DNA of 64,000 nt from NCBI GenBank assembly GCA_963969365.1, contig OZ017749.1, positions 558,001 through 622,000 on the forward strand. The letters are read 5' to 3'. Of the stretch, positions 1 to 64,000 are shown in pieces (the first letter of the stretch is position 1; the number at the start of each line of letters is the position of its first letter). Below the pieces are notes generated by a model. It was not told the DNA's origin and did not search any database. It worked only from the letters and a program-made list of their open reading frames with translations. This DNA is from Asterochloris sp. CNOR1 (lineage: Eukaryota; Chlorophyta; Trebouxiophyceae; Trebouxiales; Trebouxiaceae). The position numbers and the translations under genes were made by a program.

Positions 1-417
1 AACACCAGGCCCCTGCTGCAGCTGCGGCATCTGTGCCACGGCACCTGCCATCTGCCCTCATCAAGTGCAGGCAACTAATGCCCAGGTCAAGCCTTACCTG
101 CACGCCGTTGCAGCCCCGCCTGCTCTGCCTGCGTGACACTCTGCCGCTGCTGCAGCGTCTGTGCCACAGCACCTGCCACCCACGCCATTGGTGCCGGCAG
201 CCACTGTGCCACCTCAGATGCCCGCCAAGTGCTGGCTGCCTGCTGTGAGAAGGGCTCCAGCAGGGCATTCGCAGCCCTACGCTGCTGCAGGCCTTGCACA
301 GCGCTGGCAGTGATGCTGGCCATGAGGCCTGCCCGGGGTGCATTCTTCTGCTGGGAGGGGCTGGTCTGTGGTGGGACGGTGAGGGTGGGGTGTGCGGCGA
401 ATGTCGCCTGTCCACAC
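1..417 (-). CDS. partial Ala/Gln-rich protein exons at left edge
   Basis: Two minus-strand exon-like open frames are visible, at 98-417 and from 51 to the left edge. The first is bounded by a ctgcag acceptor (just above 417) and a gtaagg donor (just below 98). The second follows a gggcag acceptor and runs off the window. The longer one encodes an Ala/Gln/Ser-rich stretch with no domain I recognise. The short motif VAGAVAQ in exon 1 recurs as MAGAVAQ in the edge exon, and the corresponding DNA (about 137-185 and 17-60) is a direct repeat. The other strand is also open but gives a Cys-rich low-complexity product, so the minus reading is preferred. Function unknown. Gene limits lie outside the window. 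Confidence 0.35.
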
Positions 418-1136
418 CTGCAGGACAAGACACACTACACGCTGGGGAAGCTGGCGTGTAGCAGGTGCAAAGTCGGCAGACACAACTTCATGGTGATGAT
501 GTGGCAGACCACGTTACACTTGTGAAAGGCGCAAATGGCGCCAATGACAGGAGGCAGCAAGAGGTGGCCACTGAGGAAGTCTGCAGGAGCTGAATATTCA
601 CCTGTCTGAATGTTTCACTGCGCTGAATGCGGACCTATGTTGCCTGGTGCTGCTGAGCCTTTGCCTGGCCTGCAGCGTCTGGCGCTGAGCATCCAGCTCA
701 AAGTCTCCAAGCCTGAACTGGGATATGTGATGCAACTGCCTGTCAGCCATTGGAGTCTGGCAGGCAGACTCTAGGACCTCCTGCTGTATTGCCAGGCCCG
801 ACTAGGAAGGTGTCCTGCTGTCTTATAACTTTGGCCTTCGGTCTGCCTGAATGGCGGTCTCGCCTTCCGTGGTGAGATCAATGGGGGTCCTATAGCACCG
901 ACAAACAGCAGCAGCACGGCTTCTTTACTTATTTCCTGGTCCCACAGGGCGCAAGCCTCAGGAGCTGGCCATGCAGGCTGCTGCATGGCATGGCTGCCTT
1001 CACAGAGTATGGCCACCAGGCCAGCGTCACACTGACGCTTGCCTCATGCATCTGCAAATTGGGAGGTCAAGGCCTAGATCAAACATCAGGCGGAAGCAGT
1101 GCGTGAAGCCTGCTGCCGCTTTGATGGGAGCTGCAG
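418..1136. other. no recognised gene
   Basis: Between the left-edge exons and the first supported exon of the DUF819 gene I see no recognisable coding exon. The missing 5' exon(s) of the downstream plus-strand gene, and its promoter, are expected here. An in-frame ATG at 971 lies upstream of the first homologous exon, but the residues after it have no family similarity. Confidence 0.4.
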
Positions 1137-4100
1137 GCGCTCAGGACTGGGGACTCTGGGCTTTACTGGCGGGATGCGGAGCCTGCGGACAGGTGAGGGA
1201 ATCTGCTGCTGCCTGCACGCCCTTGCTGTCCTTAAGCAGTGCAGGCATGACTATTGGCATTGTTGCATGCTGTCTCCGGGCGTCTCAGCTCGTCAAACAA
1301 GCCGTGGGCATGCAGCCTAAGCATGGCAGTTGGCGAGCACCGTCTTGCTCATGGGCTTTCCACTGCACTGAGGTCTTCCACTGTTGCAGCAAGGGCCCCC
1401 TCGCAACTCGCCTCCCAGAGTCTGAACTGCTGCTTGCTCGGAGAAGAAAGACCGGCATCATGTTCCCTTCTTCACATGCAGATCTTGGAGCAACGCACCA
1501 CTTTCGGCGCACTCCTGTCTGCTCCACTGCTCTCAATGATGGCCGGCCTGCTGCTGGCTACAGCTGAGGTGTTGCCCACTGCCAGTCCAGCCTATGGCAT
1601 CATCTTCACACACTTGATGCCGCTGGGGGCCGCCCTGTACCTCCTAGAGTCGGATCTGCGCCAGTGAGCAGCCTGGCTGACCTGCTGGGGGGCTGTTGCA
1701 CCACACTGCTGGGGATGGCATAGGGCGTGCCTGCTACGCTGTTGCAGCCGCCACAACTGCATGTGCTGCTGTGGCCCATGCCCTCGTGGTCCACCAGCTT
1801 TCCATCTTGAGCTTCATCGCAATTTCGTGCTGTCAGGGGGCCCGGTCCTGGCTGTCTGCATGTGACTCTGCAGTTCTAGGCCAGTGCATCGACCTCTGGC
1901 TGGCGCTGGCAGCCAGCCTACCTATGCACCCATTGGTGCCCAGGCGTTTCAAGCTCGCCTCAGTGTGTACAAGCTGGCTGGCAGTGTTGGCTCCACGCCA
2001 ACTGCAGCTGTCTGCACGTCAATGACTGCCGTTGCTTCACCTGATGTGCTCGCTTGCGCGTACAGGCTGGCTGGCAGCGCCGGATCCACGCTGGTGGCGT
2101 TTGTCATTGGCGCCATAGGCACTGTGGCTGGGACCCTGGTGGCCTGGCTTGCGCTAGGAGCAAGGCTGGGGCCTGATGGGTGGAAGGTGGGCTGCCTGCG
2201 ACCATTTTGACTACAACCCTGCCGACCTGCTCCAGTTTGCAGCAACCAGGCTGCTACACCGCGCTTGACTCCGCCATGCTGCTCTGAGAAATCGGTGCTC
2301 AGCAACCGTGCGCTGAGCCGTCTGTGTAGGAAAGGGTGGCAGAAGTGTGGTCCTTTGGCTATGCTAGAAGTGATTCAGGTGGTGGGCACAGCCAGAGCCC
2401 CGGACTGCAAGAAGGGCGTCACGCATGCACAGCAGCAAGACAAGTCCGCCAGGGCTGCTTGATGCATACACAATCACTTGGTCCCCCTCAGCCCGCAGGC
2501 CATGATGCAGCTGCAGCCAAGCACTGCTGCTGGCTGCGGCTGGCCCTGAAAGGCTTGAGCCTTCATCATGCCATGCACCCCTCTGTCGTGCTGCTAGACT
2601 GGAGTGCAGCAGGAATCTGTTGCTGCGATCCAGCCAGATAATCTTGCTGGGTTGGCATGCAGGTTGCCTCAGCCCTGTGTGCCTCCTACGTGGGCGGGTC
2701 TGTCAACTTTGCGGCCACGTCGCAGTCGCTCGGCCTGACTCCTGGCCCCGTCCTGGCAGCCTCTATGGCTGCAGACAACATAGCAATGGCCATATACCTG
2801 ACAGGTGGGGCTGCTGGGGGGTAAACTAGGGGTCACATGTGTCAAGGTCAGTCTGCACAGGGTCCATGCAGCGTCCCGCAGCTCCTGCACACCTGGCGCT
2901 TCAGCTGTGCCAGCACAGCAGCAGCCTATCTTGAGCAGGCCTAGCTGTCTGCAGTGGCTGCACACACCAACAGGAAAGTGCTGCTTTCTGCATGTGACAG
3001 CATGTGCATGACACAGCGTGCATGTAGCCTCAGGCCGAGGTAGCACCTGTGCCACAGCAGCTGATGATTTTGCTGGTCTCTGTTTCCATACGCCACACGC
3101 TCCCTCTGAGCGCAGACAGACCTGCAGGGGACCTCATGTGGTGCAGCCTGCAGGCATCATGCTGATCCCGGCTGAGCCAGAGGCCCCTGTTGCTGTGGTC
3201 AGTGCTGGCGACAGCGCCGCACTTGCGTCGCTGCCAGGGGCGCCGGACGAGGAGGCAGACAGCGCAGCTGGAGGCAAGCTAGGGTGCGCATGCTGCTAGG
3301 GAATGTTGCAAGCAGATCGGGTGACCCAACTTGCCTGCAGATTGGCCGCAGTTGCCTGCGGAGCGTTTGCTTGGCAAGGTGCAAATCAGATTCGTCCATC
3401 TGTCTGCCCCACTCGGAGGCACCAGGACTCCACACTGTTTGTTGTGCCTTTCGGGGGGGCCAATGTTTGTGTTGAGGGTCTGAAAGTGCCATCATATTGA
3501 CTGCAGGGCTTCCAAGTAGTCGCTGCAGGCTGCCAACCTGCCTGTCACCACTTTTGCAACTGTTGCTTGCTGAATGGCACACATCGTACCCTTTCAGCTA
3601 TTCCATGATCATCTACCTGTGCCGCTCATCTCAGCTTGTTGTTTGGTTGCTGCAGGCGTGACCACCTCATCAGTCACCACTGAGTCTGTGGCGGCAGCCC
3701 TGGCGGCAGCTGTGGCAGCCTGCTGGTCTGGCAGCCGCCTGGCAGAGGCTGCAGGCATGCCTGACGCCTCCCTGGCTGCCATGGCGTTGGTGGCCTCCCT
3801 CATCGCCTCCTGTGGAGGGGCTGCCAGCAAACGCTGGGCTGCCCCTGGCAGGCACGAGGCCCCTTTTGCAGGCAAGCCATTGTGTGCGGTACTGTGCGAT
3901 GCATGTCAGCAATGTTTGCTGGACATGCCAGATTGGTAGGGGCTGCATTTGCAGCTTCCCCCCTGTTCAGCCTAGTGTTGATGAGGAGCAGGCGCTTGCC
4001 TAGGGCACCTCAAGGCTGGGGATGCCCTATTGGAATTTGCAGTGTGAGTCAACCCCCATTTGGCAGACCTTTCTGTTAGTAGCGCAGTGCTGGCGCTGGG

Positions 4101-4854
4101 TTGGAGGGCCACCAGAGGCCATCCTGCCGGTGCTGGAGCATGTCTGGTTGCCCTTCTGCTTCAGGCATGTCTGGCTGTGACCGCTGTAGGTCTACCTGCC
4201 ACACACATTGGCATCCTTGCTGTGGAGGCTACCGTACTGGGATTGCACTGACACCGAGCCAAATTCCTGCAGCTCTCCTTCATGCTGAAGCCCGTCCCGC
4301 TCACTGACACCCTGGCAAGGCCTGCGATAGAGAACAAACTTGTGCAGATGGCAGGCTGCATGCCATGCCCTGCAAGCGCTGAGTTCCAAGGCAAGACGCT
4401 GATGCTGCTTGTCTTCACGTCCCATAGACCCAGGAGTCCGCTCTGCGCACGTTGGTTCCCTTGTGAACAACAACACTTCTGTATGCCGTGCCCTGCAGGT
4501 GCTGAGTCCCTCGGCAGCACCCTGATGCTGCTCTTTTTCGCCACGATTGGCGCCGGCGCGGGGTCCCTCTCAGCTCTGCGCAGCACCGGCTGGCTGACAG
4601 GCTTCATCCTCATACTGCTGGTTGTGCACCTGACCTTTGCCCTGGTGGGTGGGCGCCTAGTGGCTGGTTGCAGCATGCGCTCTGTCCTGACGGCTTCCAA
4701 CGCCAACATTGGGGGCCCAGCCACGGCAGCTGCGATGGCGGCGTCACGGGGCTGGAAGGACATGGTCAGGCCTGCTATGTTGACGGGCAGCCTGGGGTAC
4801 AGCATCGGCACAGCTCTGGGATGCGCCGTCGGCCAGGTCCTGCAGCGGCTATGA
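1137..4854 (+). CDS. DUF819-family integral membrane protein
   Basis: Polytopic membrane protein resembling the bacterial and plant DUF819 (YjcL-like) family, whose transport role is not established. Exons: about 1137-1192, 1482-1663, 2066-2186, 2663-2804, 3154-3273, 3656-3871 and 4499-4854. All junctions are in phase. Two donors are GC (gcaagc, after 3273 and 3871). Family signatures, in order: DWGLWALLAGCGACGQ; LSAPLLSMMAGLLLA; SYVGGSVNFAA; AADNIAMAIYL; FFATIGAGAG; and TASNANIGGPATAAA near the C-terminus. The conserved GGS-N and N-GGP re-entrant-like motifs are intact. The first exon starts inside the family domain, so an upstream exon with the start codon, and perhaps a plastid transit peptide, is missing from this model. 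Identification is by family pattern. The substrate is unknown. Confidence 0.82.
1960..2003 (+). repeat. intronic partial copy of the start of DUF819 exon 3
   Basis: The sequence around 1966-2000 (gtgtacaagctggctggcag, then a GGCTCCACGC block) closely resembles 2059-2096, the acceptor and first bases of the next exon (tacaggctggctggcag, then GGATCCACGC). The copy lies about 94 nt upstream, inside the intron, and has AAG in place of the CAG acceptor. It looks like a decayed local duplication of an intron-exon boundary. Confidence 0.5.
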
Positions 4855-5262
4855 CAAGGCGAACTCTTTTGCGGGATTCCCAGTCTGGTCGCGCTGAGCA
4901 GTGCAGCCTGGCAGATGTTGCTGCTGTTCGGAGCACTTGCCACACCTGGCATGTCTCAGGCAGAGCTGCACAACCAGATCTGGTGGCATGGCCGTGTCTC
5001 ATTTTTTCCCCTGAATGCGGACCTGTACTGAGCTTGAATTGCTGCGCCAGCATTCTCCACTGTTTTCTTATCATGCAAACATTGCTGTTCATCAGTGCTG
5101 AAATGTGTCCCTGGCTAAAAGGGCAGCTCCTGACTTATAACAACTCTTGCTCCAAGCAGCTCATCAGAATCTCGTGCAGCTGCAGCCCTTCACACCTCTC
5201 GGCACATCTCACAGGGTTATCTCAGCGTCTCTGGGGCCTCTCAACAGTCCACTTGCACGCTG
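4855..5262. other. intergenic, between convergent genes
   Basis: Region between the stop of the plus-strand DUF819 gene and the stop of the minus-strand TauE/SafE gene. It should hold both 3' UTRs and polyadenylation signals. No coding exon is supported. Confidence 0.5.
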
Positions 5263-8200
5263 CTAACCCCCACCAGCAGCAGCTGCATGCCCATGCAGCT
5301 CACTCTCCAAGCCAATGCTGCCACCAACAAACAGCATGACAGTGCTGGCAACAAGCATGCCAATGAGCAGGTGGTTGAATGTGCGCTGGTGCACGCTGCA
5401 GGCAATGCGGTGGCCAACAAACAGCCCCACCAGGGCAGCCACAGAAGACACTGCGTATGCAGGCATGTCTCGCTTGTCAAATGCCCCCATCTTGATGTAC
5501 CAGAACACTCTGGGGCTGACAATCAACATGACAGCATTGGTGGCGCGTACCACTTCCTGCAGGCAGCATTGCAGCTAATGTTGCGTCCAGCAGGTTGCTC
5601 AATTCAGAAAGCAGGTGGGCACCCTGGCTTCCCGTCAGTAGTCACCCTGATGTCACCAGGCGCCCCACAAACAGCAGTCTACCATGCACCCTTCTTTGTT
5701 TTGGACAAAGGCCATAGCTCAGACAGCAATTGCAGCATCCAACAAATGCATGCAGCAGGCCTGTACAGTGTGTGTGCTCTCTTGGCAGCAGCCCACCAAC
5801 ATCCAGGCCCACCTTGGGGACGTTCAGCATCTCGTACATGAGGATCAGGGGCGGCCCAGTCAGCCCAGAGAACACGCCCAGGACTCCGCTAGCAATCCCT
5901 ACAGCCCAGCATGCGCTTTGCCTTCATGCAGCACATCTTGCTGTCCAAGCAGGTGCTCTGAGGCATCTAAGCAGGGCCTGTGCCCTTCAAGTGATGCTCC
6001 ATGAATCTGTAGAGGGCATCCACCTGTGAGGCTGCCGGCTGCTGCAATCTTCAGGCCCCTCCACTTCTCCTTCTCTGCCACCTTGTAGGCTGCCATGGTT
6101 GGGGTGATGCGATGGCCTGCCTCTTTTGCCCCTGCAATGGTGGACAGTATTGTTGTGGACAGTAGTGGCTTGCTGTTGAGGCCCTGCTGCGTCTCAGAAC
6201 AGGTGCTGGGGGGGGGGCCAGCAAGTGTTTTGAGACCAGCAGGCCAGGGAGCGCAGGGCCAGCATCAGCTGGTGAAGGGACGCTGTGGTGAGTGACGCTT
6301 GGGGTGCCCCTGGCTTAGTGGCCCTGATCAGAGCCTAGGAGTCTGCCTTCCAGCCCGACTGAGCATCCTGGCACTCAGGCTGCCATGACACGGCTGCAGA
6401 AGGCAAGCAGCTTGCCCCTCCCCTGAGCAGCCAGGGAAAGGGCCAAGACCGTGCTTACCTTGAGCATCAGAAGCCACCCACTCACAGCCAGCGGTGCATA
6501 GGTGTGAACAAAACACGTTCACTTGCGAAGTTTTCCTGCCCCCGTCCCTGCCCAAAGGAGTGATGTTGCCCACATCTTACACAGCGACTCAAATCACTAG
6601 GCACCTGGCCCCCAGGGCGATGCTGCACTTGGCAGGGTGACCTGCCTGCTCGCCTCCTTGTGGCGCCTGCTGCTGCAGCAACTCAGGGTGCAGGCAGCGG
6701 CTCAGCCACAGGACAGTGCTGCACCTGGCAAGAGCCCCTGCACCTGCGTGTCCGCCTGCTGCTGCAGCCCACCGGCCAAGGCCTGCTTGCCACTGCCTGC
6801 ACCGCCTGCCATCCCAGCGTCACCGGCTGCCACCTGCCGCAAGGCAGACGCTGGCAGCGGCAGATCCGACGCCTGCAGGTCATCTGTCCAGCGCATGGCT
6901 GCGCTGCTGCCGGGGGCCGCTGTCAAGCCCTCTGCCTCCACAGCAGTCCCAGGGGCTGCAGAGTGAGCTAGCTCTGGATCCAAGTGTGGCCTGCAGGCAT
7001 GCACACATGTGTCACAACATGGGCTGATGGCCTGCAGCAACAGAAGGGAGTGAGACAGTGCGAGGACATTAGGACGTCCAGCCTACAGGCATGCACAGAC
7101 ATCGCATGGCATGGACATCCGATGACTGATGGAGCCGGCAATAGAGTGAAGCAAGAGGGTGTGCAGGCATCGGCGCGCACATCGACTGGCACAACATGGC
7201 AGAGTGCTGATGACGCAAGGCAGCCAGCAACAGGAGGACCCACAGGTGTGAAGACACAGGGACTGCTGCTTTTCAGAAGCGTGCATCCTGTTCTGCTGCG
7301 CTGAGCAGCCTAGCAGGTGTGCAGGCGCCAGCTTGCACCTAGCCAATCTGGCCGCTCAAGATGGCAGGACCCTCCCCAAGCACCGCAAAAGACTGTGATT
7401 CTTGGGTGCTGCAAGCCTGAGACTGCAGGTATCACACCGCTTCTCCTGCTGGTGATGCAATCAGCAACGACTTTGGCAGACAATCTTCCAAGGCACCAGG
7501 AGAGGCTGCCTTATGGGTAGGGTGCCTCTCTCTCACACCATTACAGGCGGGTGAATCCTATGCGAACCCTATGGCAGCCCACCTGCTGGTGAAGGTAACA
7601 GGCAGCGACAGTGGCAGACAAACCATTAAGGGCAGGTGAACCGTGCGGGAGCCCAACGGCAGCCCACCTGCTGGTGAAGGCAACAGGCAGTGACTCTGGA
7701 TGGTGCACCTCCCAGGGCGCCAGTGTGGGCTGACTTGTGGTTGTGGGGCCCCACTCGCTGGAGACAGGGCAGACAAATACGACCGTCTGCCTGTCGGACT
7801 GGAGGTAGCCCCAAAGCGCTGCTGCACCGTAGAGCACGGACACGGGCCGCGCGCGTTCCTGCAGCCTGTGCAGGACTGCTGTGCTGACATGGAACATGAG
7901 AGGTCCACCTGCAGCTGACCAAGAGGCACTTGTGAAGTCATCAATCTTGAGATGTCCTGGCACAGCGACCAGCCACTGAATGTGCTTGCAGAGCAGCCAG
8001 CCACTAGATGTGCCCACAGAGTGATCAATCTCTACATGTGCACCCTGCAGCTACTGGCCCTCGCAACCTGGATTGATGACAGCGTGCAATTTTGCAAGCC
8101 TAATGTTGGCAGCTCAGCACCTGTCCTGCCAGCATGAGGAGATGGTGCAACTTAAGTCAGCAGCTGCAAGTTGGGCCGGCAGGCTGCACTGCATGCAAAA

Positions 8201-11200
8201 TCAGGCACTCACTTGAGCCTGTGTCAGTGAGTGGGGGCTTGGCGATGGAGAACCTTCAGGACAGCACACCATGTCAGTTTACCTGCGGCACCAGAGCTCT
8301 GACAGCTTCAGTTGCTGCATGTGACAGACTGACCTGAAGCTGCCTTCTGGAGTGAGGACCAATGACCGACCTGCAGCATCAGAAGTGCGATATTCCGCAG
8401 AGCAAAGAGCGGCGGTTGCGGCTGCGCTTTGGGCTGAGGCTCGCTGCACAGCAGATCGTCTACCACACTGTGTGTTACTAAATGTCAAGCTGTGCTGCCT
8501 TTGCCTTGACGTAGCTGCCGTACAGTTGGGTGCAAGCGCTAAACAAGGGCCTCAAGACCCTCAGTCAGGCACAGGAGACGGCACGTCATTGGTGAGCATG
8601 AAGCTGACAGTCCTGATAGTACTCGAACAGGGAATGGACAAGGAGCATTGGAAGCTCACCTTCCTCTGCAGCCCCTGTGGCAGAGGCGGCGCCTCTGGGC
8701 ACCCCTCCATGAAGAGAGCCCCCTGATTCACACAGCCTCAGCTCCTCGCCTGCCTCCAGAAGGTGGCTCAGATTGACCTGTGAACCAGACATACGCAGTG
8801 AGGGCTGTTTGTCAGGTCAGCCACGCATTGTACTGATGCATAGACGTCTGCCAGGGCCTGCTGGGGTTCCCGCTGCTTCCCGACTTCCTGCACTCGTGCA
8901 CCTCTTCATGTCCTCAGCCGCCACGAGCTGATCACTCCTGGCCAGCATGTTGATGGTGCACAGAGGTGGCAATGCAAGGGGGAAGCCCAGGACATGCATG
9001 AGGGCTACTTGCAGCCCCATAGGGTGATGGAAGGCAGGGCAACCTTGAGGCACCTGCTCGACGCACAGTTATCTGCACCTGCCGTGAAGGGGAGGCAAGG
9101 ACTGCCAGTTGCGGCTACACAACAAGCGAGCCCGCACCTGGGGACTGCTTCGTGCCAACAATGGGTCGGAGGCAGGGCTTGCTGGTCTCAGCTGCGCAGT
9201 GACTGTGCCTGCACCCTGTGACAGCCCTCTTGTGCAGAAGGCAGGGTTGGCTCACTGCACCTGCACAATCATTGCGCCAGCGACAGGGGCAGGCTGCCCA
9301 GGGATGGGCAGGGACACTGAGCGCTGCAGCGGGGCCGGGCTGCGAGTCGAGGGCGCCGGTCTCGAGGGGCCATGCATGGACACAGCGTGACAGGCTTGGG
9401 TGGTGGCAGCGCCCAGACTGCCCAGCGCCGGCGGGACAAAGGGAGACGGGGCCGGCGGCGAGCGGGCCAGCTGAGCTGGGAATGCCAGCAGACCTGCACA
9501 TGAACTGTGCACACATTGGGAAGGGAGCTGGTCGACGTTGGGGTTGCACATGTTGGGGAGGGAGCCGGTCGATGTTGAGGGCCTGCACAGGTTCATGATG
9601 AGACAGTGCCGAGGACGGCTGGCGAGCTGAGTGGTCAGGGGTACTGGGAGACCTGCTTTCAAGGGCTGCTCTCAGGCTGATGCAGGATTGCCGGGCTGAG
9701 GTGAAGCCGTCTCAATATGAGTCTGGAGTTAGCCAGAACAATCAGGGGTGGCAACAGACCTGCACATGCAGAGTGGTTTGTTGAGGGCAGTTTTTGAGCT
9801 GACATGGAGGCGCCGGCAGATCTGCATGTTGAGGCTCTCTGAGGGCAGAAGCCTGAGGTGCTAGGGGCTCCCCTATGTCAAAATCTGCACAGTGCATTGC
9901 CTCATGAAATGGCATTGCGGTGCGCAGAGGCCAGAGCTGGCAACATGAGTTGTCATGCTTTTTGGTAAGCATGACTTCAAGGACTGGTGACCAGGATGAT
10001 GAGGACAGGGTATCTGCTGGGGCAGGCACGCCAGCCAATAGGGTCGTCTTGATAGGGCTGCTGATGCTAGCCTTACATAGGAGCAGCTGCACAGGGCCAT
10101 TAGTAGATTGCCTGTTTGCTGGTACAGGTTTGCACAGCGATACTGGGTTTGGTCTACTTCTAGCACCTGCTCTGGTGTGCTGCCATGGCAGGCATGGGCC
10201 AGCGCAGCTCTCAGCTGCACAGCAGTCAGGTGGGTGGGGCCACATCAAGCACTCTTGGCCTTGCATCCAAAGGGCTACGGTTGTGGCCTCATTGAATCAC
10301 GCCTACGGTATATTGGTGGAACAGCAAGCAGGTGAGCTTGCAGAAGGGGACAAATACGGAGAGCAGCAGCAGCTGAGGCCAGGTCACAGCAGGCCTGTGC
10401 CCTACCATGCTTCTGCTGCTCACTGCTGTCCGCGCGGCGCTCCACGTGCCCCATCTCCTCGAGAGCGGACTCAGGTTGTGCGGGCACCGCTGCAGCACTG
10501 GGAGACACGCAAGGAAGCAGGGCAGCTGCCCCATGTACTCGATGGTCCGCCTCAATGTCCTCATCAGTGCTGCTGGCGCTCTGCATGTCCAGGTGGGGCA
10601 GACACGTGTAACCTGCCTGCTCAGCAGCCTGCACGCAGCGCGGCCCTGCAGTCCTCACATGATGGGAGGATGCAGGCTGTGCTGATGGGTATCCAGCTCT
10701 GCAGCAATGGCGGCTGGACCCTGCAGAGGCCATCCACAGGTGTGACTGCAAGCCATGTACGTGCAGCAACTGGCAGCTGCATCGAGGGGGGAGAAGTCTC
10801 AATTGCACCACTGCCTGCGCCAGACCTGCCATGTGCGCTAGACCTGCCAGGTGCCACTCAATGTGCCAGGGGCTATGGGCAGCTGCACAAGTAGGAATGG
10901 AGGCAACGGCCGCCTCACCCTGATAGGGTGCTGCCAAAAGCAGCACTCTTCCACCCGTGCGCATGGGGCAACTGACAGATGCACCGGCCGCAACGGTGCT
11001 TGCCTGCCAGGGGTGCTGCTTGTGCCAGCCGTGGCTCACATGTCCAACGGCCTGAGTGCAGGCATGGACTGGCACCATGAATCCCCGCACACAGATGGCC
11101 ACGGGAATCATCAGGCTCACTAGCACCACTGTGAGGGCCCCTGCCAGAGCCAGCTGCAGCTTTGCATTGGTCAGATGCTCCAGCATCCAGCCTCCCAGCG

Positions 11201-11990
11201 GGCAGCCAACGGCCTGCAGGCAGCTCTCTAGAGTGAGCAGGGATAGCAGCGTCCTGTGCTCAAGGAAACAGCAGTGAGCCTGCAGGCAACTCAAGTATAC
11301 CACCCCAGATGCTCTGCCTCTGAGAGGGCAAGCAAAAGGCCTGCAGGCTGGCAGCCCACGGCAGTGAGCAAAGCATCAAGAGCAGGGCAGTGGAGGAGCG
11401 CATTACCCGGTCACCTGGAAAACAAACACAGTCAGCACCAGACGCCAGTCACAGAAGCGCCCAGCGTGGGTGGCGTACATGAAGACGGGGGCTGCCACCA
11501 GAGACGCCACTGTGTCTGCCAGCACCAGCGTCTCAAATGAGCCTGCACAAACATGCAGGCAGTGCAGCCCTGCACTCGGCATCGCGCAGAAGCGCAACAT
11601 CCACACAGACGCTGTCTTGTGTTTTATATTTCATGTCCTGGGGGTTGTCGGAAAGATGTAAAAAGCCCACCTTGCTTGACAGGCAGGTGATGGTCTTGAT
11701 ATGCAATCGGTGTGATTGTGCGTAGTGCACACCCACCTGTGTGGACTTTGATGGCGCGCGCTGCTGTGTACACTGCAATGACGCCCAGGCTGGAACCCAT
11801 ACCTGCAACCCCCTGCAGGCCAGGTCAACTCAAATGTGAAGATGCTATGTTCAGGTTGCACGCCAGCCTGCACATGGCGGGCCAGGAGCTCTGCTGCCCC
11901 ATACTGCCTCACCCTGATCACAGCGCCCAGCAGCTGGCCAACGCCTGTCACCAGGAGCTGCTGCTGGATTACAGACATGGTGTGTAATGC
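5263..11990 (-). CDS. TauE/SafE-family membrane protein with large inserted loop
   Basis: Member of the sulfite exporter TauE/SafE superfamily of anion exporters. Exons in transcript order: about 11990-11864, 11802-11737, 11542-11415, 11213 to about 11055, 10580-10406, 9493-9261, 8777-8660, 7908-7709, about 6985-6744, about 6520-6461, 6131-6024, 5898-5813 and 5556-5263. Most junctions are in phase. The first half carries ADTVASLVAAPVFMYATH, then CDWRLVLTVFVF and NAKLQLALAGALTVVLVSL. The second carries GVFSGLTGPPLILMYEMLN, VRATNAVMLIVSP and FNHLLIGMLVASTVMLFVG. Between the halves lie about 230 or more residues of acidic, Pro/Ala-rich and one compact-looking segment (exon 7908-7709), far longer than the usual loop. 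The exon at 11864 uses a GC donor. The 5' end is unresolved. Introns reach about 0.9 kb and contain short tandem repeats. Confidence 0.75.
7547..7700. repeat. two-copy tandem repeat, period about 83 nt
   Basis: The blocks starting near 7547 and 7630 share the order GGTGAA, then cagcccacctgctggtgaag, then aacaggcag. They lie in an intron of the TauE/SafE gene, directly downstream of the exon at 7908-7709. Confidence 0.65.
9494..9590. repeat. short tandem repeat, period about 40 nt
   Basis: Two adjacent copies of a block containing tgcaca, ttgggaagggagctggtcga and cgttg (second copy ttggggagggagccggtcga) lie just upstream, in transcript sense, of the TauE/SafE loop exon at 9493-9261. Confidence 0.55.
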
Positions 11991-11993
11991 CAA

Positions 11994-12319
11994 GGTCCTG
12001 GGCTTTGTATCAATGCCTGCTAACCCACTGGTCGTCTGTGAAAATAACCTTCCTGTGCAGTTGGGTGAGGGGCCGGGTGAGAGGCTTTCGTGCAGTGCAT
12101 ACTATGGCGACCGGCAGGCATCGCTGTCTTCAGCTCTCCAAGCCTTACAAGGTCACATGGCGGTCTGCGTCAGCCTTATGCACATCCTGCAACGTTTGAC
12201 CCCAAAAACTGTTGCATTATACAGTAAAACGTCCTGTATGCAGCAGAAGAACTGGAACCTCGAGTGCCTGCGAGAGCAGGACACTTCCTGAGGAGGTCTA
12301 GGGCACAGGGCAGCACAGG
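11994..12319. promoter_or_regulatory. short divergent intergenic region (TauE-like / SDR)
   Basis: Only about 330 nt separate the most upstream TauE/SafE exon I can support (minus) from the SDR start codon (plus). It must contain at least the SDR promoter and possibly a shared one. No TATA box or other motif could be assigned with confidence. Call rests on gene orientation alone. Confidence 0.35.
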
Positions 12320-15300
12320 ATGAGAGTCTTCCTTACTGGGGGCTCAGGGTTTGTGGGCAGGGCCTTAATCAGGCAGCTCCTTGCAAATGGAGATGAGGTT
12401 ATAGCTCTGTCCAGGACTGAGGCTTCAGATGCCAACATCATGCAAGCAGTGAGCGTGCACATCAGTGATTTCACATGCATGTGAGGTTGCACATATCATT
12501 CTAAGGCTCACCCAGTCAGTGCAGGCTGGCAAAGCCACCAACCTCATTGTTGCTCGGGGAGACCTCAGCAACGCCCCCGCCCTGGGTCAGGCCATGCAGG
12601 GCTGCCAGCTTGTGATCCACGCGGCCGCAAAGGTTGGCTTCGAGTGAGCTCAAGCAGCCTGCATTGTCTGTCAGCCAGCTTTATGACATTATACCAGTGT
12701 CCCTCTTGGCAGCCCGCTACAAAGCGCTGGGCAGGCTGCCAGGACCGTCATTTGACCTGCGTGCAGCTGCATGATGGCTGCACTGCTTTCAGGCAGTTTG
12801 CCAAAGGCTGACAGCTGAGCTGCTGAACGAAGACACTGTGACTACAGATGCTCTTGTGCACTCAGGCCCTGCACAGCCTGCGATGAGCGCTCCTGAAGGG
12901 ATGCAGGCTTGACCAACCATTCAGTGTTTGCCCCTCTGCCTCTGCAGCGGACCATGGGAGGCATTTCTTGAAGCTACTGTGGCCGGCACCAGAAATGTGG
13001 TCAAGGCCGCACAGGCTGCAGGGGTGCCCCGCCTGGTACATATCAGCACTGAGGTACGCTGCTGTGCTTTGGTGCAAAGTCTGTCCTGTGCAGGTGGCAG
13101 CATCAAGGCAGAGGCATGGGGCCCTGTGGTCCAGGCACTGCTGCCTGGCTCTTTGATCATGCTCTTGGCAGCCACGTGCTGCACCAGAAAGGGCAGCGAC
13201 ACAGTAACTGGTGGGAGGAGGTTGCTGTTGAGTGTCACAGGGCTGCAATCTCTGCACAAGCACTGGCTTTACCTGGCATGTCATTGTCATGCAGGTGCGC
13301 CATCTGCATGGCATGCAGGACAGTTAATCCTGCAGCAGGGGACTGCAGGCTGCACTGCACTGACATATACACCTGTAGGCCGCACCGCTCCCTACGCTGA
13401 GCATTCATCTGCACACCCTTCTGCAAACCAAGCCACTGTGGTCATGCGCCTGCTGACAGGCTGCAGCAACTGAAGCCTGGCTTCCACACCACCTGCACGT
13501 GCAAGGCCCCGCAGTCCATGCTAGAGACGACATGCTGCATGCAGGCTGTACTGGTGAGAGACGGAGGCCTGCCTGCAGCGCTGGACGAGCGCACACCCTA
13601 CAACCTGCCGCGCTGGTGAGACTCCCCTGCATTGCACCTGCAGCTGGAGTGATGGGCTCGAGCCTAGTCTCACTGAAGCACATCCCACACGACCGCTGCA
13701 CCAGTTTGTTCAAAGACCGCAGCAGCTGTTCAGCTTTTACAGGTTGTGCTGAGGGGACAGCCTTGCGCCAATCACCCCTGTGCTCCCTTTCCCCTTGCAA
13801 CTGTAGCAGGGCCCTTGCAGAGCAGGCGTTCTGGTGACCCTGAGGCGCGGCTCACCTGATCTGGCATGCTTGCAGGTATGCGCCCTATACCCGCAGCAAG
13901 GCACTAGCAGAGCAGGAGGTGCTGGCTGCCAACAAGCAGGGCCAGCTGGCCACTGTCGTGGTGCGTCCGCGCTTCATCTGGGGAGTGGACGACACCGTCC
14001 TGATGCCTGCTATCTGCAATCCTGCCCTTAGGTGAGTTGCTGTGCAGACGACGGCTGTTGTTCAGGCTCTGAACCGTTAAGGCAAGCCATTGCCTTCAGT
14101 AGCCTTTGTTCCCCAGGTGTGCGGCCTTTACCTCTCCTCAGGTGGGACCTCCGTGCACCATGTCCAGGCCCAGCGCATGTATAGCAGAGTTGGTCGATGC
14201 CTTTTTGAGGGCTTCTGTCCCCAGGTGACGCCCTGCCTGCGGGGCCCTCTGATCCCTTGGGGCCTTGACTGCAGCCTCCAGCAGCTGGGGTTGCATTCAA
14301 TGCATTTATCGCCAGCAACTGATGGCGGCCTGCAATGCCAGGATCACCTGAAGATGGCAGGAGCCCGATGAGAAGCAAGGGTGGCATGTGCTGCAGGTGG
14401 CCAAGACCAGACTTCCTGACGAGCACCTGCAATGTGGCCAATGTGGTAGAGGGCACCCTGCTGGCTGCAGAGAAGGGGCAACCAGGAGGTGACTGATTCT
14501 CAGTCTGCTTCAATGCCATACCGACCTTTGCAGATAAGCAGGGTGCGGCAGGACTTGAGCTCGTGACTGGTTAGTACTTGATTACATGCCGCCCTCACAT
14601 CTTGGTATTGTGGCATGAACACCACATGCTCTGACAGGTGGTGACCAGCAGGTGTGCAGTATACTGTCTTGCTACAAGCTGCCAAGGGGTGCAGTTGGGA
14701 GGCCCAGTGCCATGCCTGTGCCAGGGCCAGCGCTGCGTGTGCTGCTGTGTGTGCCTCACACAGTCTCTTCAGAGGTCTGGGATGAAGAGCCGCCCCTTTA
14801 GTCTTGCTGGCCTGGCAGCTTGCTTCATTGCAGCCTGCACCTTCCCCCCCAGGGAGTGCAGCAGCACACAGGAGGCGTGGCAGCTCAAGGCATGCGGGCA
14901 GGCTGCAGGCCAGACTCGCACATCTCTGGCAGAGTGCAGGGCGAATTTGTCTCTGCTGCCTGCAGAGGTCTACTTCCTGAGTGATGGGCCCCCAGTCCAG
15001 TGGCGCTCCTGGCTGACCCAGCTCATACAGACACAAGGGCTGAAACCTCCCACTGCCACAATCCCCATCTGGCTGGCCTGGATCATCGCAATTATCTTGG
15101 AGAACCTGCCATTTCTTGACTACTCAACGAGGCCTGCTGCCCCGTCAGATATGCGCCTGACGCGGCAGATGCTCAGCCTGACAGGCATGCAGGTGACCAG
15201 CCTTGTGCTGGCAGTCTTGAGCGCAGTGGCTGCCAAAGGGCGTGACAAGCTTGATGTTTGCGCTGCCTTCTGTGCAATCTTAGAGATGCCAGCCATCTTT

Positions 15301-15605
15301 TTACCTGCACTCAGCTGAAACGTAGCTGTTCTACTGCCTGCCTCTGGGGCTGGCCGCAATGCCATGTTCAAGCGCTTGCAGAGCACTTGAATGTGGCAAT
15401 GACAGCCAGATCAGATTTGCAACCGGCTAAGCCACAGCAGCTTGTGAGTCACATGGGTACTGACTGCACAAATTTGTTGCAGGCTGTGGTTGATGACTCC
15501 AAGGCCAGGAAGGAGCTGGGCTACAAAGCCCACCTCAGTCGAGAGGAGGGCTTGGCTCAGCTGAGGGCTGAGGCTGCAGAGAAGCGCACTCAAAGTGAAA
15601 ACTGA
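12320..15605 (+). CDS. NAD(P)-dependent SDR, 3-beta-HSD/epimerase type
   Basis: Extended short-chain dehydrogenase of the 3-beta-hydroxysteroid dehydrogenase/epimerase type. Eight in-phase exons: 12320-12448, 12525-12643, 12948-13053, 13545-13615, 13876-14031, 14397-14488, 14966-15192 and 15483-15605, giving 340 residues. The start ATG opens directly into MRVFLTGGSGFVGRAL with the Rossmann TGGxGxxG motif. Next come DLSNAPALGQAMQGC (acidic cofactor strand), VIHAAAKVG, the VAGTRNVVKAAQAAGV helix, the catalytic YTRSK (YxxxK), VVVRPRFIWG and the SDR C-terminal DDSKARKELGY. A hydrophobic helix (WLAWIIAIILENLPFL) suggests membrane association, as in sterol or steroid enzymes of this family. About 15-20 residues usual between the RPRFIWG motif and the CNVANVVEG motif are absent, so a small exon may be missed between 14032 and 14396. 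The substrate is not predictable. Confidence 0.88.
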
Positions 15606-16200
15606 GCTGGAGCTGGGATGACTTCAACTACTCAGTAGGGCATAAGCCCTGCACTTGTGTGATAGAGTACCTTAACGCCCCTCAATATCCTACAGTATCT
15701 CATTACCTTATGGTGCCAGACCACCCATTTGCCACTCGCCACGTTGGGTGACACTCCCCCTGTGTCTTTGCTTCTGGCCCCTGCTCATTGATGCACACAA
15801 GCGCCACAATTTAGCGCCATGCATGCGCCATCAAGCAATCCCCTTGCTCCCAAGCTTCATAGCTCATGTGCTGCAGTTTAGTTTGTTAGGCACATTTAGA
15901 CAGATTCAGTGCTAGCCATCCACAGGTGTTATCCAGTTGTTACGTTAGGAAGCTTCTTTCTTATTGAAATCAGCCCATAGGCTCACCACCATGGCATGGA
16001 GTGAAAGGGGTGCTCGGTCACTCAAATATCGCTGTGCAGCCAACCGCGCGGGTGTCCAGACACAGCTGTGTCGGAGTGCACCAGAGCATCACAAGTTGGC
16101 TCGAGGGTGTGCAGGCTGGAAACTGGGCTCCCTCTGACCATCAGGCAGTGCCTGGAAGTACTTGTCTACTAGGTCTGCTGATACCTGCATCAGGTATGGG
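15606..16200. other. no recognised gene; 3' flank of SDR
   Basis: AT-richer stretch with no supported exon, presumably the SDR 3' UTR and intergenic DNA. Confidence 0.5.
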
Positions 16201-16210
16201 GTCGCCAGCA

Positions 16211-16440
16211 TCAGCCTGCCTGCAACTGCAGCTCAGGCTCATGGTCAGGAAGGCCAGCAAAGTACTCCAACACCTTCTCTGCCGAGACCTGCACGGACAC
16301 AAGCTGCAGAACTTGCATGGCAGCCACAAACTGCAGGTCAACTGCTCTGCTGGCCTCCAAGCAGTCATCAGGGGATGCAAGAGGCCCCTGCCGCGATGCT
16401 GCTCCAAGCAGCCCCCGGGTACACAGTGCTGGTGCACGAT
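16211..16440 (-). CDS. unassigned open frame lacking its own ATG
   Basis: A minus-strand open frame ending at a TGA at 16211-16213 reads as well-mixed sequence, including SPDDCLEASRAVDLQFVAAM and SAEKVLEYFAGLPDHEPELQ, unlike the Cys/Trp-rich shadow frames around it. It lies downstream of the HIBYL-CoA hydrolase stop on the same strand, so it is either an exon of a separate small gene or a missed alternative 3' exon. No family recognised. Confidence 0.3.
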
Positions 16441-16739
16441 GCTAATGCAGCCTGCGGTGCTGCACCACCATGCAGTCCTCTGAGCATTGGTGGTGCCGCA
16501 GCTCACAGCAGCGCGCTGCAGGCTGGTGGCTGTGCAGCAAACGTGGGGCACATGCACAAGGACCCACAGCCCCTCCCACTGGAAAGTGGGCTGACTGTCA
16601 ACCAGGGCTGCATTCCGCTTTATGACATCTTACACTGCAAAGTGGTCCATGACCCCTCCCCCTACCCTCTTCCATAGTCCACCTGCCTGCTGCAAACTTC
16701 AGATACCACAAGTTGGTGCCCAACCTCACCAAATCTGGC

Positions 16740-19700
16740 CTACATGCCATCCTTGAGTAAGGGTCTTACCTCATGAACAGTGGCTGGCTGCCAGTTGGGG
16801 TCGCCAGTCTTCTCTATCAGCTTAGCGCGGATTCCCTCTACAAAGTCTGCATCCCCATTACATTTATGCCAGGCCAGGCGATAGTCTGCCAGTAGCACTT
16901 GGTCCAGGCGCTGCCGCCGCGCATCGCGAACATGCTTGAAGCAGATCTTCTGAGAGGTGGGGGAGCCACTGCAGGCACCAACAAAGTTCAGGTCAACAGA
17001 CTGTTTGTGAACTTGGATTTCTCTGAGGGGGCTGATGAGACCACTGTAGCCACCAACCAAGTCTTGGTCAACAGATGGTTCGTGTGCTTATATCCATTTG
17101 TGGGCTGGTCAGGCCATTGCAGGCACAACAACGTTGAGTCAAGGGACACTTTGTGTGCTTGCATTTGTTTGTGGGCTGGTGCAGCCACTGCAGGCACAGC
17201 CCAGCTGTCAGGAGTGTGCTTGCAGCAGACCTGCAGGCAATAAGAGCCTGCTGTTAAAGTTGTGTTTGCAGCAGACCTGCAGGGAGTGAGGGCCTGCAGT
17301 CAAAATGGTGTTTGCAGCAGACCTGCAGGCACTGAGGAAGTTGTGTTGACAGCAGACCTGCAGGGGCTGAGGGCCTGCTGTAGGCACCACCAATGCTCAC
17401 CTTCAACTGTTTGCTGCCAGTGGCAGGCTTGAGAGGCAGGTGGCAGGCGGCAGACAACAGCCACTGCTTGAACCACCAGCGGGGAGGCCATGTAACGCAG
17501 GCTCTGCTGCTCTACAGGCGCAGCCCTCTTGCAATCATGTCAGGTCTGTGGGCACCATGCCCCTACAGCATTTGCTTGTACCAGTTTTCATTTGCATAAG
17601 TATGCATGATTTAGCATGAGGGTTCAGCATGCTGCCTTGCATGGCGTGCACTCCTGCACACCTGTGCATCAGCTTCAGGGTCTGCTGTGCCCAGGCATCC
17701 CCCCTCTCCTCCAGTGCCTGATGAATTTGCTCCACTGAGTCATGTGCAAACACACCGTTGATGTCTGGCAGCTGCACGAGCAGGTCAGTCTGCTGGGGCG
17801 GCTGCTCCCTGGCCTGCAGAAGACCACGTCACGTCTGAGCCCCTGCTAGACATCGTCCTGCCTGAGGTCCTCTGTAGACAGTGTAGGAGCATTCACACTA
17901 AGGCCTTGCATGATAATGTTGCATGGGACGGCTCAAATGCTCGCCCTTCTGCTTGAGACAGAGGGCTGGCGGTGCGTGAACGCTAATCATCTGGCAGAGT
18001 ATGCAGCGAGCTATCCTGGCATTGGCATCTGCTTTTCATGCTTGCACAGACCCCAGCATGCTGGGGACTCTGCAGCGGCACCCTTCACAGAGCACGATAA
18101 AAAAGAGCAGCGTGAGGGGCAGCCCTGGGTGCTGCCTGCCCATCTCAAAGCCAGCAGGTCATGCACAGCCTGGCAGCTGCTGCACAGTGCGCAGTTGCCG
18201 TGCTGCTGTCACACAGGGGCCGGCTGAGCATCTCAAGCAACGACATCACAGAGCACCCTTGCCCAGCTGAAGTCACCCTGCAAGATGCTTGCCTACGTCA
18301 CAGCTAATTTGTGTCTGGCACAGCACAGTGAGCCCACCTCAAACTTTGCCAGCAGCTCATGCACAGCCTTGCGGCTGCTGGCCTCAGTCCCCAGCTGCTG
18401 CAGCTCGGACTCGAGCTCAGGCAGCAGGTGGGAGGGCATGTAGTGCGTTGCCAGGGTGGCCTCTCTCAGCTGTACCCCTGCAGAGCTGACAGGGTGAGCC
18501 TCCAGGATGCCCACATGGTTTGCAGGCAAAAATGACTGCCTAGCCGAGTTTACGAGTGATATGGGCCTTGAGGAGGGCATCCAAAGAGAGGCAGTGGCAC
18601 CAGTGCCGGCATTGTTGCTATTCAACCCATGCACAGGGCCTACGACTGCCGGCAACCTGATGCAAGCCGCATGCACCCCTCAGCTGGCAGGCATATGTGC
18701 CAGCAGCATTGAAACAAAGGTATGGGCAGGCAGCCATACAGACAGTGCAGCATCTGCAGGCAGCCCTTTCATCAGTATAGATGCACGTTCTGCAGGCTGT
18801 CATGGAGCCAGTGCATCAGCTGCAGCATCTGCTAACAGTAGTGTTACCAGTGCAGAAGATGCAGCACCTGCAGTTGGGCTGGGAGCACACCTTTGAGGCG
18901 CTGGCCTGTCAGCGCCAGGTACATGCCAAGTTCCCCTGGAAGCCTGGACAGGAAGAAAGCTGCCCCGATGTCGACAAAGAGGCCAATGCCGCACTCTGGC
19001 ATTGCGAACAGGCTCCTGCAAAGGAGGGCAGCGCTGCATGAGGGTACTCTCCTCACAGAGCTTGAGGCACGTACTTCTGCCTTGCCCATAGCAACAGCGG
19101 CATAAAATCATGAGCTTGCTGGGCTGGACTGATGCTGGGCAGACCTGCCATGTAGGCACAAATGCTGCACATTGCTGGCTGCGATAGCACAGCCATCGGC
19201 CCTGCCATGCAGGCACAACCACTGGTTCAGTTGCCTGTTGGCCAGTGTGAGGTAGGCTTCTGAGAGGGCAACAAACCACCATAACAGCTCAGCAGCCCCA
19301 TGTCAGACCAAGCACACCAGCGGCCCCACTTCTCAGGGGCCTTACTTGCAGAGCAATCAGGCCTGCTGGTATGGTTATGGCTGCAACATCCACTACACCG
19401 CATGGCAGCACTTGAGTATGACCAGCCCTGCAGGGCCCTCACTTCTCAGTGGCTACACGGAAGCTGCCGTGCATGGACACGCCCGCGCCTCCGCCCATGA
19501 CGATGCCGTCCAGCAGGGAGATGTATGGCTTGGGGTAGACAGCAATCAGGTGATTCAGTGTGTACTCCAGGAAGAAAAACCTGCAGGCAGAGGGGCAACA
19601 GCATCGGTGGGTGGCCCTAATGCTTGAGTGCCTGTGGAGGAATGTGTAGGATTGAGCGGACTGGACAGGGGCTAGAGTGCGGCCAAGGGCTCCTGCCGCA

Positions 19701-20527
19701 AGTGCTGCATATGGCACGCCACCGAACAATCTGGTAGAGCGATGGTAAAGCATGCTTTACCCAGCCCTGGCTACCTCACTGCATCTTGCTGTAGAGGGCA
19801 ACATGCTCGGGTGCTCATGGAATGCAGCAGCCTGTAACATTGTGCTGTCAAGGTACCCAGCAGGGGTGGCAAGCTGTGGAGGCTGCCACAGGTCAATGTG
19901 CAGAGCGGCATGGGCAGTCAGGCTGCCAGAGGTGCAAAAAGCTGGCCAGGGCTGTGCAGGAGCTCACTCTGTAGCGTCCTGGGGCCTGCCCTGCTGAATG
20001 GACTGCACAGCCCACTTGACGTCCCCGCCAGCACAGAAAGCCTGCAGTGCGAGTCAGGCTGCAAATATGGAGGGTAGCCTTGCACGCAGGCGGTCAGTCA
20101 GGGTGGATCAGTAAAGGCCTGTTGTCAGTCGCAGGGCATGCTCAGTGTCTTGCTTGCTACTGCCCTTGATGCAGAGGCGATTTCAGCATGACGAGACTTG
20201 CCTTGCCGCCTGATCCCTTCACCAGGATACAGTTGACTGCAGAATCGTGCTGCCAGTCTGTCAGAGCCTTGGAGAGCAGCTTAACCTGCAAACATGAGAC
20301 CTGTCAGCTCCCTGCAAGTACACCCCTGCAGCAGCCCCTTGATGCCGCACACAAGCTGAGGCGATGATTACCATGTTGGTGTTGAGTGAATTCAAGGCCT
20401 TGGGCCTGCACAAAAAAGATGGAACGTGAGGGGACATAACCTGGATCTGCATCTAGTTAGATTGCATTCAAGTCACTCACTTGTTGAGTGTAGCAGTACC
20501 AATGCATCCCTTCACCTCTGCAAGCAC
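16740..20527 (-). CDS. 3-hydroxyisobutyryl-CoA hydrolase-like protein
   Basis: Crotonase-fold HIBYL-CoA hydrolase (HIBCH/CHY1 family), expected to act in valine catabolism in mitochondria or peroxisomes. Exons in transcript order: 20527-20481, 20405-20372, 20285-20202, 20041-19968, 19580-19443, 19015-18891, 18477-18338, 17813-17662, probably 17503-17401, and 16949-16740. The phases close. Motifs: [11 protein letters not shown], then KGSGGK with [13 protein letters not shown] (oxyanion-hole loop), [51 protein letters not shown], and the C-terminal [14 protein letters not shown] ending [10 protein letters not shown]. The donor after 20202 is GC (gcaagt). The 5' exon and any targeting peptide upstream of 20527 could not be fixed. 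The 17503-17401 exon, in the usually conserved SP-SLK region, reads poorly and is the weakest part. Confidence 0.85.
16970..17205. repeat. minisatellite in HIBCH-like last intron, period about 68 nt
   Basis: Three or more diverged copies of a unit containing gcca-tgcaggcac-aac, a gtca/gtcaag core and TTTGTG-GGCTGG. They lie between the last two exons of the hydrolase gene. Confidence 0.55.
17210..17370. repeat. minisatellite, four copies of a gcagcagacctgcagg block
   Basis: Four copies of cagcagacctgcagg lie near 17223, 17267, 17313 and 17350, spaced about 37-46 nt. Each is followed by variants of gagggcctgc. They lie between hydrolase exons. Each unit carries a ctgcag acceptor-like core and could confuse splice-site choice. 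Confidence 0.65.
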
Positions 20528-20903
20528 CTGCAAACAGGGCAACACATGGATCAAAGTGGCTTGCATGAATGTGTTTGTTGCTGGCCTGATGAACCCACCT
20601 CTGGCTCTTGTCCTGCCATACTGGCAAGTGTGGTTCTGTAACAACCTCTCGAATATGCCTGACCTATAAGCTTGGTTCTGAAATGCAGACAGCTTTTGAG
20701 GAGTGTATGCATTAGCCAATGTGAGGATCCTAAACGCAAGAAGGCGTCTCGCTTTCTTGTCCTGCTGGCGTGCTAATAGACTTGCATCCATCAGTTTGCA
20801 GCTTGAGGCCAATTGGGGTTGTGCCTCTTGTTAATTCTCCAATCAGGAGATAGCACAGCATGAATTCCAACACTTTAGATGAGAATTTGCGCTGGCGACA
20901 CAG
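20528..20903. promoter_or_regulatory. divergent region between HIBCH-like and QPT genes
   Basis: The first supported hydrolase exon (minus) and the QPT start exon (plus) are divergent and under 400 nt apart. The hydrolase 5' exon and both promoters should be here. An open minus-strand frame continues upstream of 20527 without a clear start. No promoter motif was identified. Confidence 0.35.
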
Positions 20904-23900
20904 ATGGTAGGTCCAATTGCTCCACTGGCTGTGCTGTGCCAGTCCTTCACATATCTGCTCCAACACTGCGCTTGCAGGAGTCAGGGACACCCCCCTCATG
21001 CCCCAATCGAGCCCCCTCCGCACCCAACCTATGACTTGGCTGAGGTCAGACTCTCACCTGCCATCAGTGCCCATTGCCGTGCTGCTGAAGGCTTGCAGCA
21101 CTGTCAGACTGCCGCTTCTGGCGAGGCTGAGCTTGTCATGTGATGCTTTGCACAAGAAGCTGCTGCACGAGACACAGGCACAGCCTCTGGTGTTGCTGCA
21201 GGTGGTGCAGGCAGCACTGGCGGAGGATGCAGGGGAGCTGGGCGACGTGACAACTCTCTCAACGTGAGGCCCTGAACAGCAGACATGGCCCTGGCTAATG
21301 CCTAGATGGGGTCAGCCTCATGTGATTGCCATGAGCAGCCAGCCTCATGAGCAGCATGCACGGGGAGCTACCAGCTGAGGCTGCCAACAGCAACATGCTC
21401 ATGTGGAGCAGGCTTTCATTCAGACACTTTCAAGCGGAAGCTGCCTCCACCAGCCTGCCTATGAGCCTGGCATGGTGGGGCAGCCCCAGCAGCATGCTCA
21501 CAACAGAACTCATGCTATCGCCCAGTTGGTATGCCACCAGCCTGGAGCAGACAGCAGCCTGCAGCACACACAGCTGTTTGGAGCAAAGATCAGCCTGTCA
21601 TGCTGTTCCAAAGACGCTGAGCACTGCACAGCTGCATTGCTGCAGTTGCCAGCCTGCATGTTTGACCAGTTGGCACCATGCCACATTGCCTGTGGCTCCA
21701 CAACCAGGCAGAAAGCGAGGCCGCCGGCCGCTTGGGCATCTGAAGCAGTGATGGGAACTCACTGTCTGTCATCAGGCAGTGGGGTCACTGAGTGGCTTGC
21801 ACGAAGCTTATTACTGGGACTGGCGGCTGACTCTGCGATGTGGAGGTGCAGGGTGCCCGAGGACATGCAGGGGACAGCCACCTTCCTGGCCAAGGCTGAT
21901 GGGGTGCTGGCTGGACTGGCAGTGGCTGACCTGGTGAGCCCCACTGCCTGTAGCTCTCAACATGTGCTTGCCTCGGTAGCGACCTGTGTATCAGCTTTCG
22001 GGAGGATGGCGCACACAACTGGTGGCAATTGGCCTGTGGCAGCAGGCTGTGGGCCGACGCACTGAGCTGGGCCCACAGCGGGCCGGCAGCTTCGGTAGCT
22101 CTCTGCATTGATGTGGAGCATTGGCTGCAGCTGCCATCACTGTTCCAACTGACACAAGCGTGGCCGAGCACGATCAGCCTGCTGCCTCCCAACTTGATAC
22201 AGCCCTGAGCATTGGCACAGCTTGAGGTCAAATAGGTGCTCTAGAACGCCATGGGCTCGCTGTTCAGGGCGCTGCCGCATCTCTGCCTGCAGCTGAGGCA
22301 CCTTCAATGCATGCCTTCACACCTTCCATGCCTGCTCCTGCAGGGGGCTTCCGGCATGTGCATCCCCAGCCTGTCAACACACTTCAGCAACAGTGACTGC
22401 TGCCGCAAGTGTTGCCTGCTCCCACAAGCATCCTGGCCTCCCCTCTGCACTCAGCCCATCAGTGCCCAGGAACATGCACCACGCCAGCAGCCACAGTCTC
22501 TGAGCCAACTTTCCGTCCTGCAGGTCTTTTCTGCAGTCGATCCCTGTCTGTCAGTGCACTGGAACGGCAGGGATGGCACGAGAGTAGCCGCCGGCACCAA
22601 GTTCGGCACCGTGACCGGCAGCGCGCGCAGCATCCTTGTGGCAGAGCGAATCGCCCTCAACTTTATGCAGCGCATGGGGGGCATCGCGACTGCTACAGCA
22701 GAGATGGTTGAACTCATTCAGGTGTGGGCTTGGGTCAGGCGCTGTGCCGCATGGAGGATGCTAGTGGCAGCTCATACAGCAGCATTTGAAATAAATCAAC
22801 AACGTTAGCCTGAGTGGGGATGTGCAGCCACAGGTGCCTGTCTGTCGATGTGTCCTGAGCTCATCAGGGGCAATATCACCCTCAATGCAGGCAGGCGGTG
22901 GCTGTGCTGCATTACTTTGTGCTGCTGCCTCTCGGGCGCAGCGCCATGGCAGGTAGTTGGCGCCTAGGCTGCAGACGTAGACGTCGCATTGCCCCCCGTC
23001 TGTGGGTCAGTGCTGTTCACCTTATGAGAGCGTGAAGGATTCCTGCTGTATATGTCAATCCTGCTGAGCCCTGGAACGGTGGTGCCTGGAGCCACAGGGG
23101 GAAAGGATTTGGCTTTGAGCCCTGCGGGGAAGCCCCTGCCTGGTCTTCAGGACTCGGTATGTCTTTCAAAGATTGCCTCTTGTTTTTATTGTTGGCAATT
23201 CTGGGTAACAGCAGTGTTGCTGCCCCCACGCTGCAATGAGCAGGCGCCTGGCTGCAGGGCACGGGCGCGAAAGTGCTGGAGACGCGCAAGACAGTGCCGT
23301 GCCTGCGGGTGCCCGACAAGTGGGCGGTCCTCATTGGCGGCGGCGCCAACCACCGGATGGGGCTGTTTGACATGGTCATGATCAAGGACAACCATGTCAC
23401 GGCAGCTGGCGGGGTGGCGCCAGCCATCCAGCGTGCGCAGGTGGGTACTCATGCCGCCAGCTGTGTTGCCTCCAAGAGGCCACAGCATGCCTCCGCTGGC
23501 TGCACTGCACACTTGTCCTGCCCTGCAGACTTGCACTGCACTTCAACTTGCACCTCCATGCCTGCATGCTGCACAATGTAGAGCTGCCGGCAGGACGGTA
23601 AAGAGCAAGCTGCTCATGCATTCTGCTGGGCTCCACCTTATCCCTTAGCACCCATTGCTTGCCTGACCTGCTTCAAACCTTCCTGTACAAAGTACAAAGT
23701 GTCTAACATACAAGCAGCTGATCTGCTGGAGTGGCTGACTAGTGTTGATTTGATGCTGCATCTGCTGCAGGAGTTCCTGGCACGCAAGCAGCTGACCAGT
23801 GTGCCCATTGAGGTCGAGACCCGCACCCTGGAGGAGGTGCAGGAGGTGCTGAGCCTGATGGACCACCAGCAGCACGAGGGCGTGGCACGCCTAATGCTGG

Positions 23901-25332
23901 ACAACATGACCCGGCTGGACTCTTCGAAGCCAGGTGTGTAAGATTATGGGGAGGGCTTGGGGGGAGTTTGGGAGGGGGGGGCAGAGGCGAAGGGGGAAAA
24001 GGGGAAAAGGGGAAAAGAGGGGTTCAATTGGAGCGTTGCAGCGCTGCAGCACCTCATTATTGTGGTTGTCTCAGGCTAGACACCGAGACCTGCCCAAGCC
24101 CCTCCAAGCCAAGTGCATTGAGCATTGGACCGCAAGACAGGAACCCACATGCAGCATGGCAGCTGCTGTTTGCAGGGAATGGGTGCCTGTTGGCCAGTCT
24201 GGCCTCCTGGACCCTCCAAACCAGGTGTGCTGCCTCCAAAGTGAGGGAGGTCAAGCACAGAGGAGGGTGCTTTGGTGCACATAGCAGGGAATTTGACAGT
24301 GCAGTTTGTGTTGGAGGGCCCTCCACCTGCACAGTAGCTGCTGCTTGCCCAGGCATGCGCCTCATCCTGGGCTGCACAGTCCAGGCAGACTGTGCTACAC
24401 CTTTCCCCTTGCACCATTCCGATCAAGGTGCTTTCTGGGCGTCTTGGGTGTTTGTCCAGGAGGGTGCAGGCGCCAGCCTGCTGCAACTGCGAGCGCCTTG
24501 CATCCTATCTTGTGGGGGTTTGCTTGTGGCTCAGGCTGGAGTCTGACACTCAGATCAAGGGGCTGTGGGGAGGAGGCTGGTTGCTCAACCTGTCTTGTAT
24601 CGATCCCTCAAAGCCAGGTGCACACATCTTTGATTTGGAGGGCTGGTGGGAGAGGGGCAAGCTGCACATGCAGCTAAGTCGAGATGTATGCTGGCAGTTC
24701 ACTGGCAGCGTATGTTCTGCAAGCCAGGTGCGCAGTGTTATGCAGGGAAAGTATGTGCCAGTCGCAGTGTTGTAGCTGTGGCTGTGGGTGTTGCTTTGAG
24801 CCACCTGTGCAGGGCAACAGGGAGGGGCGTACTGGGGTGTTTGCGACCAAGCCAAGCCTGAGGCTGGTTCTGGGGAGAAGGGCAGGAAGGACAAGCTGCA
24901 CAGTCTGCAGCTGCAGCTGGAACTGCTGTACAGAGCAGCAAGTGTGCTGTCGCCCATGAAGGAGGACAAGTCATTGGGCTTCTGCGAGGCACTGTGCTGA
25001 AGGAGTTGTCATTGTCCAGCTAGCTCCTCATGTAGTTAGTAGCCTTGCCTGGCTTGAAAGTCTGCAGTCGTCCGCACCGTTTGCGCCCCCAAAGACACCC
25101 TTACCTGAGTGCTCCCATGTGTGCTGGCGCAGGTGGCGTTGATGTGTCCATGCTGCAGCAGGCTGTGAGGCTTGTAAGTGGAAGGCTTGAGACAGAGGCC
25201 TCGGGCAACATCACAGCCGACACAATCCGCACAGTTGCTGAAACAGGAGTGACCTACATCTCCTGCGGCTCCTTGACACACTCTGTGGAGGCGCTTGACA
25301 TCTCTCTCAAGATCCAGGTGCAGCAGGCATAA
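20904..25332 (+). CDS. QPT: quinolinate phosphoribosyltransferase (NadC/QPT)
   Basis: Nicotinate-nucleotide pyrophosphorylase of de novo NAD synthesis: quinolinate + PRPP to nicotinate mononucleotide, CO2 and PPi. In plants it is plastidial. Exons: 20904-21044 (start tentative), 21202-21263, 21852-21933, 22524-22721, 23258-23440, 23771-23933 and 25133-25332, all in phase, about 342 residues. Motifs: [53 protein letters not shown]; the active-site block [58 protein letters not shown]; and [20 protein letters not shown] at the end. Catalytic and PRPP-binding Arg, Lys, His and Glu positions are visible in these motifs. The N-terminal exon could instead begin at an acceptor near 20978, with an upstream exon carrying a transit peptide. 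The last intron is 1.2 kb. Confidence 0.92.
23955..24025. repeat. G/A-rich simple repeat in last QPT intron
   Basis: Purine-only tract with repeated GGGGAAAA units on the plus strand, starting just after the donor of the exon ending at 23933. Confidence 0.8.
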
Positions 25333-27414
25333 GCCCCTGTCTGTCTGCAGCCAGCTGGCGTCAGATGTCTCCAGAGGTCCAGCAGCAGGAAGCATGCATC
25401 TCTGCTGCTGGACCTCTGCTGCACTTGTCAGTATTGCTTGAAGTCTACTGAGAGGAGCCTGTCCAGCTCCAGAAGCAGTACGCCTAGGGTGAGCTCGAGC
25501 CCTTTTGCTGTGGATGATACTAGTAATTCACCCATTGCCTTCAAACTTTCTGCCTTCCTGAATTCTTGATTTAATTCATACATCAGCAGAAGTTTCAACA
25601 TCAGTAAATACATGCTTCACCGGCAGCACAACACGAGATGCTGGAGAGCCAGTCAGCTGAGCTGCAGATGCATAAAGATTTCAAGATTCAAGTCAGGCAA
25701 AACAGCAGCCTGAGATCCTGTGGTGATGAACATACAGTCAGTCACGCCGGATAACACTTCCAATGCAGCTTGGGGTTTACAGCACATACTCAAGCCCAAA
25801 CCCGGCCACAGCTGGGTTGGCAGCTGCCACCACATGGTGTGCTGCATGCGCTGATTAGCTTATGAGACGTGGCATGACTTGAGCTCACCCAACTGCAGCA
25901 CTCCCTGGTTCAGGACACATGACAACATCAACCACGCGCAGCTGCTGCACAGGGGTCATGCAGACATACATCGCAGATGCTGTCAAAGGCTGGCTCGATG
26001 TCATTGCTTCCAAAGAGATGACTACATCTGAGAAAATCACAAGTACTTCATCTCAACCAGGGCACAGCACTGTAACACAACTATTTTTCTGAGGTCTCAT
26101 AGCCCTGTAGCTTCAGATTCACAAAGTCCCACTCTTCATGAGTAGCAGCTGTAGAGCTCTTGTCCACCCTTCAAATAGCACTTGAGGCCTTCAATTACAG
26201 CTTGGTCAAGATTGTATCTGTCCCCCTCAATGAGTTGCTGGCAGTTTGACCCTCTCAACAAATTGCTGGCATCCTGAACAAAGTTCAGCAGCTGGGGTTA
26301 GAGTTGGTGGCAGTAGCACAGAGAATCTGAGTCAGCTAGACCAGGTGTCAGCGTTTCAGCTGGCACTACTCCAAGAGCTGACCTTTGCCCATCACTAAAT
26401 GCAGGCTTGACAGTTGCCTGGATGTTATCAGCTCAGTCAGCGGCAGGCTGATGGGCCAGCACGTTGTGCTTCCTGTGACAGCGCACTGGCGGCGCCAACA
26501 TCTCCGAATCCCGCAACAAGTGTCAGCATGTCCAGGCCTGGCCTCCTGCAGCCTCAGCTGCAGACAGCTGCCCACCTTGAACTCCAGGCTGGACTGTGCC
26601 TGAGTTCATGCACAACATGTTGGGCAGGGGTATTGGCTGCCCACTATTGCAGACCAGCTCACGCTGGCAGGCAGTGGTGGTGGCCACGCTGCGTCATGTA
26701 CACACTGCAGAAACAGGCGTACATGCACTGCAGGCATAAGCTGCCAAGCCGCTCCCAGCTTGGTAGCTGATGGGGAGCAGGTCCACCCCCTCCTGCTTGT
26801 GGTGTGGTGCACTGTTAGAGGTGCGCACCCACAACCCCGCAAGAGGACGTCTGCCATGCCAGCGGCTGCTTTGATGGCCCAGCTGTACATGTTTGAGCGG
26901 CAGACACATCTGCTGCTGGTGAAACTGCAGCGCAATGTGCTCATGTCCAGCTGCAGCTGGCTGCCCTGCTTGAGCCGGCATGTGCAAGGCTCAGGCCAGC
27001 GAGCTTCAGCGCGAATTCGGGCTCAGGCTCAGAGGGCTTGGTCAGGCCTCTTCTGAGGCTGCCATGAATTGATGGCACGAGAGGGACCACTCTTGGCAGT
27101 GCGAAGCATGCCCTGCAGTGCACTGGGTAGGCTCAGGAGCAGCAATCTGAGGTGAGCTATGCTCACAAGAGCTTATCGCATTTGTCACAGGATAGTATCA
27201 GCACTCATATCCAAATCTTGTGGCCACGCTTTGCCTGGGCGAAAGCTTTCCCCTTAAGGGGCTCATGCAGGCTGCTGCAGCAGCTTCTGTGCCTGCTGCA
27301 AGGATGCTGAGCCTGCACAAGCTGTGTCTCCTGCCTGAAAGCTCACGCTGTCTGTTTGGACCATGGTGCAGAGGAAGCGTGGTAGCACGGGCGCCGCTGC
27401 CACTCAATCCTGTG
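25333..27414. other. no recognised gene
   Basis: About 2 kb without a gene I can support. The first half (25.4-26.4 kb) is visibly less GC-rich than its surroundings. Several open frames exist on both strands, but none gives a recognisable product or a convincing exon chain. Confidence 0.4.
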
Positions 27415-30400
27415 CTGCTGACAATGCAGCAAAGGCCAACAGCCTATGTCTCTGACTACCAAGCTGGTCCTTGTGACAGGCAGAGCTCCATGGCAACTCT
27501 GAGGCGCCACATTTTGTCACCCAGGCCATTGCCAGCGCAGGAACAAAAGAGCCTCCACCCAGGCTGCACTCCCTGGTCAGGTGAGTCTGCACAGCACACT
27601 GCAGCAAATGCTGTGAACAGTATGCTGTAGCCTGGGCTTTGCCAAAGTTTTTGCGCAATAATATTAAACTAGAATTTGGTCGTGAGCTTCGACAGCGGGT
27701 CGAGTCGTGCAGTTCCGGCTTGCCTGAGCCTCTTGTGCCTCTGAGGTCGTGGCAGAAGCATCAGCAGCATCTGAAGCAGCCAAGCAGCACAGCCGCCTTG
27801 GCGGCAGCAAAAGAGGCTGATCCCACATCCCTGGCCTCTACAGGGCATTCTAAGTACCAGATCGCAGCCTGGCGAGGTAGTTACATCGATCGTGCGGACA
27901 AAGGGATGCCTCCAACGATTTCACGCCTCGGAGCTCATGCGCACCAAGAATGTCCTGCGATCATGCCTGAGACGCATCAGGACCTACCAATGGCGGGGAT
28001 GTGGTGTGCTGATCACAGTTCACATGGCAGCTGACTTACGCAGGCCATGCTGATGTTGTCACAAAGAGCGTCTGCGGAGCCTCAGGGGGCCCGCTCTAGA
28101 CTTGCCCTGTGCGCATGTGCACTTCATGCAAGGAGGCGGCCTGCACTTTTCTGCTGTGCTCATGCACTCTAGCTGAGAGCACTCTTGTGCTGCAGGCTGA
28201 GGCAGGAGCACGCCGGTCCAAGGCAGCTGCAGACAGGCGCCACCCCCGTCGAGTAGTCCCACATCTGCTGAGCCACATTGTGGTCCCAGCTCAGCTGCAG
28301 TCAACCTCCCACACCGTAGCCTGACTGCACCCAGTCCCAATGTCCCGCCAGTATGCACCAGGTGACTACATGCATGCGTTCAGGAGCTCTACATTGATCC
28401 CACAAAGCTGCCAACAGAGGTACACGTCGGCTTCCAAAAGCCGCACTCGCCCTGCAACTCAAGGCTGAGAAGGTGACTACTGCTACCAGCAGGTTTCAAG
28501 AGGCTAAACAATATCGAATAAGATCTGGCAAAAATTGTCTGGCGCTGAGAGTCACTTCTGCACACTGTGCTGGACCAGCATGCTGTGCGAGGAACACAGC
28601 TCCTCCTGCTGGTGTGCTGTTGGCCTTGGCTATTCACCCCAGGCAGACAATATCTCTTACTGGTACATTCATGGGCTTGGGCCACGCTAGCATGCTGCAG
28701 CTGATGGGTGACTTGCTGGCGCTTTGCTGTGCAGGCAATGAAGGCGGCAGGCAGGGTTTTCAACAGGGAGTGGAGAGGCATCTGGGAGTGGTAAGGGACC
28801 GCCCCGACAGCAGCATCACCAGAGGTGGGCGGTGTTGCATGCTGTGCAGCAGCACAATGGTGACCTCCTCAGGTATACTACATGGCAGGCCTGTAGGGAG
28901 ACCAGGTTGCTGTCATATGCAGCTCGCCCCTCAGCCTCGTCCTTCCATGGTGTGTTGCAAAGCAGCTGTGTGAAGACCCGCTCACGCACAAACAGCCACT
29001 GCATGTCTTAGGGACAGGCACTGGCACTGGAGTCGATGACGCTGCCAGTGCCTCAGGCGCTGGCCCAGCCCCAGTCTCAACAGGAGCTGTTGCACAAGCC
29101 ACTCTCAGTCCTTTATACTCCATGGCAACTTTTGAGCGATGCTCAGCGCTCAGCATGCTGTGCCTGCAGCTGAGGAGTTCCAGGAGGTCGGCCCCATCAC
29201 ACGAGAATGTGACTGGAGCGAGGCTGACCTAGTGTACGCAGCCTCGTGGTACATGACGCCGCAGCCGCCGAATGAGGCTGAGGACTTCCAGACCGTAAGC
29301 TTGCGCTGGCTTTTGGCAGCTGGACGGGGTTGCAGTGACCAGTGGGGCCTCAGCTGTGCAGTGCTCATCCATTCAGGGCCAGACACACTTGATGCCCAGG
29401 GCACAGAGGGGCACCACTGCCGGGCACGTTGCCTCACCGCTTTTGGCCTGGATGGCCCACCTTCTGAATGCTGCTCCTGCTTGCTGGTGAGACCATTGCC
29501 GGTAGGACGCACACCTGCGGCAATTTCTTCTGCAGTGGGAGCCTCCTCAGCATGGTCATCCCACACATGTAGGCATCCTTTAGTAGTCCCACTCTCAGGT
29601 CAACAGAGATGGTGCCATGCTGCTGGTGCAGTGGAAATACTACCAGGACTTCTGGCCTGCGCTGCCAGAGGATCGGCGGCGGCGGGGCATGCACCTGTGC
29701 TTTGGTAAGCAGTGTGGTGTGCATCTGGGCCTGCTCTTTAAGGCAGAACCATTTAGATCCTCCACGGCTGCCAGGCGGCTGTGGTATCAGCACAGGACTG
29801 ATGTGGCATGCGGTCAGGACTGCCCTTGAAGGCTTTGATGGCAGGGCTCTTCAAACAGTGGGCATGTACATTCCACTGGCCTCCCAGTCAGAGAGCTAAA
29901 TTTGCCATTTCCCAGTGCAGCAGCACGGCGCTGACCTCCTCAGGCTTTTTACTCGGCAATCTCATGGGGCTGCCCAGGTTGCTGTCACATGCAGCCCGGT
30001 TCTCAGCCCTGTGCCTCCATGGCTTGTCGCCTAGCAGCTTTGTGAGGCCTGCCAAAGCACAAGGAGCCACTGCATGTCTGCAGGGACACGCACTGGCAGT
30101 GGAGTCGACAATGCAGGCACTGCCACTGGTGCGATCCAGGCCCCGGGCTTGGGGGAGCTGTTGCAGAAGCCAGCTCTCAGTTCTTCACAATGAATGGCAA
30201 CTCCTGGGAGATGCTCAGCACTCAATTTGCCGTGCCTGCAGTCAAGGAGTGGGACTTCCAGATTGATGACAACCTGGAGTTTGCTGCCTGGTGGCAATTG
30301 GTGGCGCAACCGAAGCAGGAGGATGGGTGGTATCTCAATGAAAGCTTAATCATGGCAGAAGCAGCTGGAAAGGGTTACAGCTGACTATGCCTCAGATGTG

Positions 30401-32984
30401 CATTGCTCATCCAATCAAGGCCATGGCACACCTGATTTCCAGGGCACACAGGGGCACCACTGCCGGGTCTTACTGTTGTTGGCCTGAAGGCCTGCCTTCT
30501 GAAGGCTGCTCCTGCCTGGCTCATCCACTGATGGCAGGACTCACAACCTGTGCAGCCCTTCTCTGAATTGGGGGCTTCCTGTGAAAGATCATCCCACGCA
30601 TGTAGGCATCTTCTGGTGGTCTTACTCTCAGGTCATGACAGATGCTGCCCTGCTGCTGATGCAGTGGATGCTCTACAAAGACAGTTGGGCTGTACTGCCA
30701 GAGGAACAGAAGCAGCGAGGCATACAGCTGCGAGATGCCAGGCTTCAGACAGAGGGCAGCACGGCAGCCCAAGCCAGGTGGTGGCACCTGAGCACTGAGC
30801 GTCACTCAGACAAAGCGCGCACAGCTCTGCATTGTGCATACCTGGAGCGCATGAAGCGAGAAGCCCAGGCCCAGCAGCAGCAGCAGGACAATTTCACGGG
30901 CTCTGGGTCGTCTGGCTACGTCCAGCAGCAGCAGCCCCTTCCAGGGCGGCACGGGCTGGCACACACTGCTCAGGAGCACCCGGCAGAGCAGGGGCAGGCT
31001 CCTCGTGGGCAGCAGCAGCCTCCACCCCCTGCCGGCTGGGGGACGCAGGGTCACAGCGAGCAGCTGCCAGGGCAGCAGCAGCACCCCTCGGCAGGGCAGT
31101 GGCAGTCTGGGGGCCAGGGGCTGCCAGGCTATGCCCAGCAGCAACACATCTCCCGAGGGCAGGCAGAGCTGGGCCATGGGCAGCAGCAGGACCAGGCTGC
31201 AGGACCTGGGCCGCCGGCAGTTGCCCTGCAGGTGTCGCTCTATGGCCCAGCGCAGCAGCTGGCACAGGAGCAGCCACGGCATGCTCCTGAGCCCCTTCAG
31301 ATGCACCACCACCAGCAGCAGCAGGGACTGGCGCTGCCTAGTCAGCCTGGTCAGCAACAGCAGCATGCACAGGTAGGCCAAGGCCACAGTGGCCAGGCAG
31401 CCGCCGCTGCTGCTGCCGCCGAGAAGGCAGGCGAAGAGATTGCCGAGCTGGCGGGCGCCTGTTCTCCTGCAGAGGTAGGCTGTCATTCAGCACCTTGTGC
31501 TGCATGATCAGCTCTCGAGCATACTCACACAGCAGGACATGCTGAGCTGCAAACCTGATGCCAGTAGTTTGATAGCCAGCCAGCACTGTAGATCCAATCG
31601 GCGTCAGCGCAAGCCCCTCTGCATGGCTCCTGTGCAGCCATCACTCACAAATACTTGGGTGCTGCAGAAGGAGCTGGGGCAGCTGGCCACTGAGGACATT
31701 GAACGGGTGCTAGACTGCTGCAAAGACGCCAAGCAGATTGCTCTGCTCAGCGTCTTGCATCGCTGGGCAAGGAGCTCGCCCAGCGGCGTGTATGGCCACC
31801 TGCTGGCCTGGCTGCAGCTAGCAGAGGTCAAGGCAGCTGACCAGATGGAGATGCTGGCTGCCCAGCTGATGGCCTATAACCGCCTGCTGGGCCCAGGCCT
31901 GCTGGACACTTGGCTGCAGCAGACGACAGAGCTGGCAGCCGAGCTGTCAGAGGCAGATAGGGCAGCAGCCCTCTGCGGATGCAGCCCGCTGGAGGACGCT
32001 GGCCGGGAGCCAGCCTCGCTGGCAGACCCACAGAGGCTGCTGAAGATTCTGGGAGCCTGCCGCGCCAGGGCAGCTCACGCCGCCTTGCAGAAGGCACGGG
32101 GCGCGCCACTTCTGGGTGCCAAAACTTCACCCGCTGGCGTGAACACTCAGGTCAGTGGTGCGAGGGCCCACACAGCCTTCTCATGGGCAGCTTGCCAAGG
32201 TCACAACTCTGCGCAACTCATGTCGCTGCGCAGGTAGACAGCCCTTGCTTGCTGCTTGCAGCTCTGATTTGCTGCATGCTGTGCCAGCGCTTGGCTTGAT
32301 GCACCTTGCAGCACTGCACCTCTAGCCCTGCAGGGCCTCACAGGCTTCACCACTGGGGGCCTGCTGGACACCGTGAGGCAGGTGCAGCAGAGGCTGGCAA
32401 AGCAAGCAGGCTCAAGGGAGGCAGGCGACCAGACAGCGCTGGGGCAGATGCTGACCCTGCTGCTGCAGCTTGGGCAGACCATGAAGGCCCAGGGGGGCAG
32501 CACAGCCCCGATTGGGTTTGCCCACCTGCTCAAGATGTGGGCTCAGCAGTCCAACCTAAAGCCGCAGCCCTCCAGGAGGGGGCTGGACCGCTGGGCCTCC
32601 CTCCACCTGGACACGGAGCTGCACACCGCCCTGCTGCTGCTGCTGCTGCACCAGCAGCTGCAGCACTGGCAGATCAGCTGGAGGGGGGCACGGAGGCTGC
32701 ACCGCTGTGACGGGATCATGGACGGCGCCCTGGCAGAGGCCAAAGCTGTGCTGTGGACGCTGCAGGCGAAGAATGAGCAGCTGAAAAGCAAGCTGCGCAG
32801 GCTGCTTCAGGAGGATGTGCTCTGCTTTGACCTGTGCGGGGCAGACCTCAAGGGCCTGACACGCGACAGCCTCAGCATTCTCACCAAGGATAGGCATGTC
32901 AGCGTCATGCGCAACACCATCAGGAGTGCATGCGAGGGCCTAGCACGGGCACAGCAGCGCTCTCTGACCAGCATAGCCGAATGA
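27415..32984 (+). CDS. locus A: unknown protein with repeated exon pair, Gln-rich middle and alpha-helical C-terminus
   Basis: I do not recognise the family. The 3' part is solid: exons 30632-31474, 31638-32150 and 32334-32984 are in phase and open over about 668 codons, ending in TGA. The first opens with a helix (LLLMQWMLYKDSWAVLPEEQ), then a long Gln/Gly/His-rich stretch and an Ala run. The second and third are charged helical sequence, e.g. KDAKQIALLSVLHRWARSS and LLAWLQLAE. Upstream exons 29170-29294, 29599-29704 and 30242 to about 30330 carry related segments (VQWKYYQDFWPALPEDRRRR resembles the 30632 exon), so an exon pair has been tandemly duplicated with about 1.05 kb spacing. Further exon-like pieces, e.g. 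near 27711-27860 and 28740-28796, are weaker and the 5' end is unresolved. A second, broken copy lies at 42.3-47.0 kb. Confidence 0.6.
28850..30720. repeat. two-copy tandem duplication of about 1.05 kb within locus A
   Basis: The interval beginning near 28858 (gacctcctcagg, then a ttgctgtca-atgcagc block, then agccactgcatgtct) recurs near 29932. In each copy it is followed by a related exon pair (29170/29599 versus 30242/30632). A third version of the same block is at about 44004 in locus B. Confidence 0.75.
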
Positions 32985-33158
32985 GAGTGAACACACACCT
33001 GCAGGCTCAGCTGAGTACGGTCTATAATGTACAGTATGAGCAAAAAGTCACTTCATTTTTGGCAGGAATACAAACTCTGCAGATGGGTTGAAGTGTGTCA
33101 GATGAACTTTGTTCAGTGTGGCAATGCCATGACATCACAGAGTAAAGCTCATGTCTCA
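32985..33158. other. short convergent intergenic region
   Basis: Locus A (+) and the kinase gene (-) end toward each other with less than 200 nt between stop codons, so their 3' UTRs probably overlap or abut. Confidence 0.5.
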
Positions 33159-35385
33159 TCAGCTGTAAGCCTGGGATTTTTGACTGAACTTGACGAGGTG
33201 AGGATTCTGCAACAAGGCCTGAAGCGTTGGTCTCTTTCCTGGCTCTGATGAGCACATGGAACCCAGCAGATCCATGACCACATCCAGCACTGCTGACAAG
33301 GCGGGGTATTGATTTCGGAGAATCTGGAATTCGGGCCACTTGCGCAGCGTGGTACCACCCAGGCTGCTTGCTTTTGCCTGCAGCCATTCAAAGCATGATT
33401 TGCCGGCACATCTGTGCTGTAGGACACCTTCAGTGGCTGCTGAAAGCAAGCAAGCAAGCCTACCCATGCTGCTTCAGTGGCATTGTCGTCTGCTGAGGAG
33501 ATGTCACCATAGCAGAACAGTCTGTGGTCTGTGAGCATCTTGAAGAGCATGCACCCCGCGCTGTAGATGGCAGCGCGCTGCACGGTCTCCTCTCCCAAAG
33601 CCTCCTTCACGTCTTCCAAGCATGCACCGCCATCCGCCAGGGGAATGGCATGTAGAGACAGGGCAGGGGGCATTATGTCGAATGTGATGTTGAGAGGGGA
33701 GGCATCCTCTGCCAGGTCTGCAGCCAGCTCTGCAGCAGGACACAGTCACTGTCCTTGACTTGTTCTGTTTCCAGCACAGCAGGGCAGCTGACCAGCCCAA
33801 AGCGCATCCTGTCAAGACTGTGCACAGCTTATGACATTGCACAGAGGCCCAAGACAGAGCTGCTGAGGGCTCACCAGTGTCTATTCGCATCAGTCCGGCA
33901 GCATCACACAGCTTCAGCTTGCCAGCCTCTGTACGGATGCAGTTGTCAGGTTTCAGGTCAAGGTGGACAACATTGAGGCGCTCCAGCCACTCCATAATCT
34001 GCATTGCATAGTAAGTCTGGCTGACAAGCCCCCGCATATGTGGATGGCCTAGCTGCACAAGACAGCCACATTGATCCCTACCTTGAGCAGCTGCATGAAG
34101 AGGTGCATGACCTCAAAGAATTTGTGTCGCGAGAACTCTGGCCATCGCTCAGGGTGAGCCTCTGCCTCTTCGCTGTCGTCATACTTCTTGAGCAGGTAGG
34201 TGCTCACTGCCTGACCGTCCAGAAGCCTGCAGGCAGCAGCCCTCCATGCTTGGGCAGGCACTAGAGCAGGGCTGGCAGCAGCAGGAGAGACCACTCATGC
34301 AAGGCACACAGGCATGGCAGGCAATGGGCCACAGGGACTGCTGCCTGCCAGGCCTGTGTGGGCAGGGGGAGTCAGTGGGCAAGCGCAGTCAGGGAACTCA
34401 CTCCATGCGGAGGATGTGCACCGGCCTGCCGTGTGCCTCAGGGACGCCATCAAGGGTGATCATGCCGAGGAAGCGCGGCATGAGAAACTCCTGGTCACAG
34501 CCTGCAGCCGCTGCGTCCTCCTGCAGCTGCTGCAGCTTGCTGCATTCCTCCACCAGCAAGCGATCTGTAGCTAGCAGGTTGGCCAGCTTAGGGGCCTTCA
34601 CTGCCTCGTGGCCAGCCCTGCACATGGCACAGAGACGCAAGATGTCATGGTGATGCTCCTGCATCCCCTGCTGGAACCGCTTGCCTGGCAGGCAGCTGAA
34701 GTCTCAAAACTTGACCTTTCTCGCTCAACTGGTGCAGTGCTGATGGCGGAGCACTGCGGCTGCCATGTGAACAGTGCACTTATTTGTGGAAGCAGCAGAC
34801 AGCCAGCGCAATGGCGGTCATTGAAATATCGTCTGGTGGAAGCCAGGCTCAGCTGATGCAGATCAGCTGGAACTGGTCACCGCCAAGGACTGTCAAGCCC
34901 AGCGAGATGCAGGCTGTGCTAATGGCACAGCAGTGCTGAGACCATCTGACATCCAGACAGCGCACATCCCTAGCAAAATCAGACTGTGCTCTCCTCGAAC
35001 AGCACCTTCTCTTCCATTGCTTACCGCCAGACACAGCCCATGCCTCCAAAACCCACATCCCCGTCCAGAATGACGCCGTGCTCCCTCAGACGCAACCTGA
35101 AGGCTTCCAGCTCTGGCTTCATCTGCAGCAGAAGCATGGATTGCTTGGAGGGGCCAGCAATACCTTGGCAAGACCACGCATACAAGCATGGGCACTTGTG
35201 CGAGGGCTGCCACTGTGTAGTCGGCATGGCTGAGGGACACCTACCATGGCCATTGGGGTCCAAGGTAGCAGTTCTGCTTCATTGTCGCTAGCCTCCTCCA
35301 GATCAGCCTGCACATCAGACAGTGTGCCACACATGAGACTGCCCAGCCTGACATCAGGGTCACCAAAGGGGCGACATTGGGTGGT
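33159..35385 (-). CDS. protein kinase-like protein with non-canonical DFG motif
   Basis: Eukaryotic protein kinase fold. Exons in transcript order: about 35385-35245, 35122-35025, about 34685-34402, 34226-34082, 34052-33875, 33717-33464 and 33377-33159. The glycine loop is GDVGFGGMGCVWR. A long spacer exon (KLANLLATDRLLVEECSKLQ, then HGRPVHILRME at the hinge) follows. The catalytic loop is HLDLKPDNCI, and the metal-binding position reads KLCDAAGLMRID, so the Asp is kept but Phe-Gly of DFG is Ala-Ala. Later come AAIYSAGCMLFKMLTDHRLF (helix F) and SSEPGKRPTLQALLQNPHL (helix I region). The catalytic Asp of HxD and the Asn are present, so it may be active or a degenerate kinase. Upstream acidic exon 35245-35385 (DLEEASDNEAELL) may link it to the coiled-coil gene further upstream on the same strand. 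Confidence 0.78.
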
Positions 35386-36290
35386 GATGGAGGAGCTGCA
35401 GCAGGCTTGTAACCTGCTCCCCCTCCAGCAGAGAAGATGAGGACCAACTGGCTGCCATGCCAGTCCCATCCACGTCACTCACTGTGGCAGTGTGGCCACT
35501 CTGCAGCCGCAAACATGTTGCTGTCAGGCCCTAGCAGCATGCCAGCAGCATGCCTGCAGCATGCACTGCTCTGCTGCAGCCATCACACCAGAAGGCAGAA
35601 GGTGTCAGACAGCCCTATGCAGCTGCATGGCAGGCTGGTAAACTGCTGTTTGCTGGTACAGGCTGCCTCAACCAGCGGCAGCCTTTGCGCCACGCAGATG
35701 CTCCTTCAGCAAACAGCCATTCCAGAACCAGGCAAGACATGCATCTCACATTTGAGTCACTGAAAGCAGGGACGCCCGTGCCCTGGCCTGCCCCGTCAAC
35801 AACGCTCTGCAAGCCCTGCAGAGTCGCACAGGATGTCTGTGAGTGTCAGGTGGAGGCTGCTGCATGGCACAGATGACATGGCTGCCAGGCTCATGTTCAA
35901 ATGTGCATAAGCCCAGGGATGAGGTTTGTCAAAGCACTGTCATGTGCTTGCGTGCCGGTCAACGAGTTAGGACATGCATACATGCCACCACCCACATGCA
36001 CCCGGCTGCCTGAAGTGTAGGATGAGGCAACCTGCCACCCACCTGAGCTGTGGGTGGCATGCGTGGGGACACCTTTCCAGACACACACATGATGTCAGGG
36101 CTCAGGTTGTGGCCGGACATGTCCCTTGTGCCAGGTGAGCAAAGTTTTGAGCCCAGATGCATATCTGCACCCAGAACAGACTAGGTGAGAGGCCTTGAGG
36201 GCTTGGCCTGGCAGCTGCAGTGCATGCATCTGCTGGCAGCCGAGAGCATGTGCAATGGCAGAACGGCATGTGGGAGGCTGATGTCAGCTC
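35386..36290. other. no firmly supported exon
   Basis: Between the kinase N-terminal exon and the proline-rich exons upstream. A minus-strand exon-like block near 36120-36050 (reading MSGHNLSPDIMCVSGK and bounded by a gtgggt donor) may connect the two parts. Otherwise nothing is supported. Confidence 0.3.
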
Positions 36291-39200
36291 CCAATATAGG
36301 AGGCAGGCTGCAGCTGTCCGTACCTGGTTGCCCGGACCGCCCCGGGGGCACAGACATGGCTCCAACCTCGCTGGCAGCTGCAGCACTGCCTGCACCAGGC
36401 TGCAGATGCTGAGAGGGGCTTGTTGCTGGAGGTGGGCTGCAGCTGGCCTGCTGAGCCTGGGGCCGCCAGGCGCCGATTGAGGTGGCCAGGGCTGAGCTGT
36501 CCTGCTGTGTGGCTGCAGGAGGCCTGCACATGCCCTGCAGCACCTGCATGATCAGGGCACCTGCTTCAGATCGTGCTATCGTCCACCAGGCAGGACGCAG
36601 CAGCGCGGGCCAACCTGCCCTGCACATTGGAACAACAGCAGGTGACGGCTGGATGTTGCGCCAGGCAAACAGGTAGGCATAGCCAACAGGCCCAGGACCC
36701 ATCACCATCATTGCACATTTGCCGCACAGGCCCCCTTGCCAGCTTTGCTCACCTGCTGCTTCAGTGCAGCATCTGCCTGCAGACCAGGCACCTGATCATC
36801 CTTAGCAAGGGCGAAGTGGGGCCCTTCCTGAGCTGTGTGGCTGGTGGCATAGGGGTCCCTGCCTGCTGGCACCTGCCCTGTGGCAGGCCTGACTGCCTCC
36901 AGTGTGGTGTGTGCAGGTGGCGAGCAATTCATCATGACGGGCCTGCGCAGAACCTGCAGGGGCCTTCATGACCTCATCATGAGCAGCCCACACACTGCAG
37001 AGCACGTGATCTCCAGGAGGCCCTTGAGCACAGCCTTCATAGGCACTGAGCCTTCTATTGTAAAACACCAGCCGACACAACAGCTGGAGGCGCAGCTCAG
37101 GCAGCCCCCTAGCAGTCGCCTCCTGCCCGAGTTGTGTGCAGGCTAGTCGCAGAGCGGCTGCAATGTGCAGCACAGCGCACAAGTGTAACGGCCTGGGACA
37201 CATCACAGCATGGCTGTGTGACAGTCTCACTCATCTGTGCAGCAGCATGAGCACGAAAGCTTCACTGTCACAACAGCGCTCCATCCCGCTCAGCCATTCA
37301 TGAACGGATGCAGTGCACGCTGCGAACCTGAGACAGCTCTGTGCAGCCAAGTGCTAGCTGTGTGAGTACTATCCCTGCCCACCTGGTGCTGCTGCAGGGA
37401 AGCATGTGCTAACTGGTCAGGCGGCAGATTGCCCTGGCCAGCAAGGTCATAGCTGGACCCCAAAGCTGGGCCCCATGCGGGTTGACTGGCGGCAGGGATC
37501 ACCACATGGGGTGCTGTCTGCCGCTTGGCATCCATTTGGGGCAGCAGTCTCATCGGAGGTTGGTTGGCGGCAGGGACCACCACGTGGGGTGCTGTCCACG
37601 ACATGGCATTCATCTGGGGCACCAGGCTCAGTGGAGGTGGGTTGGCAGCAGGGCCCACTGGGTGGGGTGCTGTCCCTGACGTGGTGTTGCCTTGGGGCAG
37701 TGAGCCACTCATCAGGATCTACAAACAACAGGGGAAACATGACAACCAGTACTAGCCTGGTGTTACTGGCAGTGTCGTAAGTACAGATGCGACTTGTTGG
37801 GAAGACGAGACATGAGGCCCTCAAAATGCATGGCATCACTGGCCTCCAGGATGCTGTCTGCCTGCCACCAGGCAACAGGCACTGCCAGACACAATGTGCA
37901 TAGGGACATGCCCAATGTTTCCGGTGGTGCCACCACGATGCTCTGCCGAGCCGTGACTGCCTGGCAACCAAAGCAAGGGGGAAACAGAATAACCCAAAGA
38001 GGCGGTCCTACTCTGAGGCAGAGGGTCACTGCCACAGAGCAGCTGCTGGCAAACCATCAGGCAATCAGCTTGCCTGCTGCGGAGCCTCCACCTTGTGACC
38101 CAACATCTGGGGTACATTCTTGGTGCCGTTGGATGGGGCCCACTGACGTGCACCCTGTGCCGACTGCAGTGCTGGCAGGCTGATAGTTGGCCTCGTCAGC
38201 TGCAGGCCACCGCTGCTTGGCCCCCACGGGTTGCCCTCCGGGTGATGTTGGCTTCTGCCGAAGCCCTGCAGGGGTAGTGGGCACACAGAGTCCCCCAGCA
38301 TGCCACAGCTAGCACCAGGGCTGCCAGTGCAGGGGGACGCAGTATTGGCGATGGCCACTTCAGGGCCAGCCATGACAGGCAGACATTGCTGATGCAGATT
38401 GCATGTGAATTGTTGGCCTGGTCAAGACCCTGCAAATCCCTCCAGCACATTGCTGACCTGGTTGTTGGTGATGTCCTGTAGCGTGGCCACCTGCCTCTGA
38501 GCGTTCTCAGCCGCTGCCCTGGCCAGCTGTGCCTCCTTGAGGACCAGCGTCATCTGGGCCTTGAAGTCCTCAGCTGCCAGCCTGGCTGTCCGTGCCTCCT
38601 TCTCTGCAACTGTGACCTGCCACAGGGGGGATAGGACTCAGTCGGTTGCCTGGCCTCGTGGCTTGGGCACTGCCCATGGCATTGAAAGGTGCTGCATGCA
38701 AGCTGGTGCTGCATGTGGCGGGAAATATGCAGCCTGAAGCTGCTCATTACCTGAGCAGATGCAAAGCCACTACGCCTGACAAGGAGTGACACAACACTGC
38801 AGTGAAGCATTGCCTGACTTGCCATGCCACGTGCAGTCCTTTCAAAGCTGACCTGGACCAGGAGGGAGGCCAGGGTGGCAGTCAGCTGAGGCTCCTGCTG
38901 GCTGCCCCTGACAGCCTCAACTGCCAGCCTGAGAGAGTCGTGCTCCTGGCGCCTGTTCTGCTCTAACCCCTTGATCATGCCCTGAGCCTCTGCCAGCTGG
39001 AGGCGCAGCTCTGCATACTCGTCATGGCGCTGGCTCGGGTTGTCCTGCAGGGTGGGCAGGGGGTACATCAGCTCCTTGGTGGGTCTGAAGCTGCGCTGCA
39101 TGGTGGGGTACTGCACAGCCCCAGCACAAGGCTGCCAGCCAGCGTAAAATTGGCAAAACCACGTCGCGTGCCGGGGCAAGCAGGCGTGCTGCACCACCAG

Positions 39201-42200
39201 GCCAACCACTGCATGCAGCGGCAGCTTCATCGGAGCTGTGGCAGCTTGGCTTCGAGTGCATAACCTTCACTTCATCCACCAGTGGGGTGGGCTGGGTACA
39301 ACCAGTATTATGGGTTAGCAGCCACCTGGGCTTCAGCTGGCAGCCTGCCAAGCTGCCCACCACACTATAGAGTGCAGTGCTGTAGTCATGGCCATGCCTC
39401 AGAATGATTGCCCTGCCCTACAGATGCTGTGTGACCCTGCAGGCAGTACGTAGGTGCCGACCTCGTCCCCGTGCTGGAAGCGCATGCCAGCCTCAAAGCC
39501 CTGGCTCCGGGCCTCTGCTGCTGCCAGCTTGGCACGCAGCTCTGCATTCTCTTGCTGGATCACGGTGGCCTGTGCAGTCGCCACCTGTAGGCGCAGCTCC
39601 ATGATCTGCTCATCGCGTTTGCCCAGCTCTGCCTGCAGAGGGCAATTTGCGTGGACAGGCCTGCTGCAGATGCTTGCTGCTGATGAACTGCACGCAGGCC
39701 TGCAGCCCCAAGCGAGGCAGCTTGCGCAGCTCCTGCTGCAGTGGACGAATGTCCTCCTGAACTGATGCTGGGGGAAGGGACGGGCAGGAGGGTGGGGAGG
39801 CTGTTGCATCATCATGTGCCGGAATGACAAGGCCAGCTAAGGGGTGGCACAGTGTCAGGGTTTGAAAGGGATTGCGTGTCCTGGAAACGTACAATCCAGC
39901 ATGCAAAGCAGCAGATCCTGCTTTCAGGCCACTTAAGTTCCCACATCACCAGGGATACAGTCAGCACGCAGCTCTGACCCGTATGATGGTTGCAAGCATG
40001 GGCACTCACCTTTAGGGCGTCCTGGTCCCATGCAGGCTGCTGTGCAGCGGTGGCCGCCCTCTGGCGTTCTGCCTGCAGGGTGGCCCTCATGCTGCCCCCC
40101 TCAGTTGCCATGTTGTCCACTGCGGTTGTCAGCCCGTCCACCCTTCCTTCTAGGGCATGCAGGCGGCGGCTGGTGCTGCACTTCTGCCGCCGACCCTGTG
40201 CCGACTGCAGGGCATGGCGCCCAATGCGGCCCTTGGCTGTGGCAGCGCGCTGTCTGGCTGCCAGCACCTGCACGAAGCCCTCAACGACTGCCTGCAGCGT
40301 CTGTGCCTGCCTCTGGAGGATAGCCTGGTTCTGGAGGACACCACGGACCTCCTCCTGCTTGACCTGCAGGGCAGAAGCAGCAGGTAATGTTAGAAGGTCC
40401 ACAGCATGAGGGCCTGTGAAGCATCCAGAAGGCATGGGCGTGGGAGGCCCAGGAGCTCTGCTGCAAACAGCCTGGCTTGTCACAGTCAGGTGGCAGCCTG
40501 CTGGGAGGTCACAACACCTGAGGCAGCCATGTGCGGGCTGGGCGCTGATGCAAAGAGCAGGCAGGCCAGAAATTTGCTGCAAAAAGCATGATGACCTTCC
40601 CTGCTTCAGGCATGATCAGCAGCAAGTATGACCTGCAACTGGGTCTGCAGCAGCTCACTGGCCGCCTGTGATGCTGCCAGCTTGGCTGTCATCTCCTCAA
40701 AGGGTGCGACAGGCTGGGGTGGTGTATGAGGTGACGTAGGCTGCATCACCAAAGCAACTGGCTCCTGCATGAGGCAAAGGGGTTTGTCTGTCCGAGGTGC
40801 AGTTCCTCATTGCCAAAAACTGAACAATAAGTCTGTCTGCAAGGAACGCAGGCATGCACTTCTGCATCGGTCCAGGGCTGCACCATGCTACTGGTGCCAT
40901 CAGTGCTCTTGCCTGCGGCAGCTGTCGCTTTGCAGCAGCTGCTGCCTCATCTCCAGGCCGTCCAGCAAGCTGCTCCGCCTCCTGACCCTCTGGTGCAGCG
41001 TGCAGCTCTTCTTGCTGAGTGCTCGTGCAGGCCTGCTCCTCCAGCACGGTCTGCAGCTGCTTGGCCTCCTGTGCCTGCAGAGCAATCATATGGCAGTCCT
41101 CACCATAAAGGGCAGCCTGCAACAGGCAATGCAAGCATTGCCAGTCATTGGGCTGTGTGTGCTTGCATTTTGGTGCTGTCCACACCTGTGGGTGCTGATG
41201 ATGATAGGTGGGGGCCTGAGTGTGCAGACCTTCACCCTGCAGGACCCAGATGCTGCCTGCCAGGTTGTTGGCTGTGGGGTCCTCACCAACAGAGCTGGCA
41301 TCTCTGCTCTGTTGTTTTCCCTGCAGTTCAACATCCTCATCGTCAGCATGCCATCTGCTGTGCCCACATCTGCAGCAATACGTTCAAGCTCTGCATGACC
41401 CTCACCCTCGACCCTATCAACCTTCTGCTGATGTTGAGGCCATTGATGGCTCGGCGAACAGGACCTGGCTCGACGCTGTTCTTCTCCTGCCGTAACATGA
41501 CTGCTCACAGCGGTCGGCTCAATGTAAGATGACCGAGTGTCAATGATGATGTTTGCTGACCGAATATGAAAATGGAGAAGCATGAGGTCAACATGCCTGG
41601 TCAACCCGCAAGAGCTCCTGTGCTTGCGCCGCTAACAGGATCATGAGGTGCCTTGAGGAGAGGCAGGCAGATGAGACAGAACCGCCGGTGCGACTTCGTG
41701 GTCAGCCATACCTTGCTCTGGCCACTGCAGCTATTGTTCGTCAGACTGGTAAGCTGCTAGAAACTGCAAGCTGACACAGACATTGGCCACTGCCCACCTA
41801 AGGTGGAGGCAGGTGAGCAGGTCAGACTTGCGGGATTAGCCATGCCAGTCGCAGGCTGTGTTGGGTACCCTGGTGTGTCAGGTATGGAGCAGTCATGAGT
41901 GCCTTTTTTGGAGGTGCAGCGGTCTCTCCTCCCCGCCACCAAGCAGCTCTAGGTGGAGCTCAAGCTGCCTGCCCAGATCTTCAAGGGCTTTGACTTGCTG
42001 CCCGCCCTGCCTGACTGCTTGCACCATCAGGGCGATGGTGTCGATGAACTGTGCCTCCAGTGACCCCAGAAGGGACAACATTTCACTTTGAGCACCAGAC
42101 TGGCTTGGGTGTGGGCAGGCTGCCCTCAACACTGCAGGGCGTTTTACTGCAACTGCTCGCACTAGACGCTGCCGGCCAGCCTCCTGACTGTGTGGCAGAA

Positions 42201-42213
42201 GCGACTGGTGCAA
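36290..42213 (-). CDS. long coiled-coil and proline-rich protein, possibly the N-terminal part of the kinase gene
   Basis: A series of minus-strand exons with heptad-like, Ala/Glu/Gln/Arg-rich sequence: about 42096-41950 (LEAQFIDTIALMVQAVRQGG), about 41440-41330, 41118 to about 40919 (GC donor likely), 40764-40633, 40363-40010 (LEGRVDGLTTAVDNMATEGG), about 39770-39660, about 39636-39446 (QENAELRAKLAAAEA), about 39110-38852 and about 38614-38434 (TVAEKEARTARLAAEDF, absent as an ATG frame). These are followed by Pro/Gln/Ser-rich exons near 38340-38070, 37712-37430 and 36510-36300. The 40764-40633 and 40363-40010 exons are in phase with good splice sites. No named domain is seen. The product looks like a scaffold or cytoskeletal-type coiled coil. 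Because the same strand continues into a kinase, a single coiled-coil/linker/kinase gene is possible. Confidence 0.5.
37483..37690 (-). repeat. in-frame 78-nt tandem repeat (26 residues), about 2.7 copies
   Basis: Units begin near 37483, 37561 and 37639. On the minus strand each encodes TAPHxVxPAANxPP followed by LLPQMDAK or a variant. The period is a multiple of three and the frame stays open, consistent with a coding proline-rich repeat in the linker of the coiled-coil gene. Confidence 0.7.
41639..41748 (+). other. isolated exon-like open block on the plus strand
   Basis: Flanked by a good acceptor (gctaacag) and donor (gtaagc). Reads IMRCLEERQADETEPP then VRLRGQPYLALATAAIVRQT, a composition typical of real exons here. 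No neighbouring plus-strand exons were found, and the surrounding minus-strand gene has an intron at this point. It could be a nested gene fragment or chance. Confidence 0.3.
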
Positions 42214-43234
42214 GCGTCAAGAGGAGCATGGTGGTAAAGGAGGACCATTCCTCAATGTCATGCCTGACCGACACCAACACACTGTACTGACCAACAATGC
42301 AGCAAACGCCAGGCCTTGTCTGTCTGGCTGCCAAGCTTGTGATGCAGAGTTCCGTGGCAACTCTCAGAGGCCACATATGTGCATCCTTATGTGTCCTTGT
42401 GTGCATCCATGTTGGCATCCTATGTTGCATCATTGCTACCTACGCCATCGTCAGCGCAGAAACACAAGGGCCTCCACTCGGGCTGCAGTCCTCTGGCCAG
42501 GTGAACCTGCACAGCATATTGCAGCATAGTCTGCAAACAGTATGCTACAGCGTGTGCTCTCCCAGACTTGTTTCACCACAAGCTAAAACCCGGTCGTGAG
42601 CTTCGAAGCCGGGTCTAGATCTGCAGTCTCGGCTTGCCCGAGCCGCCTGTGCCTGTGAGGTCGTGGCAGAAGCAGCAGCAGCATATGAAGCTGTTCAGCC
42701 GCACAGCAGCCTTGGCAGCAGCGAACATGATGATCCCGGATTCCTGGCCTTCTAGAGGCCTTCTGAATAGCATATCGCAGCCTGGTGAGGTAGCTACATT
42801 GATCCTGCGCACAGAAGGATGATTCTAAATAGTCAAGCCTGGAAGCTCATGCGCATCAAGAATCTCATCCAGATTACTGATCAGGCCCCAGACGCATCAG
42901 GGCCTGCCCTGGCCACACTGTGGTGTGCTGATCACAATGCAAAGGGCAGCTGACTATTGCAGAACGTGCTGATTCTGTCATGAAAGGCGTCTGTGAAGGC
43001 GCAGGGTGCCCTCTCTTGACTTGCCCTGTGCACATGTATACCTTATGCAAGGAGATGGGCCTGCGCTTTCCTAGTGTGCTTATGCGCCTCAGCTGAGAGT
43101 CTTTTCTTGCTGCAGGCTGAGGCAGTAGCAGGAGTCTCCAAGGCAGCTGCAGACAGGCGCCAACCACCCTGAGCAATTCAACATTTAGGGAGCCAACCTG
43201 TTGTCCCAGTCAAACTGCCAGCACACCAGCCTGA

Positions 43235-43375
43235 CCAGGCTGACATGCTCGAGGTTGGACTGCAACTACAGAGCGGCTTACCAGATGTTGGATGCTCAGG
43301 GGGGGTGGTGCCTGATTGGCGCTGACGTGCTGGAGGTGGAACTGGATCCACAAAGCGGCTGATGAGATGCAGGTT
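43235..43375. repeat. direct tandem duplication of about 85 nt in locus B
   Basis: gctgacatgctcgaggttgg followed by caaag/agagcggct near 43240-43285 recurs as gctgacgtgctggaggtgga near 43320-43365. This is a local direct copy not seen in locus A. Confidence 0.55.
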
Positions 43376-44296
43376 ACACCCAGGCCCCATGGCCGGCCAA
43401 CATGCACCAGGTGACCAAATGCATGCATTGAGGGACTCTACATTGATCCCACCAAGCTGCTGACATACTCCTACAAGACCCGTACTTGCCTTGCAACTGA
43501 AAGCTGAGAAGGTAGCTAGTGCTGCCAGCAGGCTGCAGGACGGATTCTTTACAGAACCTTGCAGCGAAATGGACTGGTGCTGAGCTTCACTTCTGCACAC
43601 TTTGCTTGAGCACTGTTCTGTGTCTCAGACGGCTCCTGGGTCAGACGGCTCCTCCTGGTGTGCCGGTGGCCTCCGCTGTTCTCTCCCAGGCAGACAGCAT
43701 CTCTCACTGGTAAATTTGTTGGCTTGCAAGCCCACTTGGGCCACGCTAGCATGCTGCACCTTGAGGCTGACTTGCTGGCGGCTGACACTGCAGGCATTGA
43801 AACTGGCCAGCAGGCTCACGGTCAGGGAGTGCAGCGTAGCCACGGCGGCTACAGAACCACCACAGGCGAGCAATGTGGCAAGCAGTCAGGCCTGCCCTTA
43901 AGGCTTTGATGGCAAGGCTCCACACCACATGGGCATGTCCACTCTGCTGTGCTGTCAAGCAGAGAGCTCCGCTTGCCTTCCACAGTGCAGCAGCACAATG
44001 CTGACCTCCTCAGGCCTTTCACATAACATGCGTATGGGGCTGCCAGGGTATTGTCATATGCAGCTCGATTGTCAGCCCTGTGCTTCCATGCCTTGTCGCA
44101 AAGCAGCTTTGTGAAGGCCTGCACAAGCACAGGGAGCCACTGCATGTCTGCAGGGACAGCCACTGCCACTGTGGCAGGTCCCAGCCCCGCTCTTGGGAGG
44201 AGCTGTTGCACAAGCCAGCTGTCAATTCTTCACAATGACTGGCAACTCATGAGCAATGTTCAGTGCTCTGTATGCTTTGCCTGCAGCTGATCAGGT

Positions 44297-44610
44297 CCAA
44301 TGGATCGCCGCCATCACTGAGGAGTCAGACTGGGGCAATCATGTCAACCTGTAGCATGCGGCTTGGTCGTGTGTGCTGGCCGAGCTGATGACTGCTTTCA
44401 GAATGTGAGCTTATTGGCTTGGTTTGTGTGCTGGCCGAGCTGATGACTGCTTTCAGAATGTGAGCTTATCCAAGCTCACATTTCGAGGCAATGATTGGCC
44501 TCAGTTGGCGACGCCAGCACGTTCCACCATGCTGCGAATTCCAGGTGGCATCATACTTCCAGTCTGACTCCCTTGTGATGGCGCTGACCCCTACAGCAGC
44601 AGCAGCAGCA
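44297..44610. repeat. inverted exon duplication F1 in locus B, with internal 56-nt tandem copy
   Basis: The plus-strand exon near 44297-44416 (reading AITEESDWGNH) is followed at about 44473-44605 by an inverted copy whose minus-strand reading is AITRESDWKYDATWNSQHGG. The junction (44457-44480) is a short palindrome, aatgtgagct / agctcacatt, with a 6-nt spacer. Within the left arm a 56-nt block (44361-44416) is repeated directly at 44417-44472. Confidence 0.75.
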
Positions 44611-45394
44611 GGATCCCACTGGCTGTGAGCCATCTGGGAACACGCACCAGTAGCAGCTCCTGGCATGGAAGGCACAGGTCAACTACTGGCAGCAGCAGCC
44701 CCAGGGCGGCAGGGGCTGTCACACCACTCAGGAGCACCCGGTAGGGCGGCTGCATTCTCCTTATGGGCGGCAGCAGTCTTCACTCCCTGCCAGCTGCGGA
44801 CTGCAGGGCTACAGCCAGCAGCTGCCAGGCTATGGCCAGCAGCAGCAGCAGTCCTTGGCAGGACAAGTGCAGCCTCACCATGGGCAGTGGCACTCCTAGT
44901 ATGTGAGATAGGAGGTGCCAGGCTATGCCCAGCGGCAGCACTCCCCTTGAGTGAGGCACAGCTGGGGCATGGGCAGCAGCAGCACCACAGAGGGCAGGTG
45001 TTGCGCTGCAGTTGCCGCCACGTGGCCCAGCGCAGCAGCTTGCACAGCAGCAGCTACAGCATGCTACTGAGCCCCCTCAGATGCACCACCAGCAGCAGCA
45101 GCATGCACAGGCAGGCCAAGGCTGCAGTGGCCATGCACCTGCTGCTGCTGCTGAGCTGGCAGCCAGAAAGCTAGCCAGGCTGGCAGCCGCCGGCTCTTCC
45201 AGAGAGGTGAGTTGTCATACAGTAACTCCTGTGAGCATTGTAGCTATGGAGCAGATTCACACATCCTACTGGGCATGCCAAGCTGCAGACCTGATGCCAG
45301 TGTTGTGACAGCCAGCTCGCACTGTGCTTCCAGTCAGTGTCAGCGCAAGCCTCCCTGCATGTGTCCTGTGCAGCCACTGCTTACAAAAGCACAC

Positions 45395-45797
45395 TAAGTC
45401 GCCGGGCTGCCCCAGCCTCCGCCAGCTGCAGCCAGGCCAGCAGGTGCTTGTGGGCGCCGCTGGATGAGTCTCTTGCCCCGCAGTGCAAGACACTGAGCAG
45501 AGTGATCTGCTTGGCGTCTTGGCACCCATTAAGGACCCGCTCCTTGTCCTGACGTGCCAGCTTCCCCAGCTTTCTGCGCAGCTGCCACTCATGAAGGAGT
45601 GTGAGCTGCAGAAGAGACTGGGGCACCTGACACTTCAGGATATTGAGCAGGGCCTGCATGATAGCAAAGATGCGAAGCAACACGCTCTGCTCAGCGTCTT
45701 GCACTTCTGGGCCTGGAACTCGCCCAGCGGCGTGTACGGCCACTTGCTGGCCTGGCTGCAGCTGGCAGAGGCTGGGGCGACTCACCAGATGGAGTAG
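45395..45797. repeat. inverted exon duplication F2 in locus B, arms about 190 nt
   Basis: The plus-strand exon at about 45600-45795 (reading DAKQHALLSVLHFWAWNSPS and LLAWLQLAEAGA) is preceded by an inverted copy at about 45395-45585. Read on the minus strand the copy gives DAKQITLLSVLHCGARDSSS and LLAWLQLAEAGA. The two arms are roughly 75-80% alike by eye, with the centre near 45590. Locus A has only the direct copy. Confidence 0.85.
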
Positions 45798-45862
45798 CTG
45801 GCTGCCCATCCGATGACCCAAAACCGCCTGTTGGGCCCAGGCCTGCGGGACACCTGGCTGCA

Positions 45863-45933
45863 GCAGACCACAGAGCTGGCCAATGAGCTGCCAAAGGCAG
45901 AGAGGCAGCTCATTGGCCAGCTCTGTGGTCTGC
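45863..45933. repeat. 30-nt perfect inverted repeat (hairpin) in locus B
   Basis: Left arm 45863-45892 (gcagaccacagagctggcca and on) and right arm 45904-45933 are exact reverse complements, separated by an 11-nt spacer. A few more matching bases extend outward after one mismatch. The corresponding place in locus A (about 31917-31990) has only the left-arm sequence, so the right arm was added in B. Confidence 0.92.
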
Positions 45934-46589
45934 AGCAGCTAGCCATCCAGCAGGCCCTCTGCGGCTGCATTCTGCGGGAGCCAGCCTTGCTGTCAGACAC
46001 ACACAGGCTTCCAGAGGTGCTGGGAGCCTGCCTAGCCAGCGTGAGGGCCGCTGCCCTGCAGAAGGCCCAGGAGGCACTGCTTCAGGCCAACAGATTTCCA
46101 CCTCCTGCAGGAGACTTTCAGGTCACTGGTTAGGGGCCCCACATGGCACTCCTTCATGTTGCCAAGGCCAGAAGTTTGCGCAGTTTCTGTGGCTGCGCTG
46201 GTGGACAGCCCATGCTTGCAAGTCTGGTGAGCTGCTTGCTGCTGGCAAGTCTGGTTTGCTACATGCTGTGCCAGCGTTTAGCATCGAAGATGTTACATCA
46301 CTGCCACTTCTGGACCACGCACATCTTGCCGTGCAGGTCCTCTCAGGCTTCACCACTAGGGGCCTGCAAGAGACAGTGGGGCAGGTGAGGCAGGTGAAAC
46401 AGCTGTGAATTCACCTGTGCTACTGTCTCCAGCAGGCCCCTGGTGGTGAAGGTTGAGACTCTGCAGAGGCTGGTGAGGCTGGCTCGGTCCTCAAGGCAGT
46501 AGCGAAGACAACGCTGGGGCAGATGCTGGCCCTGCTGCTGCAGCTTGGGCGGGCCAAGAAAGCAGGATGGGACAATTCAGGATGCGGCT

Positions 46590-46884
46590 TTGGGCACATG
46601 CTCACCGTGTGGGCCCAACAGATGAACCTCAAGCCACAGCTCTCAAGGGGTCTCTCTGAGTCTGAATCGCTAGGGCTCCGTCCATCTGGACACATAGCTG
46701 CAAAACACCTTGCCGCTGCTGCTGCTGCTGCTGCACCAGAAGCTGCAGCGCCAGCGGCAGGGTGTTGTGCAGCTCGGTGTCCAGGTGTACAGAGCCCCAG
46801 CGGTTCAGGCTCTGATGGAGGCCCCTGGAGGGCTGTGGCTTGAGACCTGACTACTGGGCCAACACGGTGAGCATGTGGGCGAAG
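46590..46884. repeat. inverted exon duplication F3 in locus B, arms about 130 nt
   Basis: Plus-strand sequence 46590-46720 (gggcacatgctcaccgtgtg, then agcctcaagccacagc-type block) reappears in reverse complement at about 46752-46884 (ending cacggtgagcatgtgggcga). The centre is a CTG-rich loop. Both arms correspond to locus A 32520-32640. The right arm is in places closer to A (ctgtggcttgag, gccccagcggttcaggct) than the left arm is. Confidence 0.85.
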
Positions 46885-46970
46885 TGCTAGAAGCTGCACC
46901 GCTCCGACCACATCATGGAGAGCGCCCGGGCAGAGGCAAGGGCCTGACACGCTGTGCCATGAGCAACATG

Positions 46971-47459
46971 AATCAGGTACCTGACCGGTCAGGGCATTGT
47001 CTTGTCTAAGCAGACTTGACCTGACTGATTGTGGCGGGATGGCAAGCTTTGCAGACTGTTTGCCTTGTATACTCATGTGCAGGAGCAGATTCCTGTCAGC
47101 ACTACCTAAGGGGACCTGCGACTTGAAGCTGCCATGCAGGTTCCCTGTAGCTTTGGAGGAATGGGGACTTGATCCAGAGACTAGGCGACACTTATAAGCT
47201 TTACAATTGGCCTGCTTAAATTAGCCCATGAAATCAGTGAAATTCTTGAATTCACAATCAAAAGCATGTGTTCACACAAAGGGAGAGACAGCAGCGGGGC
47301 GCCCAGCTGTGCAAAATCTCATCTTGCCTGCTCCATAGCTCTTCTGGCACAGCGCCACTTTTGGACAGCACAAGCAGCACAGAGCCTGCTCTGCTGTCCC
47401 CACTGCAGCTTCTCGCCCATGCACAAGTGCCGCGACACAGCAGAGTGAAACACTGCCTG
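46971..47459. other. intergenic between locus B and the FY-like gene
   Basis: No exon supported. Contains the 3' side of locus B and, from 47459 downward, the 3' flank of the minus-strand FY-like gene. Confidence 0.45.
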
Positions 47460-50400
47460 TCACCGCCACCGCGTACTGTCTCGCGGCCGGCGCCCCTGTT
47501 GCTGCCCCCCTCTCTCTGGATGCAGCTGCCCTTGGGCTGCATCTGCCTCTTGGGGCAGAGTGGCCATCGGCTCATAGGTAGGGGACGGCCGTGTGTTCAT
47601 GGGCTCATATGAGGGAGAAGGACGAGACCTGGGGGGTGGGCTGCGCTGCCCTGCAGGCAGCAGCCAAAGGCTTGGGATCAGGCGCAAAGACAGCTGCTGG
47701 GACGACTGACCAGCAGGCAAATGCAGCTCCCACATGCCGCAATTCTGGGAGTGGTATGTGCTGCTGTACAGGCAGCAGCAGTAGCGGTGTGATCAGGCTC
47801 CTAGGTAGCCTTCAGGAAATGTCCCTGGAGGTAGGCTTTGCTGACCTGTAGGCAGCAGCAGAAGGGGTGTTGGTGAGTGCATTAGCAGCTGCTGCGGCAA
47901 CTGAGATGCAGGCACTGCGTCTGCAGTGCTAGAGTCTCTGAGGGATGAGCCCTGCAGCAATGCAGTAACAGAGGTAGCAAGCAAAGTGTTTCTCTGACAG
48001 CCTGCAATCACAGGCTGGTGCCTCAGCGCAGCGTGTGCCCATCACTCAGTCAGTCAGAACAAGGTGGCTGCTGCTGCCAGGCACAGCTGCAGCCCGTCTG
48101 CTGACCCACAGGCAAGGCTGCCAGTACAGCAGCGCCCCCAGCACTGTAAGCTCCTTGTGCATGTGCCTGCATGCTGGCGACAGGACTGCTGCTCTGCAAA
48201 CAGAGGGCCATGAAGCTGGTCCAGGGCCAGACCGCTCCATGGCAGACGCTGCCCTGCTCTGCCAGGAGAGGGGCAGGCTGCTGCCAGCAAGGGCGTTCAT
48301 CGCCTGTGAGGCGCATGAACGCTGGGCACTTGCATGCTGGGGCTGATGCTCACCCTGCATGGGCGACCTGTGGATCCCTCGCGGAGAGCTAAAGCCTGAG
48401 CTGACTCCATGTGGGACTCCGAGTGGCCGGCGTTGCAGGTGACTGGTGGGCTGCACGCCCGGAGGAGGCTGGTCCCACCCCGACTTGAAGCGCGGCTTGC
48501 CTGCATTGCAGCATGAGCTCACCTCAGCGAGTCACTTTGGCGAGCAGTCCTGGGCGGCAAAGCAGAAGCTGCACAGGTGTGCTGGCCCTGCGCTGCCTCA
48601 CCACAGCTGCTCAACCATTGAGGCTGACACTCTGTACATTGCAGGGGCCTGCTGCTGGAATGGCCTCTGGCATGCATGCACAAGCTTGGTGAGCTGTGGG
48701 GCAGGGCAGCTCTGCCTGGTGCACAGGACTGCTGCTCCAACCAAGACCAGGGCCTGCAGTGAAGCCAGGGGCGCACAGCGGAGTGCCATGCACACTTCAT
48801 CAATCGATCCAATCCAGGACCCCTGGGTCACCTGTGGCGGGGTCCATGTCATGGCCATAATTGTCAGATGGGGCACCCAGGGGTCGCTGCAGGTGGGTCT
48901 CTTCAGTGAAGGCCTGCCCATGGTCCCTCTTCCTGTGATCCCTGCAGGCAAACCCAAGTGTCAGGGTCTTGCCTGGAGCAATGCTTAGCAAGGGTTGGCG
49001 GAGAAGGCCCGCAGGTGCCGGCAAGGCACCTGTAAGGCAGTCTTCAGCAGGCTGCATGTTGACATCATATGAGCAGCAATGGGGCAGTCACAAGCGCACT
49101 TCAGCGCACCACGCTCTTGAACACCAAAGTCATCAAATGACAGGCAGGATGTGAAGAGCAGAATCAGCCACAGCCCCAAGCAAGTGATTTATAATTACCT
49201 CATGGTCGCTTTCTGGCATATGCTGCAGCACAACAGGGCTGCGGCTTCATGGGCAAGAACAGCCAAAGCTCAAGCTGAACACAGCATGTACACAGACTCT
49301 GTCTGCTGACGCCCAGAAGCAGGCAGACCCCAGACAGCCAGCATTGAGGCATGACATGCACCCAACAGCTACCTCATGGCCCCCCCTGGCATCTGCTGTG
49401 GCCCAGCAGGGGCGTTTCCCCACCCGCTGATGCGCTGCTGCATCTGCGGGTGGTGGTGGTGGACCCCCTGGACAGGGGCAGTGTACTGCTGCTGCTGCTG
49501 TTGGGGCTCAGGCTGCCCATACTGCTGCGCCTGGTACTGCTGCTGGGGCTGTTGGCCAAAGGGATGGGCAGGGCCCTGCGCTGCCTGCTGAAGGTGGCGC
49601 GGCGGAGGTGGCGGCTGCTGCTGCGGCTGCTGCAGGTCAAGAGGGTAGGGGTCGTCCAGGCCTGGAGGCAGCTCTGCATGGGGCACACAAGCGACTCAGC
49701 AAGTGACGGCAGCAGACACAATTCCACGGGCCTCATCGCAGGGAACGCACTGCCCAATGCAAGTGGAACGCACTGAGGGAAGCAGATCCCCAGCTATGTT
49801 GGCGGTATATGCAAGGCCTGGTTGCCCAAAACAGCATGGATGTAATTACAATCAGGAGTGCAGCTGCTGCTGACACAGGGTAGCAGCCAGCACAGCTCAA
49901 AGAGAAAGGCACATACCTGATCTGGGGTGTGCAATAGGAGGCGCCGCAGTTGCCATGCCGATGCCGGGGATGGACCCCAGAGTGGCATTGGCAGATGCCT
50001 GGTTCAGCTGGGGTAATTGCCTGTTCCCCTCTCCACCTGCAGCACACGCACAGCAGGCACTTCACTGAGAGCGATGCTTTCAAAGGTCCTGAAGTGTTGG
50101 AGGGGGCCCTTGCGGTTGCAGCAGTTCCACATCATGCAGCAGCACATGAACTTGCAGCTTTCAGGACCACAGGCAGCTGTCTCCCAAGGGACAGCTTAGC
50201 ACCAACAGGCAGCTTAGGGGCTAGCATGCCGGGACCCAGCATGCCTAAGCAATGGCGATCTGCATGGGCTGAGCAGGCTGCTGTGCGTCCTCATTGACTC
50301 CCGAATCATGGCAGCAAAGCTGGGCAGCCAATGCCACTTGTCAGCCATGCTTGGCGACTGCCATGTCCTGCCACACAGACAGCATCAGACAGATCAGACG

Positions 50401-53400
50401 GCCGTGGCCAGTCAAACAGCCCGCTCCCTACTGCTCTACTCTCAAGCCAGATGACCAAATGCACCAATCCAGACCCTGCTGTCCCTCACCAACGCAGCCA
50501 GCGTGCTCTGTTCCCAGGCCTGCTGTAGGTGCTGATTCCCAGGGCAAGCCACATCGTGTCCTGTGACCGAAGCCCTGCATGAGGCGGTCCAGTCCGCTCC
50601 CACCCCCACAATCCCTGAAGTGAACTTCCTGGCCTCTCTGCGCATTTGATTGCAGCCCGTGCAACCCGTCTCTATGCTGCGCTCAGCTTCAGTCCAGCAC
50701 AAACGACGCTTTTCCTTGTCACCAGCCTCACCAACGCTGCCAGCGTGCTGCTCCTGGTCTCGCTGCAGGCTGTCCTTCCAGGGGTCCCCCGGCCGAGCGC
50801 GGCACCAGAATTTTGTGCTGCAGTCCCCAGACCCGGTGGCGATGACGTGGCCTGCTGGGTGCCAGGCCAGGCAGTAGATCATACCCTCATGCGCCCCTCT
50901 GACCTCTGCCTGCAGACATGCCAATGCCGCCAGCTCAGTGGGGAACTGCACACGCATGGCAAACCTCTGCCCTCAAGTAGCCCTGTGCAGGCAGCTCAGT
51001 GCAGTTGTCAGGCACAGCTCAGACCCCAGCCTGCAGGCAGCTCAGTCAGGATCTCAAATTTGCGGCTCAGACTTCTGCTGGGGACAGGTTGTGAAGGCAG
51101 CTCAGCGTGGGACATCAGTCACAGCTCACACCCCTGCTGCAGACAGGACACAGGGCTGTCTTTGCAAACAACTTCAACTCCATCCAAGCTTGCACCTGGA
51201 CATCCTGCATATATGCATCAAGACTGTGCACATGCATGAAGAAGTCAGCCTTACAAATGTACCATGTGCTGCCCCGCCACAGGAGCAGCTCACTGCTGCC
51301 ACCTTCTGCTCCCATGTATCACACAAGCCCGCTGCCTGCTGCTGTCATGCGTGACTTGGTGGGCACTGCTGCATGCTCACCTCAGGGTGGGGGCTGGCCA
51401 CCTGCCAGATGATGAGGGAGCCGTCATAGGCCCCTGAGGCAAACAGGTCCTCATGGACGGGGTGCCACGTGGCACAGATGACATCACGGTTGTGCCCCCG
51501 GTAGCTCTGCATCTCGCGCTGCATGCGCACATCGAAGACCTGCAGCACATGCGCAGCACTGGAATGCCAGCCTTCAAAATTGCAAGGTACGGCTCTGTTT
51601 TGTTGATCAGCTGAGCACTGCAGCGCAAAGCCTGCAGGACAAGTCACCAACCCTATGAGCTGATTGGTCAGTATGTGAGCACAGCCCCACAGCAGCATTC
51701 TGCCACCTGGCCCACCTGGTCTGCTGCTGTAAAGCAGGCAAAGCCAACAACAAGCAGGCTGCCATTGTCCTAGCTGGTAGCTGCCAGCTAATGCCCACAC
51801 CAGTGCAGGTTGAGCACTTGTCCTCTTTGCAATTGATGCTGAGGACGCCTTGTCTGCGCTCTGCATGACCACCCTCTGCTCGCTTGACTGACAAGGGGGA
51901 CGCTGGCATCATCACTGCAACATCTGGCACCCTCTGCAGGACTGCCACAAGCCTCCTTACCTTCAGGGACTGATCCCGGCTGGCTGTCAGCAGCCAGTTC
52001 CCGTTCTTGTTCCACACCACCTGGGAGACGGTCCCATGGTGCCCCATGAGCGTGGAGATGCTCTTGCCCGCCTTCACATCCCACAGCTTGACCTGGGCGT
52101 CCTTGCTGCCGGAGGCGACCAGCGCCTTCGAGGGGTGCCAGTCGCAGGACTTGACGTCCCCGCCATGACCCGCCAGCACCCTCTCCGTGCGGCATTGGCG
52201 AAAGTCCCAGATCTGCACAGTCAGCCAGAGTGTGCAGACATTGAGCTACTGAGGCAGTGACAGCCTGGCAGGGCAGGTCAAGATGAGATTCTAGCCATAT
52301 GCAAGATGCCAGTGAGTGTTCTGTGCTGGCTCAGGAGCAGGCGGCTGGGCTGACCCCACCATGAGCTTTTTGAGGCAGTGGTGTGGGCACTGGCACAGGC
52401 TCTTTCACTGCAGAGGGCTGAGGCAGCAGGTGGGAGCGGTGTGCCTGGGAGGTGCTGTGAGCCCACCTTGACTGTCGAGTCGTCTGAGCCCGTCACAAAC
52501 TTGAGGTCTGTGGGCGCAAAGCTGATCCCCCGCACCGCCTCTTTGTGGGCCCCTTCTTGCTGCACACCAGCAGGAGCGGGCTTCAGAAGCCTGCATGAAC
52601 GCATTATGAACATGTCCTAAATGCTGATCAATTCCACGAGAGTCGATTTCTAAGGCCTGATCCGCTGTTGGAGCAAGGGCAGGTTAAGCGGTTGGGCCAG
52701 CAGCGCAGGCCAGCACGACTCGCTTGTGATGCAGCAGGCACAGACGCATGCCGGGCTGGGCGCCCACCTTGATCATCTCAAGGTTGGGCTTGAAGTACTT
52801 GATTCTGCCATCGTCCTCCCCAGCCAGCAGGTAGTTGTCATTGTGACTGAAGCACATGGTACGCACGGGGGATTCATGAGCCTGCAGGGGTCCAGGCATA
52901 CTGAGTGGCGGAGGCCAATAGTGTTCAGAGTCAAGCTGCCAGAGAGGGCTGCAGCCATCCCGCTCAGGCGGCAGCACAGGCCAGCCTGCTGTCAGCTGTT
53001 TCTGTGGTTGGGCTTTAAGCATGGCTGCCGAGCAAAGTGCTGACCGGCTGGCTGCCTCACGCAAAGTCAATGTCAATGCTAAGCTGCATGTTGAGGGCGC
53101 TCATTTGGCCATCTGCACATGTCATGCCATCACGCAGGGCACCTGTATATTTGTCTCAAAGCCAAAGTGTCTGCCGTCCCAAAGTGTAAACTCCTATTGG
53201 CCACTCTGCCCATGTCATGCCGGCAATGCAGGGCACCTGGATGATTGTCTCAAAGCCAAAGTGTGTGCCATTCCAGAGCGTGAATTCTCCACTGTGGGAG
53301 CCAGTGATGCACCGCCGTCCCTCTGGCGTCCAGCTGAGCGCATTCACCGAGGACCGGTTCTGCAGAAGGGCTCTGGCTCAGTGGCGGGGAGAGCTCTCAG

Positions 53401-54103
53401 GCATGTGGGTGTTCCAAGGATGACATTGCCATTTCTGGGCGCTCAGGAGCACCTGGGTTTCTTCATTCAAGAAGACGTTCATGCTCAGCTCAAGGTGACC
53501 TGATTGCCATTGATAGCACATTCCCTTTGCAGTTTTGCTGACAAGCTGGACAGCACAATTGCGAAAGTACAACTGCTGTTGCTAAGCCCCTCCATTGCAG
53601 TGCAAGTGCCTACATTGCAGTGGATCTCACCTTGTTGCTGCTGACATGCACAAACTTGGTGGTGTAGCTGGTGGCTGGCTGGTTCATGTAGCCAACTGGG
53701 GCTTGCATCTGCATGCAGCCATGCGCAGCTTGGCTGATGGGCACCGGGCTACACTGCAGCCTCTGATCACAACACATAACATGAAAGACAGACCCTCTGC
53801 AGCCTGCAACATTGTCAGCTGCACAGCCTTGCCTGCAGGGCCCCCACAGCTGTGGGCTGCAGCATGTGGGTTTCTGAAGGGATCCTGGCCATCATTTTGC
53901 TCTGCAGGAGGGGATGGAAAGGTGGTGTCAGCCTCTTTCTGGCGGGGAGCAGGCAAGCCTTCAGCTCTGCTCTGCTGCTTAACAGGCTGCAACAGACGTG
54001 CTGCAGGCATGGTCACCTTGAGAAACTGCACGTAGGGCCCTGTGATGTCAATCGTTCGCCTGCAGCATGACATGGGTGGGCTGGCATGAGATGGCCACTG
54101 CAC
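47460..54103 (-). CDS. FY: FY/WDR33/Pfs2-type WD40 polyadenylation factor
   Basis: Subunit of the CPSF mRNA 3'-end processing complex that helps recognise the poly(A) signal. Exons in transcript order: 54103-54017 (start tentative), 53708-53631, 53359-53237, 52881-52768, 52559-52467, 52212-51961, 51539-51381, 50909-50732, 50007-49917, 49673-49373, 48941-48832, 48500-48354 and 47650-47460, about 640 residues. The N-terminal [14 protein letters not shown] and [14 protein letters not shown] match FY. WD repeats follow: [113 protein letters not shown]; and [22 protein letters not shown]. The tail has PPGL, Gln-rich, His-rich and RPSP(S/T)YEPM motifs. One phase mismatch remains between exons 50732 and 50007, so a small exon there is probably missed. 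Confidence 0.93.
53143..53193 (-). repeat. in-frame 51-nt copy of an FY exon end within the next intron
   Basis: Minus strand, 44 nt downstream of exon 53359-53237. It reads [17 protein letters not shown], against [17 protein letters not shown] at the exon's end (14 of 17 identical). It has its own aatag acceptor and gtgccc donor and is exactly 17 codons, so its inclusion would keep frame. The flanking intron (tcatgcc-cagggcacc) is duplicated too. Confidence 0.85.
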
Positions 54104-54605
54104 GAAAAGTCATGCCGCTAAGCTGCATCAATCACCTGTGTATGTGAGGCTGCACTGTTTTCTCTCCCTCCACTGGCGCAGCTCCATGCCTGACGCCATC
54201 TGGTCTCTCTGCAAGGGCCTTGTTTAAGTAGCTACCAGCAAACATGCTGGATCTGTCTTCACAACTCCACACCTAGTCAGACCTTTGCATCTCTAGGGTG
54301 TTCATCTCCTGTGGGTACGTGCGGCAAGCACTCCTGCTGGAGCTCTGGTTTCAGAGCATAGGTCTAAGGCTGTTGCTGAGGTGCCCGGGCCGCGCTAGAG
54401 CTGCTGGCATGACCCTTCTATGGTAGACGACCATCGACTGGAGGCTTGGCTGGAGCCAGCCAAAATTCCGACATGAAGGCTCTGTCGCCGCACTCGGCCT
54501 GGGTGAGCTCATCATAGCCTACTATGATCAACCTACTATGCAGCTCGTGGTGCTGAGCGATGTGGCATGGACAGTGCTTATGCATTCAAATTCTTGATAT
54601 TGACA
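54104..54605. other. intergenic / 5' flanks of two divergent genes
   Basis: Between the FY-like gene (-) and the membrane protein gene (+). No exon assigned. Promoters of both genes are expected here, but no motif could be identified. Confidence 0.4.
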
Positions 54606-54705
54606 TCTGCAGGTGGGAGTCATGCTGCTGCTCAATTTTGCCATCATTGACTGCTCGGGTGAGGGTGCCCAGCATGCAGCAGCTTCCTGAGGCATAAAGC
54701 TCACT

Positions 54706-56431
54706 GTGCCTGGAAGTGGCTTGTTGGATTTGATTTCTGACTGCCAAATTGGTGGTGCCCCTGCAAAACATATGCGCACCCTCTCCTCCTTCAAGGCAGA
54801 CACGTGCTTCTCTGGTGCAGGCAGGACCTCCACTGGCAGGCAGCTGTTGCAGGCATTCACCCCAGCTCCAAGCACCACTTCTGCTGTTCAGGCTGCAGAG
54901 GCTGCAGCTGCCAGCATCAAAGCTGGGAACATCAGCGCAGCCCTCGCTGCAGTGACAGCAGTAGCTGGCATTGCAGGGTCACCAGCTGAGGCACCATCTC
55001 CTGCAGCCTTGGCTCCAAGGCCAGCACTCACCCTCTCTGTGCCAAACACCATCACTGTGAGGCCACAGACACCTGTCCAGGCGGGGCATGTAAAATCACG
55101 CCTTACAGGCTGGCTCCTGCAGCCTACTGCTGATGAAGCCAGCCATTGCTGCTGGATGGCCTTGGATACAGCAGATGTCTCCTGCTCTTCAGGTACCATC
55201 AGCCACTGTGAGTGACGACCCCGAAGTGCCTCAAGTGGACTTCAGATGCTTCATGATGCAGGTGAGCATGCCAGCTGCTCTGCTGCTTACTGCTTCTGGC
55301 GAGCAGGCTCTGTGCAGACCTGCTTGGCTCTGTTTGGCGCAGTTGAGAGGATTCCTGTCCTGCAGTCATTGGAGACATTCAACACCACACTGCAAACAGA
55401 GTTTGTGAAGGCTCTGCAGCTCTCTACATTGGCCAATGTGGCAGCACACATAAACAATATCAGTGCGGGTGAGCATCAAGAATCTGAATCTGACCCAAGG
55501 AAGGCACACTGTAGAATTGTCTGTGAGTCCTGTCTGCAAGCTGGCAAGACATGCATCCATGAAGCAGCTGCCCCATCCTTTTGCAATGGCAAGCGTCAAA
55601 TGTGTGCTGGGCTGCCTTGCTCTGCCCCTGTGTCCCTGCTGTGGCAAGCTGCTGAGCCTGATGGTGACTGCCTACTTGAGCAGACAGTCTGCTGAGCTGG
55701 CCTACAAGAGTGCTGTCAAGCTCTGCAGGCCTTCATTGAACTCCAGCTCATGATCATGACTGTCGACCTGTGTAGGCAGCATCATTGTGGCTGCTTCCGT
55801 AACATTCCTCGATGGGAATACCACTGCAGCAAGCCAGATGCAGAGCCGCCTCAGCAGTGACAGCCCTGAAGTGGTTCAGGGCATTTTTCCCGAGAGTACC
55901 TTTGGCCCAGTCATCATGAGTGCTGTGAATCAGACAAACGTCACAAATCCAAGTAAGTCATCCAGGAGAGTACCCTTGCTGCACAGCATGGGTGCTGGCT
56001 TTGCTGCATGCCCGACTTGGGGCAGGCACCTACAAGACAGGAGGTTGCCCGCTGCTCTTCCTCTTGTTGTTGTTGTTGTTGCAAAAGTGCCTTGAGTATG
56101 CTAGTTGCTGCCTATAGATATGCCTGCGGCATGCCTGCTGATGCAGTGAATCCTGACATCATGCCAATACTTTGCAGATGTACAGGCAGCATCCACAACA
56201 GCAATCAGTAACCAAGTCAAAGTTGGGCTCATAGTGGGGCTGGCAGTGGCAGGGCTCATGGTGCTGCTGCTCATTGCAGCTGTTGTGGGTCTCACAGTGG
56301 CGAGGTATCCCGGGAGCAAGAGGCGCCGACGCAGCAATCGGCGCAGGCCTGAGTCAGCCTATCAGAGTGCACCACAACCGCCCACCCCGCGCCAAGCAGA
56401 GGACTTGGTGCGGCAGCAGCTTTACAAATAG
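54706..56431 (+). CDS. single-pass membrane protein with Ser/Ala-rich, N-glycosylation-rich ectodomain
   Basis: Exons about 54706-55089, 55193-55261, 55366-55468, 55776-55952 and 56178-56431, all in phase. After an Ala-rich region (AAEAAAASIKAGNISAALAA), two halves of a compact domain appear: FNTTLQTEFVKALQLS, then IIVAASVTFLDGN and QMQSRLSSDSPEVVQGIF. This alternation (F-x-x-FxxAL, then G-x-I-V-x-x-x-V-x-F) resembles the SEA-like/ferredoxin-fold ectodomains common in algal surface proteins. Sequons NIS, NTT, NNIS, NTT, NQT and NVT are present. The last exon has a transmembrane helix (GLAVAGLMVLLLIAAVVGLT), a basic stop-transfer stretch (KRRRRSNRRR) and a short cytoplasmic tail. The signal peptide must lie in an upstream exon, possibly the hydrophobic block near 54613-54657 (MLLLNFAII). 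Function unknown. Confidence 0.68.
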
Positions 56432-56800
56432 CCACAGATCTACGTGACCACGCCATGTTAAAGGGATCTATTTTTGTTCATATCCAATACGGCAGGCCCT
56501 TTGAGTAAGGGCAGAGGCGCCCTGCAATCTTGCTCCCTCCTTTTGCTCCAATTTTGTTGACTTCTCACCTTTTGTGCTCTTTGTCCGCGTGCTGGAAGTG
56601 ACCCGGGATGCTATTTCCATTATTTCTTGCAGCTCTTCACCTCCATTGGCAAACCTAGTGACACCCAGCACTGCTGAAGCCTCGCTGGATTCTCCGCAGT
56701 ACTGCCAGATTGTTGACCTGCAACCAACTCATGAATAGGATTCGACCGCAAGAGGCACAGGGTGCCAGGTTGACCGAGTCAATGAAACATAGGTCATATC
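56432..56800. other. no recognised gene
   Basis: 3' flank of the membrane-protein gene. Nothing recognisable on either strand. Confidence 0.5.
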
Positions 56801-56829
56801 ATCACAGGCCATGTGACACCCTGCGCCCT

Positions 56830-57010
56830 AAGCCTAAGTCTCAACCTTCGAGAGCGCGAAACCGGATCGACCTGCATGCAGCACTTACCAGGTACCATCT
56901 GCTGAGTACAGCAGCCACATCAACAGCAACATCAGCCTGGGGCTGGCTGAGGACTACATGGCGCAACTGCGTGCCAGCTGCTCCTAAAGAGCCCACCTTG
57001 CCTGATACCA
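56830..57010 (+). pseudogene. relic of the 5' exon of the tyrosine-recombinase gene
   Basis: 56885-56990 matches 59785-59882 closely (taccatctgctgagtacagc versus tgccatctgctcagtacagc, then ggggctggctg, gactacat and gcaactgc), including the upstream tgcatgcag acceptor. The frame is shifted and similarity stops after about 57000, so this is a truncated, decayed copy in the same orientation as the intact gene. Confidence 0.75.
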
Positions 57011-57179
57011 GCCTTCAGGGAAACAAAGCCTTCCTAGCAACTTGTACTCCACAAAATTCACTTCCAATGGCCAGACATGGTGCACGATGAGGCTTGCAGC
57101 CTTGAAGCATCAATGCGCAAATGTCAATGAAGCTTCATAGCCCTTGTAACTCGGTGAGCCTAAGTGCAGCTCGGTGTCA

Positions 57180-59405
57180 CACACACACATGTGCTGCTTT
57201 CATAGTGGAATTGGGGCCTTGACGGACAAGCATAGAGTGCATTAAACATACATTGAGGTCTAATGTGGCTGCTTGGACCTGTTGGAGGAGTTGACTCACA
57301 TAACTTGCGCGCAGCTCCTGTGGGTCTATGAGGCCTTCCAAATCAGATAGATTGGCTATACCTTGTTCATCAGCAGCACCCTGCTCCAAGACAAGCTTCT
57401 GCCTTTTAGCAACAGGCATCACGTCTGGATCTGAGGCCTTTGGCGCAACACCTTCCAGAGACGCTCCTCGCTGCTGAACAGCAAGTCGATGAGGCCCCAA
57501 GCTTCACTGGAGCTGGGCACAGGATAGACACGTACGATGTGGCCGTCTAGCCAGAAGAACGTGTAGTACTCCCTGAGGTTTGTCAACACCACCACAGGTT
57601 TCAGGCTGCAGACATAAAGCACTCTGGTGTTGAAGGCCCAATGCAAGACCAATGCCATGAAGCTTGAGTAAAGAGGGTCAAGGACTCACTCCTCTGAATG
57701 AATGTTGGCTAGCAACAAGACAAGATCTTGGCCTGAGCCACAGCGGCAGCATCTGGCCTTTTCTTGAGCTCAAACAACAAGCGAAGGCCAATCTGCAGCA
57801 ATGAAGAGGGTGGCAGTACCAATGCCTCAGGGCAAATGGCACCTGACTGCACTACACACATGCTTTGCACGAGCTCATGCTTGCACAAGCTTGACAGCTG
57901 ATATACCTGAGGCGAGTGGGCCTGGCTGGCGGCCCTGGTGACCACGGCCACATCAGTTGTTCCTCGAAACTTGTAGCCAAGCTGATTTTGGTGTTGCACG
58001 TCCACCAACAGCTGAGTATGGTGGTTTGCAGTGTCAATCAGGCAAAGCTCTCTGCATCAGGGCAAAGGACAGTACAAGGAGAACAGCAACCTACATGCTT
58101 TGCAACACTGCTGAAATGGCCACCTGCATCTTTACCTGTCTTGCAACCGCACAAATCTGTGTAAGTGAGGCATGTACCGGTCGGCCTGGGTCCTCTCCAG
58201 CCTCTCATCCCAACCAAAGGCTGGCACCTGCCTTGGTGTGACTGGAATGGTGCCATTGAAAGTCTTTACTTTCAGCTCTGCAGCATGCCATTGTAGTGCC
58301 GCTTAAGCTGCAGATCCAGCATGCGCTCTGAGAGAAGGGTGCGCAGAAAGCTCAGCCTACAATGCCATCCTACTTGCTCTGCCCTGAACTGCGTCCCAGA
58401 CACTGGTGCCAGCTTTTGAGATGTGAACTGACTTCTCTGACTCCTTGCTCTCCTCCAGAACCTGCTTCAAAGCCTCCTTCATCATCTGATACTGTTCAAT
58501 ATGGGGACCACCTGCAGCCAAGGACTGCAATGATTGGCTGCCACTGGCAAATTGCCCTCAAAATCTGAGTCTAGCAAGGCAGTCACCCTGAAGAGTGCCT
58601 CCCTAGGTGGGCTGCATGGTGTTAAAGCCTCCTGTAGCCCTGGTGCACATGCTCACCTCCAGAGACCGTGCAGCATGCTGACCTCTGCTGCTGACGACAG
58701 GCCACAATGAGGACGACAGCACGCACCAGCCCCACTTGCAGGCCCGCGTCTGAGTGCAGTCACCCTGGACAGCGCCTCCCGCCAGGCACACGACCTGCTG
58801 CCGCACGCCATGCAGGTCAAATTTTGCAGCCCTGTTGGGATCCTCACCTCCAGCCACCTGTGTCATTGCGAAGCTGAGTCTAGCAAGGCAGTCACCCTGA
58901 ACAGCGCATCCCTACATGCGCTGCATGCTGTTAACAACTCAGGCTGCCCTGGTGCACAAGCTTACCTCCAGAGGCTGCTCAAGCAGTAGGCACCCCATTG
59001 CCCTCAGCTGCGGTGATGCAGACAAGTGCAGCAAAGCACCAGAGCATCTCATCTGCGGGCTCAGAGCATTCAACAGCCACGGGTTCAGCAACCAGAGCAG
59101 GGCCTCACCTGGGGCATGTCGCCTGCAAGCCTGTCACTCACCACAAAGGATCACCCTCAACCCAGCCCGGTCTCTAGAGCCAAAAACCACACGCCCTAGG
59201 CTGGGACCAACATCATGACTAGACAACAGGGCACACCCGTTGATTGCAGCATGACCCCACCCGTCAAGTCTTCCAGCTCTTGTCGCAGGAGCTGGACATG
59301 CTCCCGATAAGAGCGCGCATCATCAAAGTTCCCCTTTAGCAGCAATTCCTCTGCCTCCTGGGTGAGCTTGTCAATGCGATCCCTCAGTTCCTCAGCAGTA
59401 ACCAT
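57180..59405 (-). pseudogene. PD-(D/E)XK nuclease-like gene, apparently frameshifted
   Basis: N-terminal exon 59405-59261 begins with ATG and a coiled coil (LRDRIDKLTQEAEELLLKG, then LLRQELEDL). A piece near 58256-58150 reads VTPRQVPAFGWDERLE. The core exon, about 58065-57715, has GYKFRGTTDVAVVTR (Asp) and LRLLFELKKRPDAAA (Glu-x-Lys), the PD-(D/E)XK pattern. It is followed by PVVVLTNLREYYTFFWLD at 57610-57540, as in the nuclease-like proteins found with Crinkler-type and selfish genes of oomycetes and algae. The C-terminal frame (VAKRQKLVLEQGAADE) is shifted relative to the preceding one. A second shift or stop separates ELKK from the ANIHSEE segment. Unless very short introns are present (one 27-nt GT-AG candidate near 57695), the gene is decaying. 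Function inferred only from motif spacing. Confidence 0.5.
58560..58990. repeat. diverged tandem repeats inside the nuclease-like gene
   Basis: The block tctagcaaggcagtcaccct followed by gaa-agcgc/tgcctccct and a cctggtgcac-cttacctcca stretch occurs near 58571 and 58880, with a partial copy (gcagtcaccctgg) near 58756. Each copy contains a minus-strand donor-like site (ctcacctcca / cttacctcca). Confidence 0.65.
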
Positions 59406-59774
59406 CTGCGGGAATCAAGGGAGACCAGAATGAGGGGGCTGTGGGGCATGCAGAGGCAGCTGCAAAGGCGCAACTACAGTGAAAAAGTCGTTCCAGCCCT
59501 GCTCATATAGTCTGCTGACGTGGAGGTCCAGGTCCTACCTGTCATTGCGAAGTAGCCAGCCTGGCCATCCGCCCTCAGGTTGATATTAAGATCTGGCTTT
59601 GGCTGCCAACAACTGAGCAGTGTGCAATTGGTTTAGGTTGATTCAGTAGTTTGCTTGACAGCAGCCAGCAGGGACAGCACTGAGGTGCAGGTCGTTTCTG
59701 GACAAGGGATTGCCTCCCGACCTAAGTACTAGGTCAAAAACCCTAGCGCGCCAAAGTTCCCCAGATCCATCTTC

Positions 59775-62700
59775 ATGCAGCACTACCAAGTGCCATCTGC
59801 TCAGTACAGCAGCTACATTAACTATGTCATCAACCTGGGGCTGGCTGGGGACTACATAGCACAACTGCATGGCAGTTGCTCCCCAGACAGCCCCCGTTCC
59901 CTCAGAGCGGCCATTAATCAAGCCTGCAGACACCTGTCTGGCATGGTGGATGATCTCCAGCCAGTGCCGGTCTCTGCCCTTGGTGTGCACAGTTTAGAGA
60001 CCGTGGGCCAGCAGAATGAAGCACCAATCCCAGACGCAGCAGTTGGCTTTGCAGCAACCATGCCTAACACTCCTGAGGAGGAAGCTCGTATTCTCCGGTG
60101 CACCCAGCACATCAATGTACGTCATGGTGCGGCTAACCCACACAACACAGTCCAGGCTGACAAATCCGCTGCCAAGCTCTGGAAGGTAGACACCGTAGGC
60201 CTTTGATCCCGTTCTTCATGGCGCCCTTGATGCTTACGAGGACATGTCGCTCACACACACCCATTCTTGCAGAGATACTGTGAGCAGGAGGCGTCCCCTG
60301 ATGGCGACCTCATGTCCCAGGCCAAGATTCTTGAGTTCTCGATATGGCTTGTGGATGAGGCAGTGCAGCAGAATGGTGCTCGATACTCATTCAGCAGTGT
60401 GGGGTGAGAGGCCACTCCACTGCCGTGTCTGAGCTGCACTCAAGTCTGCCCTCCCCAACTTTGGCCTGGTGTGTGCAGTGACTATCTGTGCCACCTCAAG
60501 GAAGTCCGCAGAGAGCAGTACTCACAGGGCCGCATCACCTCAGATGTACCCGCACCCCTGGAGATTCAGGCAGTTAGGGACTTGGTCCGTGCACGTGGCA
60601 AGGAGATGCAGGCTGAGAACCTGAATGCGCAGGTGGCAGCTCAGGTGTGTATGGACCTCAGAGGGTCCCCCTGTTTTGAGGTCGATGTCGGTGGACTGTG
60701 GTGGGCTGACATCAGCCTGGATCAATGAAGCTGGCGTCTTTGCCCTGACCATGGCTTCCAAGCTGCCATCGGCCAAGAAGTCTCGGCGCTGGATGTTCAC
60801 AGGGTTGGCTGAACACATGACTGACATGCTTCCTAGCTCTGCTTTGTCCATCCACTTCCCTCCTTCAGATTTTCTGTCTGTCTTGAAACGTTCCATCAGC
60901 TCGGCTGGCACAAGCCCAGCCGCTAGTTGTGACTTTCATGCGTCAAGTTGCTGTTTGAATGTGCAGGTGGATGCTGCACTGAGCGCAGGGCAGCTTCGCC
61001 AGTCCCTGCAAAAAGCTTTCCAGCAGAAGCAGTGGCAGTGGGCCTGTCTGCTGAGGATGGCAATGACGTTCATGCCAGCCACACTGGGCCGCTCTGATGA
61101 CCTGCGCAAGCTTCCCTGGAGCTGCCTGGCACTGAGGACGCAGGATGGTGTGGGGCCAACGCCCTCTGTGGCAATCCTCTGTGGTAGCATGCAGGGGAAG
61201 ACTGTGAAGCCTGGGCAGGTGGATATTCCTGGTGTCGTCAGGTATGCGCATTCATGTTGTCAGACGCACTTGGGCAGTTTGCTGCAGTGTGTTCTCAGTT
61301 TTTATGCCTCCTCTGCCGCAGGTATCGAGACCATCGCATCTGTCCTCAGGCAGCGCTTGCTGACCTGGCTGTCGTTACCTTCCACAGGGGCATTAAACTT
61401 GAGGATCTGGCCAACTACATTGTTGCAGCCCCTAGCATGCAGGGGAATCAGCCCATGAGCGGGCAGACCCTCAACGTTCACCTTCGGCAGGCTTTTGACC
61501 TTGCTGGTGAGCCCGTGCGTTAATGCTTCAGACTTTGAATACGGCTGTGGGTGACATCTGTGGCTTGTTACATTGCAGGTGTGCCCTGTGGCAGGCTTGA
61601 TGGGTACTCAACGAAAGGGGAAGTCAGCCACAAATTCAAGAAGCATGGTGTGGAGGCGGCAAAGAATGTGGGCATCAACAAAGCGGAGATCAAGATGGCA
61701 GCGAGGTAGGCAACTCAGGCCATGCTGTGCACTTTGAACAACATTATCCCCAGCTGACCAGTGTTGTGCCATGCAGGCGTGAGTCTGACACCACGGACCT
61801 TTATTGTATCTTTGACCCAGACACAGCCCACAGGCTGGCTGGGTGGGGACGGGACTGGAAGGAGAACCATCGTTTGGGTCAGGCTGATGTCAAGGTAAGG
61901 TCACTGCAGTGCCAGTGCTTCTCACGCAAATCACCAAAATTGGGGAATGGGGGGACCGATCTGATTGTGTTCTGCAGGCTGAGGAGGATGTGCTGGATCG
62001 CATCATCCCGGGCTTGACAGTGCTCCTGCGCCAAGCTGGCGTGCGATGCCACCCTGCACATCCTTTGCTGGCGCCCTTACGCGCCATCGACCACCTGCGG
62101 CAGGTGTTTGTGCAGAACGCCAGCTTGAGACTTCAGTCATATGGGGACCAGTGGCTCTGCATCATCCCGCCAGCAGCCAGTCGCCTTCTGCAGAGCGCTG
62201 TAGGCAAGCAGCTGCGGCAAGAGACATGGGACAAACACATTGCCGCTGAGAGGATTCTCAAAGACAAAAATGAGTTTTTCACCAACCCAATGGTGAGCGC
62301 TGTGGCCTTGAGGTGTCCAGATCTAGATCAACCATGCTCTGACCCTTTCCCCTGCCATGTCGCAGGCTTTCTTCAAGACGCTGAGTGGAAATGAGGCCAC
62401 GCCTATGCCAGTTGCCCCTGTGGTGATGCCGCCCCAGGTGCCTCTTTCCAGTGTTCAGCCTCCAGCATCCGCCAACCCCATGCCGTGGGTGCCTCTGGCT
62501 TCAAAGGCCAGCTATGGTGTTACTCTGCCGCCTCAGGCCCTCAGTGCGCTGAGCCCCGGGGATGAGAGGGACTCCTTGTTGGTCGAGAAACAGGTATGCA
62601 GTCAATTGCCTTTCAGCTTGAGCGCCTGTGTACTGGTCAGACCTTGTCGCCTTGTGAACTGCAGGTGTGGAAGCTCTCAGAGTTCCAGACAGTCCCAGAA

Positions 62701-62901
62701 GCATTTGAGGCGTTCTCCAAGATCTCAGCGGTGCCTTCAGACCTCCGCAGGTGGCATGGCAGCAAGAAAGAAGCAAGGGCCAGCAGCATGGCCTTCTCAA
62801 GATTCAAAAATGGCATTGCTGCTGAGGTCAGGAACCGCATGGTGGCCTTGGGAAGCACCATGGCTGCTGTGGTCGGGGCTTTAGAAATGGAACGTGAGTG
62901 A
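59775..62901 (+). CDS. Crypton/Ndc10-type tyrosine-recombinase-like protein
   Basis: Exons 59775(or 59781)-60116, 60273-60403, 60479-60644, 60967-61241, 61322-61506, 61579-61705, 61776-61894, 61978-62292, 62366-62593 and 62665-62901. All are in phase, about 700 residues. The centre matches the tyrosine-recombinase fold of Cryptons and the yeast Ndc10/CBF3 DNA-binding domain. PATLGRSDDLRKLPWSCL holds the first catalytic-type Arg. CGSMQGKTVKPG, then YRDHRICPQAALADLAV, corresponds to the QGKT-LRHRDPxLCPVGALA motif. LDGYSTKGEVSHKFKKHGVE and a later DLYCIFDP (candidate Tyr) follow. The usual H-x-x-R is not obvious (SHKFKKH instead), so catalysis is uncertain. The C-terminus contains a Pro-rich linker and a helical end. 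The ATG at 59775 overlaps a ctgcag-like acceptor (59780), so a short upstream exon is possible. Confidence 0.7.
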
Positions 62902-63328
62902 ATTTCCGCCACCAGGACAGTCAGCTCACTGCAGCAGCTATGCAGCAGGTACAGCAGTGATTCCAAGCTGCTTGGCAAGCGTAAGCAGAGCAGCTGAGCA
63001 AGCCTTTGATTGTTTGCTGATCTAAATCGAAATTCCTACCGCCAACTACCTGCACAGGTATATTTCTCTGCTGAAAGTCGTATCTTACTGAGCGGAGTAA
63101 CATTTCACACAGAAGGCCTAATTTCACTCCACAAAATCAGATCTCATGCAAGGGGGCAAGCCTGCAGGCTTGCACCCCCAACAGACTACACTTGAAACAC
63201 TCTTGGTCTACATGAACTGAAGATCTGCATGTCTGCGTAACCCTTTTCTCTGGGCCAATCAACTGCTTTTGGCTTGCCACTGCACAGCAAAGGTTCCAAT
63301 ACACTTGAACTACACTTGAAGGTATTAC
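62902..63328. other. intergenic, convergent
   Basis: Between the recombinase stop and the last exon of the right-edge minus-strand gene. AT-richer, no exon seen. Confidence 0.45.
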
Positions 63329-64000
63329 TCAGAGGGAGCTGGCCTGACCAACACATGTGGTGGCTTTTTGGACCTGGCAGCATCTACACTTGAATCCCTG
63401 GTGGCACAAGAGGACCTCCTGGGCCCTTGAAAAGGGCTGCACTTGCGCAATCTGTGCATCTGTCACAAAGTCATACGGTGTGGTACGTGGACGCACCTTC
63501 CACACCTGTGCTGTGGCATGGTGATTCAGACAAGTGCATGATCTTGTAAACAAGCTTGCATCATCTGGCCTTCATCACATCGGCAATAACTGCTGCTTCC
63601 AGATTGTAACTGACACATGCCCTTGCCGGCGCACGACCAGACGTCCATCCAGGAGGTGGGTAGTCCTTGAACAGATCGATGAATGCCTCCTCGTAGAGCT
63701 GCTTCAACTTGGGAACTGTGAGCATCCTGTTAGACTGCAACTTCCTGATTGGCTCAAGGAGCCTGAGTCTGTAAAAATCAGGAGGGTGTCCCTCCAGAAA
63801 GTTGTGCCTGACCACCACCTCCTCCCTTAGGCTTAGCCCGTCTGGCCCCTGCATTGACTTCATGGTGCGCTTCCGCTTGCTGGTTTGCTCCTGTTTGGGT
63901 AGGGCCTTGAACTCCTCCTCATCATAGGCAGGGTTGGGGACGAAGTCACCCTCCACGCGCTTGGGCACAGTACTGAAGAAGCCCGGTACCTTCGGCAAGG
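63329..64000 (-). CDS. unidentified protein, partial at right edge
   Basis: A long minus-strand frame enters from the right edge and runs to about 63660 or beyond: FVPNPAYDEEEFKALPKQ, a basic nuclear-localisation-like KRKRTMK, then HNFLEGHPPDFYRLRLLEP and KLKQLYEEAFIDLFKDYPPP. A further exon at about 63500-63329 (KVRPRTTPYDFVTDAQIAQV, then CHQGFKCRCCQVQKATTC with clustered Cys) ends in a stop at 63329. Well-mixed composition supports coding. I recognise no family. Its position beside the recombinase suggests it may belong to the same mobile-element neighbourhood, but that is only context. Confidence 0.45.

Follow-up and report, generated by a model that had tools for sequence, protein, structure and literature searches.

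New silencing loci begin, under the inverted-duplication model, as inverted copies of their target; to our knowledge, the origin of such inverted copies is poorly known. Locus B, a gene copy in which segment after segment stands next to its own reverse complement, raises this question directly. Is it a hairpin-RNA locus selected to act on its paralogue, locus A, or do its palindromes record the way in which the DNA was copied? We addressed this in a 64-kb window (the whole stretch of DNA analysed, to which coordinates refer unless a contig or tile is named) and in the surrounding genome.

Locus B is a decayed paralogue of locus A

Locus A (27421–32984) and locus B (42294–46950, right end approximate) both lie on the plus strand and match each other in forward orientation, with 69–76% identity in the matched stretches (self-BLAST and A–B alignment). 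A is the colinear paralogue: with exon borders taken from a gene model, its frames are open, and its 3' exons remain so up to a TGA at 32984. B carries two TAG codons inside the stretch matched to A, the second probably intronic under the model; from the A–B alignment we also read the loss of one base from its frame near 46490. An earlier note on this DNA had described B as a broken paralogue of A, and the match, the TAG codons and the frame loss bear this out.

Evidence for coding constraint on A appears mixed, with the open frames as the main sign of coding. Differences between A and B across the larger aligned exons were flat by codon position (27.9, 24.5 and 26.6%) and introns were alike (26.4%), while changes unique to A in four arm alignments numbered 19, 10 and 21 at the three codon positions. 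No Pfam family scored above the cut-off in the nine pieces scanned, six of them from A. Locus A also contains an internal direct duplication (28844–29697 and 29915–30730, 70% identical), each copy of which is matched by B over part of its length only.

Six inverted duplications in locus B

Three inverted duplications had been named earlier (F1, F2 and F3). All three were present, with arm identities of 72.5%, 78% and 80%, and a further three (E, I3 and I4) bring the number of adjacent inverted duplications in B to six, with arms of about 48–180 nt that are 71–89% identical. Palindrome E spans 43139–43329 (colinear arm 43139–43233, inverted arm 43236–43329; 67/94 positions identical, 71%; z = 15.5 for self-reverse-complement score against shuffles) and F1 spans 44302–44590 (colinear 44302–44412, inverted 44472–44590; 79/109 identical with 12 gap positions; z = 10.1). 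The longest, F2, occupies 45409–45778 (inverted 45409–45590, colinear 45597–45778; 140/180 identical, the 78% being the gapped and 75% the ungapped value; z = 29.8). It is followed by I3 at 45840–45956 (colinear 45840–45892, inverted 45904–45956; 47/53, 89%; z = 10.9), I4 at 46341–46458 (colinear 46341–46388, inverted 46411–46458; 40/48, 83%; z = 12.6) and F3 at 46588–46884 (colinear 46588–46729, inverted 46741–46884; 113/142; z = 28.3). The inverted copy lies upstream of the colinear copy in F2, where the gene model would place it in an intron, and downstream in the other five palindromes.

Self-reverse-complement scores exceeded all 100 dinucleotide shuffles in six of six palindromes (z = 10.1 to 29.8). 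Shuffling the 6-kb region 40 times yielded no passing inverted repeat. Within the 64-kb window, all four inverted pairs of at least 40 nt lying within 1.5 kb fell in B, as did all five inverted repeats passing the BLAST filter, which F1 failed. Three smaller features were also observed. A near-perfect and presumably recent tandem direct repeat of ~55 bp (96% over 55; 45 nt at 100%) lies inside F1 at 44360–44469; the inverted insertion of I3 keeps the B frame open (a 111-aa frame at 45798–46133) and would add residues in frame; and a small palindrome of ~47 nt in total, 92% self-complementary, lies outside B at 25372–25418.

In the A–B alignment, E, F2, I3 and I4 appear as extra sequence in B opposite gaps in A, whereas part of the F3 insert is made to align with A. 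F1 aligns with two A exons in a separate exon alignment; absence of the F1 and F3 palindromes from A was therefore judged from exon alignment, the BLAST filter and the shuffle test. The BLAST inverted-repeat filter found no match in A. When four A segments were scored against shuffles, the counterparts of F1 gave z = −0.3 and −0.7, and those of F2 and F3 gave z = 2.7 each, the F3 counterpart scoring 82 against a shuffle maximum of 80. The earlier statement that A has no such inverted copies thus holds for BLAST-filter matches and for any comparable palindrome, but needs amending for the weak self-complementarity at the F2 and F3 counterparts.

To look for a donor, we searched the genome (56.4 Mb in 21 contigs, here given as C1, C2 and so on) with F2 DNA, A exon DNA and A protein. 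Among the best-scoring matches there were no copies beyond A and B, except for one weak match to A protein on C7 (E = 0.02), and on this basis a third paralogue or a mobile element as donor of the inverted copies was rejected. Coding use of the inverted arms was likewise rejected. A 185-aa minus-strand open frame with similarity to A covers the F2 inverted arm, the F2 region matches A protein at 45% identity over a longer stretch with one TAA inside, and for the F3 inverted arm the protein match to A is 54% identical and contains one TAG. Changes unique to the inverted arms were flat by codon position, so we read both as relics.

Predicted hairpins and antisense match to locus A

The proposal that a B transcript would form long imperfect hairpins was supported by predicted RNA folds of the F1, F2 and F3 regions, each of which lay beyond all 100 shuffles (z = −7.6, −14.7 and −17.7, respectively). 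Across the five stems of F1, F2, I3, I4 and F3, 289 of 450 21-nt windows had at most four unpaired positions. Plus-strand RNA of the inverted arms is antisense to A, and the F2 inverted arm contains a 23-nt perfect antisense match (45424–45446, plus strand, against A 31797–31819). Best antisense 21-mers against A in the other four palindromes compared had one mismatch (F3), two (I3), two (I4) or four (F1). The inverted arms thus carry stretches of near-perfect antisense to A exons, one of them perfect, in agreement with the claim that the hairpins carry A exon sequence.

The 20-nt run quoted earlier as common to F2 and A, gctctgctcagcgtcttgca, is present, but on the sense arm; over the corresponding 20 positions the inverted arm has two differences from A. 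The relevant antisense run is the 23-nt stretch instead. A 19-nt run common to A and both F2 arms gave p = 0.003, uncorrected in a set of 32 tests; for the other three palindromes the corresponding values were p = 0.29, 0.43 and 0.91. We also found eight genome sites for the 23-mer, three in A and B and five elsewhere with one or two mismatches (reversed control, 0). Because of these five near-matching sites, part of the A–F2 match may be common wording.

Age of the arms and tests for selection

Arm divergence across the six palindromes was 22.4%, compared with 26.4% in A–B introns and 24.8% in the A–B 5' region. The difference between arm divergence and A–B non-coding divergence was not significant (p = 0.18), and the six palindromes were homogeneous in divergence (p = 0.12). 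With arms about as diverged as A and B and statistically of one age, the inverted copies probably date from the A-to-B duplication or soon after. They may represent one burst, the dating being deduced from a three-sequence tree (A and the two arms) that cannot be rooted.

We saw no clear sign of selection for arm pairing. In F2, I3, I4 and F3, the palindromes of the four arm alignments, changes unique to the inverted arm were distributed 15/15/18 over the three codon positions and those unique to the colinear arm 8/12/16. The excess of G-U over A-C mismatches was not significant in six palindromes (43:30, p = 0.16) or in five (37:23, p = 0.09).

A similar cluster elsewhere in the genome

To gauge prevalence, we scanned 20 spaced 10-kb tiles, all on contigs C1–C3, together with 34.9 kb in 11 other loci, some of which overlap. 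A palindrome cluster was present in 1 of the 20 tiles (L024, C1:600001–610000), another tile (L031) held a single weak palindrome, and the 11 other loci held none. The L024 cluster (C1:602088–603707) comprises a palindrome at tile positions 2088–2251 (arm identity 85%) and, at 3242–3707, a complex in which pieces of one stretch, coding on our reading, recur inverted and in mosaic order with arms 87–97% identical. Serial template switching would be the natural reading of this order. The cluster is seemingly younger than the B palindromes, and its arm identity is higher than in B.

A DNA search found no second genome copy of the 3242–3707 complex; distant paralogues could escape such a search. 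Clusters of this kind therefore need no close paralogue as target. In the 264 kb scanned, the density of B, with six palindromes in one gene copy, far exceeds that of all other sequence.

Small-RNA machinery in the genome

Domain searches identified Piwi-domain pieces on C14 and C1 (six matches, five above the cut-off) and, at a distance of 8 kb from those on C1, one PAZ match that scored below the cut-off. C11 carries two RNase III signatures separated by 2.7 kb: one above the cut-off, in a frame containing ERLELLGDAF, an RNase III signature sequence, and a second just below it with an in-frame TGA; a further RNase III locus is present on C13. The genome thus likely encodes an RNAi pathway, in which the C11 gene can tentatively be called Dicer-like. 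The earlier statement that green algae have Dicer and Argonaute systems is in keeping with these genes, the Piwi genes being probably of Argonaute type and the RNase III genes tentatively of Dicer type. As a separate observation, C17 encodes photosystem I subunit PsaD in two pieces, the first of which matches chloroplastic PsaD chains in the PDB, which fits the green alga of the earlier note.

Discussion

We consider it probable that the palindromes of locus B arose by template-switching or foldback DNA synthesis and have been under no visible constraint since, and we prefer this origin to a hairpin-RNA locus selected to act on A. B is a decayed duplicate of A. When this copy formed, or shortly afterwards, template switching during replication or foldback-primed repair synthesis would have given it six short local inverted duplications: a strand would have turned back to copy the template beside it before returning to the original one. 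Since then B would have drifted under no visible constraint. Any RNA made from B would form long imperfect hairpins that a Dicer-type enzyme could cut, but as a by-product rather than the reason for the structure. Each inverted copy is a local reverse complement that adjoins its source, is missing from A (gaps for E, F2, I3 and I4; no comparable palindrome for F1 and F3), is imperfect and is statistically of one age with the others. These properties, the similar ages of the arms and of the A–B split, the flat codon-position changes and the independent L024 cluster all support the favoured origin, and from them we infer the copying mechanism and the lack of function.

Short-range template switches are described as leaving reverse-complement sequence, often inverted repeats, in the descendant (PMC7954356), and foldback inverted duplications in yeast as centring on natural inverted repeats of 3–15 bp (PMC10622511). 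At the matching places in A, short inverted repeats were unusual at only one of the four centres compared (F2, I3, I4 and F3), namely that of F3, whose score is equalled or exceeded at 4.9% of A positions; the exact switching mechanism is accordingly something we infer. Also counting against template switching are the 19-nt run in F2, which could mean constraint, the non-significant G-U excess and the density of six palindromes in one copy. A template-switching origin would account for the anatomy of B without a regulatory purpose and appears the more economical reading.

Silencing of A in trans, in which the B transcript would fold, be cut by a Dicer-type enzyme and yield antisense small RNAs guiding Argonaute to A mRNA, is unlikely in our assessment. 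It would gain from the strong predicted folds and well-paired stem windows, the 23-nt perfect antisense match, the 19-nt run shared with both F2 arms and the Piwi and RNase III genes, and the hairpin arms do resemble A beyond the length of a mature small RNA. Pairing shows no significant sign of having been kept, however, the other four palindromes compared offer antisense 21-mers with one to four mismatches, the 23-mer recurs with one or two mismatches at five other sites, and L024 is a similar cluster of which DNA search finds no second copy. The proposal that B is aimed at A was therefore not upheld, the near-even 15/15/18 changes in the inverted arms adding to the absence of measurably kept pairing and to the L024 case; regulation of A by B would be plausible and possible but is unproven. 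Hairpins acting only in cis, with B RNA, if made, being cut or the locus silenced through its own stems and with no regular effect on A, have a similarly low probability. Chlamydomonas mRNAs with exon stem-loops increase in level when dcl3 is mutated (PMC4817775), rice pseudogenes are described as giving small RNAs that possibly act in cis or in trans (PMC2708354), and the stems of L024, which occur without a second copy, fit such action.

A bolder version, which we regard as improbable, holds that one error-prone duplication of A gave the paralogue and all six inverted copies in a single burst, making B a multi-hairpin silencing locus in which 45424–45446 would be a still-constrained antisense site. 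If true, a ready-made RNAi locus against a parent gene would appear in one step. Least credible of all is that the inverted copies are an assembly artefact or a hairpin-type transposable element. Hairpin reads can yield inverted copies beside their source, and MITEs too make inverted repeats. An artefact should nevertheless leave near-identical arms, and the arms of B are only 71–89% identical, with scores far above shuffles; this divergence of 11–29% speaks against the artefact that the earlier note had named as a possible refutation. Also against this reading, searches with the F2 palindrome and the L024 complex matched nothing outside A, B and L024 itself, and the arms are of A-like sequence.

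Six copies of indistinguishable age in B, together with the seemingly younger L024 cluster, suggest a mutational source able to supply raw hairpins repeatedly. B has the anatomy of an inverted-duplication silencing locus and may work like a proto-silencing locus, although we do not class it as one. The inverted-duplication (Allen) model of plant miRNA genes, as presented in PMC3237417, includes an Arabidopsis miRNA gene lying over two inverted pseudogenes, with the parent gene as target. As in that model, B resembles a pseudogene, is a paralogue of its presumed target and has parts of the gene standing next to inverted copies of themselves; what sets it apart is that six separate local inversions occur in one duplicate, described here from sequence and predicted folds. 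Many Chlamydomonas miRNAs originate in mRNA introns and UTRs (PMC4817775). In the same alga, many condition-specific miRNAs seem to be cut without precision from rather long hairpins, and the young miRNAs are mostly thought to be neutral (both PMC5511227). The exon, intron and UTR stem-loops of Chlamydomonas reinhardtii that DCL3 processes (PMC4817775) resemble those of B in lying in gene-derived sequence of a host with Dicer- and Argonaute-type genes, but are documented there by small-RNA libraries and mutants, compared with sequence and predicted folds for B. Compared with the template-switch mutations of PMC7954356 and the foldback duplications of PMC10622511, as described in those sources, B has arms of up to about 180 nt, six events in one gene copy and seeding repeats that are unusual at one of four centres; common to all of them is the local insertion of reverse-complement sequence, which leaves inverted repeats close to each other.
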